From NCBI RefSeq assembly GCF_031458395.1, contig NZ_JAVDYJ010000001.1:186001-250000 (forward strand): a stretch of DNA of 64,000 bases, in the 5' to 3' direction. Shown here one piece after another: positions 1 to 64,000 of the stretch (position 1 is the first letter of the stretch; each line of letters starts with the position of its first letter). The notes beneath the pieces were generated by a model. The model saw only the letters and a list, made by a program, of their open reading frames with translations. It was not told the DNA's origin and did no database searches. The DNA is from Enteractinococcus fodinae (lineage in GTDB: Bacteria; Actinomycetota; Actinomycetes; Actinomycetales; Micrococcaceae). Made by a program: the position numbers and the translations under genes.

Positions 1-731
1 GCAGCGCCACAGCGAACATGCGCTTATTCGTTTCGGGCTCCGCGCCGCTGCTGAGCGCAGACTTCGACGCGTTTTACGACCGCACAGGTCATCACATCCT
101 GGAGCGCTATGGGATGACCGAGACAGGTATGAATACCACCAACCCGTACCGCGGCCTACGAAAAGCCGGCAGCGTCGGGCAACCGTTGCCCGGGGTGGAA
201 GTACGCGTCGTGGAGCCGCACTCCGGTGAAGCATTGCCCGCCGGGCAGATCGGTTCGATCGAAGTGCGTGGCCCAAACGTCTTTGACCGGTACTGGCGAA
301 ATCCCGAGAAAACTCATGAAGAAAAACGCGACACCGGGTTCTTTATCACCGGTGATCAAGGATTTTATGACACCGACGGGTACCTTCATATCTCCGGACG
401 ATCGAAAGACATGATCATCTCGGGTGGGTACAACGTGTATCCGAAAGAAATTGAACAACTTCTCGATGAGCATCCCGCAGTGGTGGAGTCTGCCGTTATC
501 GGTGTGCCCCACGCAGACCTGGGTGAAGGAGTGGTGGCCGTGGTGGTGACCACCAACGGGCGGCTGCCAAGTGAAGCGGAACTCAACGACCTGCTGGCAG
601 ACCAGCTGGCCCGCTATAAACGTCCTCGCGCGTACCGGAAAGTGGAGCACCTGCCGCGAAACGTCATGGGCAAAGTCCAAAAAGCCCAACTGCGCGAACA
701 GTTCGCCACCGTGTTGACAGAGCGCCCTTAA
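1..731 (+). CDS. matB: Malonyl-CoA synthetase (MatB-type), 5' truncated by window edge
   Basis: C-terminal part of an acyl-adenylate-forming enzyme; the frame is open to the window edge (codons from position 3), so the start lies outside. Visible are the YGMTETGMN segment of the adenylation core, the hinge motif GRSKDMIISGGYNVYPKEIE and the C-terminal catalytic-lysine region NVMGKVQK. From memory, the wording GMTETGMN and the FITGD context are close to MatB, which makes malonyl-CoA from malonate, ATP and CoA; a related medium-chain acyl-CoA ligase cannot be excluded. About 243 codons of a roughly 500-residue family are present. It converges on paaZ across a hairpin. Confidence 0.75.
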   Translation, partial: SATANMRLFVSGSAPLLSADFDAFYDRTGHHILERYGMTETGMNTTNPYRGLRKAGSVGQPLPGVEVRVVEPHSGEALPAGQIGSIEVRGPNVFDRYWRNPEKTHEEKRDTGFFITGDQGFYDTDGYLHISGRSKDMIISGGYNVYPKEIEQLLDEHPAVVESAVIGVPHADLGEGVVAVVVTTNGRLPSEAELNDLLADQLARYKRPRAYRKVEHLPRNVMGKVQKAQLREQFATVLTERP

Positions 732-734
732 CGG

Positions 735-777
735 CCTGGGGCCGATACAATTCGCGTGGAATCATACCGGCCCCGGG
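735..777. terminator. Bidirectional hairpin between matB and paaZ
   Basis: Ten-base arms (735-744 and 768-777, one G-T pair) enclose a loop that has its own ATTC/GAAT stem. It lies between convergent stop codons. There is no clear T-tract. Confidence 0.5.
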
Positions 778-793
778 ACGAGCGCTTCGACGC

Positions 794-2899
794 TTACTGC
801 TGTGGGTATTGTTCAGGCCAGGTCTTAGTGACCAGGGTCAGCACGTCGTAGGTTGCCACGATCTCATCGTTCTGGTTGTGCAGCACGGCATCCCAGCGGA
901 CCTCACCGTATTCATCGGTGACACGCGGGGTGATCTGCTTGGCGGTCAACGTAACTCGGATCGAGTCATCGTAAGTGACCGGGGTGATGAACGACAGGTT
1001 CTCTAAGCCGTAGTTGGCCAGGACGGGACCTGGTGCGGCATCGACGAACAGACCGGCTGCCCAAGAGACCAGCAGGTAACCGTGGGCCACGCGACGCGGG
1101 AAGAATGGGTTGGCCATGGCGGCTTCTTCATCGACGTGTGCGTAGAACTTATCACCGGTTTCTTCAGCGAAGTCCAGGATCTCTTGCAGGCTGACGTGGC
1201 GCAGTTCAGAAGCGAACTGGTCACCGATCCGCAGGCTATCCAGTGGCTTGCGGAATGGGTGTTCGCCCGTGCCGTTGTCCACTTGTTCACGCGTGACGGT
1301 GTTGGCTTTGGCCCCCTGATGCCAGACGCCAGTGATGGCGGTGAGCATATCGGGTGAACCCTGCACAGCGGTGCGCTGCATGTAATGCTTGACCGCGCGC
1401 ACGCCACCGAGTTCTTCGCCGCCACCTGCACGACCGGGTCCACCGTGGACCAGGTGCGGCAGCGGGGAACCGTGACCGGTTGATGACTTGGCGGTGTCAC
1501 GGTTCAACACGTGCACACGACCGTGGTGGGCTGAAATGCCCAGCGTCGCGTCGGCGACGAAGGTGTCGTCGTTGGAGGTCACGGTGGCAACCAGCGAGCC
1601 GGCGCCACGAGCGGCCAAACGAACCGCTTCGTTGACGTCATCCTGGTAGGTGATCACCGAGGTGACCGGACCGAATGCTTCCACGGTGTGGACCGCGTCG
1701 GTGTCGGCGTCGTCGAACTCTAAGATGGTCGGTGGGAAAAACGCACCGGCTTCATCGTACTGAGCGACCTGATCTGGCCCACCAAGACGAACCTTGCCAC
1801 CAGCATCAATGAGCTGCTGGGTTGCGTCGGCAACATCCTGTTGCTGGTCTTTCGAAGCCAGCGGGCCCATGGTGGTGCCTTCAGCGTTTGCGGCACCTAC
1901 GGTGACCTTGTCGTTGAGACGATCAGCCAAGGCAGTAATGAAGGGCTCTTTGATCGACTCAGGAACAATGACGCGACGAATCGCGGTACATTTCTGGCCG
2001 GCCTTGGCGGTCATTTCCACGAACACGGCCTTGACGAAAGCATCGAATTCTGGGGTGTCTTCTGTGGCATCCGGGCCAAGAATTGCCGCGTTGAGGGAGT
2101 CAGCTTCGGCGGTGAACCGTACACCACCGTTGAGCACACTTTCGTGGCTGCGCAGGGTGTTGGCAGTGTTCAACGAACCGGTAAAGGCAACGTGGTCACG
2201 GTAGTCCAGGTGATCCAGCAGATCCCGTGCCGAGCCTGAGAGCAGCTGGAGGGAACCTTCCGGCAGGATGCCTGATTCCAACATCATGCGGACTGCAGCT
2301 TCGGTGATATACCCGGTGGAGGTTGCAGGCTTGACGATGGTTGGCACACCGGCAATGAAGCTGGGTGCAAATTTCTCCAGCATGCCCCACACGGGGAAGT
2401 TGAACGCGTTAATCTGAACGGCTACACCGGGGATGCGGTTATAAATGTGGGTACCCAGGAAGGAGCCATCACGGGAGAGCACTTCGGTCTGGCCATCGAT
2501 GACCACGTTGCTGTTTGGCATCTCGCGGCGACCCTTCGAAGAGAACACGAAGAGCGTGGAAATGCCGCCGTCAGTATCGATCAAGTGGTCGCGCTGGGTG
2601 GCACCGGCGCGAAAAGAGATCTCATAGAGCTCTTCCTTCCGACCGTTCAGGTACTGGGCAAGTTCTTTGAGCTTCAGAGCGCGCTGGTGGATGGTCAGGT
2701 CACCTAATGATTTCTGACCAACGGTGCGGGCATAGTCGACCATGCCGGCAATATCGATGTCCTCGGAGGAAACGCCGGTGATGATTTCGCCGGTGTTTGC
2801 GTCAAATACTTGCGCAACTTTTTCCGGATTTTCAGGGGCCTGCCACTGTCCCTGAGCAAATGAGGGCAGGATCGTATGTGCTGGTGCATTGATTGTCAT
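794..2899 (-). CDS. paaZ: Bifunctional PaaZ: aldehyde dehydrogenase plus oxepin-CoA hydrolase
   Basis: Ring-cleavage enzyme of aerobic phenylacetate degradation. The N-terminal ALDH domain (about residues 1-520) oxidises the 3-oxo-5,6-dehydrosuberyl-CoA semialdehyde, and the C-terminal MaoC-type hydratase domain (about 545-690) opens oxepin-CoA. ALDH catalytic residues are Glu265 and Cys304 (GQKCTAIRR). The hydratase GDxxxxH motif is visible as GDKFYAH. The length of 701 aa matches the family. It is transcribed alone from a promoter with a PaaR-like operator 27 bp upstream of the ATG. The paaABCDE oxygenase genes are not in this window. Confidence 0.93.
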   Translation of the reverse strand: MTINAPAHTILPSFAQGQWQAPENPEKVAQVFDANTGEIITGVSSEDIDIAGMVDYARTVGQKSLGDLTIHQRALKLKELAQYLNGRKEELYEISFRAGATQRDHLIDTDGGISTLFVFSSKGRREMPNSNVVIDGQTEVLSRDGSFLGTHIYNRIPGVAVQINAFNFPVWGMLEKFAPSFIAGVPTIVKPATSTGYITEAAVRMMLESGILPEGSLQLLSGSARDLLDHLDYRDHVAFTGSLNTANTLRSHESVLNGGVRFTAEADSLNAAILGPDATEDTPEFDAFVKAVFVEMTAKAGQKCTAIRRVIVPESIKEPFITALADRLNDKVTVGAANAEGTTMGPLASKDQQQDVADATQQLIDAGGKVRLGGPDQVAQYDEAGAFFPPTILEFDDADTDAVHTVEAFGPVTSVITYQDDVNEAVRLAARGAGSLVATVTSNDDTFVADATLGISAHHGRVHVLNRDTAKSSTGHGSPLPHLVHGGPGRAGGGEELGGVRAVKHYMQRTAVQGSPDMLTAITGVWHQGAKANTVTREQVDNGTGEHPFRKPLDSLRIGDQFASELRHVSLQEILDFAEETGDKFYAHVDEEAAMANPFFPRRVAHGYLLVSWAAGLFVDAAPGPVLANYGLENLSFITPVTYDDSIRVTLTAKQITPRVTDEYGEVRWDAVLHNQNDEIVATYDVLTLVTKTWPEQYPQQ

Positions 2900-2925
2900 G
2901 AGGTGAAAAACTCCTTCATTACAGT

Positions 2926-2941
2926 CTGAACGGTCGTTCAG
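2926..2941. promoter_or_regulatory. PaaR-like operator upstream of paaZ
   Basis: CTGAACGGTCGTTCAG is a palindrome with 7-bp arms and a 2-bp centre. It resembles the TetR-family PaaR consensus (CNAACGNNCGTTNG). A possible minus-strand -10, TATACT, is at 2953-2958, which places the site at the transcription start and is consistent with repression. Related sites precede both MHS transporter genes. Confidence 0.65.
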
Positions 2942-3016
2942 TAATTGTGGCCAGTATAGCGCAGATTACATTCACCGGCCAGCTCGTTTTGCGACGCGGG
3001 TCACGCCCGCTGTCAC

Positions 3017-3835
3017 CTACTTCTTTCGACCATCCAGAAACGCTTGCATCCGATCGAACTTGGCTTCCGACTCGAACAGGATCGCCTGACCAAGATCATC
3101 GACCCACGGATGCGCTGCCGGTGGCATCTGAAAGACGCGCTTGGTGACCTGTACTGCCAAGGGATCTTGCTTGGCGATGTTGTCGGCGAGTTCGTGGGCG
3201 GCAGCCATGAGGTCTTCGGGTTCGTGGACCGAGTTCACCAGTTTGTGCTCGAGGGCTTCTTCAGCGTTGAGGATACGCCCGGTGAGTAAAAGTTCAAGTG
3301 CGATGGGCTCCCCGGCGAGTTCTTTGATGCGCCACATCGCACCGGCCGCCGGCGAAATACCCAACCCCACCTCGGGCTGGCCGACACGAACCTTTGTGGT
3401 GGCCACCCGGAAGTCAGCCGCCCAGGCGAGTTCGGCGCCACCACCCAGTGCGAAGCCGTCCACCGCTGCAATGACCGGCATGGGCAGTGCTTTGATGCGA
3501 GAAAAGATTTTGGAGTTAACCCCGCGCAAGGCATCGGCTCTGCGTCGTTCGCGCAGCTGCGCAATATCTGCCCCAGAGGCAAAGATGCCGCGTTGACGGG
3601 ACGAGTCTTTCGGGTGCGGGGTGGTGGTGCCGGTGATGATCAAGATCATCGGATGGTCTTCTAACCACTGGCACAGCGCATGGAATTCCTTGACCATGGT
3701 TTCATCGATGGCGTTGAGCACCTTGGGGCGGTTCATGGCGGCGACGATGCGGTCTGGCCTGTCATCGTCCAGGCGCACATCGAGCGCTTCGAATTGTTCG
3801 GCAAGTGCCTGCAGCTCGTCCAGAGGAGTGGGCAT
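3017..3835 (-). CDS. Enoyl-CoA hydratase/isomerase (crotonase)
   Basis: 272-aa crotonase-fold protein, probably a beta-oxidation-like step of phenylacetate or fatty-acyl-CoA breakdown given its neighbours. Oxyanion-hole segments ASGADI and GFALGGG are present. Both catalytic glutamates of canonical hydratases are seen (GGGAE and GQPE). The start has AAAGGA four bases upstream. It lies downstream of the MHS transporter, separated by a strong hairpin, and upstream of paaZ with a 117-bp gap containing the paaZ promoter. PaaF or PaaG roles are possible but not distinguishable by eye. Confidence 0.8.
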   Translation of the reverse strand: MPTPLDELQALAEQFEALDVRLDDDRPDRIVAAMNRPKVLNAIDETMVKEFHALCQWLEDHPMILIITGTTTPHPKDSSRQRGIFASGADIAQLRERRRADALRGVNSKIFSRIKALPMPVIAAVDGFALGGGAELAWAADFRVATTKVRVGQPEVGLGISPAAGAMWRIKELAGEPIALELLLTGRILNAEEALEHKLVNSVHEPEDLMAAAHELADNIAKQDPLAVQVTKRVFQMPPAAHPWVDDLGQAILFESEAKFDRMQAFLDGRKK

Positions 3836-3871
3836 GATGTCCTTTCGTCAACGGTGGCGACGTGAACATGC

Positions 3872-3913
3872 GATGGCGCTGGGTGCCACCCTTCGGTGGT
3901 GCCCAGCGCCATC
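3872..3913 (-). terminator. Strong hairpin after the MHS transporter gene
   Basis: Nineteen-base arms (3872-3890 and 3895-3913, with wobble pairs) enclose the tetraloop CTTC. It sits just after the transporter stop codon and before the hydratase gene, so it may terminate or attenuate read-through. Confidence 0.65.
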
Positions 3914-3937
3914 ATGTACGTCAGTGCGATATGTACT

Positions 3938-5296
3938 TTAGACCTTAGCCGGTGCAACTTCTCCGGTGGCATTCGGTGTCTCGACGACGTCGGATAGGTC
4001 GCGTCCTTCAACGGAGCGCGGGACCATGATGACGGCGATGAGCGAGACCGTTGCCAAGCCAGCGATGTAAACGCCGATCATCCAGGACTGGCCGGTCGCA
4101 TTGAGGATCAGTTCGGAAATCATCGGGGCAAACGCACCACCAATGATCGAGCCGAATGCGTAGCCGATCGAGACGCCGGAGTAGCGCACCGAGGCCGGGA
4201 ACATCTCGGCATAGAGCGCAGACTGTGGACCATAGGATGGGCCGAGGCCCACGGTGAGCATAAAGATCGCCAGGGTGAATAGCACCAGCGAAGCGGTGTC
4301 AATGAGGAACCACATTGGGATGGCCCAGACAATGATCCAGGCGTACCCGATGATGAACGTCTTGCGCTTGCCGATCTTGTCGCCGATCCAGCCACCGAAC
4401 ATGGTGAACACCAGCCAGCCGACCCCGCCGACAATTGAGGCAACTAGCGTCGCGGAGCGTGGCATGCCCAGCACGTTGGCACCGTAGGAGGCGAAGAAGG
4501 CGATGACCAGGTACCCGGCGGCGTTGTTGGCGGCGAAGATCAGGGCGGCCAAGATGACCGGGCGCTTGTGGTTACGCAGCAGTTCGCCCAGTGGGGCAGA
4601 AGATTCTTTGCGGCGTTCTTGCATTTCGGTGAAGACCGGTGACTCTGCTACTGCCCGACGGATGAGGTAACCGACCAGGATCAGTACGACTGATGACAAG
4701 AACGGGATACGCCAGCCCCAGGCGAGGAACTGTTCTTCGGTGAGGAAGGTGGTCAACGAGAACATAAACAGCGTTGCCAGGATCATGCCCAGTGGAACGC
4801 CAATTTGGGGGAACGAGCCGAAGAACGAACGGCGATTTGTCGGAGCGTGTTCAACGGCCATCAGGGCGGCACCGCCCCATTCTCCGCCAGCGGAGAAACC
4901 CTGGAGGATACGCATCAGGATCAACAGAATTGGAGCAGCGATACCGATGGACGCATAAGTTGGCAACAGCCCGATTGCTGCGGTCGCAACACCCATCCCC
5001 ATCAGGGTCAGCACCAGCATGAGTTTTCGGCCGAACTTGTCGCCGAGGTGGCCGGCGACGACGGCACCAAGCGGTCTGAACAGGAATGAAATACCCACAG
5101 AGGCCCACGAGATAATCTGCGCGAGGGCGGGACTGTCTTCAGAGAGCGGTTCGAAAAATAGTGGCGCCAGGACGAACGCGGCGGCCTGGGCGTAAATGAA
5201 GAAGTCGTACCACTCGATGGTGGTGCCAACGAGAGTTCCAGCGAGGACGCGGCGCTCTTCTGAGCGCGAGCGCGTTGCATGAGCAGAGGTAGTCAT
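3938..5296 (-). CDS. MFS transporter, MHS (metabolite:H+ symporter) family, copy 1
   Basis: 452-aa, roughly 12-segment membrane protein. The N-terminal WYDFFIYAQAAAF motif and the RPLGAVVAGHLGDKFGRK loop are typical of MHS proteins (ShiA/ProP/KgtP relatives). It is probably a proton symporter for an aromatic or carboxylic acid, since its promoter carries the same PaaR-like operator as paaZ. It is strikingly similar along its whole length to the transporter at 11150-12517, including a block of about 40 near-identical N-terminal residues, which indicates duplication. The substrate (phenylacetate?) is inferred only. Confidence 0.85.
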   Translation of the reverse strand: MTTSAHATRSRSEERRVLAGTLVGTTIEWYDFFIYAQAAAFVLAPLFFEPLSEDSPALAQIISWASVGISFLFRPLGAVVAGHLGDKFGRKLMLVLTLMGMGVATAAIGLLPTYASIGIAAPILLILMRILQGFSAGGEWGGAALMAVEHAPTNRRSFFGSFPQIGVPLGMILATLFMFSLTTFLTEEQFLAWGWRIPFLSSVVLILVGYLIRRAVAESPVFTEMQERRKESSAPLGELLRNHKRPVILAALIFAANNAAGYLVIAFFASYGANVLGMPRSATLVASIVGGVGWLVFTMFGGWIGDKIGKRKTFIIGYAWIIVWAIPMWFLIDTASLVLFTLAIFMLTVGLGPSYGPQSALYAEMFPASVRYSGVSIGYAFGSIIGGAFAPMISELILNATGQSWMIGVYIAGLATVSLIAVIMVPRSVEGRDLSDVVETPNATGEVAPAKV

Positions 5297-5391
5297 AGTC
5301 TCCCCAGTGATCTGATGATTGGTGTGGCAGACCTTTCAGTGCTGAGATGTCGGGCTGTGTGTGGCCCGGTGCGCAGATGTGGTTTAACTCA

Positions 5392-5407
5392 CTGAACGAT
5401 CGGTCTG
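5392..5407. promoter_or_regulatory. PaaR-like operator upstream of MHS copy 1
   Basis: CTGAACGATCGGTCTG matches the left half of the paaZ operator exactly and the right half partly. It lies just downstream of a minus-strand -10 TAATAT (5413-5418). Confidence 0.5.
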
Positions 5408-5412
5408 AAAAG

Positions 5413-5443
5413 ATATTATGGCACACTGTGAGGGTAGTCACAA
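5413..5443 (-). promoter_or_regulatory. Promoter of MHS copy 1 with CRP/GlxR-type site
   Basis: The minus-strand -10 is TAATAT (5413-5418), with a -35-like TTGTGA at 5438-5443 (19-bp spacer). At 5427-5442 lies TGTGAGGGTAGTCACA, a perfect TGTGA-N6-TCACA half-site pair as bound by CRP/GlxR proteins. It overlaps the -35 region. Confidence 0.6.
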
Positions 5444-5484
5444 GTTGGAGACGAAGTTTTTTAGAAGCGGGATGAAATGACAAA

Positions 5485-5522
5485 ACGGCCTGGTCACTCG
5501 GAGATCCGAGGAACCAGGCCGT
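5485..5522 (-). terminator. Rho-independent terminator after the muconate cycloisomerase gene
   Basis: Long stem with outer 10-bp arms (ACGGCCTGGT/ACCAGGCCGT) and an inner CTCGG/CCGAG stem. On the minus strand it is followed by TTTTG. It sits just past the stop at 5538. Confidence 0.75.
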
Positions 5523-5537
5523 GTGGTGCAGCAAGGT

Positions 5538-6641
5538 TTACTTGTCTATGCGGTAGTGGTTGAGTTTGTCTTCATCAATTTCAGCCCCGACGCCGGGTAG
5601 ATCGCGAACCGAGATGCGACCGTTGTGAATCTGGATCGGATCGGCGAGTAGGTCATCAGACATATCGAGGAAGTTCGACAGTTCGCCGGCGCGTGCCGAT
5701 GAGGCACGGTGAGCAGCCCCAAAGGTCACGGTGGCCATAGAGCCCACTTGAGTGTCGATCTGGTTGCCCATGGTTACGTCAACCCCAAGGCCGGTGCACA
5801 GGCCGAGGATTTCTGTGGCTTCGGTAAACCCAGAGCGGGCAGTCTTGATGCAGATGGCGTTAGCGCCGCCGGAGAGGAGCTCGCGTGATGCATCACCTGC
5901 GGTCGGTACGGATTCGTCGGCGACGATCGGAATTGGGGAGTGGTCGACCAGACGGCGTCGGCTCATGGCTTCTTTGGCGTCACAGGGTTCTTCGAGCATC
6001 GTCAAGCCGAGATCAGCGGTCTGGCGCAGGACTTCCATGGCTTCGTTCGCGCTCCAGCCGCGGTTGGCGTCGAGATAGATCTCCACGTCGTCGCCGAGGC
6101 CTTCGCGCAGCACGTGGCACGCTTCGATGTCCAGTGACAGCGGGCGCCGACCGACTTTGAGCTTGAAGGTCGTGATGCCATATTCCTGGCCAAATCGTTG
6201 GGCTTCTTCTAGCAATTCTTCGGCGGGTTTGAAGCCGAGCATGTGGCTGACACGCATGGAGTCGGTGTAACCGCCCAGCAGCTTGTGAACCGGGATCTGT
6301 AAAGCCTTACCCACCAGGTCCCACAGAGCGATATCGACGGCACCTTTTGCGACCTGGTTATTGATCGTCCGGTCCATCACTTCGTGTACCTTCTCGCGAT
6401 CGAAGGGATCCAAGCCGATGATCTCTGGCCCGAAGACGTCTTCGACGATCACTTTAATTGAAGTCTGTGTTTCCCCGTAGGTGTATGGGCGCGGCGGGGC
6501 ATCTGCGGTTCCTGTGATGCCGGCGTCGGTGTGGATCCGCACCAGGATGTGGTCTGCGGTGGTTACCTCGCCGGAGGCGAATTTGAGGGGATGCGTATAG
6601 GGAATCGCATAGGGAATCGCTTCAATAGCTGTGATCTTCAT
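5538..6641 (-). CDS. catB: Muconate cycloisomerase-type enolase-superfamily enzyme
   Basis: 367-aa mandelate racemase/muconate-lactonizing-enzyme subgroup protein. All positions of the MLE active site are present with a constant offset of 7 from classical CatB: Lys160-x-Lys162, Asp191, Glu217, Asp242 and Lys266. The expected reaction is cis,cis-muconate to muconolactone. A muconolactone isomerase gene 2.8 kb away supports this, but the superfamily also contains dipeptide epimerases and other cycloisomerases. It overlaps the LysR gene by 4 bp (ATGA), so the regulator and enzyme are translationally coupled. It ends at a strong terminator. No catechol 1,2-dioxygenase is nearby. Confidence 0.75.
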   Translation of the reverse strand: MKITAIEAIPYAIPYTHPLKFASGEVTTADHILVRIHTDAGITGTADAPPRPYTYGETQTSIKVIVEDVFGPEIIGLDPFDREKVHEVMDRTINNQVAKGAVDIALWDLVGKALQIPVHKLLGGYTDSMRVSHMLGFKPAEELLEEAQRFGQEYGITTFKLKVGRRPLSLDIEACHVLREGLGDDVEIYLDANRGWSANEAMEVLRQTADLGLTMLEEPCDAKEAMSRRRLVDHSPIPIVADESVPTAGDASRELLSGGANAICIKTARSGFTEATEILGLCTGLGVDVTMGNQIDTQVGSMATVTFGAAHRASSARAGELSNFLDMSDDLLADPIQIHNGRISVRDLPGVGAEIDEDKLNHYRIDK

Positions 6642-7570
6642 GGTCCCTCCAGGACTTCTTCTTGAGATTGTTGATCGAGGTTTTCTAAATTTTCTGCAGA
6701 TTCGCGAATCAGCTGAATAAACGAGGTCAGCAACGGGCTGTCATTGCCGGACTTCCACGCGGTCGCCAGGCCAAGTGAAACGTCGTCCGCGAGCGGTCGG
6801 ATGACAATGGAGGCATTCAGTGGCAGCGATTGGGAGCCCGGAAGGAAACTAACGCCCAAACCCGCCCCGACCAAGGCGATGAGGGTTGAGGTTTCGGTCG
6901 CTTCTTGCACAATGCGTGGGCGGAAACCTGCCTGACGCGCGAGTTCCGCCACCACAGAGAACACCGAAGAACCTTGGGGATAGCTGACGAGATCTTCCTC
7001 GGCGAGCTCTTCGATAGAGATTGGTCCGCTGTCTGCTGCTAGGGGGTGATGGCGGTGTAAGGCCACAACGAGGCGTGAAGCTTGGATCTGGTCGAGTTCA
7101 AGCTGCGCTGAGCGGACCGGTGGTCGCAAGACCGCTATATCCAACCGGTTTTCTAGCAGGGCTTCTTCCATGTGCGGAGTGAGCATCTCGCCGGAGATCT
7201 GAAGTCGTACCAAAGGTAGGCGCTCGCGAGCGACGCGCACGATTTCTGGCATAAGGCGGTAGGTGGCGGTACCGGAGAATCCGAGCCGCAGCACACCTGC
7301 GGCACCCCGGCCCACTTCGGCCACGTCAATCTCTGTTGCCTCGACATCGGCCAGAATCTGTCGCGCGCGTTCCAAAAGCAGCGCCCCTGCTTCGGTGAGG
7401 TCAACGCGTCGGGTCGTGCGCTCGAGTAAAACGGTGCCAAGTTCAGCTTCTAGCTGTTTAATCTGGTTCGACAATGGCGGCTGTGCCATATGAAGTCGAT
7501 CCGCGGCGCGCCCGAAGTGTCGTTCTTCTGCGACGGCAATAAAGTAGCGCAGGTGTCGCAGTTCAACCAT
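6638..7570 (-). CDS. LysR-family transcriptional regulator (CatR/BenM-like)
   Basis: 310-aa LTTR with an N-terminal winged helix (residues 1-60: MVELRHLRYFIAVAEERHFG, then RLHMAQPPLSNQIKQLE) and a C-terminal periplasmic-binding-like effector domain. The N-terminal pattern RYFxAVAEExHFGRAA is typical of the CatR/CbnR/BenM subgroup that responds to muconate. It is first in the operon, upstream of the cycloisomerase, and divergent from the DASS transporter gene, the usual layout for an LTTR controlling both sides. The effector is inferred from neighbours. Confidence 0.85.
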   Translation of the reverse strand: MVELRHLRYFIAVAEERHFGRAADRLHMAQPPLSNQIKQLEAELGTVLLERTTRRVDLTEAGALLLERARQILADVEATEIDVAEVGRGAAGVLRLGFSGTATYRLMPEIVRVARERLPLVRLQISGEMLTPHMEEALLENRLDIAVLRPPVRSAQLELDQIQASRLVVALHRHHPLAADSGPISIEELAEEDLVSYPQGSSVFSVVAELARQAGFRPRIVQEATETSTLIALVGAGLGVSFLPGSQSLPLNASIVIRPLADDVSLGLATAWKSGNDSPLLTSFIQLIRESAENLENLDQQSQEEVLEGP

Positions 7571-7749
7571 GGCTTCTCCTTACTGCTTCGCCGCATACAA
7601 CGATGCGATCATGGCTGGCGATGTCAATAGCGTAGGGGGACTGGGAGGCACAAGTGAAAGACATTTTGGAGCGATATTCATATGCTCAGGATATCAATAC
7701 TGCCCATTGGCGTACTTTTACATCTCGATAAGAAGCTTTATAGTGAATC

Positions 7750-7804
7750 GAGTCATCAGCGACGGTGACCACTGACATGAAAACTTGCTGACTCATCAAA
7801 GTCA
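7750..7804. promoter_or_regulatory. TGACT/AGTCA half-sites in the LysR-DASS divergent region
   Basis: The 263-bp divergent region has three related half-sites: GAGTCA (7750-7755), TGACTC (7789-7794) and AGTCA (7800-7804). The last two form TGACT-N6-AGTCA. They lie 30-85 bp upstream of the transporter ATG. They could be LysR contacts, but no clear T-N11-A box stands out, so this is tentative. Confidence 0.25.
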
Positions 7805-7833
7805 CACTGCACCTACCTAAGTGTGGAGGATCG

Positions 7834-9390
7834 ATGGCTACGGCCCCCGAATCAAAGCTTGCCGCTGGTAATAACGCCAGTACTGAACATGAGGCTTCCC
7901 AGGATGCCCTCGACCGCGCGACCAAACGCAACTGGTGGCTCGTCGGGTTAGGCCCGGTTGCTGGGCTCATCCTCGGGCTCATCCTGCCCGATACCTTGTC
8001 CTTTGAAGGCCGCGCCGTTGCAGGCATCGCGCTCTGGATGGCCATCTGGTGGATGACCGAAGCGGCACCCATCCCAGTCACCTCGTTGTTACCGCTGGTG
8101 CTGTTCCCCTTATTCGGTATCGGGGAGCTCGGCGAAGTTGCGGCACCATACGCTAGCACCGTGATCTTCCTGGTCATGGGCGGGGTCGTCTTGGGTCTGG
8201 CGACGGAGAAGTCCAACCTGCATCTGCGTGTGGCTTTGTGGACAATCAAGCTCGTCGGCACCAAGCCATCCCAAATCGTGTTGGGCCTGATGATTGCCTC
8301 GGCCTTCATTTCTGCATGGGTGTCCAATACCGCCACCGCTGTGATCATGGTGCCGATTGCCGTGTCTATTTTGAACCTCGTGAGGTCCATCGACCCCGAG
8401 GCGGCCGGCAAAAAATTCGCTGCATCACTGCTGTTGGGTGTGGCCTACGGTGTCACCATCGGTTCTACCGCCACCCTCATTGGACAACCTCCGATGGCCC
8501 TGATGAAGGGCTATCTGATGGATTCTCACGGCATCGATATGGCATTTGGTACCTGGATGCTCATTGGTGTCCCATGGGCCATCATTATGCTGACCATCGC
8601 CTGGGTCGTGTTGACCAAAATCGTGTACCGCCCAGAAATCGACGCCCTGCCGGGCGGTAAAGAACTCATCGACCAAGAGCATGCCAAACTGGGCTCGATG
8701 ACCACACCGGAACGCCGTGTGGCTTGGATCTTTGCAGCAGCGATCTTCTTCTGGATTGCCGTCCCGCTGTTGTCCCAGATCGGATGGGTCGCAGAAAACC
8801 TCGCCTTCTTAGGCACCATCAGCGATGCGCAAGTCGCGATGGCCGCTGCGGTCGCATGCTTTATTGTCCCAGCTGAACGCCGCCGTGATGACGCGACCGG
8901 GGCGCCACTGTTGCGCTGGTCGGCATCCAAAGAAATCCCCTGGGGCCTCTTGCTGCTCTTTGGTGGCGGTTTGTCGCTGTCTGCCATGTTCACCCAAACC
9001 GGCTTTAGTGCATGGGTCGGAGAACAAGTTTCCGGCATGAGTGCGATGGCCTCCTGGATTATCATCATTGCGGTCATTCTCGTCAGCTTGATCCTGACCG
9101 AGCTGACCTCGAATACCGCTACGGCCGCTGCATTCTTCCCGATCTTCGGGGCCGTCGCTCTTGGGGTAGGTATCGATCCACTCTTTATGACCATTGCCGT
9201 GACGCTGGCAGTTTGCTCGGCCTACATGCTGCCTGTAGCGACGCCGTCTAATGCGGTTGCATTCGGTTCGGGTGAGATCACGATTAAGCAGATGACGCGC
9301 GCTGGCATTTGGCTCAACATCATTTCCATTGGGGTCATCATGTTGATGCTCTACACTCTGGTCCCACTCATCTTTGGCGTGAGCTTATAA
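7834..9390 (+). CDS. DASS-family (SLC13) dicarboxylate/anion symporter
   Basis: 518-aa polytopic protein of the divalent anion:Na+ symporter family. The two hallmark hairpin motifs are present: SNTATAV in the N-terminal half and SNTATAA in the C-terminal half, plus the C-terminal PVATPSNA segment. A strong GGAGGA ribosome site precedes the ATG. It is followed 43 bp later by catC, and divergent from the LysR-cycloisomerase operon. DASS proteins carry C4-C6 dicarboxylates, so muconate, muconolactone or a beta-ketoadipate-like acid is a plausible substrate here (inference). Confidence 0.88.
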   Translation: MATAPESKLAAGNNASTEHEASQDALDRATKRNWWLVGLGPVAGLILGLILPDTLSFEGRAVAGIALWMAIWWMTEAAPIPVTSLLPLVLFPLFGIGELGEVAAPYASTVIFLVMGGVVLGLATEKSNLHLRVALWTIKLVGTKPSQIVLGLMIASAFISAWVSNTATAVIMVPIAVSILNLVRSIDPEAAGKKFAASLLLGVAYGVTIGSTATLIGQPPMALMKGYLMDSHGIDMAFGTWMLIGVPWAIIMLTIAWVVLTKIVYRPEIDALPGGKELIDQEHAKLGSMTTPERRVAWIFAAAIFFWIAVPLLSQIGWVAENLAFLGTISDAQVAMAAAVACFIVPAERRRDDATGAPLLRWSASKEIPWGLLLLFGGGLSLSAMFTQTGFSAWVGEQVSGMSAMASWIIIIAVILVSLILTELTSNTATAAAFFPIFGAVALGVGIDPLFMTIAVTLAVCSAYMLPVATPSNAVAFGSGEITIKQMTRAGIWLNIISIGVIMLMLYTLVPLIFGVSL

Positions 9391-9433
9391 ACTGCTGACG
9401 CTGTGAAACCACCCTACAAATGAAAGGAGAGGC

Positions 9434-9730
9434 ATGCTATTTCTTGCCCGTATGGACGTGACCTTCCCCGAGTCGATGGACGCAGCAACAAAAGCTGATT
9501 TCCAGGCACGTGAAAAAGAGTACTCCGGCAACCTGCAGAGCCAAGGTGTCATGAAAGGCATCTGGCGGGTCGTGGGAGAATACGCCAACTACTCGATCTT
9601 CGATGTGGACAGCCACGATGAGTTCCACGAGATCTTGTCGGGGTTCCCGATGTTCCCGTACATGAACGTCCACGTCACCCCGCTGGCGAAACACCCTAAC
9701 GCCACCACGGACGACTTCTTCTCAGCCTAA
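9434..9730 (+). CDS. catC: Muconolactone delta-isomerase
   Basis: 98-aa protein of the muconolactone isomerase family: MLFLARMDV start, mid-protein WRVVGEYANYSIFDV and SGFPMFPYMNVHVTPL near the C-terminus. The family converts muconolactone to beta-ketoadipate enol-lactone in the catechol branch of the beta-ketoadipate pathway; the small subunits assemble into decamers. Ribosome site AAAGGAGA is well placed. It is probably co-transcribed with the DASS gene and ends at a perfect hairpin. The next enzymes (PcaD, PcaIJ) are not in the window. Confidence 0.9.
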   Translation: MLFLARMDVTFPESMDAATKADFQAREKEYSGNLQSQGVMKGIWRVVGEYANYSIFDVDSHDEFHEILSGFPMFPYMNVHVTPLAKHPNATTDDFFSA

Positions 9731-9750
9731 GTTTCTTAGCCTCGGCTGAC

Positions 9751-9784
9751 CACCTCGTCTCGGCAGGAAAGCCGAGACGAGGTG
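9751..9784. terminator. Perfect 14-bp hairpin between catC and paaK
   Basis: Arms 9751-9764 and 9771-9784 pair without mismatch around the loop AGGAAA. It lies between convergent stop codons and can serve both strands; there is no T-tract. Confidence 0.75.
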
Positions 9785-9790
9785 TCGTCG

Positions 9791-11134
9791 TTAATGGGCA
9801 TTACGCAGATCGTAAATTCGCCGGAGCTTCCCTGAGGATCGCGCTAGCGAATGCGGTTCTGCGATTTCAATATTGCACGTACACCCGATCCGGTTCTTAA
9901 TGCGTGACCGGAGCTCTTGGCCCCCAGCTTCGGCTTCTGCAGCACTCGCAGTTTCCCTCCGCTCAATTTTGATCGTGAGTTCATCGAGCCTCTTGGGCCG
10001 GGTAATCTCCAGCAAGAAGTGCGGCGATAGCGTCTCAATTTCGAGCGCAATCTCTTCGATCTGGCTCGGGAACAGATTGACGCCGCGCAAGATAATCATG
10101 TCATCTGAGCGCCCGACGATACGATCCATGCGACGGTGACCGGCCCGCGCGGTTCCCGGCCGCAGGGTGGTCAGATCGTGGGTCCGAAACCGAATGATCG
10201 GCAGCGCTTCCCGGGTCAGCGCCGAGAACACTAACTCGCCGTGCTCACCATCTTCTAATACCTCGCTGGTGAACGGATCGAGAATCTCAGGATAGAAATG
10301 GTCCTCCCAAATATGGCACCCGTCCTGGGTTTCAACTGATTCACTGGCCATCCCGGGACCTAGCAGCTCCGACAGGCCATAAATATCGCAAGCTTTCATA
10401 TCAAACAGCGATTCGATCTCGACACGCATCCCGTCGGTCCACGGTTCTGCCCCGAGCACTCCCACCTTCAATGAGGTGTCCCGGGGTGGAATACCCGCTT
10501 TGGTGAACCCATCGGCCAGGGCTAACAGGTACGTGGGCGTACACAGGATGACATCAGGTTGCAGATCCGTGATCATCTGCACCTGTTTTTCCGTTTGACC
10601 GCCAGACATCGGCACGACTGGACAGCCGAGGCGTTCAGCGCCGTAGTGGGCGCCCAGCCCACCGGTGAACAGGCCATAACCATAAGCATTGTGCACAATG
10701 TGGCCCGGTCGAACACCGGAATTGCGCAATGACCGGGCCGCCAGGGTGGCCCACATCTGCAGATCGTTTTCGGTATACGCCACCACGGTTGGCTGGCCGG
10801 TAGTACCCGAGGAGGCGTGAATGCGACGCACCTTATCCATCGGGACTGCCAGTGCCTTCAGCGGGTACGCCGCGCGGAGGAACTCCTTGTCAATGCAAGG
10901 AAAGAGCGTGATGTCCTCCAGCGAGGTGAAATCGCGTGGATGCACGCCGTGCTCATCGTAGAGCTGTTGATATGCCGGGACGTTGTGATAAGCGTGGTGC
11001 AGGGTCCAGCGCAGCCGCTCAAATTGTAGCTCCCGGATCTGTTCCTGATGGTAGTGCTCCTCAGGATCTAACTGGCCAGGATCGGTTGGCGGTGCAGACG
11101 GGGTCCACGGTTGGGGAACATCGTGACGAGTCAT
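9791..11134 (-). CDS. paaK: Phenylacetate-CoA ligase
   Basis: 447-aa adenylate-forming ligase that activates phenylacetate to phenylacetyl-CoA, the entry step of aerobic phenylacetate breakdown. P-loop-like SSGTTGQPT, the YGLFTGGLGAHYGAERLG segment characteristic of PaaK, GLSELLGPG, and the C-terminal hinge with GRSDDMIILRGVNLFPSQIE are visible. The length matches PaaK (about 430-440). It is second in an operon behind the MHS transporter gene (15-bp gap), so uptake and activation are probably co-expressed. Confidence 0.93.
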   Translation of the reverse strand: MTRHDVPQPWTPSAPPTDPGQLDPEEHYHQEQIRELQFERLRWTLHHAYHNVPAYQQLYDEHGVHPRDFTSLEDITLFPCIDKEFLRAAYPLKALAVPMDKVRRIHASSGTTGQPTVVAYTENDLQMWATLAARSLRNSGVRPGHIVHNAYGYGLFTGGLGAHYGAERLGCPVVPMSGGQTEKQVQMITDLQPDVILCTPTYLLALADGFTKAGIPPRDTSLKVGVLGAEPWTDGMRVEIESLFDMKACDIYGLSELLGPGMASESVETQDGCHIWEDHFYPEILDPFTSEVLEDGEHGELVFSALTREALPIIRFRTHDLTTLRPGTARAGHRRMDRIVGRSDDMIILRGVNLFPSQIEEIALEIETLSPHFLLEITRPKRLDELTIKIERRETASAAEAEAGGQELRSRIKNRIGCTCNIEIAEPHSLARSSGKLRRIYDLRNAH

Positions 11135-11149
11135 AGTACCTCCTTCGAC

Positions 11150-12517
11150 TCAGCCTGCGGCGAGATCGGGTTTCGCTTGGTCATCGGTGGTGACGTCGCC
11201 ATGGTCTTCATCGGTGAGGTTGCGCCCCTCGATATCTTTCGAGACCAGCCGGACCGCAATCAGCGAGACCAATGAAATCAGTGCGATATACAGCCCGATC
11301 ATCCATGACTGTCCGGTCGCGGTCAGGATCATCTCCGAGATCATCGGCGCAAAGGCGCCCCCGATGATGGACCCGAAAGCATAACCAATGGACGCCCCCG
11401 AATACCGAACCGATGCTGGGAACATCTCTGCATAGAGCGCCGACTGGGGGCCATATGAAGGTCCAAGCCCAACGGTGAGCAGGACAATCGCAAGGGTGAA
11501 GAGGGTAAGCGAAGCAGTGTCGAGCAGGAACCACATCGGAATAGACCAGACGACGATCCAGGCATACCCAATCGTGAAGGTCGTGCGCTTGCCAATTTTA
11601 TCGCCGAGCCAACCGCCCAACAGGGTGAAGATAAACCAGCCGACGCCGCCAACCAGTGAAGCCACCAATGTCGCTGAGCGCGGCATGCCAAGTACATTTG
11701 CTCCGTAGGATGCAAAGAAGGCAATGACCAGGTAGCCGGCTGCGTTGTTTCCAGCGAAGATGAGTGCAGCTAACACGACCGGGCGTTTGTGATTGCGCAG
11801 CAGTTGGCGCAGGGGTGCTGAGGATTTCTTCTTCCGTTCTTGCAGTTCAGTAAAGACCGGGGATTCGGCGACTGCTCGCCGGATGAGATGTCCCACGACA
11901 ATCAAAATGACCGAGGAAAGAAACGGGATGCGCCAGCCCCAGGCCATGAATTGTTCCTCCGTCAGAGCTGAGGTCAGCGCGAACATGAACGACGTAGCCA
12001 GCAACATGCCCAGGGGCACGCCTATTTGCGGTGCTGAACCGAAGAGCGATCGACGGTTGCGTGGTGCGTGTTCAACTGCCATCAGTGCAGCACCACCCCA
12101 TTCACCACCTGCTGAGAAGCCCTGCAGGATGCGCATCAGGATCAACAAGATTGGGGCTGCGACGCCGATTGTGGCGTACGTGGGGAGTAAACCAATGATA
12201 GTGGTGGCCACGCCCATGCCCAGCAGCGTCATGACCAGCATGATCTTGCGCCCGTATTTATCGCCAAGATGGCCAATAACGATGGCCCCCAGGGGCCGAA
12301 AGAGGAAGGAAACACCAACTGAAGCCCACGCGACGATTTGGGCCAGCGGCGCGTTCTCTTCGGATAGTGGCTCAAAGAATAAGGGCGCCAGGACGAAGGC
12401 AGCAGCCTGGGCGTAGATGAAAAAGTCGTACCACTCGATGGTGGTGCCGACCAACGTGCCTGCTAGAACGCGGCGTTCCTCCGAACGTTGCCTAGCATCA
12501 TAGGTCGATGCGCTCAT
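11150..12517 (-). CDS. MFS transporter, MHS family, copy 2 (upstream of paaK)
   Basis: About 455-aa MHS symporter, near twin of the 3938-5296 protein. The ATG at 12517 is chosen because GGAG lies six bases upstream; the frame is open to a TTG at 12529, which lacks a ribosome site. Probable 12 membrane segments, WYDFFIYAQAAAF near the N-terminus and the RPLGA...DKYGRK loop. Co-transcription with paaK makes phenylacetate or a related aromatic acid the likely cargo (inference). The promoter region carries a PaaR-like site and a CRP/GlxR-type site at the same spacing as copy 1. Confidence 0.86.
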   Translation of the reverse strand: MSASTYDARQRSEERRVLAGTLVGTTIEWYDFFIYAQAAAFVLAPLFFEPLSEENAPLAQIVAWASVGVSFLFRPLGAIVIGHLGDKYGRKIMLVMTLLGMGVATTIIGLLPTYATIGVAAPILLILMRILQGFSAGGEWGGAALMAVEHAPRNRRSLFGSAPQIGVPLGMLLATSFMFALTSALTEEQFMAWGWRIPFLSSVILIVVGHLIRRAVAESPVFTELQERKKKSSAPLRQLLRNHKRPVVLAALIFAGNNAAGYLVIAFFASYGANVLGMPRSATLVASLVGGVGWFIFTLLGGWLGDKIGKRTTFTIGYAWIVVWSIPMWFLLDTASLTLFTLAIVLLTVGLGPSYGPQSALYAEMFPASVRYSGASIGYAFGSIIGGAFAPMISEMILTATGQSWMIGLYIALISLVSLIAVRLVSKDIEGRNLTDEDHGDVTTDDQAKPDLAAG

Positions 12518-12603
12518 GGTGATCTCCAAAGGTTATGAGATGAACTGCCGACCGTGCAGCGCCGCTATGAAATCTCGTCTACCCAACTCACCCAATGTAT
12601 GTA

Positions 12604-12619
12604 CTGACCGGTCGGAATG
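12604..12619. promoter_or_regulatory. PaaR-like operator upstream of MHS copy 2-paaK
   Basis: CTGACCGGTCGGAATG keeps the CTGAxCG-N2-CG core of the paaZ and MHS copy 1 operators. It lies 87 bp upstream of the chosen start. Confidence 0.45.
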
Positions 12620-12638
12620 GCATCACACTCCAATACGT

Positions 12639-12654
12639 TGTGATGTGGTTCACA
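12639..12654. promoter_or_regulatory. CRP/GlxR-type site upstream of MHS copy 2-paaK
   Basis: TGTGATGTGGTTCACA fits TGTGA-N6-TCACA perfectly. Its centre is 35 bp from the centre of the PaaR-like site, exactly as at MHS copy 1. Confidence 0.6.
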
Positions 12655-12808
12655 ATATACGCCACATGTGTCCGCTTGGTCCATCGCGAATCGGGAAGAG
12701 TACGGGGTGAAGGCACGCAGGTGCAAGTCTTGGTGTCCTAGGAGCGCAGCATTGAATAGCAGGGTGGGCTCCAATAGAATGCATTCAACTGTCCTAGAAG
12801 GAGTTGCA

Positions 12809-13360
12809 ATGCGGCGTACCGGTCATCTATGGCGAACACGCAGTGAGCGAGAAGGTTCGGCTGAAGATCAAGCCTCGATCCGGAGGATCTTGGAAGCTGC
12901 TTTCGGAACGGATGCGGAGGCTGATCTCGTCGATGAGCTGCGCGATGAGCAGACGCATTGGATCTCCCGGTATTCAGTGTTGGGTTTCACCGCCGCGATA
13001 CCTGATTCCGAATTCGAGACAAGTGCCGCCGCGTATGCTTTGCTGCACCGCTGCACGGTGGGTGGCCAGCCCGGCTTGATGCTTGCCCCGACCGGAGTGC
13101 TGCCCCAGCATCAAGGTGAGGGTGCTGGCACCGCGGTCATTGAAGCAGTGCTTGAGCTCGCCCGTGAAGACGGCGAACCGTTTGTGCTGGTCTATGGTTA
13201 CCCGCACTATTACCCACGCTTTGGTTTCCGCCCGGCCTCGAAGCTCGGCATCACCGCGGACTGGGCGGATCAAACAGAAGCGCTGCAGGTTCGTGTGCTC
13301 GACGAGGATGCTCTGCTACCTAGTGGCAAGGTGGAATTGCCCGCAGCCTACAAGGTGTAA
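12809..13360 (+). CDS. GNAT-family N-acetyltransferase (YhbS-like)
   Basis: 183-aa acetyltransferase. The start at 12809 follows AAGGAG; the frame is open further upstream but without support. The acetyl-CoA loop is seen as VLPQHQGEGAGTAVIEA, and the later motif VYGYPHYYPRFGF is characteristic of the YhbS group. The substrate is unknown; members of this group have been linked to small molecules or proteins. It is monocistronic, bounded by the divergent transporter operon and a hairpin at 13366. Confidence 0.8.
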   Translation: MRRTGHLWRTRSEREGSAEDQASIRRILEAAFGTDAEADLVDELRDEQTHWISRYSVLGFTAAIPDSEFETSAAAYALLHRCTVGGQPGLMLAPTGVLPQHQGEGAGTAVIEAVLELAREDGEPFVLVYGYPHYYPRFGFRPASKLGITADWADQTEALQVRVLDEDALLPSGKVELPAAYKV

Positions 13361-13365
13361 CTGCC

Positions 13366-13388
13366 CTGCGGCGCCCAGCGCGCCGCAG
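13366..13388 (+). terminator. Hairpin after the GNAT gene
   Basis: Perfect 9-bp arms CTGCGGCGC/GCGCCGCAG around the loop CCAGC, starting five bases after the stop codon. No T-tract. Confidence 0.55.
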
Positions 13389-13487
13389 TAGCGCCTGGCA
13401 TGCTCTTGCCAACCTGCCCCATCACCTCAGTAGTATGTGAGGTGCGACATGGATCGACCCCGTCGCGATGCAACAGTGAGGGTACGA

Positions 13488-14351
13488 ATGTCTGATTCCG
13501 GCCATACCACCCAAGTCCATTCGCTCCTGCAGGACTTTTCTTTAGAGATGACGGGCAAAGATGTCGACGCGCTGCGGGAAGCTGCGCCCGCCATTCCGCA
13601 AGGTACGCGCATCAATGTCACGTTTCTCGGCAATGAAGATCTTCAGATGCGAGTCGCCGCAGCCCGGGCCGTCAAAGAACTCGGCTTCACCCCGGTGCCG
13701 CACATCTCGGCCCGACGGCTACGCAGCGAAACCGAACTGCTCAGGTTCTTGGAAGAGTTAGCCAGGGTCGATGCAGTGCGGCATCTCTTTGCTGTCGGTG
13801 GGGATCCCGCCGAGCCCATGGGGCCCTATAGCTCGGCTCGCGAGATGTTGGCATCGGAGCTCTTTGATGACTACGAGGTGGACGAGATCGCAGTTGCAGG
13901 CTACGCCGAAGGACATCCAGAAATCGCCGATGACCTGCTGGCCCGCGAATTGAAAAGCAAACTCGAGCTGTTAGCAGAACGTGAATTTCAGACGGTGATC
14001 ATCACGCAGTTTGGCTTCGATACGGATCCAATCGCCAGATGGCTCAGTGAGCTAGAGGCCCTGGGGATTTCAGTGCCGGTCCGTATTGGCGTCCCAGGAC
14101 CGGCCGGCATCAAGCGACTGTTAGGTTATGCCCGCAGATTTGGGGTCGCATCCTCGACGGGCATCGTGAAAAAATACGGATTCTCGTTAGCTAATCTCAT
14201 GGGGAGCGCCGGCCCAGACAACTTCCTGCACAACCTGGCCGCTGAAACCGCGGCAACACAGTATTCAGGTAACGTCGGCGTCCATTTCTATACCTTTGGC
14301 GGTGTGGCGCAAACCGCAGAATGGATCAGAGACTTTCTGCGCCAACTCTAG
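13488..14351 (+). CDS. Methylenetetrahydrofolate reductase-family protein
   Basis: About 287-aa TIM-barrel protein of the MTHFR superfamily: FSLEMTGKDV near the N-terminus, then INVTFLGNEDLQMRVAAARA, VPHISARRL and HLFAVGGD. Canonical MetF uses FAD to reduce methylene-THF; members lacking close MetF identity often sit in one-carbon or demethylation pathways. Two starts have GAGG upstream (13449 and 13488); 13488 is preferred because the protein then begins shortly before the conserved HSLLQDFSLEMTG segment. No other folate gene is adjacent, so its pathway is unclear. Confidence 0.75.
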   Translation: MSDSGHTTQVHSLLQDFSLEMTGKDVDALREAAPAIPQGTRINVTFLGNEDLQMRVAAARAVKELGFTPVPHISARRLRSETELLRFLEELARVDAVRHLFAVGGDPAEPMGPYSSAREMLASELFDDYEVDEIAVAGYAEGHPEIADDLLARELKSKLELLAEREFQTVIITQFGFDTDPIARWLSELEALGISVPVRIGVPGPAGIKRLLGYARRFGVASSTGIVKKYGFSLANLMGSAGPDNFLHNLAAETAATQYSGNVGVHFYTFGGVAQTAEWIRDFLRQL

Positions 14352-14490
14352 GCCTCCTGCCTGCCTTTTGATGACCTTTCCTGGTCTCATGAGGGATGAT
14401 TTCGGCGCTATTGCCGAGACTATGAGGCTGGAATTGAACAACTCGCCACCGCTGCGGACCATCGTTTGGGGTGCCGAAGTTTCCTACGAC

Positions 14491-14515
14491 AGGCTTGTTA
14501 TTGTGAGGCAAGCCT
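14491..14515. repeat. Inverted repeat in the 289-bp gap before the serine-hydrolase gene
   Basis: AGGCTTG and CAAGCCT (7-bp arms, 11-base loop). The gap 14352-14640 holds no supported gene. The repeat could be an operator or part of the leader of the next gene. Confidence 0.35.
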
Positions 14516-14640
14516 GCTACTTCAGGTATCGTAGTGGAGTCACGATTCAACTAAAGGACATGTACCGAGCGTGCCGTCCAGGCTAACGTGATGATAGTGA
14601 TTGGCGAATCAACTCTTCCAAAAAACTAAGTGTGGGGTAC

Positions 14641-16302
14641 ATGGCACAGGACCTGAACCAGCTGGCGCAATGCATCGACGGCATTACTCAGCACTACCCT
14701 TTCGCGGTGCACTGGGATGTTCGCGAGATCGCCTCGGGGCAGCACATTAGCCAGGGTGGAGAGCAGGTCATCGGTGCCTTTAGCACCAGGAAAGTCAGTG
14801 TGCTGCTGGCATGTCTGGCGCTCGTGCATGTGCAGAAACTCTCCCTAGACGACACCTACCCCATTGATGCCTCACTCAAAGACGGGGTGCAAGCCGGGGT
14901 GATGCGCAATCTATCGGCCGGTATTGAGCTCAGCCTGCGAGATCATCTGGCGCAAATGATGATCACCTCCGACAACATCTGTACTCAACTCGTGTTCCGT
15001 GCCATGGAAGAAGCCACCGGGGATGCGCTGCAATGGGTCAACGACTATTGCGCACAACTGGGCATGTACCACACGCTGCATCGCGAGGTCTTCCCGCGGT
15101 CAGCTGAGCTGGCCTGGTCACATCCGATCGATGCTATGACGGTCACCTCGGCCACTGACCAAGCGCTCCTCTTAGAACACCTCGCCCACGGGGCCATGGA
15201 CGATGAGCACGCTAAGAAACTCCGCCTCACCACCGAACTGTGTCAGCTCGCGCTAGAGCTCATGAGCCATATCTACACCCCGCTATTGGGGGCTTATGTC
15301 ACCCAGGGCCGATTTGTTGAGAAGAACGGGCGGGGCATTCGTGGGCTCTCCCAGGTCGGGATCTTGCTAGATCACCAGAACCAACCGGTCGCCTCAGTCG
15401 CGGTATTTGCCGAATCGGTCCCGGTCGAGCTGTTTGATGGTACGCCAGGGCGGGTTCGGGCCATGGAATGTTTTGCCGCCATCGGTCAGGTCGTCGAACA
15501 GACCTTCCTAGACGGCACGCCGGTCCCCATCGTGCACCGGCAAGTCATCGAGTCTGACTTCTGGGAACAAGAACTTGGCGAACTGCTTTTTGCGGTGGAA
15601 GGCGGTCGTGCGGTCAATGCCGACGTCGAGTTCACCTTCTCAGGTATCGGCAAGATCTTCTTCGCCCAGGCCGTGGTCGAAGCAGCAGGTACGAATCCTG
15701 AGCTCTTACAGCGCGTCATCCCAATCCGTGCACAGCATCGCGAACACGCCGAGACCGGCACACTTCGGCATCTCCCGGGCGAGCTGAAACTCACAGTTGA
15801 TGACGCGATGCGGCTCGTCACCGGCTCGGGCGATGGAGCAGCAGTCCAAGCCCTCTTCGAGTATTTCGAGGCAGAGGGGATCGACATTCTCGAATGCGGC
15901 CGTCAAGCTGTTGCCCATCTCCCAAATACCACCATCACCGGCCTTGAAAAACTCTCCGCTGGTGAGGGATTCCACGGTGTGACGACCGCCAATGATGTTT
16001 TGGTGCTGCTACGTCAGATTATCAATGACGATGGGCCCGTGATGGAATGGATGTCCCAGGTCTTCGAGCCAGGTGGTTTGGCCAGCACACTGCCTGGCTA
16101 TGGACCCCACACCATCCAACACTGGACGGTAGCCGGATGGGAACGCATGTATGGATGCCGGCTCGACGAAGGTCGCAGCTCACTGATGATCCTGAAGTGT
16201 CCAAAAGGCTTTACCGGCATGGTTGCCCACGCTCCGATCGGAACTCACGACGTGCCCGCCAAATTCGGCAGCCTCGGATTATCTACCCTGGCCAACACCT
16301 AG
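14641..16302 (+). CDS. Tandem-duplicated class A beta-lactamase-fold protein
   Basis: 553-aa cytoplasmic-looking protein (no signal peptide) made of two homologous halves. Half 1 (about 1-290) has the full serine-hydrolase set: Ser48-x-x-Lys51, Ser110-Asp-Asn112 and Lys228-Asn-Gly230 in place of KTG. Half 2 (about 300-550) aligns at the same landmarks but is degraded: SGIGK (334-338), SGDG (396-399) and no KTG. Half 2 is therefore probably non-catalytic. The substrate is unknown. It ends 66 bp before the dehydrogenase of the pterin-like cluster. The ATG at 14641 is preferred over the GTG at 14632, though only a weak GTGGGG precedes it. Confidence 0.75.
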   Translation: MAQDLNQLAQCIDGITQHYPFAVHWDVREIASGQHISQGGEQVIGAFSTRKVSVLLACLALVHVQKLSLDDTYPIDASLKDGVQAGVMRNLSAGIELSLRDHLAQMMITSDNICTQLVFRAMEEATGDALQWVNDYCAQLGMYHTLHREVFPRSAELAWSHPIDAMTVTSATDQALLLEHLAHGAMDDEHAKKLRLTTELCQLALELMSHIYTPLLGAYVTQGRFVEKNGRGIRGLSQVGILLDHQNQPVASVAVFAESVPVELFDGTPGRVRAMECFAAIGQVVEQTFLDGTPVPIVHRQVIESDFWEQELGELLFAVEGGRAVNADVEFTFSGIGKIFFAQAVVEAAGTNPELLQRVIPIRAQHREHAETGTLRHLPGELKLTVDDAMRLVTGSGDGAAVQALFEYFEAEGIDILECGRQAVAHLPNTTITGLEKLSAGEGFHGVTTANDVLVLLRQIINDDGPVMEWMSQVFEPGGLASTLPGYGPHTIQHWTVAGWERMYGCRLDEGRSSLMILKCPKGFTGMVAHAPIGTHDVPAKFGSLGLSTLANT

Positions 16303-16356
16303 CCGCAAGCTTCAGCGGCCGTGGAGTCAGTCATAGCCTCTGTTCGCGTGAGCCAG

Positions 16357-16362
16357 TAGGAT
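16357..16362 (+). promoter_or_regulatory. Likely -10 of a leaderless promoter for the dehydrogenase gene
   Basis: TAGGAT ends six bases before the ATG at 16369, so transcription could start at the A of the start codon. No ribosome site is visible upstream, which fits a leaderless mRNA as is common in actinobacteria. The -35 is weak. Confidence 0.4.
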
Positions 16363-16368
16363 GCACTC

Positions 16369-17373
16369 ATGGCCTGGCAATATTGGACGGAATCTCCACG
16401 TCAAGGACGATGGCGGCAAGTCGATACTCCAACCATCGACACCCAACATCAGGTGCGAATCCGCACCACAGCATCGGCCATATCCAAAGGCACCGAGACC
16501 TTAGTGCACAACGGCCAGGTGCCACCCAACATCGCCGCACTCATGCGAGCCCCGCACCAACTGGGTGATTTTTCCTATCCGGTTTCCTACGGGTATCTGG
16601 GCGTGGGCATCGTCGACCAAGGCCCCGACGAGTGGCTCGACAAACGAGTGTTCGGCCTGCTGCCGCACCACAGTCATCACGTGGTGGACCCCTCCGAGCT
16701 CCTAGTGATCCCCGATGAGATTTCGGATCACCGGGCACTGCTAACCGGTGCCGCAGAAACAGCCATCAACATCCTGTGGCAACAGCCTCCACGCTATGCG
16801 GATCGCATCGCGATTGTAGGGGCCGGCATGATTGGTGCCACCACGGCGCTGCTGGCCTCCAAATTTCCGCTAGAGCGTCTCGAAGTGCTTGAAACCAACC
16901 CGGCACGGCGCGAGTTGATCAGCAGCTGGGGCATCACCGCCGTAGCGCCCGAAGAGGCATCAGCCGACTGCGATCTCGCCATTCACGTCTCCGGTCACGA
17001 AGCAGGCCTGGCCAGAGCACTTGAGATCACCGGGGATGATGGCACCGTCATCGAAGCGTCTTGGTACGGTGAAAACGCACCCGCCGTCCCACTGGGCGCC
17101 GATTTTCACGCCCGTCGGCTCAACATTGTCGCGAGCCAGGTCGGCCAAGTTGCCGTTGGGCATCGGCACCGCCGGACCACGCAACAGCGTCAGCGAGCTG
17201 GGCTCGAGTCACTAACCGACCCACGATTTGAGAATCTCATCTCCGGGGTCTCTGCCTGGCACGAACTGCCCGCAGTCATGGACGCCGTGACCCAACCCGG
17301 TGAGTTTGCCGCCGCAACCTTATGCCATGTTTTTACCTACCACGACATAGAAAGAGGAATACCGGATGTTTAG
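16369..17373 (+). CDS. BchC-like medium-chain dehydrogenase (zinc ligands not evident)
   Basis: 334-aa MDR-superfamily oxidoreductase. ASAISKGTETLVHNGQVPP near the N-terminus, the YPVSYGYLGVG segment and the Rossmann motif GAGMIGA (about residue 148) are seen. The SKGTE and GDF-YPVSYGY pattern is that of the BchC-like branch; the catalytic Cys and GHE zinc ligands of classical alcohol dehydrogenases are not recognisable. It overlaps the PTPS-like gene by 8 bp, so the two are translationally coupled. A role in oxidising or reducing a side chain of a pterin or sugar-linked intermediate is inference. Confidence 0.75.
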   Translation: MAWQYWTESPRQGRWRQVDTPTIDTQHQVRIRTTASAISKGTETLVHNGQVPPNIAALMRAPHQLGDFSYPVSYGYLGVGIVDQGPDEWLDKRVFGLLPHHSHHVVDPSELLVIPDEISDHRALLTGAAETAINILWQQPPRYADRIAIVGAGMIGATTALLASKFPLERLEVLETNPARRELISSWGITAVAPEEASADCDLAIHVSGHEAGLARALEITGDDGTVIEASWYGENAPAVPLGADFHARRLNIVASQVGQVAVGHRHRRTTQQRQRAGLESLTDPRFENLISGVSAWHELPAVMDAVTQPGEFAAATLCHVFTYHDIERGIPDV

Positions 17374-17749
17374 TCTGACCGTCAACGACTACGTGATGAT
17401 TGCTCACAGCCTGCCCAACGAATTCTTCGGCCCGGCCCAACAATTGCACGGCGCCACCCTGACCGTGGAAGCGACCTTCACCCGGCCGCAACTCGATGAG
17501 CACTCCGTGGTTCTTGATATCGGACACGCCACCCAACTGCTAGATGATACACTCGAGCCGCTACGCTATGCCGATCTCGACTCGCACCCAGACTTCAAAG
17601 GACGGCTATCCACCTCGGAAGTCATCGCCCAGTATGTCGGCGATAAACTAGCTGACAACCTGGCAGATTTGCCCGAAGTCGGAGTATCGGTGACCATCCA
17701 CGAAAACCCGCGGGCTCGCGTGAGCTACACCGTGCCCGACCGTCAATAA
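17366..17749 (+). CDS. 6-pyruvoyl/6-carboxytetrahydropterin synthase-like protein (variant zinc site)
   Basis: 127-aa T-fold protein. His14 (IAHSLP) and His28 (QLHGATL) match two of the three zinc ligands of PTPS/QueD, but the third, the last His of the HGH motif, is Ala30, and the usual catalytic Cys between them is absent. VVLDIG and the later conserved ...DLDSHP (counterpart of the LDH motif) are present. The FGPAQxLHGAT wording resembles a subfamily that travels with a glycosyltransferase and a BchC-like dehydrogenase (recalled, not searched). The chemistry on a 7,8-dihydropterin is therefore uncertain. Ribosome site GAGGA lies inside the upstream gene. Confidence 0.75.
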   Translation: MFSLTVNDYVMIAHSLPNEFFGPAQQLHGATLTVEATFTRPQLDEHSVVLDIGHATQLLDDTLEPLRYADLDSHPDFKGRLSTSEVIAQYVGDKLADNLADLPEVGVSVTIHENPRARVSYTVPDRQ

Positions 17750-18726
17750 TGTTCCATCTGGTCGAACCGCAGCTTGGCAGAATCAGCGGAGGGTTACGCT
17801 ACAACCACGCCGTGATAGATGCCGCAGCCGGTAAGATTCAGCGTCACGAATTACCCGGCGCCTGGCCCCAGCCGACCCGAGCAGATGTGCAGGCCCTAAC
17901 CGACCTTCTGCGTCGGCTCGACGGACCCGTGTTGCTCGACGGTTTGATCGGGTGTGCTCTGGACGCACCCGTCTGCGCAGACGTGCCCATAGTTCAACTT
18001 GTGCACGCGCTGGCCGAATCCCCAACGGCCACCCGCCGCGAAGGGAACTGTCTGAAGGCAGCTGACGCGGTCGTGGCCACGAGCCACTTCGCAGCTGAGG
18101 CACTGCAAGAACGCCACGACATTGACGTGGTGGTGGCTGCCCCGGGAGTCGAACCCCGACCGGTGGCCACCGGCAGCAAGGGCCGCCATTTCATCAGTGT
18201 GGGCGGGATCGAACCCAATAAAAACCAGCGTTTCCTGGCACACGTGCTTGGACAACTCGATGCGCTGGGGTTCACCGCCTGGCACTGCACATTTGCCGGG
18301 CCAGCCACCGATGCCGCTTATGCCGCTGGCCTGCGCCGCGATCTGGCGCAACTGCCCGGATCGCGGACCACCCTGGCTGGTGAGTTAGATGCGGACGCGC
18401 TCGCAGCACTGTACGACACCGCTGACCTGTTGGTGTTCCCGTCGCGGGCTGAAACGTTTGGGCTCGTGGTTCGCGAAGCCACCGCAGCGGGGATCCCGGC
18501 TTTCGTTACCGCTGGGACCGGTGCTGAAGAGGCGCTCGGGGGTGGGGCCGCGCTGGCGCTCGAAGAGACCGCGTGGGTCGAAGCGCTACGACGGTGGCTG
18601 ACCGAGCCCAGCCTGCGCGAAACATTTCAGGCAGACGCGCGAGTGGCCCGCCAGCGCTTATCGTATGGCTGGCAGGCCACTGCAAACACCGTTCTGGACG
18701 TGTTGGAGTCCGTGCGCTCAGGCTGA
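17749..18726 (+). CDS. Family 4 glycosyltransferase
   Basis: 325-aa GT-B-fold glycosyltransferase. FISVGGIEPNKN starts the C-terminal nucleotide-sugar domain, and the EX7E motif is visible in SRAETFGLVVREA. No membrane segment or signal is apparent, so it probably acts on a soluble acceptor. The start overlaps the PTPS-like stop codon (TAATG). This coupling suggests that the product of the two preceding enzymes is glycosylated. It overlaps the convergent RibA-RibD fusion gene by 9 bp at the 3' ends. Confidence 0.85.
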   Translation: MFHLVEPQLGRISGGLRYNHAVIDAAAGKIQRHELPGAWPQPTRADVQALTDLLRRLDGPVLLDGLIGCALDAPVCADVPIVQLVHALAESPTATRREGNCLKAADAVVATSHFAAEALQERHDIDVVVAAPGVEPRPVATGSKGRHFISVGGIEPNKNQRFLAHVLGQLDALGFTAWHCTFAGPATDAAYAAGLRRDLAQLPGSRTTLAGELDADALAALYDTADLLVFPSRAETFGLVVREATAAGIPAFVTAGTGAEEALGGGAALALEETAWVEALRRWLTEPSLRETFQADARVARQRLSYGWQATANTVLDVLESVRSG

Positions 18727-20118
18727 AGGTTGAGCTTCGGCAACCACGTCCGCGTTCTGGACGCCGCGGAGTTGAGCGGGCATTTGCGCGGAGTGTTCCC
18801 GGGCTGCGGGGCTGAGCATGTACTCGGTGCAGACATCCTGCCCGAAAATGTAGCGCCGGAACGGGTACCGCAGGGCCTTGCTCATCTGCCCGGAGCCTTC
18901 GAACCGGATGCCGGGCACGCCGTCACCGATCAGCACCGGTGCTTTCGTCAGAAACAGGCGGTCTAACGCCTCGGCTGATAAGAACTCGGACACTGTCTGT
19001 CCGCCGCCTTCAATCAAGATCGAACCGGACACGTGCTTGCGAATCAGCGCAATCACCGCGTGCGGATCAATCTTGTCAGCAGATGATTGCGGCAGCTGGG
19101 CTACGGTGACGTGGTCAGCCAGTTGCTCGTTGATCTGCACATCAGCGCCGACCAACCATAAAGTTGGCGCATCGTCGGACTGCAGCACGGTGGAGTCCCG
19201 TGGCACGCGTGCGCGGGGATCAAGAACTACGCGCACTGGGTTCTCACCTTCCACTGCCCGCACCGTCAGCTGCGGATTATCTGCCGCGACGGTGCCGACA
19301 CCGACCAGGACAGCGCCCACTGCTGCACGCATACAATGCAGGTGACGACGATCGAGCTCACCCGAGACGAACTCGGCATCCCCGGTGCGGGCAGCAATAA
19401 AGCCGTCTTCGCTTTGGGCCAGTTGCGCGATGACTTCATCGTGGGTCGCAATGGTCTTGTAGACATCCAGTTCCAGAGAATGATCCAACTCCGGATGCCC
19501 GTTGGGCACGTCGTGGTTCATCCGCTGGCGTTTGCTCTGCAAATAGGCGCTGTTTTCGGGCCGATCGGGCAGTTGCAAATTGAGGCGCTGCACGACGGTA
19601 ATGCCGTGTTCGGTCAGCGCATCTGACTTGGCAGGATTCGAAGATAATAACCGGATACGCTGGGTGCCCAGGTGCCGAAGCATTTCGGCTGCGACTCGAT
19701 AGTCCCTGGCGTCATCCGGCAGCCCGAGTGCACGATTCGCTTCGACGGTATCCAACCCTTCGGTATCCTGCAGTGCGTAGGCCCGAAGCTTATTATCCAA
19801 CCCGATGCCCCGGCCCTCTTGGCCACGCAAATACAACAAGATGCCAGCACCCGCCGAAGAAATAGCCTGCAGCGCTGCCTCCAGCTGATCACCGCAGTCG
19901 CACCGATGTGAACCCAGCACATCTCCGGTGAGGCATTCGCTGTGCATCCGCACAAGCGGTGCATCAGAGCTAGCAGGATCACCCATCGTCATCGCAACAT
20001 GAGTGACCCCGTTGAATGTATAGGCACGTAACGTGAAGGTGCCGTGATCGGTTGGAAGTGAACTTGGCGGTCCAACCATCAGTTCCGCGCTCGTGTTATC
20101 AGTCTGCTGTAGGTCCAT
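18718..20118 (-). CDS. GTP cyclohydrolase II fused to RibD-type reductase domain
   Basis: 466-aa fusion. Residues about 25-200 are RibA: zinc-binding Cys set CLTGDVLGSHRCDCG and the active-site segment RGQEGRGIGL. Residues about 230-440 are the RibD C-terminal (DHFR-like) reductase: ARTGDAEFVSG, VLVGVGTVAADNP and IEGGGQT. The RibB and RibD-deaminase domains of ordinary riboflavin enzymes are absent. It would open GTP to the ribosylaminopyrimidine and reduce the ribose. It converges on the glycosyltransferase gene, so it is not in the same operon, but its content suggests supply of the same pathway. It may equally be a plain riboflavin gene. Confidence 0.85.
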   Translation of the reverse strand: MDLQQTDNTSAELMVGPPSSLPTDHGTFTLRAYTFNGVTHVAMTMGDPASSDAPLVRMHSECLTGDVLGSHRCDCGDQLEAALQAISSAGAGILLYLRGQEGRGIGLDNKLRAYALQDTEGLDTVEANRALGLPDDARDYRVAAEMLRHLGTQRIRLLSSNPAKSDALTEHGITVVQRLNLQLPDRPENSAYLQSKRQRMNHDVPNGHPELDHSLELDVYKTIATHDEVIAQLAQSEDGFIAARTGDAEFVSGELDRRHLHCMRAAVGAVLVGVGTVAADNPQLTVRAVEGENPVRVVLDPRARVPRDSTVLQSDDAPTLWLVGADVQINEQLADHVTVAQLPQSSADKIDPHAVIALIRKHVSGSILIEGGGQTVSEFLSAEALDRLFLTKAPVLIGDGVPGIRFEGSGQMSKALRYPFRRYIFGQDVCTEYMLSPAAREHSAQMPAQLRGVQNADVVAEAQPSA

Positions 20119-20407
20119 GGGTCAAGTGTAGGAAGTTCATCTGACAATTGGCCATGCTTCGGGGCCTTGTTGGCGCAGGGACGCCGGAGCATAGGGAGCG
20201 ACACCTTCTGCCGCAAAACGCGCTATGTAATGCTTCGACGGAATGTGCGCTCAATAGGGAAAGCGGCAGTGCAACTTTTGCTCACCTCCGGCTCTTTCAA
20301 CGCTGGGCCCAGTGAACTATCCCAGAACACATTCGCGATACTGTTCTGTGCAGGGATAACTACAGACACGACAGAAGAATTGATCGATAAGGGAGTCGTC
20401 GGAGGCC

Positions 20408-21244
20408 ATGCCAAAGCAGCAGTTTGATCATCAATCAACACAGCAGGAAGTCTCAACCGGAACAATTCTGGTCGAGATTGAAGATCACATCGGACATGTG
20501 ATCATCAACAACCCGAAACGTAAGAATGCATTCAACCTTCAGATGTGCCGCCAAATGGTTCAAGCGATGTACACGCTCGATAACGACCCCGCTGTGAAGG
20601 TTATTTCAATCCGTGGTGCCGAGGGGAATTTCTCGGCGGGTGCAAACCTGAAGGATCTTGATAGCGTGCTGTTCTCCGGAGCTACTGCGCACGATGATGG
20701 TGTCGATGAACTGAGCCTGGCGGATCGAGCTATCTCAAGTGTCAGAAAACCAACGTTCGCTTTCGTAGAAGGTATCTGTATGGGCGGTGGCTGGCAAATC
20801 GCTGCTGCTGCAGACGTAGTGGTTGCCTCGAGTAACACTCGGATAGCGATCACCCCATCAAAGCTTGGCATTATCTATCCACGCTCCGGTTTGGAACGCC
20901 TCAAACGACAGGTAGGAGAAAAGCGGGCAAACTTCCTCCTGATGACAGCCGACGAGGTCACCGTAGAGCAAGCCGAAAACTGGAACCTCGTCTCCACCGC
21001 GGTACCCGCAGACGAATTCGAACTAAGACGTGAAGAAATCCTGCAGACTGTCGTGGCGCGTTCTCAATTTTCGACTGTTTCAATGAAACGCTTGATGAAG
21101 CAGGAGAACGAACCCGAATACGAGGAGCTATGGTCAGAAATCTGGCATGATTTCAGAGTGGGTGAGGATCTGGCAGCCGGCCGTGCAGCTTTTGCCAAGC
21201 GCCAGAGTCCGAGCTTCACATGGACTCTCGAGCAACACCGATAA
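20408..21244 (+). CDS. Crotonase-family protein lacking the hydratase glutamates
   Basis: 278-aa crotonase-fold protein with oxyanion-hole segments FSAGANL and GICMGGG. At the two positions where enoyl-CoA hydratases carry Glu it has Gln (GGGWQ) and Ser (TPSKLG). It is therefore more likely an isomerase, decarboxylase or hydrolase of an acyl-CoA than a hydratase; the TPxxLG pattern is reminiscent of methylmalonyl-CoA decarboxylase (weak). It is monocistronic, after a 289-bp gap, and ends at a strong hairpin. Confidence 0.75.
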   Translation: MPKQQFDHQSTQQEVSTGTILVEIEDHIGHVIINNPKRKNAFNLQMCRQMVQAMYTLDNDPAVKVISIRGAEGNFSAGANLKDLDSVLFSGATAHDDGVDELSLADRAISSVRKPTFAFVEGICMGGGWQIAAAADVVVASSNTRIAITPSKLGIIYPRSGLERLKRQVGEKRANFLLMTADEVTVEQAENWNLVSTAVPADEFELRREEILQTVVARSQFSTVSMKRLMKQENEPEYEELWSEIWHDFRVGEDLAAGRAAFAKRQSPSFTWTLEQHR

Positions 21245-21255
21245 GACAGGCATGA

Positions 21256-21298
21256 AGTTATGGGCGGTCACCTCGAAGGGTCGAGACCGCCCATAACT
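21256..21298. terminator. Strong bidirectional hairpin
   Basis: Perfect 14-base arms (21256-21269 and 21285-21298) with an inner CTCGA/TCGAG stem. It lies between the convergent crotonase and NAD(P)-binding genes. Confidence 0.75.
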
Positions 21299-21336
21299 CC
21301 TACAGAACGCGCAGCAGATGCACAGGGTGGGAGGGC

Positions 21337-22008
21337 TTAACCTCCAAAGACCTCTTCGATTCGAGTGTCCCCATCAACGAAATCCACGATGGTGCGGATG
21401 CTGGCATCTGCCCCGAGTGCTGCGACGATAGCCTGGGCAACGTTGCCGCGCGAGGTGTCGCGGCTTTCATCTTCGCCGAGCTCTTCATCGGTTTGACGCC
21501 CCAGGCGACGGATCATGCCGAAGGGTTCGTCATCGGTCAGCGCGCCAGGGCCCAGAATCGTCCAGTCCAAATCGGAATCCATCAGATGCTCATCAGCAAG
21601 CGCCTTGGACTGGGCGTAAGGATAAAACGCGTGATCTTCGGGCACCCCGTGATCTAGCGAAGAACCCAGGTAGGAGATCATGATGTAGCGCATCGCTCCT
21701 GCCCCTTGGGCTGCGTCGATGGAGGCGATGGCTGCATCACGGTCCACGGCATAGGTGCGGTCTGGGTTGCCACCACCGGCCCCGGCTGCCCATACCACTG
21801 CATCGTGGTCGGCGAGTACGCCAGCAAAGTCATCCTGGGTAGCGGTTTCGACGTCAAACACCTGGGGCGTGGCGCCTAATTCTTTAATTCGGTCTTCTTG
21901 CTCGGGTTTCCGAATGATCGAGGTGACCGTGTGGCCCGCCTCGATCAATAGTGGGGTTGCCAGCTGAGCGATTTTTCCGTGGCCACCTATGATGATCACT
22001 TTTGCCAT
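21337..22008 (-). CDS. Atypical SDR / NAD(P)H-binding protein
   Basis: 223-aa Rossmann-fold protein. The nucleotide-binding motif IIGGHGKIAQ is at residues 6-15; later YAQSKALAD resembles the SDR Tyr-x-x-x-Lys (Y-A-Q-S-K). Atypical SDRs of this length act as NAD(P)H-dependent reductases or redox sensors. No operon partner: it is convergent with the crotonase gene and divergent from the ThDP enzyme. The substrate is unknown. Confidence 0.8.
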   Translation of the reverse strand: MAKVIIIGGHGKIAQLATPLLIEAGHTVTSIIRKPEQEDRIKELGATPQVFDVETATQDDFAGVLADHDAVVWAAGAGGGNPDRTYAVDRDAAIASIDAAQGAGAMRYIMISYLGSSLDHGVPEDHAFYPYAQSKALADEHLMDSDLDWTILGPGALTDDEPFGMIRRLGRQTDEELGEDESRDTSRGNVAQAIVAALGADASIRTIVDFVDGDTRIEEVFGG

Positions 22009-22199
22009 GGTGTACTTCCTCCAAGTGCGGCACTCTGGGTGCTGCGAATAGAGCGGGTAATGGGTCTCTTCTGATGCAACGTGGGGTTACAGTTCACGTA
22101 TTCCGGAGTGGAATTGGTACCTTATACTGGTTAGTGCTGCCCACAGGTCAATGGCGACTGGGCTGAACCTACATTTTTTCAGTCAAGGAGCTTTCCTGT

Positions 22200-23858
22200 A
22201 TGAACTACCCCCATAATAGTAACGGCCAGCGGAAATCTGCAGGTCACGTCATCGTCGATACGCTGGTTGCCCACGGCGTCGAGCGCGTCTATAGCGTGCC
22301 TGGTGAATCATTCTTAGATGTTCTCGACGGACTCGCCGATTCCCCAATCCAAAACATTGTGTGCCGTCACGAGGGTGGCGCCACTTACATGGCCGAGGCC
22401 GAGGGGAAGCTTCACCAAACACCCGGTGTGGCCATGGTAACCCGTGGCCCCGGTGCTGCCAATGCTCACGTTGCGCTGCACACCGCTTGGCAGGACTCAA
22501 CGGCCATGGTGCTGTTTGTGGGGTTGATTCCTTTCGAACACCGCGAAAAAGAAGCCTTCCAAGAATTCGACCCACACGCCTGGTTCGGCACTGGAACCAA
22601 ACGCGTCATGGTGCTCGACCACGCCGATCGAGCTTCGGAAATCGTGGCAGAGGCGATGTTTGCCGCGGCTTCGGGACGTCCCGGCCCGGTAGTTGTCGGT
22701 CTGCCCGAAGACATCATTCAGCAAGAAATTGATGCCCGGTTGCACCCGAAGATTCCGGTCGCCGGGGGCGGTATGACCGTCGACGATTGGAAACAGCTGC
22801 GCGAGGCGCTGCTTGAATCTGAGAAACCACTGTTCATTACCGGTGGTAACGACTGGACGCATGAAGCCTCCACACAGCTAAGCGAATGGTTGGAAGAGCA
22901 CAAGATCGCCGGCGCGGTTGAGTGGCGTACCCAGGGAACCATCCCGTTCGATTCGCCCTCCTATGTTGGGCCCATGGGGTATGGCCGTCCGAAACCAACC
23001 TATGACCTCTTAGAAGAAACCGACCTAATTGTGTTCGTCGGGACGGTTCCCGGCGATACGGTCACCGACGGGTTCACGATCCGACAGAACTGGGATAAGA
23101 AAAACTTCCTGGTCACCATCGACCCGGCCCTACGCGGGCGCTCGGGTCCGGTCTCCCACCAGATCGTGGCCAAACCGGCCGACTTCGTGCGCGACCTGGT
23201 CCGCATGGAGCTGCCGAATAAACCAGAGTGGCAAGCTTGGACCGCCAAGATGCGGTGCCAGCAAGAAGAATTCGCGGCACTCCCAACAGAAAATATCGAC
23301 GAAGGGCCAGCATCCATGGATGCGATGATGGCCAAGCTCGTCCCAACCTTGCCGTATGACGCGATGGTCACCTTCGGCGCCGGCGAGCACACCAACTGGG
23401 TGCACCGGTACTTCCCAACCCACCACTACGCGTCGTTGATTTCCGCGCGCAACGGCTCCATGGGGTACTCGATCCCCTCTGCGGTGACTGTCTCGCTCGA
23501 CAACCCGGGCAAACGCGTCGTGACCGTTGCCGGGGACGGCGAATTCTTGATGAACGGTCAAGAACTTGCCACCGCGGCACAATACGGTGCCACCCCGCTC
23601 GTCATCGTGATGGATAACCAAGAGTACGGCACGATCCGTACCCACCAGGAGCGCGACTACCCGGGCCGGGTGTCCGGCACACAGTTGAAGAACCCTGATT
23701 TCGCGGCCATGGCCGATGCGTTTGGCGGGTACGGTGTCCGAGTCACCGATAACTCCCAGATCTCGGATGCGCTTGAGGCGTGCTACAACGCGATCGATAA
23801 CGAGGGCAAGTTCGCGCTGATCCACCTGATCGTGGAGCAGCGCAAACAGGCGTACTAG
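22200..23858 (+). CDS. ThDP-dependent enzyme, acetolactate synthase-like
   Basis: 552-aa three-domain thiamine diphosphate enzyme. The N-terminal catalytic Glu is in CRHEGGA (about residue 60). The ThDP/Mg motif GDGEFLMNGQELATAAQYG...MDNQ is near residue 440-470. It resembles large-subunit acetolactate synthase, glyoxylate carboligase and related decarboxylases; no small regulatory subunit is adjacent, so a biosynthetic AHAS role is less likely. AAGGAG precedes the ATG, and a TATACT -10-like element lies about 70 bp upstream. The exact substrate cannot be read from sequence. Confidence 0.75.
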   Translation: MNYPHNSNGQRKSAGHVIVDTLVAHGVERVYSVPGESFLDVLDGLADSPIQNIVCRHEGGATYMAEAEGKLHQTPGVAMVTRGPGAANAHVALHTAWQDSTAMVLFVGLIPFEHREKEAFQEFDPHAWFGTGTKRVMVLDHADRASEIVAEAMFAAASGRPGPVVVGLPEDIIQQEIDARLHPKIPVAGGGMTVDDWKQLREALLESEKPLFITGGNDWTHEASTQLSEWLEEHKIAGAVEWRTQGTIPFDSPSYVGPMGYGRPKPTYDLLEETDLIVFVGTVPGDTVTDGFTIRQNWDKKNFLVTIDPALRGRSGPVSHQIVAKPADFVRDLVRMELPNKPEWQAWTAKMRCQQEEFAALPTENIDEGPASMDAMMAKLVPTLPYDAMVTFGAGEHTNWVHRYFPTHHYASLISARNGSMGYSIPSAVTVSLDNPGKRVVTVAGDGEFLMNGQELATAAQYGATPLVIVMDNQEYGTIRTHQERDYPGRVSGTQLKNPDFAAMADAFGGYGVRVTDNSQISDALEACYNAIDNEGKFALIHLIVEQRKQAY

Positions 23859-23892
23859 ACGACGCGAACGTGAAACGTCACGTCTGATGAGA

Positions 23893-23924
23893 ATGCGGGA
23901 GTCAGCATGTGCTGGCTCCCGCAT
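23893..23924. terminator. Hairpin between ThDP enzyme and gabD-like gene
   Basis: Fourteen-base arms with one G-T pair (23893-23906 and 23911-23924) around ATGT. On the plus strand T-rich sequence follows. It serves convergent genes. Confidence 0.75.
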
Positions 23925-23942
23925 TTGTTCTTGCTCAAGAAA

Positions 23943-25328
23943 TTATTTCTTGACGGTGAGTAGTCGCTTATTGACGAATTCGTCCATGCCCACCGGACCG
24001 AGTTCGCGCCCGTAACCGGAGCGTTTCACCCCACCGAAGGGTACTTCGGCGGATTCTTCGGGAGAGGTGTTGGAGCCAACCATCCCGGCTTCCAACTGCT
24101 CTGCGAATTGTCGTGCTCTTTCGTCATCCGTGGCAAATACTGCAGACCCGAGCCCGTACTGGGTATCATTGGCCAACCGCAACGCTTCCTCGTCAGAATC
24201 CACCCGAAAAATGTTAATGACCGGGCCAAAGAACTCCTCGTAATAGATCTCTGAACCCTGCGGGACATCCGTCAGCACTGTCGGCTGCACGTAGAAGCCC
24301 GGCAGGTCGGCTCGATCCCCGCCGACATGAATTGTCGCGCCGGCGTCTTTGGCTCGACGAATTTGGTCTACCAATTGTTCCGCCGCTTTTTCGGATGACA
24401 ATGGTGCATAGCTGTCGTCCGAAAGCTGACTTGGGTCGCCGGGCTTGAGATCGGAAGCAAGCTTGACCATTTCGGCCAAGAAATCGTCATAAATATCCGA
24501 CATGACGATAATGCGTTTATTTGAATTACAGGCCTGCCCCGTATTTTCCATCCGCACCGCAAAAGCCTGTTGGGCTGCGGCCTTCACATCGTCGGTACTC
24601 AAAATCACGTACGGATCTGAACCGCCCAGCTCTAAAACAGCCTTTTTCAAGTGCTTGCCAGCCTGTTCTGCAATAGCTGCCCCGGCGCGCTCAGAACCGG
24701 TGAGTGATATCCCTTGGATGTGCGGATGTGCAATGAACTGGGAAATTTGGTCGTGGGTTGCAAAGACGTTCTGATAGACGCCCTCGGGGATACCGGCCTC
24801 ATCCATCATCCGCTGCATCGCCAGCGCCGACTCAGGACACGACTCGGCATGTTTTAAGATGATGGTGTTGCCTAACACCAAGTTGGGTGCCGCGAAGCGA
24901 GCGATCTGATAGTACGGAAAATTCCACGGCATAATGCCCAGCAACGGCCCGATGGGGCGACGCTGAATATAGGATACGGTCTCGTCATCCTCACTGACTT
25001 TCTGGTCGGCTGCCAAACGGGGGCCGTTGGTTGCGTAGTAACGGAAGATCTCGGCGCTGAACTCCGTCTCGTCTTTCGCCTCGGTCAGCGGTTTGCCCAT
25101 ATCCTTGGTCATTATCGCCGCAAGCTCGTCGGCATGCTCTTCCAGCAGGTCAGCAAGCCGGGCGACTTTGGCGGCACGCTCGTCGATGCTGAGAGCGCGC
25201 CAGGACGAAAAAGCGTCTCGAGACTTCTGGACGAGACGGTCAACGTCGGCATCGGTGATGGTTGGATGCTCTGCTACCACTTCTCCAGTGGCCGGGTTGA
25301 TCGTTTGAAATACGTTCGAGGTAACCAA
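23943..25328 (-). CDS. gabD: NAD(P)-dependent succinate-semialdehyde dehydrogenase-like ALDH
   Basis: 461-aa aldehyde dehydrogenase. Catalytic Glu in LELGGSDP and Cys in NTGQACNSNKR; the PWNFPYYQ segment is typical. GabD-type enzymes convert succinate semialdehyde to succinate. Last gene of a polyamine/GABA-type operon, 8 bp after the permease gene. It could also oxidise 4-aminobutanal made by the amine oxidase upstream. No GABA transaminase gene is in the operon, so one must lie elsewhere or the ALDH has another substrate. Confidence 0.82.
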   Translation of the reverse strand: MVTSNVFQTINPATGEVVAEHPTITDADVDRLVQKSRDAFSSWRALSIDERAAKVARLADLLEEHADELAAIMTKDMGKPLTEAKDETEFSAEIFRYYATNGPRLAADQKVSEDDETVSYIQRRPIGPLLGIMPWNFPYYQIARFAAPNLVLGNTIILKHAESCPESALAMQRMMDEAGIPEGVYQNVFATHDQISQFIAHPHIQGISLTGSERAGAAIAEQAGKHLKKAVLELGGSDPYVILSTDDVKAAAQQAFAVRMENTGQACNSNKRIIVMSDIYDDFLAEMVKLASDLKPGDPSQLSDDSYAPLSSEKAAEQLVDQIRRAKDAGATIHVGGDRADLPGFYVQPTVLTDVPQGSEIYYEEFFGPVINIFRVDSDEEALRLANDTQYGLGSAVFATDDERARQFAEQLEAGMVGSNTSPEESAEVPFGGVKRSGYGRELGPVGMDEFVNKRLLTVKK

Positions 25329-25336
25329 TGGTGCTC

Positions 25337-26911
25337 CTAAATCGTGGTGATTGTTGTGGTGTCATCGGTGACGGACGTGGTCTTCGGTAAGGTCTCACCA
25401 GCAAAAAACGCAGGGTGTTTAATACGTGCCCAGATCATGAGAACGACGCCGAGGAATAGCACTCCCATACCGAGGATGAATACCATACCGATGCCGCCAA
25501 GGGAAGTTCCGGATCCATAGTCCGGGTCGATTGAGTCTACTGCGGTCTGGAAAAACATCACCAGCAACACGATCCCGCCGAGGCCCGGGAACAGCCCCCG
25601 GAAGAGGAAATCTCGGATGGAGCCGGTGAGTTCTTTACGGAAATACCACACGCACGCCATGGCGGTGATCCCGTAGTAGAAGCAGATCATCAAGCCCAAG
25701 GCGGTAATAGTATCCCACAGTGCGTTCTCGCTGATCAGTCTCGTAATCGTGTAAAAGCCACCGGTGCCTACCGCCGAGGCGATGGTTGCCACTGAGGGGG
25801 TGCGGAAACGAGGCGAGATCTTCGAGAAAGCCGGCGGAAACGCTTTGTAGTACCCCATGGCCAGGATGGTTCTTGACGGCGAGATCATGGTGGTCTGCAG
25901 CGATGCGAAGGACGACGCGAGGATAGCGATCGACATCAAAATAGCGACCGGACCCAGTACTGGTCCAGAGAGCACAGCAAAAATCGACTCTTGATTGTCC
26001 GGATTGCCTGCGCCCAGTCCCTGATCACCAATACCAGCCCACGTGATGACCCCGATGGTCACCAGGATGTAGAGCGTAATAATGATCAGAATCGTCAGCG
26101 TTGCTGCACGCCCCGGGGTCTTTTCCGGATTCCTGGTTTCTTCATTCATCGTCAGCACTGCGTCCCAACCCCAAAACATAAAGATGGACAGCGAGATGCC
26201 AGCTGCGAAAACCGAGAAGTCGGTGATCTCGAGTGGATTAAACCAGTCCAAGCTCACCGGAGTGGGGTCATAGGCTTGCCCGCTGTTGGCCTGCACGAGC
26301 GCGGCTACAACAAACGCGCCCAGCACAAGGACCTGAAACGTCACCAGCAAGTACTGCAGCTTTTGGGTCGTGTCCAGACCACGGTAGGCCACCCACGCGG
26401 CGATCGCAGTAAAGAGCAGCGTCGTGGGGATATTGATCCAAAGATTTTGCGTCCAGGCTGCGATATCAGGGTTGCCAAACACTTGGGATAACAGAATATA
26501 GAAAAAGTCCACGGCCACCGCGGCGAGATTCGACAACACGATGACGGTCGCTGCGATCAATCCCCAGCCGTTCATCCACCCGATCCACGGGTTGAACGCT
26601 TTGGCGCTCCACGTGAACGAGGTGCCGGAGTCCGGGACGCGGTTGTTAAGTTCGCGATAACCAAATGCCACCAGCAGCATCGGAATAAAACCGACGAGCA
26701 AAATGGCGGGCACTTGAGTGCCGACCGTGGAGATGGTCGGCCCGAGTCCCGAGGTCAGCGTATAGGCAGGCGCAATACAGGACACACCGATCACGGTCGC
26801 GCCGATAATGCCGATCTGACCGGTGGCCAGTCCTTTCGGTGAATGCTTTCGCTCGGACGTTGGACCAGGGGATTTTGAGCTTGGGGTGCTGAGGGGAGGG
26901 GAGGTGCTCAT
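25337..26911 (-). CDS. APC-family amino acid/polyamine permease
   Basis: 524-aa transporter with about 12-14 hydrophobic segments. Helix 1 carries IGIIGATVIGVSCIAPAY, and the N-terminal 30 residues are Ser/Pro-rich and cytoplasmic. It belongs to the amino acid-polyamine-organocation superfamily. Its place between an amine oxidase/universal stress protein pair and a GabD-like enzyme suggests putrescine, another amine or GABA as cargo (inference). Confidence 0.83.
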   Translation of the reverse strand: MSTSPPLSTPSSKSPGPTSERKHSPKGLATGQIGIIGATVIGVSCIAPAYTLTSGLGPTISTVGTQVPAILLVGFIPMLLVAFGYRELNNRVPDSGTSFTWSAKAFNPWIGWMNGWGLIAATVIVLSNLAAVAVDFFYILLSQVFGNPDIAAWTQNLWINIPTTLLFTAIAAWVAYRGLDTTQKLQYLLVTFQVLVLGAFVVAALVQANSGQAYDPTPVSLDWFNPLEITDFSVFAAGISLSIFMFWGWDAVLTMNEETRNPEKTPGRAATLTILIIITLYILVTIGVITWAGIGDQGLGAGNPDNQESIFAVLSGPVLGPVAILMSIAILASSFASLQTTMISPSRTILAMGYYKAFPPAFSKISPRFRTPSVATIASAVGTGGFYTITRLISENALWDTITALGLMICFYYGITAMACVWYFRKELTGSIRDFLFRGLFPGLGGIVLLVMFFQTAVDSIDPDYGSGTSLGGIGMVFILGMGVLFLGVVLMIWARIKHPAFFAGETLPKTTSVTDDTTTITTI

Positions 26912-26964
26912 GACAACCTCTTTCGGTTCGTGGCGTTGGCCTCAGGGTGAGTGCCAGCGCTCTG

Positions 26965-27858
26965 CTAGTTGGTCTCCGCGGGGATGATCATCATGGGGGA
27001 GGGGATATGTCGCAGAATTTTGGCAGCGGTTGCGCCGAGAAATATGTGCTGTTGGGACGCCAGCCGAGAGGAGCCGAAAATGACCAGCTCGTGATCCATC
27101 CAGGTCAGCTGATCGACTGCATCGTGGACATCTTTCCCGGTGGCGACGACGGTCGAGGCGAGCTTCCTCGCCACCATGTCCGCTGCTTGGTCGGCTAATT
27201 GCCTGTTGCCAAACTGTTCGACTTGGGCAATGAGATCTGCCGCATGCATGCCTTCGGGTAAGAAATCGGTTCGCTCTTTATCGAGAAATAATAAGGACAC
27301 GAGGCGCAAGGGCAAATCGAAAGTCTGGGCGGCCTGCAGCGCATACTGAATGACAGCTTCAGCGCCGGGGCGTGCCCCGAACATCGCCGTGAGCCATGAC
27401 AGTTTGTCTTGGTTTTGATATCCACCCGGTGCCAGCACCACCGGGACGGGGCTGGAATGCAGCAGTGTGGTAGCTGTTGATCCCAGCCGATAGCGTTGCA
27501 GTAACCCTGCGCCTTGACCACCTAGAACGATGGCCGAACCACCGAGTTGTTCGGCTGCCGACAGCAACCCCGCCGCATCCGAGGAGTTACTCACAGTGTG
27601 AATACTGCTATTGATCTCTGGCGGCAAGGAAGCTTGCGCTTCCTCTAACCAAGCCCGAACTTTCGCCTGGATGATGGGCATATGCCCGCGATCGGCCGGG
27701 TAAACCGCCGAATACACGTTATCTTCGGGTAACACCGTCACGAGATTGAGGTGTGCTCCCGAGGTGCGGGCCATGGCAATCCCAAGGTTCAGCGCATCGC
27801 GGCCCGTGGGAGTCGCGGTGTAGGCGATGACCAGGTTCCGGAAGGTTGGAGGCTTCAC
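26965..27858 (-). CDS. Two-domain universal stress protein
   Basis: 297-aa protein with two UspA domains (about residues 7-140 and 152-292). Each ends with a glycine-rich ATP-type loop: GGQGAGLLQRYRLGSTA and FGSSRLASQQHIFLGATA. Tandem Usp proteins are common in actinobacteria under stress or hypoxia. Here it is embedded in a catabolic operon: it overlaps the amine oxidase gene by 4 bp and precedes the permease by 53 bp. A role in regulating the transporter is possible but unproven. Confidence 0.88.
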   Translation of the reverse strand: MKPPTFRNLVIAYTATPTGRDALNLGIAMARTSGAHLNLVTVLPEDNVYSAVYPADRGHMPIIQAKVRAWLEEAQASLPPEINSSIHTVSNSSDAAGLLSAAEQLGGSAIVLGGQGAGLLQRYRLGSTATTLLHSSPVPVVLAPGGYQNQDKLSWLTAMFGARPGAEAVIQYALQAAQTFDLPLRLVSLLFLDKERTDFLPEGMHAADLIAQVEQFGNRQLADQAADMVARKLASTVVATGKDVHDAVDQLTWMDHELVIFGSSRLASQQHIFLGATAAKILRHIPSPMMIIPAETN

Positions 27859-29363
27859 TGCAGTCTCGCAAGGATGCGTTGGGCGGCATTTTCGCCTTGC
27901 CGGATCGCGCCGTCGACGTGTTGGTATCCTTCGGCTGCGATATCGGAACAGGCATAATAGATTGAACCGGTTGGGCGGTTCTGTAGATGCCCCCAGCGAC
28001 TCAACCCACCGAGGTCATAACTTGTGGCATAGGCGCCCCGAGTCCATTCTTCAGCTGCCATATCAGAAAGATAAAACGCGATTGGCCGCAGCGCTTCGTC
28101 TCCCAGATACGTTGCGAGCTCTTCGAGAATGCATTGCTTGCGTTCTGCAGCCGGAAGGGCCCAAAGCGTCTCGGCATGCACATCGGAAACAAAGCTCACC
28201 AGTGTACCGTGGGGGCTTTCCCCCTCGTGCTCGTCGACCAGGTTCGGGCCGTAGTTGGTGTTGTCATATACTTCTTGCACCATACGCCCGCCTCCAAACC
28301 CGGTGCCGGATAAGCCCTTGTCACGCCAGAATGGGGTCTCGTACACCGCGTGTATTTTGATGACCAGACCCATCGAGATGTGCTGGTGAGCAATCATTTG
28401 TTCACGCGGTAGGGCGGGAACGTATTGAATACGGTGGTAGAGGTTCGGCGGAATAGCCAGGACGGCGTTTTTTGCCTTCACGGTCACGGTGTCCGAGTAT
28501 GCGGTGACCTCTGCTGGAGCCCCATCATCTATTACCCCGTTGCGCACGTCAGCTAACACCTGGTTGAGCGGATCTGCTGTCTGGGGGTCGACGGTGGCCC
28601 AGTTCAGCTGTCGTACCGGAGAAGACAGATACACGTCATTTCCGAGATTTTCCGCCAGCTTTAGGGCCACCGACTGCATGCCACCGACCACGCGCTTATC
28701 GAGAATAAAGTCTTCGTCGACAAGATTGGAGAAAGAACCTGCTGAGGCTGCCATGAGGATCGCTTGAAGTGCCGAGAACGTATGGGCAGGTTTGGTGAGC
28801 ATGCCGGAGGCGATATAGATCGAAACGTTATCGATAGCTTCTTGATCATCAGAGTGTTGTTTCAACCAATCGCGGAACGAGATGCTGTCCAATACCTCGG
28901 CGTCTGGCATGTTCCAGGGTTGGGTCACGTTCATTTCGGCGACTTTCGCATCAAGTAAGCCAATGAGTTTTTCTATTTGGGCGGCAGTTTCTTCGGCTAC
29001 CGGTAGTTGATCCCCGGTGTAAGTATGGCGGGTGCCATCCGGGGAAACATATACGTTTTTGCCTTCCCGATAGCGCGAGAAGGTGGCTAATCCCAGCTCT
29101 TCGACGAGTTCGATAAGTCGGGTCTGATCGGGCGAGATCCATTGACCACCGATTTCAATGAAGTGCTCGTGACCGCGATCGTCTTGAACTTTGCCGGACC
29201 ACGTCCGACCTCCCACTCGATTTCTTGCTTCAAGTACGGCGACCGATTTTCCGGCCTTTTTCAGGGTGTAGGCGGCCATGAGGCCAGCCGGTCCCGCACC
29301 GATGACCACAACGTCGCGCTCGATGAGGGGGGTATTTTCAGCGGATGTAAACAAACTCGTCAC
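27855..29363 (-). CDS. Flavin monoamine oxidase, putrescine oxidase-like
   Basis: 502-aa FAD amine oxidase. The N-terminal dinucleotide motif VVIGAGPAGLMAAYTL with EARNRVGGRTW, the IGGQWI segment and the C-terminal FAD contact region (GSIYYACSDIAAEGYQHVDGAI) are seen. Actinobacterial putrescine oxidases have this architecture. It makes 4-aminobutanal, ammonia and peroxide from putrescine. First gene of the operon; divergent from a TetR regulator with a palindrome between. The aromatic-amine alternative cannot be excluded. Confidence 0.83.
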   Translation of the reverse strand: MTSLFTSAENTPLIERDVVVIGAGPAGLMAAYTLKKAGKSVAVLEARNRVGGRTWSGKVQDDRGHEHFIEIGGQWISPDQTRLIELVEELGLATFSRYREGKNVYVSPDGTRHTYTGDQLPVAEETAAQIEKLIGLLDAKVAEMNVTQPWNMPDAEVLDSISFRDWLKQHSDDQEAIDNVSIYIASGMLTKPAHTFSALQAILMAASAGSFSNLVDEDFILDKRVVGGMQSVALKLAENLGNDVYLSSPVRQLNWATVDPQTADPLNQVLADVRNGVIDDGAPAEVTAYSDTVTVKAKNAVLAIPPNLYHRIQYVPALPREQMIAHQHISMGLVIKIHAVYETPFWRDKGLSGTGFGGGRMVQEVYDNTNYGPNLVDEHEGESPHGTLVSFVSDVHAETLWALPAAERKQCILEELATYLGDEALRPIAFYLSDMAAEEWTRGAYATSYDLGGLSRWGHLQNRPTGSIYYACSDIAAEGYQHVDGAIRQGENAAQRILARLQ

Positions 29364-29376
29364 GTCTTCCTCGCAT

Positions 29377-29406
29377 AATGAACGTCATTCATTTAGTGAC
29401 ATGATA
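29377..29406. promoter_or_regulatory. Operator and -10 in the amine oxidase-TetR divergent region
   Basis: AATGAACGTCATTCATT (29377-29393) has perfect 6-bp arms. The minus-strand -10 TATCAT is at 29401-29406, so the palindrome covers the predicted start of the amine-oxidase operon. This is the expected place for repression by the adjacent TetR-family protein. Confidence 0.55.
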
Positions 29407-29514
29407 CACAAGAGGGGTGTTGTTGTATACCCCATCGAACGAACCCGCATGGGCCGGACGTGGTGAGCGGAAAGGTAAGATGGGACGCGTATTTCATCCG
29501 AATCTGGGGACACA

Positions 29515-30219
29515 TTGAAGAGTGAAAAACGAACCGCAGGTCGACCTGTCCAGCCCGTCCTGAGCCGGGAATTAATTGGCGCTGAGGCGCTTGAACTCGT
29601 CACGGCTCGGGGGCTCGAGCATCTGACGATGACGAAACTGGCCAAGCGACTCAAAGTCGCGGCTTCAGCGCTCTATAACCATGTGACGAATAAAGCGGAT
29701 ATCGTGTTGTTGATTCAAGATGCGCTGGTTTCCCGAGTGTCCTTAGATGGTATGCAGCAACTCATTGATCAACAAACGACACTTGAGGCCGCCCTCAAGG
29801 ATTGGGCGTCCTCATATCGGGCGGTATTTGCGGAGTACCCCTCGCTCATCCCGACGATTGCGGTCACCCCAGTTTCCGAAGCTCCCAAGACCCTCCACAT
29901 GTACAACACGGTCTCGCAGGCCCTTGCTAGTGCGGGCCTGCCTGATTCAGAAGTCATCAACGTGATTGTGGCATTTGAGTCGTTCCTTTTCGGCTCAGCC
30001 CTCGATGTGGATGCACCCTCAACGATTTTCGATACCGCGGAGGTAACGGAAGATAGCGAGTGGTTGGAACGCGTCGTGACCGCTTCGAAGGAAGAATCGC
30101 ACGTTGATCTACCCGCCGCTGCTAGCCCTGCTCGGAATCAATATGCAGATCCCCCATTTTATTTCGGGCTCGATGCATTGATCCGTCATACGAAGTCTTT
30201 GATCGATCCAGAGGGGTAG
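29515..30219 (+). CDS. TetR-family transcriptional regulator
   Basis: 234-aa regulator starting at TTG 29515, with GGGGA seven bases upstream. N-terminal HTH (about residues 14-62): ELIGAEALELVTARGLEHLTM then KRLKVAASALYNHVTNKADI. The C-terminal domain is of the TetR_C type. Divergent from the amine-oxidase operon, with a palindrome over that operon's -10; a repressor responding to an amine or aldehyde is likely. Confidence 0.83.
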   Translation: MKSEKRTAGRPVQPVLSRELIGAEALELVTARGLEHLTMTKLAKRLKVAASALYNHVTNKADIVLLIQDALVSRVSLDGMQQLIDQQTTLEAALKDWASSYRAVFAEYPSLIPTIAVTPVSEAPKTLHMYNTVSQALASAGLPDSEVINVIVAFESFLFGSALDVDAPSTIFDTAEVTEDSEWLERVVTASKEESHVDLPAAASPARNQYADPPFYFGLDALIRHTKSLIDPEG

Positions 30220-30231
30220 CGCTGCACTGTA

Positions 30232-30263
30232 CTAGCGGGAGGACGAGACCGCCCTCCCGCTAG
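30232..30263. terminator. Hairpin between TetR gene and bkd E2 gene
   Basis: Perfect 11-base arms CTAGCGGGAGG/CCTCCCGCTAG with further imperfect pairing outside. Between convergent genes. Confidence 0.7.
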
Positions 30264-30287
30264 TGCACGGTGTGAGTGTGTCGGCAG

Positions 30288-31679
30288 CTAGAGATCTGCC
30301 AGTGCTGAGACCGGATGCTGCATCGCAGCTGCTACCGCCGTCAAAAACGCTGAGGCGGTACCACCGTCGGTCACCCGGTGGTCAAAGGACAGGGTCAACT
30401 CGGTGACTTTACGAACGGCTAGTTCACCGTCGACGACCCAGGGCCGATCTATGATTCGGCCGACCCCGAGGATGGCGACCTCGGGAGCATTAATGATTGC
30501 GGCCGCACCATCGGTGCCAAAAACCCCGTAGTTATTCAACGTGAACGTCCCACGGGTCAGTTCGGCGGGGGTGCACTCACCACGCCGTGCTTTCTCAACC
30601 AGACTGTTGATTTCGCTGGTCAGCTCACGGGCAGAGAGTCGTTCGGCGTGCTCAACCGCAGGGACCACCAGGCCACGGTCAGTCTGGGCGGCCAACCCCA
30701 GGTTGAGCCCGTCGAAGTAGACGATCTCTTGACCATCCTCGGAGTCCATGATGCGCGAGTTCATCACCGGATAGCGTCGAAGGGCTGCGGTGGTGAACCG
30801 AGCGATGAGCCCGAGCAGACTGGGTGCGGTCTCTGGGTTTTCATGCTTCAACTGCGCACGGAGCTCGACGAGTTCGGTGACATCCACATCAAGCCACGCG
30901 GTTGCCTCGGGGATCTGCGACCGCGAGCGCACCATTTGCTCGGCGACCATCTTGCGGACCCCTTTGATCGGGATACGTTCGGTAATCGCCAGCCCGGAGC
31001 GGGAGTCGTGTCGTTCTTGGGTGATAGGAGTTGGCTCTTCGACCACGGAAGCCGAGACGGTTTCCTTAGAAGCGCTTGCGCCAGTCGCGTCGATGGCGGC
31101 CTGGACATCAGCTCGGAGGATGATCCCCTGGGGGCCGCTGCCGGTCAACTGACCGATGTCGATGCCGTGCCGTTTGGCCAGCTGGCGGACCAACGGCGAG
31201 ATAACCCGCGGGGCTGTCGTGCTGGGGGTAGGTTGCTTCGAACCGTTCTGGGATGCGGTGGCCAAGCGCTTCGAAGTGCGTGTCCGACGCGAGCTGGTCC
31301 CGCCCGTGGTGCCATAGCCGATTAGGACATTGCCCGAAGCGCCATCAGCGGGTTCTTCCGCCGCGGTAATGCCGGCTCGTTCTTCTTCGCGATAATCTAA
31401 CGCTCCGGCTTGTTCACTGGGCTGGGATGCCTCGTCGGCTGGGTCGCCAATGGTGATAAGCGGAGATCCGACGATGAGCGTGTCACCGGGTTGGCCGTGC
31501 AGGGTCAGCACCGTCCCGCCGTAGGGGGAGGGGACTTCGACGAGCGCTTTGGCCGTTTCGACTTCGGCCACCGCTTGGTCCACGACGATTTCGTCGCCTT
31601 CTGCGACCAGCCAGTTGACGAGTTCAGCTTCGGTGAGGCCCTCACCGAGATCGGGGAGTTCAAATACCTGACGGGTCAT
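30288..31679 (-). CDS. bkdC: Dihydrolipoamide acyltransferase E2 of branched-chain 2-oxoacid dehydrogenase
   Basis: About 463 aa. One lipoyl domain (Lys44 in VETAKALVE), a Ser/Thr-rich linker, a peripheral-subunit-binding domain (ISPLVRQLAKRHGIDIGQLTG) and the catalytic core with the C-terminal DHRVTDGG motif. The ATG at 31679 follows AGGAGG and overlaps the E1beta stop (ATGA); the frame is open 18 codons further upstream but unsupported. No E3 (lipoamide dehydrogenase) follows. A pyruvate or acetoin complex is the alternative; the Lrp-type neighbour favours branched-chain substrates. Confidence 0.86.
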   Translation of the reverse strand: MTRQVFELPDLGEGLTEAELVNWLVAEGDEIVVDQAVAEVETAKALVEVPSPYGGTVLTLHGQPGDTLIVGSPLITIGDPADEASQPSEQAGALDYREEERAGITAAEEPADGASGNVLIGYGTTGGTSSRRTRTSKRLATASQNGSKQPTPSTTAPRVISPLVRQLAKRHGIDIGQLTGSGPQGIILRADVQAAIDATGASASKETVSASVVEEPTPITQERHDSRSGLAITERIPIKGVRKMVAEQMVRSRSQIPEATAWLDVDVTELVELRAQLKHENPETAPSLLGLIARFTTAALRRYPVMNSRIMDSEDGQEIVYFDGLNLGLAAQTDRGLVVPAVEHAERLSARELTSEINSLVEKARRGECTPAELTRGTFTLNNYGVFGTDGAAAIINAPEVAILGVGRIIDRPWVVDGELAVRKVTELTLSFDHRVTDGGTASAFLTAVAAAMQHPVSALADL

Positions 31680-32761
31680 GACCGTCCTCCTACTGCAACG
31701 CGGGGGCTGTAGTCTACGGGTGTATCGTCCCACTGCAGGTCATCAATGGTGTCCATAATCCGGTCGACGCTGGGCAGGTGGTATTTCTCGAGCATCGGGG
31801 GCGGGAACGGGATGTCGAAACCGGTGACGCGCAGGACCGGAGCGGCAAGGGAATGAAAACAACGCTGCTGAATCCGAGCGGTCAGCTCCGACGCGACGGA
31901 AGCAAATCCCTGGGCTTCGGCCACGACCACGGCCCGACCGGTTTTGGTGACCGAGTCGATAATAGTCTCCTCATCCAACGGGTTGATGCTGCGCAGGTCC
32001 ACGACTTCCACACTGATGCCTTCATCGGCCGCGGCTTCGGCGGCGGCAAGGCACGTCACGACGGATGGTCCATACGAGACCAGGGTGACGTCTTCGCCGG
32101 TGCGTGCCACATTGGCTCGTGCGTAGGGTTCGCCGTGGTCGCGCTGGGTTTCCACCTGAGCCCAGCGGCGATCGAACTCGTGGCGTAACTCCTCGAGCGA
32201 GACATCAGCCTTAGTCCAATACAGTTTCTTGGGCTCCATAAAGATGACGGGGTCATCCAAGCGGATCGCATAGCGCAGCATGAGGTATGCGTCCTCTACC
32301 GTGGCCGGGGTGTAGACCTTCAGGCCCGGCGTATGGGCATAGTAGGACTCAGAAGAATCGGCGTGGTGTTCGACCCCGCCAATACCGCCGCCATAGGGAA
32401 TGCGAACGGTCACCGGCAACGAAGCATGACCCCTGGTACGGTTGCGCATCTTGGCCAAGTGGCTCATTAGTTGTTGGAATGCCGGATAGGCAAAGGCATC
32501 GAACTGCATTTCAATCACGGGGCGCGCCCCGCCAAGGGCCATGCCGATGGCAGTGCCGGCGATGCCGGATTCGGCCAGCGGTGTGTCGAAGCACCGGTGG
32601 TCGCCAAACTGCTGGCTGAGGCCTTCGGTAATCCGAAAGACCCCGCCCAGGGTACCGACGTCTTCGCCAAAGACCACGACCATGTCGTCGTGGGACATTT
32701 CATCGGCCAGGGCCGCATTGAGTGCAGCCGCTAGGGTGAGTGACGATTTTTCCTTACTCAT
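31676..32761 (-). CDS. bkdB: 2-oxoacid dehydrogenase E1 beta subunit
   Basis: 361-aa transketolase-like subunit: FGEDVGTLGGVFRITEGL, DTPLAESGIAGTAIGMAL and IPYGGGIGGVEHHADSSE are family hallmarks. ATG at 32761 is preceded by AAGGAG; the frame continues upstream for 67 codons but only as antisense-like junk overlapping E1alpha. With E1alpha it decarboxylates the 2-oxoacid and acylates the E2 lipoyl group. Gap of 10 bp to E1alpha. Confidence 0.88.
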   Translation of the reverse strand: MSKEKSSLTLAAALNAALADEMSHDDMVVVFGEDVGTLGGVFRITEGLSQQFGDHRCFDTPLAESGIAGTAIGMALGGARPVIEMQFDAFAYPAFQQLMSHLAKMRNRTRGHASLPVTVRIPYGGGIGGVEHHADSSESYYAHTPGLKVYTPATVEDAYLMLRYAIRLDDPVIFMEPKKLYWTKADVSLEELRHEFDRRWAQVETQRDHGEPYARANVARTGEDVTLVSYGPSVVTCLAAAEAAADEGISVEVVDLRSINPLDEETIIDSVTKTGRAVVVAEAQGFASVASELTARIQQRCFHSLAAPVLRVTGFDIPFPPPMLEKYHLPSVDRIMDTIDDLQWDDTPVDYSPRVAVGGRS

Positions 32762-32771
32762 AGCGTGCTCC

Positions 32772-33950
32772 TTAGGCCTGTTCGGTCTGCGATTCGCGGG
32801 CCAGTTCATCGGCGAGCTGTGCGCGTTGTTCCGCCAGCTGCGGGGTTTGGACCGTGTACACGTGATCGAATAACTCCAGCGGGTCAATGTCGGGCTGCTG
32901 ACCCATCGCCTCGCGTAATGACGCAGCGACCTGTTCGGCATCGTCTTGGTACTGCGCCTCAAGCTCCTCGGTCAGTGCACCTTCGTTCTGGAGGTAGGTC
33001 CGCATTCGATGCAGCGGGTCGCGTTTGGTCCATTCGTCGACCTCGGCACTGTGCCGGTATCGGGTCGCGTCGTCAGCGTTGGTGTGGGACTGGATGCGAT
33101 AGGTATCAGCCTCGACCAGATAGGGTCCGCCACCTTCTCGGCAGAGTTTGACCGCACGACCCAGCACCGCCAGTAGGGCGGCAAGGTCATTGCCGTCGAC
33201 GAGTTCGCCTGCCATGCCGTACCCCACGGCCTTATGTGCCAGGGATGGTGCTGCGGTCTGCCTAGACAGCGGGACCGAGATGGCGTACTTGTTGTTCTGC
33301 ACAAAGAAAATAACAGGGAGTTTGAAGACCGAGGCGAAGTTGAGTGCTTCGTGGAAGTCACCTTCGGATGTGCCACCTTCTCCAACCATGCCCAGGACCA
33401 CCATTTCTTCGCCCTTGAGCCGGGCCGCTTGGGCCATGCCAACGGCGTGCAACAGTTGAGTGGTCAACGGGGTGGATTGGATCGAGGTGTTGTGCTCGTG
33501 CGGGTTATAGCCCTGATGCCAATCACCGCGGAAGTTCGTCATCACCTGGACCGGATCGACCCCTCGAGTAATGACCGCCACGGTATCCCGGTATGTAGGA
33601 AACAGCCAGTCACGCGGCGACAGGCATAAGGCGGCTGCGACTTCCGAAGCCTCTTGCCCGTGCGACGAGGGATAGACGGCCATCCGACCCTGACGGACCA
33701 GCGCATAGTTTTGGTCATTGACCCGGCGCCCAATGACCAGTTGGCGGTAGCCTGCTAAGAGTTCTTCCCGGGTGGGCATCGGGTACTCGTGGCCGGGGGT
33801 GGATCCCTGCTCCTCGATGGATAAGAGTTCCCCGCTCTCTGAGATCATCTGGATCCGACCGTGCGTGGGCAACAGATAATCTTCTAAGCTGATCCCCAGT
33901 TTCTTGGCTTGTTCTTCTGACAGATCAGGTTGTGCGTTTTCCGGCATCAT
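32772..33950 (-). CDS. bkdA: 2-oxoacid dehydrogenase E1 alpha subunit
   Basis: About 392-aa ThDP-binding subunit: ThDP motif GMVGEGGTSEGDFHEALN...VQNN, plus YPSSHGQEA and the regulatory loop YRIQSHTNADDATRYR. The ATG at 33950 follows GGAGGGAG; a second ATG at 33947 is equally possible, and the frame is open to 34004. First gene of the E1alpha-E1beta-E2 operon, divergent from an Lrp/AsnC regulator as in many actinobacterial bkd loci. Confidence 0.87.
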   Translation of the reverse strand: MMPENAQPDLSEEQAKKLGISLEDYLLPTHGRIQMISESGELLSIEEQGSTPGHEYPMPTREELLAGYRQLVIGRRVNDQNYALVRQGRMAVYPSSHGQEASEVAAALCLSPRDWLFPTYRDTVAVITRGVDPVQVMTNFRGDWHQGYNPHEHNTSIQSTPLTTQLLHAVGMAQAARLKGEEMVVLGMVGEGGTSEGDFHEALNFASVFKLPVIFFVQNNKYAISVPLSRQTAAPSLAHKAVGYGMAGELVDGNDLAALLAVLGRAVKLCREGGGPYLVEADTYRIQSHTNADDATRYRHSAEVDEWTKRDPLHRMRTYLQNEGALTEELEAQYQDDAEQVAASLREAMGQQPDIDPLELFDHVYTVQTPQLAEQRAQLADELARESQTEQA

Positions 33951-34108
33951 GGCGGGCACTCCCTCCAGCGTTCGTGTGAAGTAGATAACACTAGTATCAG
34001 CCAAAGGCTACGAATTGTGGGGTGGGATTCGAAAAGTGCAGACAGATTGGCGAAATGTACCTATGCTGGTGATCAATTCGTTCGACAAGAGGGCATTTCC
34101 TGAACAGG

Positions 34109-34600
34109 ATGGTGGAGGCGATGACAGCTGACGATCCGCACACGGCTGAGACGACTGTGTTGGATGCCGTGGATCGTAAAATCATCGCAGCGCTTGCCAA
34201 AGATGGACGGATGTCGATGACCGCGCTCGCAGCTTCCGTGCACATCTCGCGGGCGCATTGTCACGCACGAGTTCAGCAACTGCTGAAGTCAGGCGTCATT
34301 ACGGGTTTCACCATCAACGTCGACCCAGCCAAACTTGGGCTGGGGGCTTCGGCACATGTGATCCTCAAACTTCGCCAACATAATTGGCGGGCTTTACGGC
34401 AAAAGCTGCTTGCCATTCCCGAAGTCTGGCATGTGACCTTGACCGGCGGGCCGATGGATGTGATTTTGCTGGTCCGAGCTCGCGATACTGCTGATCTCCG
34501 TCGAGTGGTCTTCGATGAGATCCAGCCCTTGGCCGGGGTGGTCGATACCCAAACCTTCATGATCTTTGACGATCAAGTCTCGCGCAGCGCGCTGCACTAG
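34109..34600 (+). CDS. Lrp/AsnC-family transcriptional regulator
   Basis: 163-aa regulator. HTH about residues 14-60 (VLDAVDRKIIAALAKDGRMSMTALA) and a C-terminal RAM/ligand domain (HVILKLRQHNWRAL...VTGGPMDVILLVRA). A BkdR-like activator of the divergent bkd operon sensing branched-chain amino acids is the likely role. The start is uncertain between 34109 and 34121; GGAGG is only two bases from the second ATG. Confidence 0.83.
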   Translation: MVEAMTADDPHTAETTVLDAVDRKIIAALAKDGRMSMTALAASVHISRAHCHARVQQLLKSGVITGFTINVDPAKLGLGASAHVILKLRQHNWRALRQKLLAIPEVWHVTLTGGPMDVILLVRARDTADLRRVVFDEIQPLAGVVDTQTFMIFDDQVSRSALH

Positions 34601-34713
34601 AAGGTAGAGATTATTCGTGCGTGGGCTGCGACATCTGCATTGGTGATTACACGCCGTTCTCGACGATCCTCGCTGACTCACACATAGGACACCGCGTCTT
34701 TGAATGCACGCTC

Positions 34714-35145
34714 TTAGTCTGTGGTGTCTTGAGCTATCGGTTCCGTCGAGTGGCGCTCGCCGGTGAGCATCGTGAGCAGTAGGACGTTTTCTGCTGGGGC
34801 ATCTTGGGCTGCGGACACCTCGTGCACGACCATGGCGCGCAGGTGAACCACTGTGCCGGGTTCAAGCAAAATCTCACCTTGGTCGGTCGTCAGGAGCAGT
34901 TGCCCTTGGAGCGCTTGCACGGTAATGGGATGGGCTGAGGTATGGGAGCGCAGCACTTGGCCGGGTGCGAAGGTTAGAAAAATGAGGTTCGCGCCGTCCC
35001 CTTCAAGCTTTCGCGAGATTGATGGTGGGGTACCCGTGCGCGGTGGTGGAGCGTCAGTCACCGGAAAGATCGAGACCTCGGCGTTTGGGTCGGCTTCTGC
35101 GGGACCAAAAGCTTTCGGCGGCATGTTGAATGGCTTCCGGATCAT
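34714..35145 (-). CDS. Cupin-domain protein
   Basis: About 143-aa single-cupin protein. Motif 1 region GQVLRSHTSAHPITVQALQGQLLL and motif 2 region EPGTVVHLRAMVVHEVSA; His residues could bind a metal. The ATG at 35145 is preferred because AAGGAA lies nine bases upstream; the frame is open to 35169. Function unknown. Convergent with the Lrp gene. Confidence 0.65.
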   Translation of the reverse strand: MIRKPFNMPPKAFGPAEADPNAEVSIFPVTDAPPPRTGTPPSISRKLEGDGANLIFLTFAPGQVLRSHTSAHPITVQALQGQLLLTTDQGEILLEPGTVVHLRAMVVHEVSAAQDAPAENVLLLTMLTGERHSTEPIAQDTTD

Positions 35146-35260
35146 GGCGAACGGTTCCTTTGCCGGCATCAGTGGGTAGCGGTCGTTGTGTATTCGTCAG
35201 CATATCGAATGACACAAGGTGACTAACAACCTCGCGACCGTCAATGATCACAAGACGTGA

Positions 35261-36913
35261 CTACCGCCAGAATCGGTTGCGGCGTGGCCGTTGGTCTGGA
35301 TCCAGATACGGTGCTGGCACAAACCACGCGATGCCGTCGTGCATCGTGATGCTCCACATTCTGGCATGCACCGCGTGATGATGGTGGGAGCACAGGAGGA
35401 CCGCATTGGCAATCGCGGTAGAGCCACCGGAATGCCACGGATTGACGTGGTGCGCGTCGCACCACGGTGCCGGGATGGTGCAGTTGGGTGCAGCACAACC
35501 TCGATCGCGTGCAATGAGGGCGCGTCGTTGGTCGGGCGTGAAGAGCCTGGCCTTGCGACCTAGGTCTAAGATCGCGCCGTGTGAACCCAGGACTGCGGGG
35601 ATCAGCTCTGCTTCACACGACAGGGGCCGGATGGAAGCCGGTGAGATCGGCCCGGTGAACAGGGCCTGAGAAATAAAGTTCGGGGCGGTGGGCCGCGATG
35701 GTCCGGTCGCTGAACAGTCGTGGGGCAACTGCTCGTAGAGGGTTTGGTAATCCATGATGACGCTGAGTTGCGGCGGGAGCCCACCAACGGTCGGGAACGT
35801 GGTCGATGCCAGCGACATGCCGGTGTCGAAGACAGCTGTAAGTCCGTCGAGGAGTTTCTGTTCACGGGTGCGCTCATCAGCCGCCGGGATGGGCTCACCG
35901 ACTTCATCTTCACTAAATAGTGCTTGCTGGCCGTGGTCTTCTAGTGCTTTTCGTACCACCGGGGCGGTGAAGTGCGGCAGTGTGGTCCCAAAGAGGTTTT
36001 CTAGCAGTGCTTTAAGCGGTTCGAAACTGGCGTGCGGGTTGTTCACCACGGACGCTAAGACGCGTAGCCGTTCGTGGAAGAGCGCATCAACGCGCAATAC
36101 CCAGTTGTGCAGCCCTTGGGCCTGGCCGCGGTAGAACGCCCCGCGTTTACGATCGAGGACCTCATGATCTGGTGCGCCATCCTGATCGAACCAGTACGTG
36201 ATGTATTGCGACCACCGTTTGGCGACTTGGCGCAACCCATCGGGATCCAAGAGGCTGGCCTGTTCCGCCAACTGTGCTTGGCCCGCTGCTAGACGGTCCT
36301 GGACCTGTGGTGTGAGCACCTTGGCCTGAGCGGCAGCGCGCTCGACCTGATTGACGGTATCCACCACAATATCGGCGGCTGCCGCATCGATATCTGCTGC
36401 AAAGAACCGTGCCGCAACCTCTTCATAGCGAGAGTCGGGCATATGCCCACCGTCCAGGCTGGGTGCCGGGATGAGTTCCTGGGCGAGTTTGACTCGTGTT
36501 TTGGCTTCCCGCAGCGAGATGCTCAGGGCATCACGCAGATATTCGGCGATGTTGCGGAAGGCTGCTTTGCCCGTGGGCATGCCAAAGATGTCTGCCCGTT
36601 CAGTTTCTGAAGCGTACGCGTTGGCTGCGAAGCCCGCCGTGATGATCTGCAGCGCCTCGACTTTGCGCGCCAGTTGCTCGATGTTGCGCAGCAGAACAGG
36701 AAACGGTATGTCCGGCGCTTGCATGGTCGCGTCCGGGGGCTCGCCGGTGCCCCACACGGTGCCCCAATCAATTGCAGCCTGGTCGCTCTGGAACCGTGCA
36801 AGCCGAGTATATGCATCGGGTTCTCGGTACGTTCGCAACGCATCCGACACGAGCCGATCAGCTTGGCTTACCAGCGATGCGGGATTGGCCTCGGTTTCGA
36901 TGTGCTGTGTCAT
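35261..36913 (-). CDS. DUF222 / HNH endonuclease-domain protein
   Basis: 550-aa protein of the actinobacterial 13E12-repeat type. A large N-terminal DUF222 region (about 60-400) is followed by a C-terminal HNH nuclease domain: CAAPNC, CDAHHVNPW, then ANAVLLCSHHHHAVH. The biological role is unknown; these proteins are multi-copy in actinobacterial genomes. A second, clearly different member lies at 55120-56460. Monocistronic. Confidence 0.85.
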   Translation of the reverse strand: MTQHIETEANPASLVSQADRLVSDALRTYREPDAYTRLARFQSDQAAIDWGTVWGTGEPPDATMQAPDIPFPVLLRNIEQLARKVEALQIITAGFAANAYASETERADIFGMPTGKAAFRNIAEYLRDALSISLREAKTRVKLAQELIPAPSLDGGHMPDSRYEEVAARFFAADIDAAAADIVVDTVNQVERAAAQAKVLTPQVQDRLAAGQAQLAEQASLLDPDGLRQVAKRWSQYITYWFDQDGAPDHEVLDRKRGAFYRGQAQGLHNWVLRVDALFHERLRVLASVVNNPHASFEPLKALLENLFGTTLPHFTAPVVRKALEDHGQQALFSEDEVGEPIPAADERTREQKLLDGLTAVFDTGMSLASTTFPTVGGLPPQLSVIMDYQTLYEQLPHDCSATGPSRPTAPNFISQALFTGPISPASIRPLSCEAELIPAVLGSHGAILDLGRKARLFTPDQRRALIARDRGCAAPNCTIPAPWCDAHHVNPWHSGGSTAIANAVLLCSHHHHAVHARMWSITMHDGIAWFVPAPYLDPDQRPRRNRFWR

Positions 36914-37013
36914 ATCGCAACTTCAGCAGCACATCGCCTAGCTGGGGTACCGCAAGTGGGTTAACGTGGAAAACTCAGCCTTAGCCGATACGACTGTGGA
37001 CAACGTGGCGGGG

Positions 37014-37613
37014 TTAATCGCCTGGGGCAGAGGTGTGCTGGGTCGAGGGCTGCCACGAGGCCAGGGCGTCCAACAGTGCGTCCGGCGTGCTTTCCACGAT
37101 GAGCGCTTCGGTAAACGACCGGCGCACAAACCCCTGGGCGGCCATGTGATCGATCATGGCAAGCAGCGGATCCCAAAAACCTGCCGTATTCAACAGTGCG
37201 ACCGGTTTGGTATGGATGCCCAACTGTTGCCAGGTCCAGACCTCAAAAAATTCCTCGAGTGTGCCGATCCCGCCGGGCAGTGCAACGAATGCGTCACCGA
37301 GTTCAGCCATCCGGTGTTTGCGGGCATGCATATCGGCCACGATCTCCAGCTGGGTCAGCCTCTGGTGTGGGGTTTCTGAGGTCAAGAGCCACTCGGGTGT
37401 CACACCGAAGACTTCCGCCCCGGCAGCCAGGGCCGTGTCGGCGAGTACACCCATCAGGCCGACGTCGCCACCGCCAAACGCCACACCGATGCCACGGTCG
37501 GCCACTGCTTGAGCGAAGGCTTCGACGGCCTCGACACACACGTCAGAGTTGCCGTGTTTTGATCCGGTATAGACGGTCACTCGACGGAGACCATTGGTTC
37601 GGGGCTCAGTCAT
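37014..37613 (-). CDS. LOG-family protein (TIGR00730, cytokinin phosphoribohydrolase-like)
   Basis: 199-aa Rossmann-fold protein with the hallmark PGGIGTLEEFFEVWTWQQLG near residue 110-130 and the N-terminal VTVYTGSKHG. LOG proteins release free base from nucleoside 5'-monophosphates. It overlaps the SRPBCC gene upstream by 8 bp, so the two are coupled. Confidence 0.85.
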   Translation of the reverse strand: MTEPRTNGLRRVTVYTGSKHGNSDVCVEAVEAFAQAVADRGIGVAFGGGDVGLMGVLADTALAAGAEVFGVTPEWLLTSETPHQRLTQLEIVADMHARKHRMAELGDAFVALPGGIGTLEEFFEVWTWQQLGIHTKPVALLNTAGFWDPLLAMIDHMAAQGFVRRSFTEALIVESTPDALLDALASWQPSTQHTSAPGD

Positions 37614-38103
37614 GGCTCACCGGGTAACGTTCTTGGAGCTGCAGCAGGCTGTTGCGCATCTGTCGTGCGTTGGCATTGAAGACGCCTGCCCAATTGAAGC
37701 CTCGGATGACGATGGGTTTGACCTGGGTGTAGTCGAAAGTTTCGGTGACCCAGGTGCCTTGCCCCTCGGCTGGTTGAAATGCCCACCGCCAGATGTGTCC
37801 GGCAGGATGTTGCCAGGCGATCTCGCGTTCCGGGTCGGCGGTGACGACGCGCATGGTGAGGGTATAGGGCAGCCCGAGACGGCGCATCCAGATGTTAAAC
37901 GTGTCACCTTCGGTCAAATATTCTGGGCCTGAGACTTTGGCCGAAAGGGTCCCGCCACCGTCGAGTTCGTGATGTCGGTGCGGGTTTGCCGCCAGTTCCC
38001 ACAATTGGAAGGGTTCCGCTCCAACGCGCGCTTGGTAGCTGATCGTGAAAGACCCAGTGTCAACTTCCCGGACATCGTCGGTAGAATGCGTATGTTCACT
38101 CAT
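37606..38103 (-). CDS. SRPBCC (START-like) domain protein
   Basis: 165-aa helix-grip-fold protein. GSFTISYQARVGAEPFQLWELAANPHRHHELDGGG near the N-terminus and WAFQPAEGQGTWVTETFDYTQV in the second half fit the polyketide cyclase/dehydrase-like SRPBCC family, which binds hydrophobic ligands. GGGGGAT-type ribosome site. Translationally coupled to the LOG gene and divergent from the SulP gene. Confidence 0.75.
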   Translation of the reverse strand: MSEHTHSTDDVREVDTGSFTISYQARVGAEPFQLWELAANPHRHHELDGGGTLSAKVSGPEYLTEGDTFNIWMRRLGLPYTLTMRVVTADPEREIAWQHPAGHIWRWAFQPAEGQGTWVTETFDYTQVKPIVIRGFNWAGVFNANARQMRNSLLQLQERYPVSHD

Positions 38104-38166
38104 ATCCCCCAGACTACGCCCGCGCTCGCGTGTCTGACTACAAATACTTTGCGACAGAGGTGTTCT

Positions 38167-39657
38167 ATGTCTGCGGAGACGGTCACTCCCGCATTACGCC
38201 AATCGGTTCGAGAGACTTTCAAGCGGCCAGCGTGGCTGCGCACTGAAGTGCTCGCGGGTTTGGTGGTCTCACTGGCACTTATCCCCGAAGCGATTGCGTT
38301 TGCACTCATCGCCAACGTCGACCCGAAAGTCGGCCTGTATGCCGCCGGCATCATGGCGATTTCTATTGCGTTTCTTGGCGGACGTCCTGCGATGATCTCG
38401 GCGGCAACTGCCGCCACGGCCCTGGTCGTCGCGCCCATTGTTGCCTCCCACGGGGTGCAGTATCTGTTCGCGACCGTCATCCTGGCTGGGATCTTGCAGA
38501 TCGTGCTGGGTGTGATTGGTGTGGCCAAGTTGATGCGATTCATCCCGCAGTCGGTCATGACCGGCTTCGTCAACGCGCTGGCGATCCTGATCTTTATTGC
38601 CCAATTGCCAGACCTCATCGATGTGCCCTGGGCCGTCTACCCGCTGTTTGCGCTCGGGCTAGCCATCATCTTCCTGTGGCCTAAGGTCACCGAAGTCATC
38701 CCATCAGCGCTGGTCGCCATCGTCGTCGTGACCCTGATTGTCGTGATCTTCAGCGTCAACGTGCCCACGGTTTCGGATAAGGGCGACCTGCCAGATGAGC
38801 TGCCGTTCTTCTTCATCCCGGATGTGCCGTTTACGCTGGAGACACTGGAAATCATTTTCCCGGCAGCTTTGGCCATGGCGGTCGTTGGGTTGCTGGAATC
38901 GCTGATGACCGCTCAACTGGTCGACAACATCACCGACACCCCATCGAGCAAAACCCGCGAGTCCGTCGGCCAAGGCGGGGCCAACATCCTGGCCGGGTTC
39001 TTCGGCGGCATGGGCGGTTGTGCGATGATCGGCCAGACCATGATTAACGTGCGCGCTTCAGGTGCTCGCACCAGAATCTCCACCTTCGTTGCGGGCGTGT
39101 TCCTGCTGGTGCTGGCCATCGGACTGGGCGACATCGTCGGGATGATGCCTATGGCCGTACTGGTCGCCGTGATGGTCTACGTTGCCTACGCGACCTTCGA
39201 GTGGCACTCAATTGCACCGCGCACCCTGAAGAACATGCCCAAATCCGAGACCCTGGTCATGCTCATCACCGTTGTCCCAACCGTGGTGACCGGAAACCTG
39301 GCCATCGGTGTGGGGCTGGGCGTGCTGGCCGCCATGATCGCCTTCGTCCGCCACGTCTCGCACTTTGCCACGGTGTCGCGCAGCGTCAATGCCGACGAAT
39401 CGACCGCGACGTACCTGGTCAAGGGCCAGCTGTTCTTCGCTTCCTCGCATGATCTGGCCAATCAGTTCGAATACGCACTCGACCCAGCCCATGTCGTCAT
39501 AGACCTGCGCGAAGCAAACGTCTGGGACCATTCGACAGGTGCCATGCTGGACGCGATCAATGAGCGGTACACCGAACGTGGCAAAACGGTCGAATTCTTA
39601 GGTCTGCGCGGACCTTTCCCTCTGAGTAAGAATGCCGCTGGACAGCGAGAATCCTAA
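38167..39657 (+). CDS. SulP-family anion transporter with STAS domain
   Basis: About 496-aa transporter. LALIPEAIAFALIANVDPKVGLYAAGI matches the SulP signature region, followed by roughly 11-12 membrane segments and a short C-terminal STAS domain (about 410-490: VIDLREANVWDHSTGAML). The ATG at 38167 follows AGAGG; the frame is open far upstream without support. Substrate could be sulfate, bicarbonate or a dicarboxylate. A degenerate fragment of a second copy lies at 47914-48085. Convergent with guaD, 15 bp apart. Confidence 0.85.
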   Translation: MSAETVTPALRQSVRETFKRPAWLRTEVLAGLVVSLALIPEAIAFALIANVDPKVGLYAAGIMAISIAFLGGRPAMISAATAATALVVAPIVASHGVQYLFATVILAGILQIVLGVIGVAKLMRFIPQSVMTGFVNALAILIFIAQLPDLIDVPWAVYPLFALGLAIIFLWPKVTEVIPSALVAIVVVTLIVVIFSVNVPTVSDKGDLPDELPFFFIPDVPFTLETLEIIFPAALAMAVVGLLESLMTAQLVDNITDTPSSKTRESVGQGGANILAGFFGGMGGCAMIGQTMINVRASGARTRISTFVAGVFLLVLAIGLGDIVGMMPMAVLVAVMVYVAYATFEWHSIAPRTLKNMPKSETLVMLITVVPTVVTGNLAIGVGLGVLAAMIAFVRHVSHFATVSRSVNADESTATYLVKGQLFFASSHDLANQFEYALDPAHVVIDLREANVWDHSTGAMLDAINERYTERGKTVEFLGLRGPFPLSKNAAGQRES

Positions 39658-39672
39658 CCCGCCGTAACACTC

Positions 39673-40986
39673 TTATAAACCAGCAGCTTGATACTGACTG
39701 TGTGATTTGACCTGTTGGCCGTCGATCCAGACACACTCGATATCTGCGGGAGTACCCAGTGCGAAGATTTTCGCCAGTGCGCCTTCATCGTCGGCTGCAT
39801 GAGCGAGGCCGACGTCAAGTGGGTGTCCCGCGGTAGGACGGATGAGGACTGCATCAAAGCGTTTCCCCACGGATAGGTCACCAACCTGCGCATCGAGCTG
39901 CAGCGCCTGCGCCCCGGCCGAGGTGGCCAGATAGAGCAGATGTGCCGCGGTCATGGGCAGTCCGCCACTGGGATCAAGCTGCTGCATGAAATAGGCCTGC
40001 ACGCCTTCTTTGAGGAGGCTGAAACCATTTCCAGCGCCCACGTCTGAACCGAGGGCGACGTTGACTCCGGTCTCGATATGGCGTTTGAGCGGAAAGAACC
40101 CACTGGCAAGCGCCGAATTAGACGTCGGGCAATGCGCTACGGCGAGGCCGGTTTCGGCCATTCTCAACAGTTCTCGCTCGGTGGGGTGGACATTATGAGC
40201 AAGAATCGTCTGCGCGCTGAGCAAGCCTGCCTTGTCATACGTGTCGAGGTAATCCTGCGCTTCGGGATGGAGTGCCGCGACATCGCTGATTTCATCCTGA
40301 TTCTCGTTGATATGGGAGGTCACCCAAATGCCGGGACGATCTTGTACGAGTTCCCCGTGGGCAGCTAAGAGGTCCGGGCCCGCCGATAATGAAAAACGGG
40401 GTGTGACGGCATAGCGCAACCGGTCGGTACCGTGCCAACGATCGATGAGCTGCTGGGCTTCAGCCAACGACTGATCGATGGTTGTCAGTAATGGCTCGGG
40501 CAGCGTGCAGTCACTGGTGACCAATCCGGCGGTCATCCGGAGGCCCAAATGCTGAGCACGCTCAAACAGAATATCCACGGCTGAAGCAAAGTGCGAGCCA
40601 AACACCATCGCCGAGGTCGTCCCCGAAGAAATCAAGCCGGTCAGGAACTCTCCAGCTAACTGGTGCGCGTACGTGTTGTCGGCGAGTTTTTCCTCTTCGG
40701 GTAAGGCACATTCGTCGAGCCATTCGAGCAGAGGTTTGCCCAAGTGGCCAATCGCCCGGATTTGGGGATAGTGGACGTGGGTGTCAACCAGCCCGGGAAT
40801 CAGGATGCCGTCGCGTACATCGATGATCTCGACTGTGGGGTAGGACTCGGTCGCCGAATTGATGTCGGTGCGTGCGATGATTTCGCCATCGTCTACGACA
40901 AGAGCGACGTCAGTGTCGGTGCGGAGTGTTCCACCGGTAAATGGGTTGGTGGGGGTATCGAATACTCGGGCACGATAAATGTACAT
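39673..40986 (-). CDS. guaD: Guanine deaminase
   Basis: 437-aa amidohydrolase. Metal-site motifs DTHVHYPQ (His-x-His), SHINEN, LAHNVH and GSDVGAGN are all present in order, and the HYPQ and GSDVGAGNGFSLL segments are specific to guanine deaminases. It converts guanine to xanthine, feeding the xanthine dehydrogenase encoded by the same operon. Last gene of the azgA-xdhABC-guaD operon, 33 bp after xdhC. Confidence 0.9.
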   Translation of the reverse strand: MYIYRARVFDTPTNPFTGGTLRTDTDVALVVDDGEIIARTDINSATESYPTVEIIDVRDGILIPGLVDTHVHYPQIRAIGHLGKPLLEWLDECALPEEEKLADNTYAHQLAGEFLTGLISSGTTSAMVFGSHFASAVDILFERAQHLGLRMTAGLVTSDCTLPEPLLTTIDQSLAEAQQLIDRWHGTDRLRYAVTPRFSLSAGPDLLAAHGELVQDRPGIWVTSHINENQDEISDVAALHPEAQDYLDTYDKAGLLSAQTILAHNVHPTERELLRMAETGLAVAHCPTSNSALASGFFPLKRHIETGVNVALGSDVGAGNGFSLLKEGVQAYFMQQLDPSGGLPMTAAHLLYLATSAGAQALQLDAQVGDLSVGKRFDAVLIRPTAGHPLDVGLAHAADDEGALAKIFALGTPADIECVWIDGQQVKSHSQYQAAGL

Positions 40987-41019
40987 GTGGTGTCCTTGGG
41001 CAGTGAGTCAAGTGAGGTT

Positions 41020-41805
41020 TTAGGCCATGCGGCGTAGCAGCTCGGCCGCGACGCTCACAGCGATGGTTGCGGGCTGTTTTCCGGGCAGGTCAGGTAGTCC
41101 GATCGGGCAGTCAATTGTGTCGATGTCTGCGGCGTCGTGGCCCTCGGCTAAGAGCTTCTTGCGAAACCGCTGCCACTTCGCGTTGGAACCGATGAGCCCG
41201 ATAGAGCCGAGCTCCTTATGGCGCAATGCTGCATCACAGAGCATGAGATCTTCGGCATGGTCATGCGTCATGATCAGTACGTGCGCTCCAACCGGCAACT
41301 TGGAGATGACCTGTTCGCCAGCTACCGAGTGGTGTCGGTTGATGTGCGCGACTGGCGTCTCGAGGTTGTCGAGTTGTGCCAGATAGTCGAGCCGGGAATC
41401 AGACAGTTCTAACCGGAGATTTTGTCGGCCAAGGATGCGCGCGATTTCCAGCCCAATGTTACCGATGCCGAATACCGCGACGGTTTCGGGGACAGTCAGC
41501 GGCTCGAACAAGATCGTGACTTCTCCACCGCAGCATTGCTTACCGTACTTCACCGGAGCTCTATCGTTGAGGTGCAGCGTGAGCATCTCGGGTTCGGTAA
41601 GGTTTTCGGCCAGCAATTCCCGGGCACGGGTAGTGGCTGTCATTTCCAGATTGCCACCGCCAATGGTCCCGTAGAACTTATCAGCGGTGACAATGAACTT
41701 TGCTCCTGCATCCCGGGGTGCGTGGCCCCGGACAGCAGCAATCGTTACCAAAACAGCCGGCACCTGCTCGTCACGCAGTTTAGCTGCCGTATCAATCCAG
41801 GTCAT
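41020..41805 (-). CDS. xdhC: XdhC, xanthine dehydrogenase molybdenum-cofactor insertion factor
   Basis: 261-aa XdhC/CoxF-family chaperone: N-terminal AVRGHAPRDAGAKF, the cysteine motif YGKQCCGGEVTILFE and the C-terminal Rossmann domain (AVFGIGNIGLEIARIL). It sulfurates and inserts Mo cofactor into XdhB. Its ATG overlaps the xdhB stop (4 bp). Confidence 0.9.
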   Translation of the reverse strand: MTWIDTAAKLRDEQVPAVLVTIAAVRGHAPRDAGAKFIVTADKFYGTIGGGNLEMTATTRARELLAENLTEPEMLTLHLNDRAPVKYGKQCCGGEVTILFEPLTVPETVAVFGIGNIGLEIARILGRQNLRLELSDSRLDYLAQLDNLETPVAHINRHHSVAGEQVISKLPVGAHVLIMTHDHAEDLMLCDAALRHKELGSIGLIGSNAKWQRFRKKLLAEGHDAADIDTIDCPIGLPDLPGKQPATIAVSVAAELLRRMA

Positions 41806-44192
41806 GAAGGGACGTTCCTGACGTCAAGCGCGTCACGTGCAGGAATGTCTTGGCTAGCGTCCTGCTGGTCGCGCACGGACTCGATAGCCCAGAACACAGC
41901 CTCCGGGGTAGCTGGTGAGGCAAGTTCCACGCTGGTGCCTGGAGCACCGAACGCAGTGATTGCCTCCCGCAGTGCCTCGCGCACGGAGAAGGCAAGCATC
42001 AGCGGGGGTTCACCGACTGCTTTGGAACCATAAATGGCGCCATCTTCGTGCGCTTTATCCAGCAGGTCTACGTTAAAAATCTCTGGCATTTCGGATAGAC
42101 TCGGAATCTTATAGGTACTGGCGCCTTGAGTCGCGACCCGTCCGCGTCCCGGGCCGTCAGAGGTATCCCACCGGAAGTCTTCAAGAGTCAACCAGCCGGC
42201 GCCTTGGACAAAACCGCCCTCAATCTGGCCGATATCGATCAGCGGCGAGAGAGAATCACCAACGTCATGGACGATGTCGACACGGCGAATCTTGTACGAA
42301 CCGTCAAACGCGCTGACTTCCACTTCGCTGGCTGACACTCCGTAAACGAAGTACTTAAAAGGCTCGCCCTTCATGTTGGCCAAGTCCCAGTACAGTCCCT
42401 CGGTCCGGTAGAAACCGGCGGCCGAGAGCTGGATCCGCTGCATATAAGCAACGGTGATAAGTTCTTGCCACTCAACCGTCTTGGTGGTCGACAGCCCCGA
42501 GACGACCCCACGAGCGAACCGCACTTCGTGGGCGGGTACGCCAAGCATGCCGGCGGCAACCTGCGCCAACCGCGTCTTGATCTGATCGCAAGCGTCTTTG
42601 ATAGCCCCACCGTTGAGATCAGTTCCCGAGCTGGCGGCCGTTGCGGAGGTGTTCGGAACCTTATCTGTCCGGGTCGGAGCCGAACGCACCATCGATAATG
42701 GCACACCGAGGCTCGTGGCGGCGACCTGCAGCATCTTGGTATGCAGGCCCTGACCCATCTCGGTGCCCCCGTGGTTGACGAGCACCGAACCGTCTTTATA
42801 GACGAGCACGAGCGCCCCGCCCTGGTTGAAGGCCGTGAGGTTGAACGAAATCCCGAATTTGACCGGTGTCATGGCGAGTGCTCGCTTGACGTAAGTATTG
42901 CGGGCATTAAAGTCAGCGATCGCAGCCTGCCTGGCTTCAATATCAGCGGTGGATATCACCTGATCCCACGCACTTTTGAGTCGATCTGCGTGGCGGACCG
43001 GTTGGAAGTAGGGCGTATCTTGATCCTCGGAATAGAAATTCCGACGACGAAGCTCTGCTGGGCTCAAGCCCAGCTTTGGAGCTACCCGTCCCAACAAATC
43101 TTCCATGACTAACATGCCCTGAGGACCGCCAAAACCTCGAAAAGCTGTTTGGGAAGTCTTGTGGCATTTTGCAATACGTCCGTGGACGCGGATATTGGGC
43201 ACCCAGTAACCGTTATCAATGTGGCACAACGCTCTGGTGAGCACCGGCACGGAAAGGTCCATGCTCCAACCGCCGTCGGAGGTCAGCGTTGCATCCAGAG
43301 CCAGAATCTTCCCCTCGTCGGAAAAGCCCACTTTCCAGCTCGCGTGGAAACCATGACGTTTGCCAGTCATAGTCATATCGAGCGTACGATTAAGCCGCAC
43401 CCTGGTTGGTCGGCCGGTGAGGGTGGCGCCGAGCGCCGCAACGGCTGCATAACCGTGCGATTGCATTTCCTTGCCGCCGAATGCCCCGCCCATGCGCACG
43501 CACTGCACGGTAACCTCGTGGGCGGGAACCCCGAGCACATGGGAGACGATGTCTTGGGTTTCGGTTGGATGCTGCGTCGATGAATTAATGAACAGCTGGC
43601 CATTTTCATCGAAGTGCGCCAGTGAAGCTTGAGTCTCAAGATAAAAGTGGTCTTGGCCAGCAAACTCGAATTCTCCGCTGAAAACGTGCTCGGCAAGTTG
43701 GAAACCGCCCTCAAGATCGCCTTTATTGATAACCGGCTGAACGCCCTGAAAACTGTCCGCTTCGATCGCATCCTGGATAGTGATCAGGGACGGCAGCTCT
43801 TCAACCTCGACGCAGACTTGGGCTGCGCCTTCTTTTGCTGCCTCGAGAGTTTCAGCGAAGACCCAGGCGATAGGTTGGCCGTAGAACATGATCTCATCAA
43901 CCGGCAGCATGGGTTCATCACCCCTGGTGCCCTGATCGTTCACCCCAGGAATGTCTTCGGCGGTAACCACACGCACGACACCTGGGATCTCATAGGCCGC
44001 TGATGTATCAACCGACTTGAGTTCAGCGTGGGCGATAGTTGATTGCACGGGATACGCGTGCAGCAGGTTCGTGAATCGTCCACCGAGGTCATCGGTGTAG
44101 AGCGCTCGGCCGGTGACATGCTCGTATGCACTCTCGTGGTAGTGTGACTCGCCGACAATGGGATTGGCTGGTCGCTGTGAGAGACTGGTCAT
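41802..44192 (-). CDS. xdhB: Xanthine dehydrogenase, molybdopterin-binding subunit
   Basis: 796-aa large subunit. The N-terminal aldehyde-oxidase/xanthine-dehydrogenase a/b hammerhead region, QCVRMGGAFGGKE (Mo-pterin contact), GGTEMGQGLHTKM and the C-terminal catalytic-Glu region KAVGEPPLMLAFSVREAL are visible. It hydroxylates hypoxanthine/xanthine to urate. Overlaps both neighbours by 4 bp. Confidence 0.92.
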   Translation of the reverse strand: MTSLSQRPANPIVGESHYHESAYEHVTGRALYTDDLGGRFTNLLHAYPVQSTIAHAELKSVDTSAAYEIPGVVRVVTAEDIPGVNDQGTRGDEPMLPVDEIMFYGQPIAWVFAETLEAAKEGAAQVCVEVEELPSLITIQDAIEADSFQGVQPVINKGDLEGGFQLAEHVFSGEFEFAGQDHFYLETQASLAHFDENGQLFINSSTQHPTETQDIVSHVLGVPAHEVTVQCVRMGGAFGGKEMQSHGYAAVAALGATLTGRPTRVRLNRTLDMTMTGKRHGFHASWKVGFSDEGKILALDATLTSDGGWSMDLSVPVLTRALCHIDNGYWVPNIRVHGRIAKCHKTSQTAFRGFGGPQGMLVMEDLLGRVAPKLGLSPAELRRRNFYSEDQDTPYFQPVRHADRLKSAWDQVISTADIEARQAAIADFNARNTYVKRALAMTPVKFGISFNLTAFNQGGALVLVYKDGSVLVNHGGTEMGQGLHTKMLQVAATSLGVPLSMVRSAPTRTDKVPNTSATAASSGTDLNGGAIKDACDQIKTRLAQVAAGMLGVPAHEVRFARGVVSGLSTTKTVEWQELITVAYMQRIQLSAAGFYRTEGLYWDLANMKGEPFKYFVYGVSASEVEVSAFDGSYKIRRVDIVHDVGDSLSPLIDIGQIEGGFVQGAGWLTLEDFRWDTSDGPGRGRVATQGASTYKIPSLSEMPEIFNVDLLDKAHEDGAIYGSKAVGEPPLMLAFSVREALREAITAFGAPGTSVELASPATPEAVFWAIESVRDQQDASQDIPARDALDVRNVPS

Positions 44193-45682
44193 CGGTTTGC
44201 CCCTTTCAGGTCGCCGGCGTCGTGATTTAAGCCCACCTGCTGAGCGTAGAACCGCTCCAATGAGGAACGCAGCATCGCGATCCGGTATTTAGAACTAGCC
44301 CGGTGATCGTCCATGGGAGTCCCCTCGGTAGCCATGACCTCTGCGGCTGCTCGGAAAGTTTCTAGGCTAAATTTGGCCCCTTCGAGCTCGGCTTCGGTAC
44401 TATAGGCGCGTATCGGGGTGGCTGCCACACCACCCAGGCCGAGGCGCGCATGTTGAATGATGTCGTTTTCGACGGCGATCGCATAACCGATCGCAACCGA
44501 AGAAATATCGTCGAACCGGCGTTTCGCAATCTTCTGGAACGACGTCAGCGGCGCCAACGGTAGCGGAATACGGATCGCGCTGATGAGTTCATCGGGTTCG
44601 GCCACGGTCTGTCGATAACCGGTGAAATAATCGGCGATGTCGACGACCCGTTGGCCTCGGACGGAGCTCAGCACGAGCTTGGCGTCAAGCGCGAGTAGGG
44701 CTGGTGGAGTATCCCCGATCGGCGAGCCCGTGCCGAGGTTTCCGCCAATAGTCGCTGCGTTGCGGATGAGTCGTGAGGCGAATTGCGGGAAGAGCTTGCC
44801 GAGCAAGGGAATTTCGCCATCGAGTTCGCGTTCCAGTTCGGACAGGGTATGTGCCGCACCGAGCTCAATATGTGCAGGTGTTCGTTGAACCCCGCGCAAT
44901 TCTGGCAGCCGGTCGATCGCGAGCACGGATTTAGCCCGAACGTGTTTGAGATTGACCTCCACACCGAAATCGGTAGCCCCCGAGACGAGCTGGGTTGCAG
45001 GTTCGGCCGCTAGGATCTCCAACGTTTCAGCCAGCGTGGCAGGACGGCGATAGCGGCCCGTCTTTCCGCTTGCAGTATCGGCGGCGGAGTAGTCTGTTGC
45101 GACAGGAGCAGGAGCTGGTTGCTCGCGGCGCGCAGCGAGTGCATCATCGCTTGCGGGCTGGTCGAGGGCATAGGCGGCGTCAATAATTGGCCGGTAGCCA
45201 GTACAGCGGCACAAGTTGCCTGACAATGAATGCGGATCAAAGCCATTTGGGCCGCAGCTACTGCAACCTTCTTCGGCGTCTTCGGCGCGTTCTGGGCGAT
45301 AGAACTCGGCGGCCATCGAGCAGATAAAACCGGGGGTGCAATACCCGCACTGCGAACCGCCCCGTTCGGCCATCTCTTGTTGTACCGGGTGCACCCGGCC
45401 GTTGGCTAGCCCTTCTGCGGTGACAACTTCTTGGCCATCGAGTGACGCGGCGGGAACTAGGCATGAGTTGACCGACGTCCACCGGGTGGTGCCATCGGCG
45501 TCAGGTCGCGCAACCATGATTGCGCAGGCACCGCACTCGCCCTCGGCGCAGCCTTCTTTGGCTGCTGTGAGCCCTTGCGCGCGCAAAAAATCGAGGGCAT
45601 TTGAGTGTGGTGGGCCGTCAAAATCGCGGGTTTCCCCATTGACAGATACTTGTACTGTCGAGCGAAATGTCTTCGCAGACAT
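44189..45682 (-). CDS. xdhA: Xanthine dehydrogenase, FeS/FAD subunit
   Basis: About 497 aa. Two [2Fe-2S] centres: CAEGECGACAIM with a following Cys, and CGYCTPGFICSM with CRCTGYRP. The FAD domain follows (about 230-470) with TIGGNLGTGSPIGDTPP. The ATG at 45682 has AGGAGG eight bases upstream; the frame is open to 45721. Electrons pass from XdhB through the clusters to FAD/NAD. 204 bp downstream of the permease gene, with a possible hairpin between. Confidence 0.92.
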   Translation of the reverse strand: MSAKTFRSTVQVSVNGETRDFDGPPHSNALDFLRAQGLTAAKEGCAEGECGACAIMVARPDADGTTRWTSVNSCLVPAASLDGQEVVTAEGLANGRVHPVQQEMAERGGSQCGYCTPGFICSMAAEFYRPERAEDAEEGCSSCGPNGFDPHSLSGNLCRCTGYRPIIDAAYALDQPASDDALAARREQPAPAPVATDYSAADTASGKTGRYRRPATLAETLEILAAEPATQLVSGATDFGVEVNLKHVRAKSVLAIDRLPELRGVQRTPAHIELGAAHTLSELERELDGEIPLLGKLFPQFASRLIRNAATIGGNLGTGSPIGDTPPALLALDAKLVLSSVRGQRVVDIADYFTGYRQTVAEPDELISAIRIPLPLAPLTSFQKIAKRRFDDISSVAIGYAIAVENDIIQHARLGLGGVAATPIRAYSTEAELEGAKFSLETFRAAAEVMATEGTPMDDHRASSKYRIAMLRSSLERFYAQQVGLNHDAGDLKGANR

Positions 45683-45809
45683 CGCACCATCCTCCTGTGC
45701 CTCAATTTTGAGGCGCACCATGCATGGTTAGAACAACTATGTGGTTCTTCGAGACTCCTGGTTATCCATGCGAACAGTAGTGAAGAACATCGCGTACTAC
45801 GCGGCAAAG

Positions 45810-45856
45810 AAGGCCGCGGACATCAATGCTTCATCGTCCGTGGGCGATGCGGCCTT
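45810..45856 (-). terminator. Possible attenuating hairpin between azgA and xdhA
   Basis: AAGGCCGC and GCGGCCTT (8-bp arms) with an inner GGAC/GTCC stem. No long T-tract on the minus strand. It may lower read-through from the permease gene into xdh. Confidence 0.4.
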
Positions 45857-45886
45857 TCGGCCAAGCGGTGCAATAGATCACATTCA

Positions 45887-47359
45887 TCATGCCCCCAACA
45901 TAGTCGATATCGGTTCGCGGACAAAGTATAAGACAAAGCCGAGTGAGACGACCCACAGCAACCAGTGCACGTCGCGCCCCCGTTTGCTCAGCACGTGAAT
46001 GACAGCCCATGAGATGAATCCGACACCGATGCCGTTTGCGATGGAATAGGTTAGCGGCATCGTGACCATGGTGAGGAAGACCGGCAGGGAAACCCGGAAG
46101 TCACTCATGTCGATATCTCGGATCGAGGTGACCATCATGGCGCCCACCACCACGAGCGCTGCAGCCCCGGCTTCCATAGGGATCACGCCAATTAGGGGTG
46201 AAAAGAACATTGAGGCCAGAAACAGTACGCCAGTGACAATGGCTGCCAGCCCAGTTCGTGCCCCCTCAGCGATGCCTGCGGCGGCGTCGACGAAGACGGT
46301 ATTCGATGATGCCGACGCGCCACCACCGGCGATGGCTCCTACACCTTCAACCACAAAAGCTTGGCGAATGCGCGGGAATGTGCCGTCTGCGTTTTGGAGT
46401 CCTGCGTTGCGGGCCAGTCCTGTCATGGTGCCCATTGCGTCGAAGAAGTTCGTGAAGACTAGCGTGAATACGAGCATCGTGGCAGCCAGCAGCCCGATGC
46501 GTTCGAAGGCTCCGAAGAGGTCGAAAGCACCGACAAGCGCGAAGTCGGGAAGTGCCACGATCTGGTCGGGTAGCTGTGGTTGTGCAAGGTTCCAGCCGGC
46601 TGGGTCTGGGTTTTGTGGGTCACCAACTGTACCCAGATTGGCAAAGGCTTGAACGATAATCGCGATCACGGTCGCAACGACGATGCCAATGAGGATGCCA
46701 CCGGGGACTCCGCGAGCTACCAGGGTGCCGATAAGCACGAGTGCCAGAATGAACACGAGGGTAGGGAGCGAGCTGATGGAACCGTTTTGCCCTAACTGCA
46801 CTGGTGGTCCTGCCTCGGTGGCCGTCACAAAACCAGAGTTGACAAACCCGATGAAGGCGATGAATAACCCGATGCCTACCGTGATCGCGACTTTCAGAGC
46901 ATGGGGAACAGCGTGAAAGATCGCTGTCCGGATGCCGGTAGCCCCTAGGACGACGATGATGACACCATTGATCATGGTCAGTCCCATAGCTTCGGGCCAA
47001 GTCACATCTTGTACCACGGAGACAGCGAGGAAGCTATTCATCCCCAGGCCTGCGGCAAGGGCGAAGGGTAACCGAGCCACCGCGCCAAATAGGATGGTGG
47101 TTACCCCGGCTACGAGGCCGGTGACCGCTGTCAGCTGTGCTGAATCCAGGCTGGTGCCCGTCACATCGGCCGAGCCGCCAAGAATCAAGGGGTTGAGGAC
47201 GACAATGTATGCCATTGCGACAAACGCTACGATGCCCCCGCGGATTTCTTGCTTGATTGATGAACCTCGCGCGGTGATCTCGAAAAACTTATCGAGGCCG
47301 CTAAATCGCCGTTTAGGGTTTCGAGTGTCTTGTAGCTGGTCAGTGTTTATCGCGTTCAT
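45887..47359 (-). CDS. NCS2/AzgA-type purine permease
   Basis: About 490-aa permease. KFFEITARGSSIKQEIRGGIVAFVAMAYIVVLNPLIL is the AzgA-type N-terminal segment, ending in about 12-14 membrane helices. The ATG at 47359 follows GAAGG. It imports guanine, hypoxanthine or adenine; with GuaD and Xdh the operon imports purine base and oxidises it to urate. First gene of the operon. Confidence 0.88.
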   Translation of the reverse strand: MNAINTDQLQDTRNPKRRFSGLDKFFEITARGSSIKQEIRGGIVAFVAMAYIVVLNPLILGGSADVTGTSLDSAQLTAVTGLVAGVTTILFGAVARLPFALAAGLGMNSFLAVSVVQDVTWPEAMGLTMINGVIIVVLGATGIRTAIFHAVPHALKVAITVGIGLFIAFIGFVNSGFVTATEAGPPVQLGQNGSISSLPTLVFILALVLIGTLVARGVPGGILIGIVVATVIAIIVQAFANLGTVGDPQNPDPAGWNLAQPQLPDQIVALPDFALVGAFDLFGAFERIGLLAATMLVFTLVFTNFFDAMGTMTGLARNAGLQNADGTFPRIRQAFVVEGVGAIAGGGASASSNTVFVDAAAGIAEGARTGLAAIVTGVLFLASMFFSPLIGVIPMEAGAAALVVVGAMMVTSIRDIDMSDFRVSLPVFLTMVTMPLTYSIANGIGVGFISWAVIHVLSKRGRDVHWLLWVVSLGFVLYFVREPISTMLGA

Positions 47360-47798
47360 TGACGACCTTCGATAGTTCTGTATCATTGCACCCGGACTGT
47401 CTCATTTGAGTCATGATCCCGTGGGTCTCGTTTTGGTGTCGCGCCGTCTTACGCGATGCAGACCAGGGTTCCGCATCGTGAAATCATCTTTCTATGCGAC
47501 GAGAACTAGTTTGGCGTGAATGTGCAAATGTGTCAATCGTCACGTTCCGTCGCCTGAGTTGTCCTTGCACATGTTGGGGTTGCAGACAAGCGAGGTGTTG
47601 CTGAGTGCTTCATACGACTCTGAGGGGCCTGGGATGGGGTGCCAGCTGGGGCAGGATGCGCTGCGCTTTCGAGTTACTGGTAATTAACTTGACTGCCAGC
47701 TTGTGAGGCGCGATACACTGTCGCTTACCTTTTGAAACCCGATTTTCATATCGTGAAAGCATGTTCCTCATGTTTGACGTCTGACGAAACGAGAGATC
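47360..47798. other. Gene-free stretch upstream of azgA
   Basis: No supported gene, RNA or clear operator is seen. It must hold the azgA promoter on the minus strand. No purine-riboswitch core is recognisable. Confidence 0.5.
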
Positions 47799-47913
47799 GT
47801 GAAATCCCTCTTCGCAAAGCCCGCTTATGCGGCGAACCCTAATGCCCCAGAAAACGAACGACTACCCTTCGGCAGAGTGGCAGGTGTGTTTCTCTCCGTA
47901 ATTCTTAGAGCCG

Positions 47914-48085
47914 GTGCTGGTCGCCATGATCGCCTTTGTCCGCCACGTTTTACACTTTGCCACGGTGTCGCGCAGCGTCAACGCCGAAGAAACCACTGCC
48001 ACCCTGGATGTCATCCACGAACGGTATACTTTGCGCGGCAAAATCCCGTTGAATTCTTAGGACTGCGGGGCCCTTTCCCGCTCGC
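47914..48085 (+). pseudogene. Degenerate SulP transporter fragment
   Basis: Nucleotides closely match two separate stretches of the SulP gene at 38167-39657: the segment encoding MIAFVRHV-HFATVSRSVNA and, after an internal deletion, the part for ERYT-RGK, EFLG and the gene end. A frameshift just before the EFLG part and the missing body show decay. It lies between the purine operon promoter and an M15-like peptidase gene. Confidence 0.75.
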
Positions 48086-48149
48086 CCGGCAGCACACGGA
48101 CTCCTCGGTTGGTCCAAGCGATCACCCGGAGGCCTAACACAGCACGCCG

Positions 48150-48902
48150 ATGACCACAGCTTCCCGCCCGCGCCGCAGCGGTCTCCGCATTGTCCTTACT
48201 CTTGTGATGACCGTGGCAATTATCGGAGGGTTGGCTTACTTCGGGCCGGGTCTATTCCGCAGCATGCAAAACAGCGAAGGCCCGTTCCACGTGTTTTCGG
48301 AATGCACCGTGAACGCCGACGAAACCATCGGGCTGGATCGAGACGAAGCGCAACGCGCCATCTCAGCGGTGGCATTGGCGGCCCGTGGCCTCGACACTCC
48401 AGATACCTCGGATATCGACGACAGGGTGTTAGAACAGTTGGCCGAGGGGCCCTCCGACGATGCCGGCCCAAGCTTGAGTTGCCAGGGAGAGGCCGAGGCT
48501 GACCTGCCAGCTCAAGAGCCGACCGAAACAGGCCTGACCCCACGCGCCGAGCGCGTCCGCGAAGCGATCACTGAGGTATTCGGCGAGGTGCCGATGGGCG
48601 GGTTTGCACCCGGTGGCGTGGAGGAAGGGCATATGCCGGGCTCCGCCCACTACGACGGTCGCGCCATCGACGTCTTCTTTCGTCCGGTCACCGAAGAGCA
48701 TCGTCGCGAGGGTTGGATATTGGCCCAATGGCTCGTGGCCCACGCGAATGAACTCCACATCGAGTACGTGATTTTCGACGACCTGGTCTGGAGTGTCCAC
48801 AGCACCCGCGGACAGTGGGCAGACTATGACGCCCCGGACCCTGACAATGAGATTCTGCGCCATCTCGACCACGTACACGTTGATGTGCTGGCTGGCGAGT
48901 GA
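48150..48902 (+). CDS. Membrane-anchored M15-type (VanY/ARB_07466-like) peptidase-domain protein
   Basis: 250 aa. One N-terminal membrane segment (about 13-36) and an extracellular domain. The C-terminal half has M15-like zinc residues: MPGSAHYDGRAIDVFF (Ser-x-His...Asp) and LDHVHVDV. D-alanyl-D-alanine carboxypeptidases and related cell-wall hydrolases share this arrangement; activity is inferred. The ribosome site is weak; GGAGG lies too far upstream. Confidence 0.65.
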   Translation: MTTASRPRRSGLRIVLTLVMTVAIIGGLAYFGPGLFRSMQNSEGPFHVFSECTVNADETIGLDRDEAQRAISAVALAARGLDTPDTSDIDDRVLEQLAEGPSDDAGPSLSCQGEAEADLPAQEPTETGLTPRAERVREAITEVFGEVPMGGFAPGGVEEGHMPGSAHYDGRAIDVFFRPVTEEHRREGWILAQWLVAHANELHIEYVIFDDLVWSVHSTRGQWADYDAPDPDNEILRHLDHVHVDVLAGE

Positions 48903-48941
48903 ACGGATGCTGAAGATTCCCGCAAAATCGAGTCTTTCCCC

Positions 48942-48972
48942 TTGCATTTGCCCCCACAACTTTGCTCACAAT
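48942..48972 (+). promoter_or_regulatory. Promoter-like element shared with the Rv2629-like operon
   Basis: TTGCAT and CACAAT separated by 19 bases, followed by AGAGG. The same TTGCxx-N19-CACAATAGA arrangement is at 57842-57872. It lies 39 bp upstream of the first DUF2267 gene. The sigma-factor class is unknown. Confidence 0.4.
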
Positions 48973-49010
48973 AGAGGCAGAGCAGTTAGCACTTCCGAAA
49001 GGAGAACGCT

Positions 49011-49409
49011 ATGCAAATGACAGAAATGATCGACGTCGTACAACAACGAGCAGGTATCGATTCAAACGAGACCGCCAAGGAAACCTTGCAGGCAGTTGCC
49101 GAGACTCTGGCCGAACGTGATCTGGACGGAGCGCATGATAACTTCGCCGCGCAGCTGCCCGAAGAGATCGCTCCCGTCATCACACAGGGTGATAAAAGCA
49201 GCCGCGAGAAATTTGACGCTGACGAGTTCGTCAACCGGGTCGGGAAACGACTGGGCACCTCCCAGAAAGATACTCAGGCCCGCACCCATGCGGCGCTGTC
49301 AACCTTGGCTGAGGCCGTCTCGGATGGCGAACAGCTGGATCTGCTCAGTGCCCTACCAAAAGATCTCAGCCCATACGCAGTCTGGAAAGCAAACGCTAAA
49401 CCGTCCTAA
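49011..49409 (+). CDS. DUF2267 protein (paralogue 1)
   Basis: 132-aa soluble protein of the DUF2267 family: VVQQRAGIDSNETAKETLQAVAETLAERDLDGAHDNFAAQLPEE then FDADEFVNRVGKRLG. Strong AAGGAG site. Two further paralogues are at 56865 and 59226. Function unknown; in actinobacteria such genes are often associated with stress or hypoxia neighbourhoods (recalled). Ends at a strong terminator. Confidence 0.82.
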   Translation: MQMTEMIDVVQQRAGIDSNETAKETLQAVAETLAERDLDGAHDNFAAQLPEEIAPVITQGDKSSREKFDADEFVNRVGKRLGTSQKDTQARTHAALSTLAEAVSDGEQLDLLSALPKDLSPYAVWKANAKPS

Positions 49410-49440
49410 CAGCTTCTAACAACACACTCCGTGAGGAAAA

Positions 49441-49482
49441 CGGTGGTGACTGGCGAAGATCAGCCAGTCATCACCGCTTTTT
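49441..49482 (+). terminator. Rho-independent terminator after DUF2267 paralogue 1
   Basis: Fourteen-base arms (49441-49454, 49463-49476, one G-T pair), loop GAAGATCA, then CTTTTT. Confidence 0.85.
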
Positions 49483-49567
49483 CGTGCGTCGGGCGTGCCG
49501 AACGCCTTCCCAGGACGTGGGAGTTTCCGTTAGTGTGCAAGGAACCGCCGATGGAAGGTAGAGCATT

Positions 49568-50365
49568 ATGAGCGTCGAAGCGGCAGTCATCCAATTCGCG
49601 CCGACCACAGATAAAGCCGCGAACCTGGACACAATCCGAGGTTACGTGATGCAGGCCGCTGAGCAGGGTGCCGATATCGCGGTCCTGCCCGAGTACGCGA
49701 CGTATGCGAAATTCGGGCTCGATGAGACCTACGTTGAAACCGCCGAACCACTGGATGGTCTGTCGGTCAGCGCGCTGCGGCAACTGACTGAAGAGCATGA
49801 TATCGTTCTCGTCGCTGGCGTCCACGAGCCCGACGGCAACGGCCGGATTTTTAATACGCTGGTCGCTATGCGTAACGGTGAGATCGAAGCGACCTATCGC
49901 AAAATACACCTCTATGATGCTTTCGGAATGCGAGAATCCGACTGGGTCACGCCCGGAAGCATTGAAGAGCCGCAACTCATCGACATCAACGGGCTGCGGT
50001 TCGGCTTGCAGACCTGTTACGACCTCCGCTTCCCAGAAGTTGCGCGCATGCTGGTTGATGCTGGCGCCAATGTGCTGGTCACTCCGGCCGCGTGGGTTCC
50101 GGGGCCGCTTAAAGAAACTCATTGGATGACGCTGCTGCGCGCACGCGCCATTGAGAACACCGCCTATGTCTTGGGTGCTGACCAGTCAGCACCCGTCGGG
50201 ATCGGCCACAGTGCGATCATCGATCCGATGGGCATTCCTTTGGCGTTGATCGGTGACGAAGTGGGCATCGCCCGGGCCCAGCTGAACCCAGAGCGCCTGG
50301 AGACCACTCGAACCACCAATCCCGCCCTGACCTTGCGTCGTTTCTCCACACAACCCAATCACTAA
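49568..50365 (+). CDS. Nitrilase-superfamily amidase (Nit1/deaminated-glutathione-amidase-like)
   Basis: 265-aa carbon-nitrogen hydrolase with the full catalytic triad: Glu42 (LPEYATY), Lys112 (YRKIHLYDAFG) and Cys150 (LQTCYDLRFPE). The HLYDAFG and CYDLRFPE segments resemble Nit1-type omega-amidases/deaminated glutathione amidases. Converges with a small cupin gene. Confidence 0.87.
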   Translation: MSVEAAVIQFAPTTDKAANLDTIRGYVMQAAEQGADIAVLPEYATYAKFGLDETYVETAEPLDGLSVSALRQLTEEHDIVLVAGVHEPDGNGRIFNTLVAMRNGEIEATYRKIHLYDAFGMRESDWVTPGSIEEPQLIDINGLRFGLQTCYDLRFPEVARMLVDAGANVLVTPAAWVPGPLKETHWMTLLRARAIENTAYVLGADQSAPVGIGHSAIIDPMGIPLALIGDEVGIARAQLNPERLETTRTTNPALTLRRFSTQPNH

Positions 50366-50389
50366 TTTGCGGGCGGCGTTTCCGATCAC

Positions 50390-50686
50390 TCAGGCAGAAA
50401 AAGTAAACCGGATGCCTTTGGGCATGATGTGAATCGCGCTAAAGGCTGGGTCGGGGACAATCTCGTGCCAGGTATCCGCCGGAATGACGATGCTCTCGCC
50501 GGCCTGTACCACCGGTTGAGCATCGGGGTATTCCACGGTGAGTCGGCCTTCGGTCACCACCAGCACCGATTCATGTGATGCTTTATGCGGAGGCCATTGC
50601 ACCCCCTCGATTGCTTCCATGCGTTTGGTCTCGAACACTTCGCCTTGTTCAAGCTCGGTTACCTGCGGTCGCGGAGTTGCTGCCAT
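50390..50686 (-). CDS. Small cupin-domain protein
   Basis: About 98-aa single-domain cupin: WPPHKASHESVLVVTEGRLTVEY (motif 1) and AGESIVIPADTWHEIVPDP (motif 2). The ATG at 50686 follows AGGTGA; the frame is open to 50764. Metal or small-ligand binding is likely; function unknown. Confidence 0.7.
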   Translation of the reverse strand: MAATPRPQVTELEQGEVFETKRMEAIEGVQWPPHKASHESVLVVTEGRLTVEYPDAQPVVQAGESIVIPADTWHEIVPDPAFSAIHIMPKGIRFTFSA

Positions 50687-50840
50687 CGTGATCACCTGTC
50701 CTAAATTGCGTGGATACGTTTCGTCCCCCAGCCTAGGTGCCAGTCTCCATGAGAATCTTCTCATCGTCTTCTACTTTTCGCTTCACAATCACTTCCTACA
50801 GTGAACAGGAAGCGAAAAACAAATGAAAAGGAGACCGCTC

Positions 50841-51497
50841 ATGTTGGCGTTGTGGATCGGCCTGGTGGCCAATGTTCTTGGGATGACCGTCCTGGTGTAT
50901 CTGGTGTATTTTCGTCGGCACTTCCGGCGCGACTTGGCGCTAGCGTATATCGCCTTGAGCATGGGGATCTTCGCCGTGACCCTGCTGTTGTCCGAATCCG
51001 AAGCGGGCTTGGGGCTAGGCCTTGGACTCTTTGGGATCCTGTCGATCATCCGACTGCGTTCGGACACATTGACCCAAGAAGAGGTCGCTTACTATTTCAT
51101 CTCACTGGCGATCGGGCTGATCAACGGGTTGCACCCGGATCCAGCGTGGGTCTCGCCCACGATCACCGCGTTGCTCGTTGCCGTCATGTACGTGGCGGAC
51201 CATCACTGGGTCGGGGCTCGGACGCAACGCCAAACGGTCACCTTGGATCGCGCCTACCCCTCGGAAGACCAGCGCATCGAGGCCCTGGAAGACCTGCTGA
51301 ATGCCAAGGTCCTGCGCACCGTGGTACTGGAATTAGATATGGTGCGAGACCTGACCATCGTCGACGTCCGGTACAAGACCAACCCGCCCACCGAACCCAC
51401 CGTCCACCAACCAACATCCTGGGCTGGCCCCATCACAGCTGAACAGACCGTCAGCGTGCCACAACCCGCGGAACAGTTCACCGGAGGTCGGCGATGA
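50841..51497 (+). CDS. DUF4956 membrane protein
   Basis: About 218 aa with four or so hydrophobic segments in the first 120 residues, including the glycine-rich GLGLGLGLFGILSIIRLRSDTL stretch characteristic of the family, then a soluble tail. ATG 50841 has AAGGAG seven bases upstream. It overlaps the VTC gene (ATGA), a recurrent pairing. It may be the membrane partner of the VTC protein. Function not established. Confidence 0.8.
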   Translation: MLALWIGLVANVLGMTVLVYLVYFRRHFRRDLALAYIALSMGIFAVTLLLSESEAGLGLGLGLFGILSIIRLRSDTLTQEEVAYYFISLAIGLINGLHPDPAWVSPTITALLVAVMYVADHHWVGARTQRQTVTLDRAYPSEDQRIEALEDLLNAKVLRTVVLELDMVRDLTIVDVRYKTNPPTEPTVHQPTSWAGPITAEQTVSVPQPAEQFTGGRR

Positions 51498-52300
51498 ACC
51501 ACACCGTTATCAAACCTCCAACGCCCAGTCAGTCCCGGCTCGCTCTGGAGGCCGCGGTGTCTGACCGCACCACCATCGCGCTCGCCGACGTGGTCGAGAA
51601 TGCGGCGCTGCAGACCCGGGTGGATAAGAAGTTCCTGCTCACCCCCGAACAGTTTGCGAACTTCACTGCCAGGCTGGGGCCAGAGTTTTCGGTCATGCAG
51701 ATCGATGGGCTGCGCACGTTTCGTTACCGGTCGACCTACTTTGATACCGCAGACTTCGAGCAATACCGCGCCCACCGGCAAGGACGCCGTCGTCGGTATA
51801 AGGTCCGGTCGCGCACCTACGTGGATTCGGAGCTGTGTATGTTCGAGATCAAAACGAAAGGGCGACGTGGGGCAACGATCAAACACCGTCGTGAACAGTC
51901 GATAGACCAGGCCCACGAATTGACCCCGCAGAACGTCGAGTTCACCGCCCAGGTCCTCGCCACCGAATACGGGGAGCAGGTGCCCGAACTGCACCCGGTG
52001 ATGCATAATGCGTATCGGCGTGCCACCTTCGTCAACGCGGTCAATGGGGAACGGGTGACCTGCGACGTCGAACTGCAGTACTCCAATACTGCAACAGCGG
52101 TGCACGGACCCGACATGGTGATCGTGGAAACGAAATCAGCCGATGGGCAAGGTGCAGCTGATCGGGCGCTCGCAGATCTCGGCATCCGGCCCGTGAGTAT
52201 GTCCAAGTACTGTTTGGGGGTGGCCGCCTTGCATCCTGAGCTGCCGGCCAATAAGTGGTCCAGGCTGCTGACCCGCCACGACTGGGTTCGCGCGGCCTAG
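51494..52300 (+). CDS. VTC-domain (polyphosphate polymerase-like) protein
   Basis: 268-aa CYTH/VTC-type tunnel protein. Basic and acidic beta-barrel residues are visible: VDKKFLL, FRYRSTYFDT, RRRYKVRSRTY, FEIKTKGRRGATIKHR and late VIVETKS. Yeast VTC4 makes polyphosphate with this fold; bacterial members are often paired with DUF4956. Its stop overlaps the convergent response-regulator gene by 4 bp. Confidence 0.8.
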   Translation: MNHTVIKPPTPSQSRLALEAAVSDRTTIALADVVENAALQTRVDKKFLLTPEQFANFTARLGPEFSVMQIDGLRTFRYRSTYFDTADFEQYRAHRQGRRRRYKVRSRTYVDSELCMFEIKTKGRRGATIKHRREQSIDQAHELTPQNVEFTAQVLATEYGEQVPELHPVMHNAYRRATFVNAVNGERVTCDVELQYSNTATAVHGPDMVIVETKSADGQGAADRALADLGIRPVSMSKYCLGVAALHPELPANKWSRLLTRHDWVRAA

Positions 52301-52971
52301 GCCTCGGTTCGAGCCGCGAGACGGTATCCGACCCCGCGGACCGTCTCGAACCGCTCGGCGCCAAGTTTATTGCGCAAGTACCGGACGTACACATCGACGA
52401 CGTTGGAGCCCGGGTCGAAGTCATATCCCCACACCCTGGACAGTAGCTGTTCCCGGGACAGTGCTTGGCCGGGGTGGCGCAGAAACGTTTCGGCTAATTC
52501 GAACTCGCGGGCCGACAGATCCACTTCGACCCCGTCGACGGTCGCGACTCGGCGCAACAGATCGAGTTCTAGTCCGTGATGCGACAGAATCGAGACTTCG
52601 GCTTCTTGGGCCGCCGGACGCAAACGTAATTGCACGCGGGCCAGCAATTCGTCGAAGTGAAACGGCTTGGCCATATAGTCGTCGGCGCCCGACTGCAGAC
52701 CAGCCACGGTGTCGTGGACCGAATTACGTGCGGTCAGGATGATGACCGGGATATCCAGGCCCAGCGACCGAATGTAGCTCAGCACGCTGTAGCCATCCCC
52801 GTCGGGCAGGCCCAGATCCAGGATGATCAGGTCGAAGGTCGCGGTGACGGCCTGGGCTCGGCCTTCGGCCGCGGTGCCGACGGCCAAGGTGGTGTAGCCG
52901 GCAGCCTTGAGCCCCTTGGCGAGAAATGAACTGATCCGTGGTTCATCTTCGACGATGAGGATGCGGTTCAT
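52297..52971 (-). CDS. OmpR-family response regulator
   Basis: 224 aa. Receiver with acidic pocket (EDE at 8-10), phospho-acceptor Asp in LIILDLGLPDGDG and Lys in MAKPF. C-terminal winged helix with LSAREFELAETFLRHPGQALSREQLLSRVWG and YIR-type YVRYLRNKLG. Start overlaps the kinase stop (ATGA). Probably binds the direct repeats at 54845-54861 upstream of its own operon. Confidence 0.92.
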   Translation of the reverse strand: MNRILIVEDEPRISSFLAKGLKAAGYTTLAVGTAAEGRAQAVTATFDLIILDLGLPDGDGYSVLSYIRSLGLDIPVIILTARNSVHDTVAGLQSGADDYMAKPFHFDELLARVQLRLRPAAQEAEVSILSHHGLELDLLRRVATVDGVEVDLSAREFELAETFLRHPGQALSREQLLSRVWGYDFDPGSNVVDVYVRYLRNKLGAERFETVRGVGYRLAARTEA

Positions 52972-54479
52972 TGGGCGGCCTCCTGACCTGGGGATGGTTC
53001 CAGCATATTCGTTACCTCGGGTGCATTACTGCCGGGGTGCAATGGGATGTTGAGAATGAAGATCGAGCCCGCGCCCGGGGCGGATTCCACGCGGATGTCA
53101 CCGCCGTGTGCGCTGGCGATGGCGGCGACGATATTCAGCCCCAGTCCGGACCCCTGGGTCCGTTCGCCGTTGCCTGCCCGACCGAAACGTTTGAAAATGA
53201 CCTGCTGGTCTTCCGGATCGATCCCGATGCCAGCATCAGAAACCCACAAAAATAATTCGGTGGTTCCGTTGTGGTTTTCCCGGATCGCGCTGCCCAGCTC
53301 CACCGGTGTGCCGGGTTCAGAGAACTTCACCGCGTTGGCGCATAACTGCAGCATGGCCTGGGTGATTCGGGAAGCATCAATGTCGACGGTGCCCTCGGCG
53401 TTGGCTTTGAGCTGCCAGTTGCGATGCCCCAGCGCTGCGGCTTTGGCTCCGATGTCGCGCATGAGTGCGGCGATATCCACGGGCGCCGGGCGGATGAAAT
53501 CAGTCCGGTTGGATTGTGCCAGGACTACCAGGTCGTTGACTAACAGTGACATCCGCTGCAACTCGTCGAGCCCGATGTCGCGGGTGTCGTTGACGTCGTT
53601 TGGATCGTTGGCATCCATGAGCTCCAGGTGCCCACGGACAATCGTGATCGGCGTGCGCAGCTCGTGGCCGACATCATTGAGCAGCTGTTTTTGTTGTTCC
53701 AGGGCCTGTTGCAACCGGTCGAGCATCTCATTGATGGTTTCGGTCAGTTCCGCGAATTCGTCGTGCCCGCGGGCTTGAATGCGGGTGTCGAGATCTTGTT
53801 CGGTAATGCGCTGTGCGGTTTCTTGTAGCGCACGAACCGGCTGCAGCACCCGCCCAACAAGCAGCCACGCAATGATGCCACCGAGCAGCAGTGCCCCGGC
53901 ACCAGCGGCCGTGAAAATCACCAGCGACACTTGCAACGCACGGTGTTCGGCTGTTGCATCGAAGGCTTCGATAAACACGCCCGGCGTAGTGTCTTCTGCC
54001 AAGTTGATCGGAATCACTGCGGCGCGGTAAGTGGTGTGTGCGGTATCCACGGTCGTGAGATATACGGAATCAGGGTTCAGGCTCGCAGCCCAGCTGACAA
54101 ATTCGGGGTCGTCTTCGAGGCGCAGCGAAACGTTTTCTGGCGCACTCCACACGATCTCCCCGTCCTGCATCCCCAACATACTTTGCGTCTCAGATAGTTG
54201 GTTGTACTGCATTGCTATGTACATCAGATCTGCAGCATTAGTGAAGTGCTGTTGACTCTCCGGATCGATCCCGGTATCTGCCAGCACACGGACCTCTTCG
54301 ACGTCCCGCGCGAGTGCCTCATCTAAGGTCGTCGCGAGGTTTTTGCGTTCGACCAGATAGTTCACCGCCCCGGCAATTAGAAGGGTCAGGCCTGCTAGCA
54401 GCATCATGCCAGTCAGGAGACGAACACGGACCGGAACACGACTACCCGCGGCACGTTGCGGCGCGTTAGTCGTCGTCAT
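52968..54479 (-). CDS. Sensor histidine kinase
   Basis: 503 aa. TM1 (about 19-43), an extracellular sensor of about 140 residues without a recognised fold, TM2 (183-208), HAMP, HisKA with phospho-acceptor His272 (NDVGHELRTPI) and HATPase_c (NAVKFSEPG, DAGIGIDPED, GSGLGLNIV). The ATG at 54479 lies inside the last codons of the upstream Asp/Trp-repeat gene, so translation is coupled; the frame is open further upstream only through the repeat. Confidence 0.9.
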   Translation of the reverse strand: MTTTNAPQRAAGSRVPVRVRLLTGMMLLAGLTLLIAGAVNYLVERKNLATTLDEALARDVEEVRVLADTGIDPESQQHFTNAADLMYIAMQYNQLSETQSMLGMQDGEIVWSAPENVSLRLEDDPEFVSWAASLNPDSVYLTTVDTAHTTYRAAVIPINLAEDTTPGVFIEAFDATAEHRALQVSLVIFTAAGAGALLLGGIIAWLLVGRVLQPVRALQETAQRITEQDLDTRIQARGHDEFAELTETINEMLDRLQQALEQQKQLLNDVGHELRTPITIVRGHLELMDANDPNDVNDTRDIGLDELQRMSLLVNDLVVLAQSNRTDFIRPAPVDIAALMRDIGAKAAALGHRNWQLKANAEGTVDIDASRITQAMLQLCANAVKFSEPGTPVELGSAIRENHNGTTELFLWVSDAGIGIDPEDQQVIFKRFGRAGNGERTQGSGLGLNIVAAIASAHGGDIRVESAPGAGSIFILNIPLHPGSNAPEVTNMLEPSPGQEAAQ

Positions 54480-54822
54480 CGTCGTCCCAGTCGTCGTCAT
54501 CCCAGTCGTCGTCGTCATCCCAATCGTCATCGTCATCATCGTCGTCCCAATCGTCGTCGACGCTCACGGGCGGCGCGGGTTGGACTGGTGCCGGTTCGAC
54601 CGGCGTCGGCTCGGGACTAGCTGGGGGCGGTTCTGCGGGCGTGGGCGTGTCTTCCGGTTCTGGCGATGGGGTCGGCAGTGGTTCGTGGGTGTTGACCACG
54701 ACCGGGCCGAGGTCATGATCTTCGGGACCCGCGAACACATTCTGGGTAGCCCAGACCCCAGCGATGACGGCTGCCAAGAGGATCGCTGTCCAAACAATCC
54801 GGGAGAGTACGGTGCGAGACAT
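54466..54822 (-). CDS. Membrane-anchored Asp/Trp-repeat protein
   Basis: 118-aa protein. Signal-anchor helix (about 8-29), a Pro/Thr/Glu linker (about 45-85) and a highly acidic C-terminal tail of Asp runs punctuated by four Trp (W-8D-W-5D-W-4D-W-6D). By topology the tail faces outside. First gene of the operon with the kinase and regulator; its last codons contain the kinase start. I do not recognise the family. Cation binding or an electrostatic sensor accessory is inference. Confidence 0.8.
   Translation of the reverse strand: MSRTVLSRIVWTAILLAAVIAGVWATQNVFAGPEDHDLGPVVVNTHEPLPTPSPEPEDTPTPAEPPPASPEPTPVEPAPVQPAPPVSVDDDWDDDDDDDDWDDDDDWDDDDWDDDDDD
54469..54558 (-). repeat. Low-complexity Asp/Trp codon repeat
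   Basis: About 30 codons of GAC/GAT with interspersed TGG, reading as near-identical GTCGTC/CCAGTCGTC units on the plus strand. Such tracts can slip during replication. A change in the number of codons would alter tail length, and a frameshift would affect coupling to the kinase. Confidence 0.75.
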
Positions 54823-54828
54823 GCGTCC

Positions 54829-54861
54829 ATTATGGTCTATTCAGATGAGACGAAAATGAGA
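54829..54861 (-). promoter_or_regulatory. Promoter with OmpR-type direct repeats (leaderless)
   Basis: On the minus strand CATAAT (54829-54834) ends six bases before the ATG at 54822, predicting a leaderless mRNA. TCTCAT is repeated with an 11-bp period at 54845-54861, ten bases upstream of the -10. This is the usual position and period for two OmpR/PhoB-family monomers acting in place of a -35. Autoregulation is inferred. Confidence 0.55.
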
Positions 54862-55119
54862 AGCACTAGAGGGTGGGGGCCTTCGAAGGTCGGACCAAAG
54901 CGGCGGGTAGTCCAGTGAGACGGACAGCTAGTGGTCGTACTGAGACCCGGACTAAAAGTTTGCACAGACAAGCCAGCGTGCATGGAACAAACTGGGAGAA
55001 GTATATCCTAAGCGAGAGCGTAGTGGCGTTTATCCACAGGCTCGGAAACCTTCGCGGGGTTGTCCACAAACTGCGAGCTCTGGCTTATCGTGTCCGTGTG
55101 AATAGGTAGCATTAAGGGT

Positions 55120-56460
55120 ATGGAAACAGCAGTTGAGATGGCAGATCGGGTCCAGGAGTTCATTGACTCCCTGACCTCGTTGCCGCCTGCTGCGTCCGAG
55201 GAAGACAACATTGACCGGCTGCAGCATCTTGAGCGTGCGAAACGCGCGTTGGCGGCTGCCCAAGCGAGTGCCACGAATGCGTTTGTTGAGCAGCGTAAGG
55301 CCCATGAAGCCGGCATGCGCATCACGACCTCTGAACAGCTCAAAGGCATTGAGGCCGAAGTCGGGCTAGCTCGTGGGGAATCCCCGTTTGTCGGGGCCGC
55401 GCTGACGTATACGGCCACCGCGCTGTGTAACGTTCTACCGAACACTTACGAGGCGTTAGCTGATGGGCGCGTCAGCGAATATCATGCTCGGATCGTGGCC
55501 GAGCAGACGAGCCACCTCTCAGAGGCGCATCGTCGGGAGATTGATGGCCTGATTGCCCACCGGTTGGGGAAGGCCTCCAGCTCCCAGCTGCGCAAGCTGA
55601 TTTTGGGGCATGCCTACCGGTTGGATCGTGCGGCCGCTGAGGAGCGCGCCGCGCAGAATAAGCGTGACCGTCGGGTCTGTTTGGATCCGGGCAGTGACGG
55701 CCTCTCGTATCTGACCGCCGAGTTACCCACCCATCAAGCGGTAGCGGTCATGGACGCACTAAAGCAACAGACGAATAAACGCCTGGCCGCCCACCGGCGG
55801 CGGCAGACCGAGGCCGAAGCCGCCGGTGACACCCCTGCGGCCGAGCCCTTGAGCCGGGACCAGACCATGGCCGATGTGTTCGTGGAACTGCTCACCGGCC
55901 AAACCACCGCCGATGGGGTCACCGCCGAAGTCGTGGTCGTGATGCACGATAGCAGCCTGTTTGGTGATGATGATGTGCCGGCTTGGATCCCCGGCCACGG
56001 GCCCCTGCCTGCGGGCATGGTCAAGCAATGGTTGGCAGATCCTGAGGCGGCGAAGTTTTTCCGACGCATGTACACCCGGGCCACCGATGGCCAACTGGTG
56101 GCCTTAGAGTCCAAACGACGCCACTTCCCTGAGGGGCTGTCCAAGATGTTGGCCATCCGGGATGACACCTGCGCCACGCCGTGGTGTAATAGCCCCGTCG
56201 AGGATGCTGACCACCGCAAACCCTGGGCAAAAGGCGGGACCACCAGCTGGGACAACGCCACCGGACTGTGTAAACGCTGTAACCAGCGCAAAGAGAATCG
56301 TGGCTGGAGCTACACTGGCACCCCCGATTTGTTGATGGTCACCACCCCGACCGGGCACCAGTACACGGTGCCCACCCGACCCCCGATCAGCCAATTCCGG
56401 CACGACACAACCGACCCACCCATGGGACCCATCGACATCGCCTGGCCCGTCGCCGCCTAA
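55120..56460 (+). CDS. DUF222 / HNH endonuclease-domain protein
   Basis: 446-aa DUF222 protein with C-terminal HNH nuclease: CATPWCNSP, DADHRKPWAKGGTTSWDNATGLCKRCNQRKENRGW. It has the same architecture as the 35261-36913 gene but little obvious identity. Possible leaderless or short-leader start (TAGCAT is near the ATG). Role unknown. Confidence 0.85.
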   Translation: METAVEMADRVQEFIDSLTSLPPAASEEDNIDRLQHLERAKRALAAAQASATNAFVEQRKAHEAGMRITTSEQLKGIEAEVGLARGESPFVGAALTYTATALCNVLPNTYEALADGRVSEYHARIVAEQTSHLSEAHRREIDGLIAHRLGKASSSQLRKLILGHAYRLDRAAAEERAAQNKRDRRVCLDPGSDGLSYLTAELPTHQAVAVMDALKQQTNKRLAAHRRRQTEAEAAGDTPAAEPLSRDQTMADVFVELLTGQTTADGVTAEVVVVMHDSSLFGDDDVPAWIPGHGPLPAGMVKQWLADPEAAKFFRRMYTRATDGQLVALESKRRHFPEGLSKMLAIRDDTCATPWCNSPVEDADHRKPWAKGGTTSWDNATGLCKRCNQRKENRGWSYTGTPDLLMVTTPTGHQYTVPTRPPISQFRHDTTDPPMGPIDIAWPVAA

Positions 56461-56864
56461 CGCTGTGCCGTCACGATGAGGCAGGCAATCAGGCATGCTT
56501 TCATTATCCAAAGCAGGATGCAGCATGCTTAGTTCATCCAGTTGATTCTGCGTTAGACGCTGGGGCACGTCTAGGTACCTATCTGCTCACTCGCGAAGCC
56601 CAATGGAGACCTTCAAGACACGGCTGCGCAATTAACCTCGGGACCGCACTCGTCCGGGGTGGATCATAATCTGCTGGGCTAGCGAACGCAGGTGACCAAC
56701 CCAAGCTTCGCGGAAAGCAGCAGGGTGGCGACCTTCGATAGCTGCCCCTTGCCAGTGCCCCAGGGGATCTGAAAACAATAGATTACGGGCCCGAATTGCC
56801 TGATGAAAAGTGCACAACGTATGACTCGGTATTGAGCCAAATAATCTGATCGAAGGAGAACACG
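56461..56864. other. Gene-free stretch before DUF2267 paralogue 2
   Basis: Only one short unsupported open frame on the minus strand (56632-56919), overlapping the next gene. No RNA or repeat recognised. Confidence 0.4.
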
Positions 56865-57248
56865 ATGGCAACGAATGCAATTGTGGACCTAGTCCAGCAG
56901 CGAATCGGCGAGATATCACCCGAGACGGCCGAACGTTTGATCAATGCCGTACTCGAGACGCTGGCCGAACGTGACCTCAGCGGTGCCCACACGGGTTTTG
57001 CAGCAGAACTTCCTCCAGAATACGGCGCCATTTTAAATGATCCGGATCGCACCTCGCATGAGCACTTCGATGTGGAGGAGTTCATTCGGCGCGTGGGCGA
57101 ACGTGCAAATGTTAGTTATCCGCAAAGTGAGACCTGGACCCGTGCCGCATTGACCGCGTTGGTCGAAAACGTCCCCACAGAAGAGCGAAACCGCTTCGTC
57201 TCCCACTTCCCAGATGACCTAGCCGACTACACGCACTGGGTTGTGTAG
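56865..57248 (+). CDS. DUF2267 protein (paralogue 2)
   Basis: 127 aa, same plan as the other two: LVQQRIGEISPETAERLINAVLETLAERDLSGAHTGFAAELPPE then FDVEEFIRRVGERA. AAGGAG site ten bases upstream. Most divergent of the three. Convergent with a TetR gene, 15 bp apart. Confidence 0.82.
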   Translation: MATNAIVDLVQQRIGEISPETAERLINAVLETLAERDLSGAHTGFAAELPPEYGAILNDPDRTSHEHFDVEEFIRRVGERANVSYPQSETWTRAALTALVENVPTEERNRFVSHFPDDLADYTHWVV

Positions 57249-57263
57249 TACGAACTGCAAATA

Positions 57264-57767
57264 TTAGATCACTAATTCAAGAGTCTGGCGGAACGTTGAG
57301 GTCGTGGTCGGTGCGACATCGATGCCGAGCGCTTGAGCCTGGATGCGCTGTTGATGCAGCGTGGCATGACCGATCAATAACGACATAATGGCATCGGTGG
57401 TGACGGCGTCGGGGGAGACCTCGTCAAGAGCCTCGCGCAGCTTGGTGCCACCGGTGCCCAGCGCCAAGACCGAGGCGGTCAGTTCAGCCGCATCTCGCGT
57501 ATGCAAGATGGTGTCATAAATCAGCTCGGCCCGCGTGGCGAGATCCGTACGCCAGTCGCCAGTCGGCGGAGCGAAATCCACGTTGGCTAATAATTCATCT
57601 ACCATCGCGCCCAACAGCGACTGTTTATCTTTGACATGCCAATATAACGCCGACACCGCGACATCAAATTCTTTAGCAACCCGACGCATCGAGACGTCGG
57701 CGAGTCCGTGCTCGGCAAGTAAGCGCAACCCCACGCGACTGAGCTCATGGCGAGTAATTGTAGACAT
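57264..57767 (-). CDS. TetR-family transcriptional regulator
   Basis: 167-aa short TetR protein. HTH about residues 8-55: LSRVGLRLLAEHGLADVSMRRVAKEFDVAVSALYWHVKDKQSLLGAM. The HTH wording is reminiscent of BioQ-type regulators (recalled); BioQ-type operators precede bioY 3.6 kb away, but no such site is seen upstream of this gene, so the link is a guess. Confidence 0.75.
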   Translation of the reverse strand: MSTITRHELSRVGLRLLAEHGLADVSMRRVAKEFDVAVSALYWHVKDKQSLLGAMVDELLANVDFAPPTGDWRTDLATRAELIYDTILHTRDAAELTASVLALGTGGTKLREALDEVSPDAVTTDAIMSLLIGHATLHQQRIQAQALGIDVAPTTTSTFRQTLELVI

Positions 57768-57841
57768 TATGTTTCATCATAGTCTCTGGCTTCGACATGG
57801 GCCGTCAAGGCAACTCTCAGGAAACCTGATCCAATCACCTG

Positions 57842-57872
57842 TTGCCAAGTTCGGGTTGAATCTGTTCACAAT
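57842..57872 (+). promoter_or_regulatory. Promoter-like element of the Rv2629-like operon
   Basis: TTGCCA and CACAAT separated by 19 bases, then AGAAA. Same spacing and the CACAATAGA core as at 48942-48972 before DUF2267 paralogue 1. Confidence 0.45.
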
Positions 57873-57917
57873 AGAAAAGTGACCGAATTGAACCGTTAGA
57901 GGTTAGGAGTTCCAGTA

Positions 57918-58940
57918 ATGCAACTTGAAACTCTACGGAAATTGTACGACCACCAAGGACCGTTTGCGACTGTCTATCTCGAGTCCCGGTCCCCGGCAGC
58001 AGATGCCGAACACCAGCTGCAATTACGCTGGGACGATCTGCGTCACCAGTTGGCGGAAGCAGGCGCGCCAGACAGCGTGTTGGAATCGCTGGATGACGCC
58101 GTGTACGCCGCTGAACTCACTCAAGTGCAGTCCACCGGCAAGGTGCTGGTCGCCAACACTGATGGAGTGTTACTTGACGATGCGTTTGATGCGTCCCAAG
58201 GGACCGGTGATCGCATCTACTGGCGCGATGCACCAGAACTCGGTGATTATCTGCGCGAACGCGACCGCGTTGTACAAATGCTGGTGGCGATTACCGACCA
58301 GACCGGGGCCACCATCCGGCAGCTACACGTGGCTGAGTCCCACCGCGTAGATCAACGCTCCAGCACCGATATTGACGGCGATGACGCGGTCTCGAAACTG
58401 CGCGAAAACGGCATGGCACATTCGAGAATTCAGAACCGCGCCGATGAAGTCGTCAGACAAAACCTGCGCGACGTCGCGGACCACATCACCGAGGTCGCAC
58501 GTCGTTGGCATCCCGACGTCGTTGTGCTGGCCGGTGAAGTACAAGGTCGCAGCGCCTTGCGCGAAGAACTGGCAGACGAACAGTTGGCACTGCGCGAGAT
58601 CGAAAAAGGCGGCATCGAGGATGACACCGCCGAAGCAATACTGACCGAAGAACTACAATCGCTGGCCGAAGAGCTCACCCAGCAACGCATGCAAGACAAT
58701 ACCCAACGCTACGAATACGGGCTAGCCCACAATACGGCACTGTCAGGCGCTGACGCAGTCGCGCAGGCCGCTGAGCAGGGTGCAGTCGAGACCCTGTTGT
58801 TGGAATATGATCGCCCGGCAGCCAACGAGGCTGAACTCGTCGCCGCTGCAATGCGCACCGGTGCAGAGGCCAGACTGGTTGAAACCGAAGTCGAAGATGG
58901 TGTGGCAGCGCTCTTGCGTTTCGAAGCCGCCACCCGCTAG
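57918..58940 (+). CDS. Rv2629/Vms1-like (bacterial eRF1-type) protein
   Basis: 340-aa protein related to mycobacterial Rv2629 and to the Vms1/baeRF group of eRF1-like release/peptidyl-tRNA hydrolase domains. GPFATVYLESRSP near the N-terminus and AEQGAVETLLLEYD near the C-terminus are characteristic. Where related proteins have a G-W-S-Q-R-R-x-Q stretch, this one reads GMAHSRIQ, so the presumed catalytic Gln appears to be His. First of a three-gene operon with DUF2795 and DUF2267 proteins. Ribosome rescue or dormancy function is inference. Confidence 0.7.
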   Translation: MQLETLRKLYDHQGPFATVYLESRSPAADAEHQLQLRWDDLRHQLAEAGAPDSVLESLDDAVYAAELTQVQSTGKVLVANTDGVLLDDAFDASQGTGDRIYWRDAPELGDYLRERDRVVQMLVAITDQTGATIRQLHVAESHRVDQRSSTDIDGDDAVSKLRENGMAHSRIQNRADEVVRQNLRDVADHITEVARRWHPDVVVLAGEVQGRSALREELADEQLALREIEKGGIEDDTAEAILTEELQSLAEELTQQRMQDNTQRYEYGLAHNTALSGADAVAQAAEQGAVETLLLEYDRPAANEAELVAAAMRTGAEARLVETEVEDGVAALLRFEAATR

Positions 58941-58949
58941 GAGGAACCC

Positions 58950-59177
58950 ATGACTAAACGTGACGACATCCGAGCTGCCAAATCACTGCAGGGCGCAGAC
59001 TTCCCCAAAACGAAAGAAGAAGTCTTGCACTACGCACAAACTCGCAGTGCGGACGCCAAAACCCTCGAGGCACTCCACGCCCTACCCGACCGTGAATTCA
59101 GCAGCATCGACGATGTGGCTGATGCGGTGCCTCAGGAACCCGAAGGCGTAGACCAGCCCGGTGGCACAGCCCGCTAA
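58950..59177 (+). CDS. DUF2795 protein
   Basis: 75-aa small protein with the DUF2795 pattern: LQGADFPKTKEEVLHYAQTRSADAKTLEALHALPDREFSSIDDVADAV. AGGAGG site. 9 bp after the Rv2629-like gene. Function unknown. Confidence 0.8.
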   Translation: MTKRDDIRAAKSLQGADFPKTKEEVLHYAQTRSADAKTLEALHALPDREFSSIDDVADAVPQEPEGVDQPGGTAR

Positions 59178-59225
59178 CCAATTTGCAACTGACGCGGTGA
59201 CGACCGCGGAGTCAAGGAGTACACT

Positions 59226-59609
59226 ATGCAACCCACCGAAATTACCGAACGAGTACAACAACGCGCCGGATTGGACTCATTTGAAGAAGCCAATGACACG
59301 GTACTAGCCGTATTGGAAGTGCTTGCCTACCGTGATCTGGGCGAAGAACGCGAAGCCTTCGCGGCCCAACTCCCCAAAGAATACGCCGAAGTGTTGACTG
59401 GTAACGCTCCAGAAGTCAAAGAGCGCTTCGACGCTTCCGATATGGTGCGCCGGGTTGGCAAACGCCTGGACACCGCTTTGGATGAGAGCCAAACCCGTAC
59501 CCACGCTGCATTTTCGGTGCTCATGGAAGCAGTCTCGGACGGCGAAGTGGATCACTTACTCAACGTCCTGCCCGATGACTATAAGCCATACGCCACCTGG
59601 GACGCATAG
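59226..59609 (+). CDS. DUF2267 protein (paralogue 3)
   Basis: 127 aa: RVQQRAGLDSFEEANDTVLAVLEVLAYRDLGEEREAFAAQLPKE and FDASDMVRRVGKRLD. AAGGAG-type site. Last gene of the Rv2629-like operon; very similar plan to paralogue 1. Tail-to-tail with the ABC_ATPase gene, 3 bp apart. Confidence 0.83.
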   Translation: MQPTEITERVQQRAGLDSFEEANDTVLAVLEVLAYRDLGEEREAFAAQLPKEYAEVLTGNAPEVKERFDASDMVRRVGKRLDTALDESQTRTHAAFSVLMEAVSDGEVDHLLNVLPDDYKPYATWDA

Positions 59610-59612
59610 CGC

Positions 59613-61307
59613 CTAATCAGCAACGCACACATCCCGGTTTCGGTTGATCGCCGCCACGACTTCGGCAAGCCGTGGGGCGACCAACCGGCCGGGATGTCCC
59701 TTGTGCGGCGAAATGGTCTCTAACCCCGCGGCGTTCATCTCCTCGAACACTTCGCTGATCAGGTCGACCAGCGTGCGCTGCCCGTCGGCACGGGACTCCA
59801 CCAAAGCGATGATGGCCGCAATACTGTTGGTCTGTGATGGATCGACCAACTGACTCAGCGCGCCCAGATTGATAGTGCCTCGACCGTGGCGGATGGCATG
59901 CGTGCCCTTTGCCTGCGGCGGCTTGGGACCACGCGAGCGACCACCCGACTGCCGCCCGTCAGTTTTTCGTGTCGGTTGCAGTGCGCGATGCCGGGCCGGT
60001 GGGAATGGTCGCTGGGGCGCAATGGGTTCGGCTAGCTGCTGGGCGCGTTCCGTCATATCGGTCACGCGATAATGGTCTAGCAGCAAAACCCGATCGGCGA
60101 CATCGACGAACGCACCGGAGCCCCCTGCGACCAACACCGTGGAGACACCTTGGTCCTCCCACAGTGCTCGCACTCGATCCAGTAACGGGGTGATGGGTTC
60201 CTTATGTGCCGGCACGAGTTGACGCATACGATCATCGCGAATCATGAAGTTGGTGGCTGACGTGTCCTCATCGATGAGGAACGCTGATGCGCCCGCTTCC
60301 AAACCTTCCATCAAACTCGCCGCCTGAGACGTCGAACCGGATGCATTCGTGGTAGAAAACCGTGTGGTGTCAGTACCGCCCGGCAGATCCGCAATGAACG
60401 TGGAAATATCAACATCAGCCACGCTGCGCCCGTCTTCTGCGCGCAGCGCAAGCGCATCGTCCACCGTGATCACCAGTTCCCGACCATCACCGGCCACATG
60501 GTTATACACGCCGCGTTCCAGTGCGCGTAACAGGGTTGACTTGCCGTGATACCCACCGCCGATAATCAAGCTGACGCCCCGCGGCAGGCCCATGCCGGTC
60601 ACGGTCCGCCCAGACGGCAGGTCAAAGGTCTGTTCTAAGGACGCAGGTGCCTCAAATGGCACGGCCTGGTGCGCCGGGAGATCTGAGTTGCCTGCCGCAC
60701 GGGGCAGCACGGATCCGTTGGCGACAAAGCCCACCAGATCGTGTTCGACTAACAGTTCGCGTAAGCGCAGCTGATCTGCAAAGAGCGCCACGGCCGCATC
60801 GAGCTCGCCGTGGTCAATCTGCAACAATGCTGCGTCGAGCACCTTGGGAAGGGTCTGGGTCAACAGTGTGGCTGCGGCCCGTCCGCGGATGCGCCGACCC
60901 TGGGCCGGAAGCGCGGCTTCCAGCCGGACGGTCACCTCAGGAACAGGCTGGCCGGTGAAGACCACCGATGAACGCTCCAGCACCTGTTGGCGCGGACTAT
61001 CGATACTCAGACCGCCACCGGTTTTGCCACCGTGGGGTGCCAAATCCGCGATGGCGAGGGCCACGCGTCGGGTGAGATGATCTGCAACCGCAACGGCGCC
61101 GTCACCGGTGACAAGGTTGGGGGAGATGCCGGTCGCTGCAAGTGGCACGTGCACTTGGATGAGGGACGGTGGCGCATACGGATCAGATTGGACGCGATCA
61201 ACGCTGAGCTCGAGTTGGTCGGTCAACCGGTGGGTGCCGCGCAATTGCTTGTAACTGCCGTAGCCGGCGCCATCCAATCGCTGCAAGAGGGAACCAAGAT
61301 CACTCAT
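59613..61307 (-). CDS. ABC_ATPase-family (PF09818-type) protein
   Basis: 564-aa soluble ATPase. N-terminal accessory domain, then Walker A GGGYHGKST (about residue 250), signature-like SGSTSQAASL and Walker B SAFLIDEDTSATNFM, with a basic linker (GRQSGGRSRGPKPPQ) before the C-terminal helical domain. This matches the predicted ABC-ATPase family that includes trypanosome MRB1590; nucleic-acid binding is known there, not here. Divergent from bioY. Confidence 0.82.
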   Translation of the reverse strand: MSDLGSLLQRLDGAGYGSYKQLRGTHRLTDQLELSVDRVQSDPYAPPSLIQVHVPLAATGISPNLVTGDGAVAVADHLTRRVALAIADLAPHGGKTGGGLSIDSPRQQVLERSSVVFTGQPVPEVTVRLEAALPAQGRRIRGRAAATLLTQTLPKVLDAALLQIDHGELDAAVALFADQLRLRELLVEHDLVGFVANGSVLPRAAGNSDLPAHQAVPFEAPASLEQTFDLPSGRTVTGMGLPRGVSLIIGGGYHGKSTLLRALERGVYNHVAGDGRELVITVDDALALRAEDGRSVADVDISTFIADLPGGTDTTRFSTTNASGSTSQAASLMEGLEAGASAFLIDEDTSATNFMIRDDRMRQLVPAHKEPITPLLDRVRALWEDQGVSTVLVAGGSGAFVDVADRVLLLDHYRVTDMTERAQQLAEPIAPQRPFPPARHRALQPTRKTDGRQSGGRSRGPKPPQAKGTHAIRHGRGTINLGALSQLVDPSQTNSIAAIIALVESRADGQRTLVDLISEVFEEMNAAGLETISPHKGHPGRLVAPRLAEVVAAINRNRDVCVAD

Positions 61308-61335
61308 GGGCCCAATGTATCAACTCGATGTGCAG

Positions 61336-61364
61336 TTGGCGATGCGGGCACAATACGCTATCCT
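61336..61364 (+). promoter_or_regulatory. bioY promoter
   Basis: TTGGCG (61336-61341), 17-bp spacer, TATCCT (61359-61364). The predicted start falls within the first operator. Confidence 0.5.
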
Positions 61365-61390
61365 GAACACTGTTCATTGAACGGTGTTCA
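61364..61390. promoter_or_regulatory. Two tandem BioQ-type operators before bioY
   Basis: TGAACACTGTTCA (61364-61376) and TGAACGGTGTTCA (61378-61390) both fit TGAAC-N3-GTTCA, the palindrome reported for the TetR-type biotin regulator BioQ of mycobacteria and corynebacteria. Centres are 14 bp apart. They cover the predicted transcription start, so biotin-dependent repression of the bioY operon is likely. Confidence 0.7.
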
Positions 61391-61414
61391 ATCACTTCTG
61401 CACTAAGGAGCAAC

Positions 61415-61987
61415 ATGTCGGCCAGAGATATAGCGCGCATCGCGGTGTTTGCGGCACTGACCGCGGGAATGGGGCTGATCGGGGCCATCAGCGTCGGTGG
61501 CGCGGTGCCGATCACGCTGCAAACGCTGGGTGTCATGCTCGCCGGCGCAGTGCTGGGACCGTGGCGCGGTGCGGCGTCGATGGGATTGTTGCTGCTTGGG
61601 GTTGCCATCGGGCTGCCACTACTCGCCGGGGGCCGCGGTGGGATCGGTGTGTTTATGTCGCCCACGGCCGGCTATCTCATCGGCTGGCTGGTCGCCCCGA
61701 TCATTATCGGTCTGATCGTCGGCAGCCGCCCGGTGTGGTGGCGCGTGGTGGTCGGCTCGATCGTCGGCGGCATCCTGGTCATTTATTTCTTCGGTATCCC
61801 AGTGCAAGCCTGGCTGACGCAACTGAGCATCGGCGAAACCATTATCACCTCCCTGGCGTTTTTACCCGGCGACCTCTTCAAGGTTGCAGTGGCAACACTG
61901 GTGACGATGGGACTGTACCGCGCCTATCCGCGCGCCTTTGAAAGAGAACCGAAACGTGCCGCAGCGCCCGAACCTGTCAGTCATTGA
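61415..61987 (+). CDS. bioY: BioY biotin-transport S component
   Basis: 190-aa membrane protein with five to six helices. GAVPITLQTLGVMLAGAVLGPWRG and the PTAGYLIGW segment are BioY hallmarks. ATG follows AAGGAG. It binds biotin for an ECF transporter; BioM/BioN are not in the window. Overlaps the ligase gene by 32 bp. Confidence 0.92.
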   Translation: MSARDIARIAVFAALTAGMGLIGAISVGGAVPITLQTLGVMLAGAVLGPWRGAASMGLLLLGVAIGLPLLAGGRGGIGVFMSPTAGYLIGWLVAPIIIGLIVGSRPVWWRVVVGSIVGGILVIYFFGIPVQAWLTQLSIGETIITSLAFLPGDLFKVAVATLVTMGLYRAYPRAFEREPKRAAAPEPVSH

Positions 61988-63041
61988 GGCTTCGAACGCG
62001 CAGGACGCCCTCACCCTCGCGCTCAGCGTGCGGGCCAACGACGGGGTCCCGCTGATGATCGATCCGCGGGCGCCGGTGGCCAGTGAGCTGCTTAATGTCC
62101 GACTGCCCGACGAAGCGGCCTGGGCAGCGCTGACCTCGGGCACCACGGGAGCGCCCAAAGTGGTCGTCCGCAGCGCCGACAGCTGGCGAGTCGCTTTCAA
62201 ACCACTCGACACCCAACTTGGGCTAACCCCCGGTGACGGGCTGTGGATGCCGGTGCACCACGTGTCATCCATGGCGTTATTTTCGGCCGCGTGGGCCCAG
62301 GAATCAAGACTCGACCTCATCCTCCCGACTCCCGAGGACCCTGGAGTCGCGCGTGCTGTGGCTGCCCATGTCACCCCGACCTGGTTAGAGCACCTGGTAG
62401 AACTGCTTGAAGCCGGCGAACCCAGCACAATACGAACCGTGCTGGTCGGCGGTGACCGAGTCGATCCAGCTCTGGCCGCCCGAGCCCAGGCGGTGGGCTT
62501 ACGCATCGTCAGCTACGTGGGAGCCGCAGAGCTCAGTTTCATCGCGTGGGATCTCGGCGACGGCATGCGCCCATTTCCGCACGTTGCCGTGCGCATCATC
62601 GACGGGCAACTCTGGGTGGCCGGCCCGCACATCGCCTGCCAGGTACTCCGCGGGACGTTGCGCCGTACCAATCTTGACGGGATCGAATGGGCCACCGTGG
62701 GCGACCGCGTACACGCATCCGATGACGGCGCCCTGGAATTCTGCGGACGCTCGGACAACGCGATCCTGACTGCGGGCGCCACCGTCGTACCAGCCGACGT
62801 CGAGGCTGTGCTGAACCAGCACCCAAACGTGACCGCCAGCCTGGTGTTGGGTCAACCGGATGCGTTATTAGGTCAGCGTGTCGTGGCCTGGGTTGAAGGG
62901 AGCCCGGAGGTCGCTACGCTGCGTGCTTGGGTGCGCTCGCGACTGCCCAAAGCCGCCCAGCCCGTGCAATGGCATACGGTCGACCGGCTGGATCGGACTG
63001 CGTCGGGTAAGATTCGGCGAGTAGTCCCGGAGGTAATATGA
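61956..63041 (+). CDS. Acyl-CoA ligase of the bioY operon (YhfT-like)
   Basis: About 361-aa adenylate-forming enzyme. TSGTTGAPKVVVRS P-loop and C-terminal LDRTASGKIRR with catalytic Lys. GTG 61956 is preferred (GAGA upstream); a TTG at 61938 is open. The order bioY-ligase-thiolase matches Bacillus subtilis yhfU-yhfT-yhfS, thought to link biotin uptake with a pimeloyl-precursor salvage. Short length suggests loss of part of the C-terminal lobe or a MenE-like form. Confidence 0.72.
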   Translation: MPQRPNLSVIEASNAQDALTLALSVRANDGVPLMIDPRAPVASELLNVRLPDEAAWAALTSGTTGAPKVVVRSADSWRVAFKPLDTQLGLTPGDGLWMPVHHVSSMALFSAAWAQESRLDLILPTPEDPGVARAVAAHVTPTWLEHLVELLEAGEPSTIRTVLVGGDRVDPALAARAQAVGLRIVSYVGAAELSFIAWDLGDGMRPFPHVAVRIIDGQLWVAGPHIACQVLRGTLRRTNLDGIEWATVGDRVHASDDGALEFCGRSDNAILTAGATVVPADVEAVLNQHPNVTASLVLGQPDALLGQRVVAWVEGSPEVATLRAWVRSRLPKAAQPVQWHTVDRLDRTASGKIRRVVPEVI

Positions 63042-64000
63042 CCCGCATTGTTGTCACCGCCGGTGCCCGCACCGCAGTGACCGGCTGGCATCGCGGTCAA
63101 GCTGACCTCACCGACGACCAACTGGCCGCGACCGTCTTCGCCGCCATGCCCGTCCAGCCGGAGGTCATCATGATCGGCAACACCGTGGGCCCCGGTGGCA
63201 ATATTGCTCGCATCGCCGGATTGGCCGCAGGCTGGGAAACCGCCGGCGCAGTGACCTTGGACGCCCAGTGCGGTTCGAGCCTGGTCGCGATCGGGCAGGC
63301 GGCAGCACACGCCCAGCTCACCGGCCAAACCGTGGTCGCGGGTGGTACGGAGTCACCATCCACGGCCTGGCCGGATACGCAACGCACTCAAACCGCGTTC
63401 ACCCCGGCCGGCTTTGCGGATCCCGACATGACCACCGCCGCCGACGAACTCGCCGTCACCTGCGGGCTGACTCGCCAAGCCCAAGAGGCATACGCGCGGC
63501 AAAGCCACAACCGGGCCATGGCCCACCCGTCAGCGTGGATCGTGGGGCAACACCGCGACGATGGCCCGCGCGACATCCAGAAATTGCTGGGACGGCTCGA
63601 CACCGTCACCGATCATCCACAAGCCACCGTGACCGCACTGTCTGCAGCGCGGATCGCCGATGCCGCAGCCGCCGTGCAGCTCGCCCCTGAGACAGTTCTA
63701 CAAGACCACTTGGGTGTCGAAGTCGTCGACTATCGGCTCGTCGGAGCTGATCCGGCCCTGCCCGGACTCGGCGCAGCACCGGCCATCGAAACGCTGTTGG
63801 CCGCTCACGAACTGGCTATCCAGCAGCTCGGGGTGCTCGATATTGTCGAAGCCTATGCGGCCCAAGTCTTGGCGGTGTGCCAGCGGCTGGGCGTTGACCC
63901 CTCGACGGTCAATCAGCGCGGCGGGGCACTGGCACACGGGCATCCGTGGGCGGCTTCCGGTGCGATCGCCTTGTTGACCACCCTCGAACAACTCCACACC
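63038..64000 (+). CDS. Thiolase-family acyltransferase (YhfS-like), 3' truncated
   Basis: About 320 codons visible, cut by the window end. Catalytic Cys78 in LDAQCGSSL and the GGALAHGHPWAASGA His motif are present; the last Cys motif is outside. ATG overlaps the ligase stop (ATGA) with GGAGG upstream. In this operon it probably acts on the acyl-CoA made by the ligase, degrading or building a biotin-precursor chain (inference). Confidence 0.75.
   Translation, partial: MTRIVVTAGARTAVTGWHRGQADLTDDQLAATVFAAMPVQPEVIMIGNTVGPGGNIARIAGLAAGWETAGAVTLDAQCGSSLVAIGQAAAHAQLTGQTVVAGGTESPSTAWPDTQRTQTAFTPAGFADPDMTTAADELAVTCGLTRQAQEAYARQSHNRAMAHPSAWIVGQHRDDGPRDIQKLLGRLDTVTDHPQATVTALSAARIADAAAAVQLAPETVLQDHLGVEVVDYRLVGADPALPGLGAAPAIETLLAAHELAIQQLGVLDIVEAYAAQVLAVCQRLGVDPSTVNQRGGALAHGHPWAASGAIALLTTLEQLHT

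What the first reader, a model, noticed from the sequence alone, without database searches (positions are those of the whole stretch)
16369..20118. Compact cluster for a possible glycosylated pterin or flavin-precursor metabolite
A BchC-like dehydrogenase, a PTPS-like protein and a GT4 glycosyltransferase overlap each other (8 bp and 1 bp), and a convergent GTP cyclohydrolase II-RibD reductase fusion lies at their tail. Pterin-synthase-like and GTP cyclohydrolase genes next to a soluble glycosyltransferase suggest a GTP-derived ring that is modified and glycosylated. I know of similar gene associations but not of a defined product.
Basis: partly seen in the sequence, partly recalled or inferred. 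Interest (0 to 1): 0.8.

Follow-up and report, generated by a model that had tools for sequence, protein, structure and literature searches.

The report
Conserved cluster for GTP-derived glycosylated metabolite
A compact set of genes, kept together in many distantly related bacteria, probably makes an unknown sugar-tagged compound from GTP by reworking riboflavin and pterin enzymes; its product is not known.

Summary
In detail: dehydrogenase, PTPS-like and GT4 genes overlap by 8 and 1 bp, with a convergent RibA-RibD_C fusion. The genome has a separate ribD-ribE-ribBA-ribH operon. In 80 named loci fetched with the PTPS-like protein alone, within 8 kb lie the dehydrogenase in 77, a GT in 76, RibD_C in 56 and GCHII in 34, in four phyla. 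Thirteen Cys-type PTPS loci have neither dehydrogenase nor GT. The PTPS belongs to the family of S. coelicolor SCO6650 (PDB 3d7j); it lacks the catalytic Cys and one zinc His but keeps the Glu that anchors pterins. The RibD_C domain lacks the Lys that selects the deaminated riboflavin intermediate. Best reading: GTP becomes an undeaminated ribitylaminopyrimidine, modified by dehydrogenase and PTPS-like protein, then glycosylated. More than half of the related loci add a methyltransferase or membrane enzymes; this lineage has only the core. No activity or product is shown. Two parts were known as orphans; nine paper searches found no description of the whole.

The parts
16369..17373 (+). Medium-chain dehydrogenase/reductase (DH), remotely like BchC; 334 aa
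   Evidence: DH within 8 kb of the PTPS gene in 77 of 80 loci
17366..17749 (+). PTPS-like T-fold protein of the SCO6650 family, Cys-less, HGA in place of HGH; 127 aa
17749..18726 (+). GT4 glycosyltransferase, 325 aa
   Evidence: GT within 8 kb in 76 of 80 loci
18718..20118 (-). RibA-RibD_C fusion protein, 466 aa, convergent with the GT gene
   Evidence: the same fusion in 11 of 80 related loci
19582..20061 (-). GTP cyclohydrolase II domain (Pfam stretch, residues 20-179); zinc motif CLTGDVLGSHRCDC and Tyr at the position recalled to decide APy or FAPy
18892..19434 (-). RibD_C reductase domain (Pfam stretch, residues 229-409); Gln aligned with B. subtilis RibG Lys151

Best explanation
The four genes are the minimal form of a widespread, dedicated pathway that turns GTP into a glycosylated 2-amino-4-oxo-pyrimidine or pterin, separate from riboflavin synthesis. 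Step 1 (domain and residue evidence): the GCHII domain opens GTP to 2,5-diamino-6-ribosylamino-4(3H)-pyrimidinone 5'-phosphate (APy). Step 2 (residue evidence): the RibD_C domain reduces the ribosyl to ribityl without prior deamination, as archaeal and fungal enzymes do. Step 3 (inferred): the dehydrogenase oxidises a hydroxyl, most likely on the ribityl chain, where a 2'-ketone would equal the Amadori intermediate of the GTP cyclohydrolase I reaction (recalled chemistry). Step 4 (inferred): the PTPS-like T-fold protein binds the 2-amino-4-oxo ring through its kept Glu residues and guides ring closure or side-chain rearrangement without the PTPS Cys and full zinc site. Step 5 (inferred from family): the GT4 adds a sugar from a nucleotide-sugar donor. 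In many other lineages a methyltransferase, a CDP-alcohol phosphotransferase, an LPG_synthase_TM protein and a sulfatase-fold membrane protein act afterwards, suggesting methylation and attachment to, or export across, the membrane. Sub-estimates: dedicated GTP-derived pathway distinct from riboflavin 0.85; undeaminated ribityl intermediate 0.6; glycosylated small-molecule end product 0.65; ring closed to a pterin 0.4.
For: Linkage in 80 loci: DH 77, GT 76 (68 at 170 bits or more), RibD_C 56, MT 54 (51 at 200 bits or more), CDP-alcohol phosphotransferase 52, GCHII 34, LPG_synthase_TM 32, sulfatase-fold 25, over Actinomycetota, Pseudomonadota, Acidobacteriota and Bacteroidota. Control: of 25 further PTPS-family loci, 13 Cys-type have 0 DH and 0 GT; 11 FGPA-type and 1 odd one all have DH, GT and RibD_C. 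Separate riboflavin operon. Reductase: best solved match 6p8c, annotated as the 2,5-diamino-6-ribosylamino-4(3H)-pyrimidinone 5'-phosphate reductase; Lys absent in 66 of 70 cluster copies (1 Lys, 3 unreadable) and present in the own canonical RibD; T35K in yeast RIB7 shifts preference to the deaminated substrate (PMC3631187, passages). PTPS: Cys, HGH and triad lost, Glu85 and Glu113 invariant. GCHII: Tyr in the window; Met in all 6 clean RibA reads that stand beside a creatininase and no RibD_C, fitting a two-enzyme route to the same APy, since a creatininase-family protein deformylates FAPy phosphate (PMC9478397, passages). The GT model matches GT4s with small acceptors, among them a tetrahydrobiopterin glucosyltransferase. 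In 7 loci (L064 and 6 Microbacterium) a neighbour family lies close by, one member of which has a pterin carbinolamine dehydratase domain.
Against: No product or activity is shown. Five Streptomyces-like clusters and Actinophytocola (L100) lack RibD_C within 8 kb, so ribityl reduction may not be universal, or is supplied elsewhere. 24 of 80 loci lack RibD_C and 46 lack GCHII nearby (some loci are cut by contig ends). Nesterenkonia loci (9 of the 80) and L037, from a genome of the window's own family, have neither. L150 has a RibA-RibD_C fusion with the canonical Lys. RibD_C in the clusters comes in Q, H and S types, which could mean different substrates. L069 and L124 have a creatininase although GCHII has Tyr, and which creatininase clade these belong to was not tested. 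The tetrahydrobiopterin glucosyltransferase is not the best GT match (MshA, BshA and SenB score as well or better). Steps 3 to 5 rest on family and fold alone.
Confidence: 0.6

Rival explanations
1. A vicine-like route: the APy pyrimidine is never closed to a pterin; the ring is trimmed and glycosylated to a pyrimidine glycoside, and the PTPS-like protein is a pyrimidine-binding lyase or isomerase.
For: GCHII feeds the vicine/convicine pathway in faba bean (PMC12202586, passages; that vicine is a pyrimidine glucoside is recalled); a GT4 gene follows directly.
Against: The ribityl-type reductase and the polyol-DH-like dehydrogenase would have no clear use if the side chain is removed; a T-fold pterin binder is kept throughout; in 7 loci a neighbour family lies close by, one member of which has a pterin dehydratase domain.
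Confidence: 0.2
2. A riboflavin side branch: the fusion is spare riboflavin capacity and the other three genes are accidental neighbours.
For: RibA and RibD_C domains are true members by score.
Against: Riboflavin operon elsewhere; only GCHII and RibD_C domains were found in the fusion, no deaminase or DHBP synthase; reductase Lys absent; the neighbours recur in four phyla.
Confidence: 0.04
3. A deazapurine (queuosine or toyocamycin-type) pathway with a QueD-like enzyme.
For: PTPS fold shared with QueD.
Against: QueD model 26.7 bits against a cut-off of 89.25; catalytic Cys and one zinc His missing; the linked cyclohydrolase is GCHII; none of the neighbour families that I named by Pfam is QueC or QueE, but not every recurrent family was named.
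Confidence: 0.04
4. The core makes a small redox cofactor or UV-absorbing glycoside that stays in the cytoplasm, and the membrane genes of other lineages belong to an unrelated lipid pathway that merely sits next door.
For: Three genomes of this lineage carry the core, with no relative of the Yaniella methyltransferase, LPG_synthase_TM or CDP-alcohol phosphotransferase found anywhere, while both Brevibacterium control genomes have them; 11 of 80 loci and all 12 cluster-type control loci show none of the accessory families nearby, although profiles trained on nearer relatives may miss distant ones.
Against: The CDP-alcohol phosphotransferase is near in 52 of 80 loci and in four phyla; no formal null was computed for it.
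Confidence: 0.25

Closest known systems
Streptomyces coelicolor SCO6650-SCO6655 region (SCO6650 solved as PDB 3d7j, seen; that SCO6655 makes FAPy and that SCO6650 has no zinc or PTPS activity is recalled from Spoonamore, Bandarian and co-workers, not read)
   Same: PTPS of the same family (E 3e-29); Streptomyces-like loci have DH-PTPS-GT in the same order
   Different: The window has Tyr not Met in GCHII, a RibD_C fusion and no creatininase nearby; methyltransferase and membrane genes not found in its genome
Canonical PTPS / QueD
   Same: Fold, two of the three zinc His, and the Glu recalled to anchor pterins
   Different: Catalytic Cys, the Asp-His pair and the third zinc His are lost
Archaeal/fungal 2,5-diamino-6-ribosylamino-pyrimidinone phosphate reductase
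   Same: Best solved match of the RibD_C domain (6p8c); no Lys at the selecting position
   Different: Fused to GCHII and linked to DH, PTPS-like and GT; the residue is Gln, where archaea have Asn and fungi Thr
Tetrahydrobiopterin glucosyltransferase (GT4, Pseudanabaena)
   Same: Same fold, Z 27.9, rmsd 3.0 over 305 residues (9v0l); shows that a GT4 enzyme can glycosylate a pterin
   Different: Only one of many equal or better GT4 matches; 15% identity
Vicine biosynthesis of faba bean
   Same: GCHII product diverted to a non-riboflavin compound (PMC12202586, passages)
   Different: No PTPS-like protein or reductase is described in the passages seen

Membership tests
SCO6650-type PTPS-like cluster | FGPAQ-x-LHGAT motif, no Cys, invariant Glu near the C-terminus | tested here: met
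   F21 G22 P23 A24 Q25 H28 G29 A30 T31 E113 invariant in 19 sequences; 3d7j E 3e-29
SCO6650-type PTPS-like cluster | Linked dehydrogenase and GT4 | tested here: met
SCO6650-type PTPS-like cluster | Met-type GCHII with creatininase, as in Streptomyces-like loci | tested here: not met
   window has Tyr, no creatininase within 8 kb, RibD_C present; so the window is a variant
Canonical PTPS/QueD | Catalytic Cys and three zinc His | tested here: not met
   NCBIfam QueD 26.7 bits, cut-off 89.25
Riboflavin pathway enzymes | Deaminase domain with the RibD reductase and Lys at RibG position 151 | tested here: not met
BchC | Score above the curated BchC cut-off | tested here: not met
   49.2 bits, cut-off 291.25
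GT4 glycosyltransferases | Pfam Glycos_transf_1 above cut-off and GT-B fold | tested here: met
   69.3 bits, cut-off 26.4; model pLDDT 95.9 matches MshA at Z 30.8, rmsd 2.6 over 314 residues
Pterin glucosyltransferase (BGluT) | Specific relation to BGluT above other GT4s | tested here: inconclusive
   matched, but ranked below MshA, BshA and others
Pterin glucosyltransferase (BGluT) | Transfer of sugar to a pterin | not testable with these tools
   needs an enzyme assay
GTP cyclohydrolase II | Family score and zinc-binding Cys motif | tested here: met
   PF00925 210.7 bits; CLTGDVLGSHRCDC
GTP cyclohydrolase II | Activity on GTP | not testable with these tools
   needs an enzyme assay

The most novel reading that the evidence does not exclude
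A GTP cyclohydrolase I-independent route to a neopterin-type pterin: GCHII opens GTP, RibD_C reduces the ribosyl, the dehydrogenase re-oxidises C2' and the Cys-less PTPS-like protein closes the ring; the pterin is glycosylated and, in many lineages, methylated and joined through a CDP-alcohol phosphotransferase to a lipid, giving a hitherto unknown membrane-anchored pterin glycolipid in at least four phyla.
Probability: 0.15. Interest if true: 0.9.

Novelty: new variant of a known kind. Interest (0 to 1): 0.62.

Why it matters
Two proteins of this system have, as far as I recall, been orphans since the S. coelicolor work: a PTPS without its catalytic residues and a GCHII that stops early. The conservation shown here says that they serve one common pathway in unrelated bacteria, with an unknown product. 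The compact window version has only five activities in four genes, which makes reconstitution practical. If a glycosylated or lipid-linked pterin or pyrimidine emerges, it would be a new class of bacterial metabolite, and it could explain some of the extra riboflavin-type genes in bacterial genomes. Ribityl-pyrimidine chemistry also lies close to the precursors of MAIT-cell ligands (title and start of abstract of PMC12240317).

Tried and rejected
Riboflavin redundancy was rejected on the separate operon and residue evidence. BchC identity was rejected on score. Queuosine-type function was rejected on the missing catalytic residues. Chance neighbourhood was rejected by the 80 loci and the Cys-type control. 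The c4 group first merged two families; it was split into CDP-alcohol phosphotransferase and a sulfatase-fold protein after finding natural fusions. A motif-based reading of the reductase residue gave wrong readings for L107 and L081 and none for three loci; it was replaced by a profile alignment. Own-genome searches for the accessory genes without a positive control were repeated with two Brevibacterium genomes as control. Paper searches listed no paper whose title or abstract start describes the cluster; most subscription journals are not in that library. The GT donor sugar cannot be told from the structure matches. A promoter and terminator scan gave no more than shuffles explain.
Full report
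What is there. The window (G000:C1:186001-250000 of a 2.93 Mb single contig) holds three overlapping plus-strand genes and one convergent minus-strand gene exactly as described: dehydrogenase 16369-17373, PTPS-like 17366-17749, GT4 17749-18726, RibA-RibD_C 18718-20118. Pfam and NCBIfam support PTPS, GT4, GTP cyclohydrolase II and RibD_C; the dehydrogenase matches no Pfam model at E 0.001 and only weakly BchC. The nearest named relatives are in Enteractinococcus and Yaniella (PTPS 90, 87 and 80% identity).

Is it a separate pathway? The same genome has ribD, ribE, ribBA and ribH in a row near 1.665 Mb; the lumazine-binding and lumazine-synthase domains of ribE and ribH were confirmed with Pfam. 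There are eight RibD_C matches in the genome, the fusion and RibD included.

Does it recur? The PTPS-like protein alone was used to fetch 80 named loci (the best 80 of 113). With profiles built from those loci, the window and the 12 loci L037-L048, within 8 kb of the PTPS gene: DH 77, GT 76, RibD_C 56, methyltransferase 54, GCHII 34, LPG_synthase_TM 32, creatininase 4 of 80 (recounted); after splitting a mixed family, CDP-alcohol phosphotransferase 52 and a sulfatase-fold membrane protein 25 of 80. Weak rows are included: 8 of the 76 GTs score under 170 bits (five are Nesterenkonia genes about 3 kb upstream) and 3 of the 54 methyltransferases under 200. The loci without DH are L078, L084 and L096; those without GT are L087, L099, L106 and L110; some loci are cut by contig ends. 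By phylum, assigned by me from record titles, the DH-PTPS-GT trio stands in 47 of 48 Actinomycetota, 22 of 25 Pseudomonadota, 2 of 2 Acidobacteriota and 2 of 5 Bacteroidota loci. Related species make up much of the list, so these are not independent counts. The RibA-RibD_C fusion of the window occurs in 11 of the 80. Pfam names of accessory families come; not every recurrent family was named. The CDP-alcohol phosphotransferase and sulfatase-fold protein are one protein in L083, L092 and L100, and probably in L114.

Control. From the phylum search (48 of 236 genomes with a match) I fetched 20 further regions and added the five distant ones already held (L044-L048). Of these 25, thirteen have the Cys-type PTPS motif; none has the DH or GT, and two (L143, L048) have RibA and RibD_C more than 5 kb away. 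Eleven have FGPA in place of the Cys but keep HGH; all eleven have DH, GT and RibD_C, with L139 showing only a weak GT where its contig ends. One odd locus (L150) also has all of them. L044-L048 had been among the loci used for the profiles, so they are not independent. The Cys loss and the gene cluster thus go together, and HGH to HGA looks like a later step (inference). None of the 25 shows the methyltransferase, LPG_synthase_TM, CDP-alcohol phosphotransferase, sulfatase-fold or creatininase profiles, though such profiles could miss distant relatives.

PTPS-like protein. In 19 aligned members His14 and His28 are invariant, the place of the third zinc His is Ala30, the Cys place is Ala24, and Glu85 and Glu113 are invariant (which residues bind zinc and pterin in PTPS is recalled). 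The HMMER alignments put Tyr and a variable residue where PTPS has its His and Asp. The closest solved structure is 3d7j, SCO6650. From memory, the authors of that structure reported no zinc, no catalytic triad and no PTPS activity but a pterin-like pocket; that paper is not held.

Cyclohydrolase and reductase. From memory, SCO6655 makes the formylated intermediate FAPy and a Tyr/Met exchange decides this. In the clusters Tyr is found in 33 of 41 RibA reads, the window included. Met is found in 6, all beside a creatininase and without RibD_C; two reads (L086 His, L105 Leu) come from poor ORFs without the zinc motif (the motif pattern also failed in L087, a Tyr read). Two loci (L069, L124) have Tyr with both creatininase and RibD_C (leaving out the own RibBA and L048). 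A Fisher test gave p 1.2e-5 with the two poor reads included, but the loci are related, so this is only indicative. A creatininase-family protein was shown to deformylate FAPy phosphate (PMC9478397, passages); whether the cluster creatininases belong to its clade was not tested. Both cluster types can be read as routes to APy. The RibD_C domain is closest to 6p8c, a reductase annotated for the undeaminated substrate. The residue aligned with RibG Lys151 is Gln in the window and Q, H or S in 66 of 70 cluster copies (window, 80-locus set, L037-L046 and the cluster-type control loci), Lys in one (L150), unreadable in three; the own canonical RibD and the RibD_C copies several kb from two Cys-type PTPS genes (L143, L048) have Lys. 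The yeast RIB7 T35K experiment supports this residue as a selector (PMC3631187, passages).

Dehydrogenase and GT. AlphaFold models have mean pLDDT 92.0 and 95.9. The dehydrogenase matches medium-chain dehydrogenases, polyol enzymes among the best (sorbitol, xylitol, arabinitol, idonate; Z 29-30 over about 290 residues). The whole superfamily scores close, so this is only suggestive. No Cys is invariant in 24 members. The GT best matches MshA, HepE and BshA, with SenB and a tetrahydrobiopterin glucosyltransferase also listed (Z 30.8 to 27.9). By profile, UDP-glucose:tetrahydrobiopterin glucosyltransferase matches at 5e-14, well below MshA at 2e-39.

Minimal form. Yaniella (L052) has methyltransferase and LPG_synthase_TM genes between the GT and the fusion, and the CDP-alcohol phosphotransferase gene beyond the fusion. 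Relatives of these were found in both Brevibacterium control genomes but not in the window genome or in the two Enteractinococcus genomes. The window therefore carries the smallest version: five activities in four genes. Eleven of the 80 loci show no accessory gene nearby, 53 have at least one of the three membrane families.

Expression hints. SCO6655 is listed among genes anticorrelated with predicted riboflavin flux (-0.61), but so is SCO2687, another GCHII (-0.52) (PMC2853524, passage); SCO6652 is listed in a table comparing mycelium stages (PMC3610822, passage). Neither decides anything.

Interpretation. The most economical reading is a dedicated branch from GTP through APy and its ribityl form, changed by the dehydrogenase and the PTPS-like protein, and glycosylated; elsewhere often methylated and perhaps joined to a lipid or exported. 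Domain assignments and residue patterns are shown; the order and chemistry of the last three steps are inferred. In print: the searches listed no paper on the cluster as far as titles and abstract starts show. A 2026 review of bacterial pterins mentions cyanobacterial pterin glycosides, and the terms Streptomyces, GTP cyclohydrolase II and PTPS do not occur in it (PMC13259868, term counts and passages).

Noticed in passing
window 14632-16302: 556-aa protein with two Beta-lactamase2 stretches directly upstream; a homologue lies upstream of the cluster in both Enteractinococcus loci L050 and L051.
   Followed up: partly
L083 6546-8960, L092 6644-9010, L100 13879-16320, L114 2985-6122: CDP-alcohol phosphotransferase joined to a sulfatase-fold membrane domain; separate genes in other loci.
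   Followed up: partly
L133-L136, L138-L140, L145, L044-L046: PTPS with FGPA in place of the Cys but HGH kept, in all 11 cases with RibD_C, DH and GT: an apparent evolutionary intermediate.
   Followed up: yes
L068 16111-17553 (family also in L064, L070, L071, L077, L082, L093): Protein with alpha/beta hydrolase, pterin carbinolamine dehydratase (31.9 bits, cut-off 26) and glyoxalase-like domains near the cluster in 7 loci; only the L068 member was scanned.
   Followed up: partly
L150: RibA-RibD_C fusion with canonical Lys beside a very divergent PTPS (GQLHHHD), DH and GT.
   Followed up: partly
L056-L063, L065: Nesterenkonia clusters have DH, PTPS, extra GT genes in most and a CDP-alcohol phosphotransferase, but no RibA or RibD_C within 8 kb.
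   Followed up: no
L106 8116-16020: Halochromatium: a methyltransferase of a family whose L099 member is FkbM-type, DH and PTPS, without GT or Rib genes within 8 kb, stand beside genes that read like magnesium chelatase subunits (that label by eye, not tested).
   Followed up: no
L069, L124: Creatininase present although GCHII has Tyr and RibD_C is present, so its role there is unclear.
   Followed up: no
G000:C1 (own genome): Eight RibD_C matches in one genome, several of unknown use.
   Followed up: no
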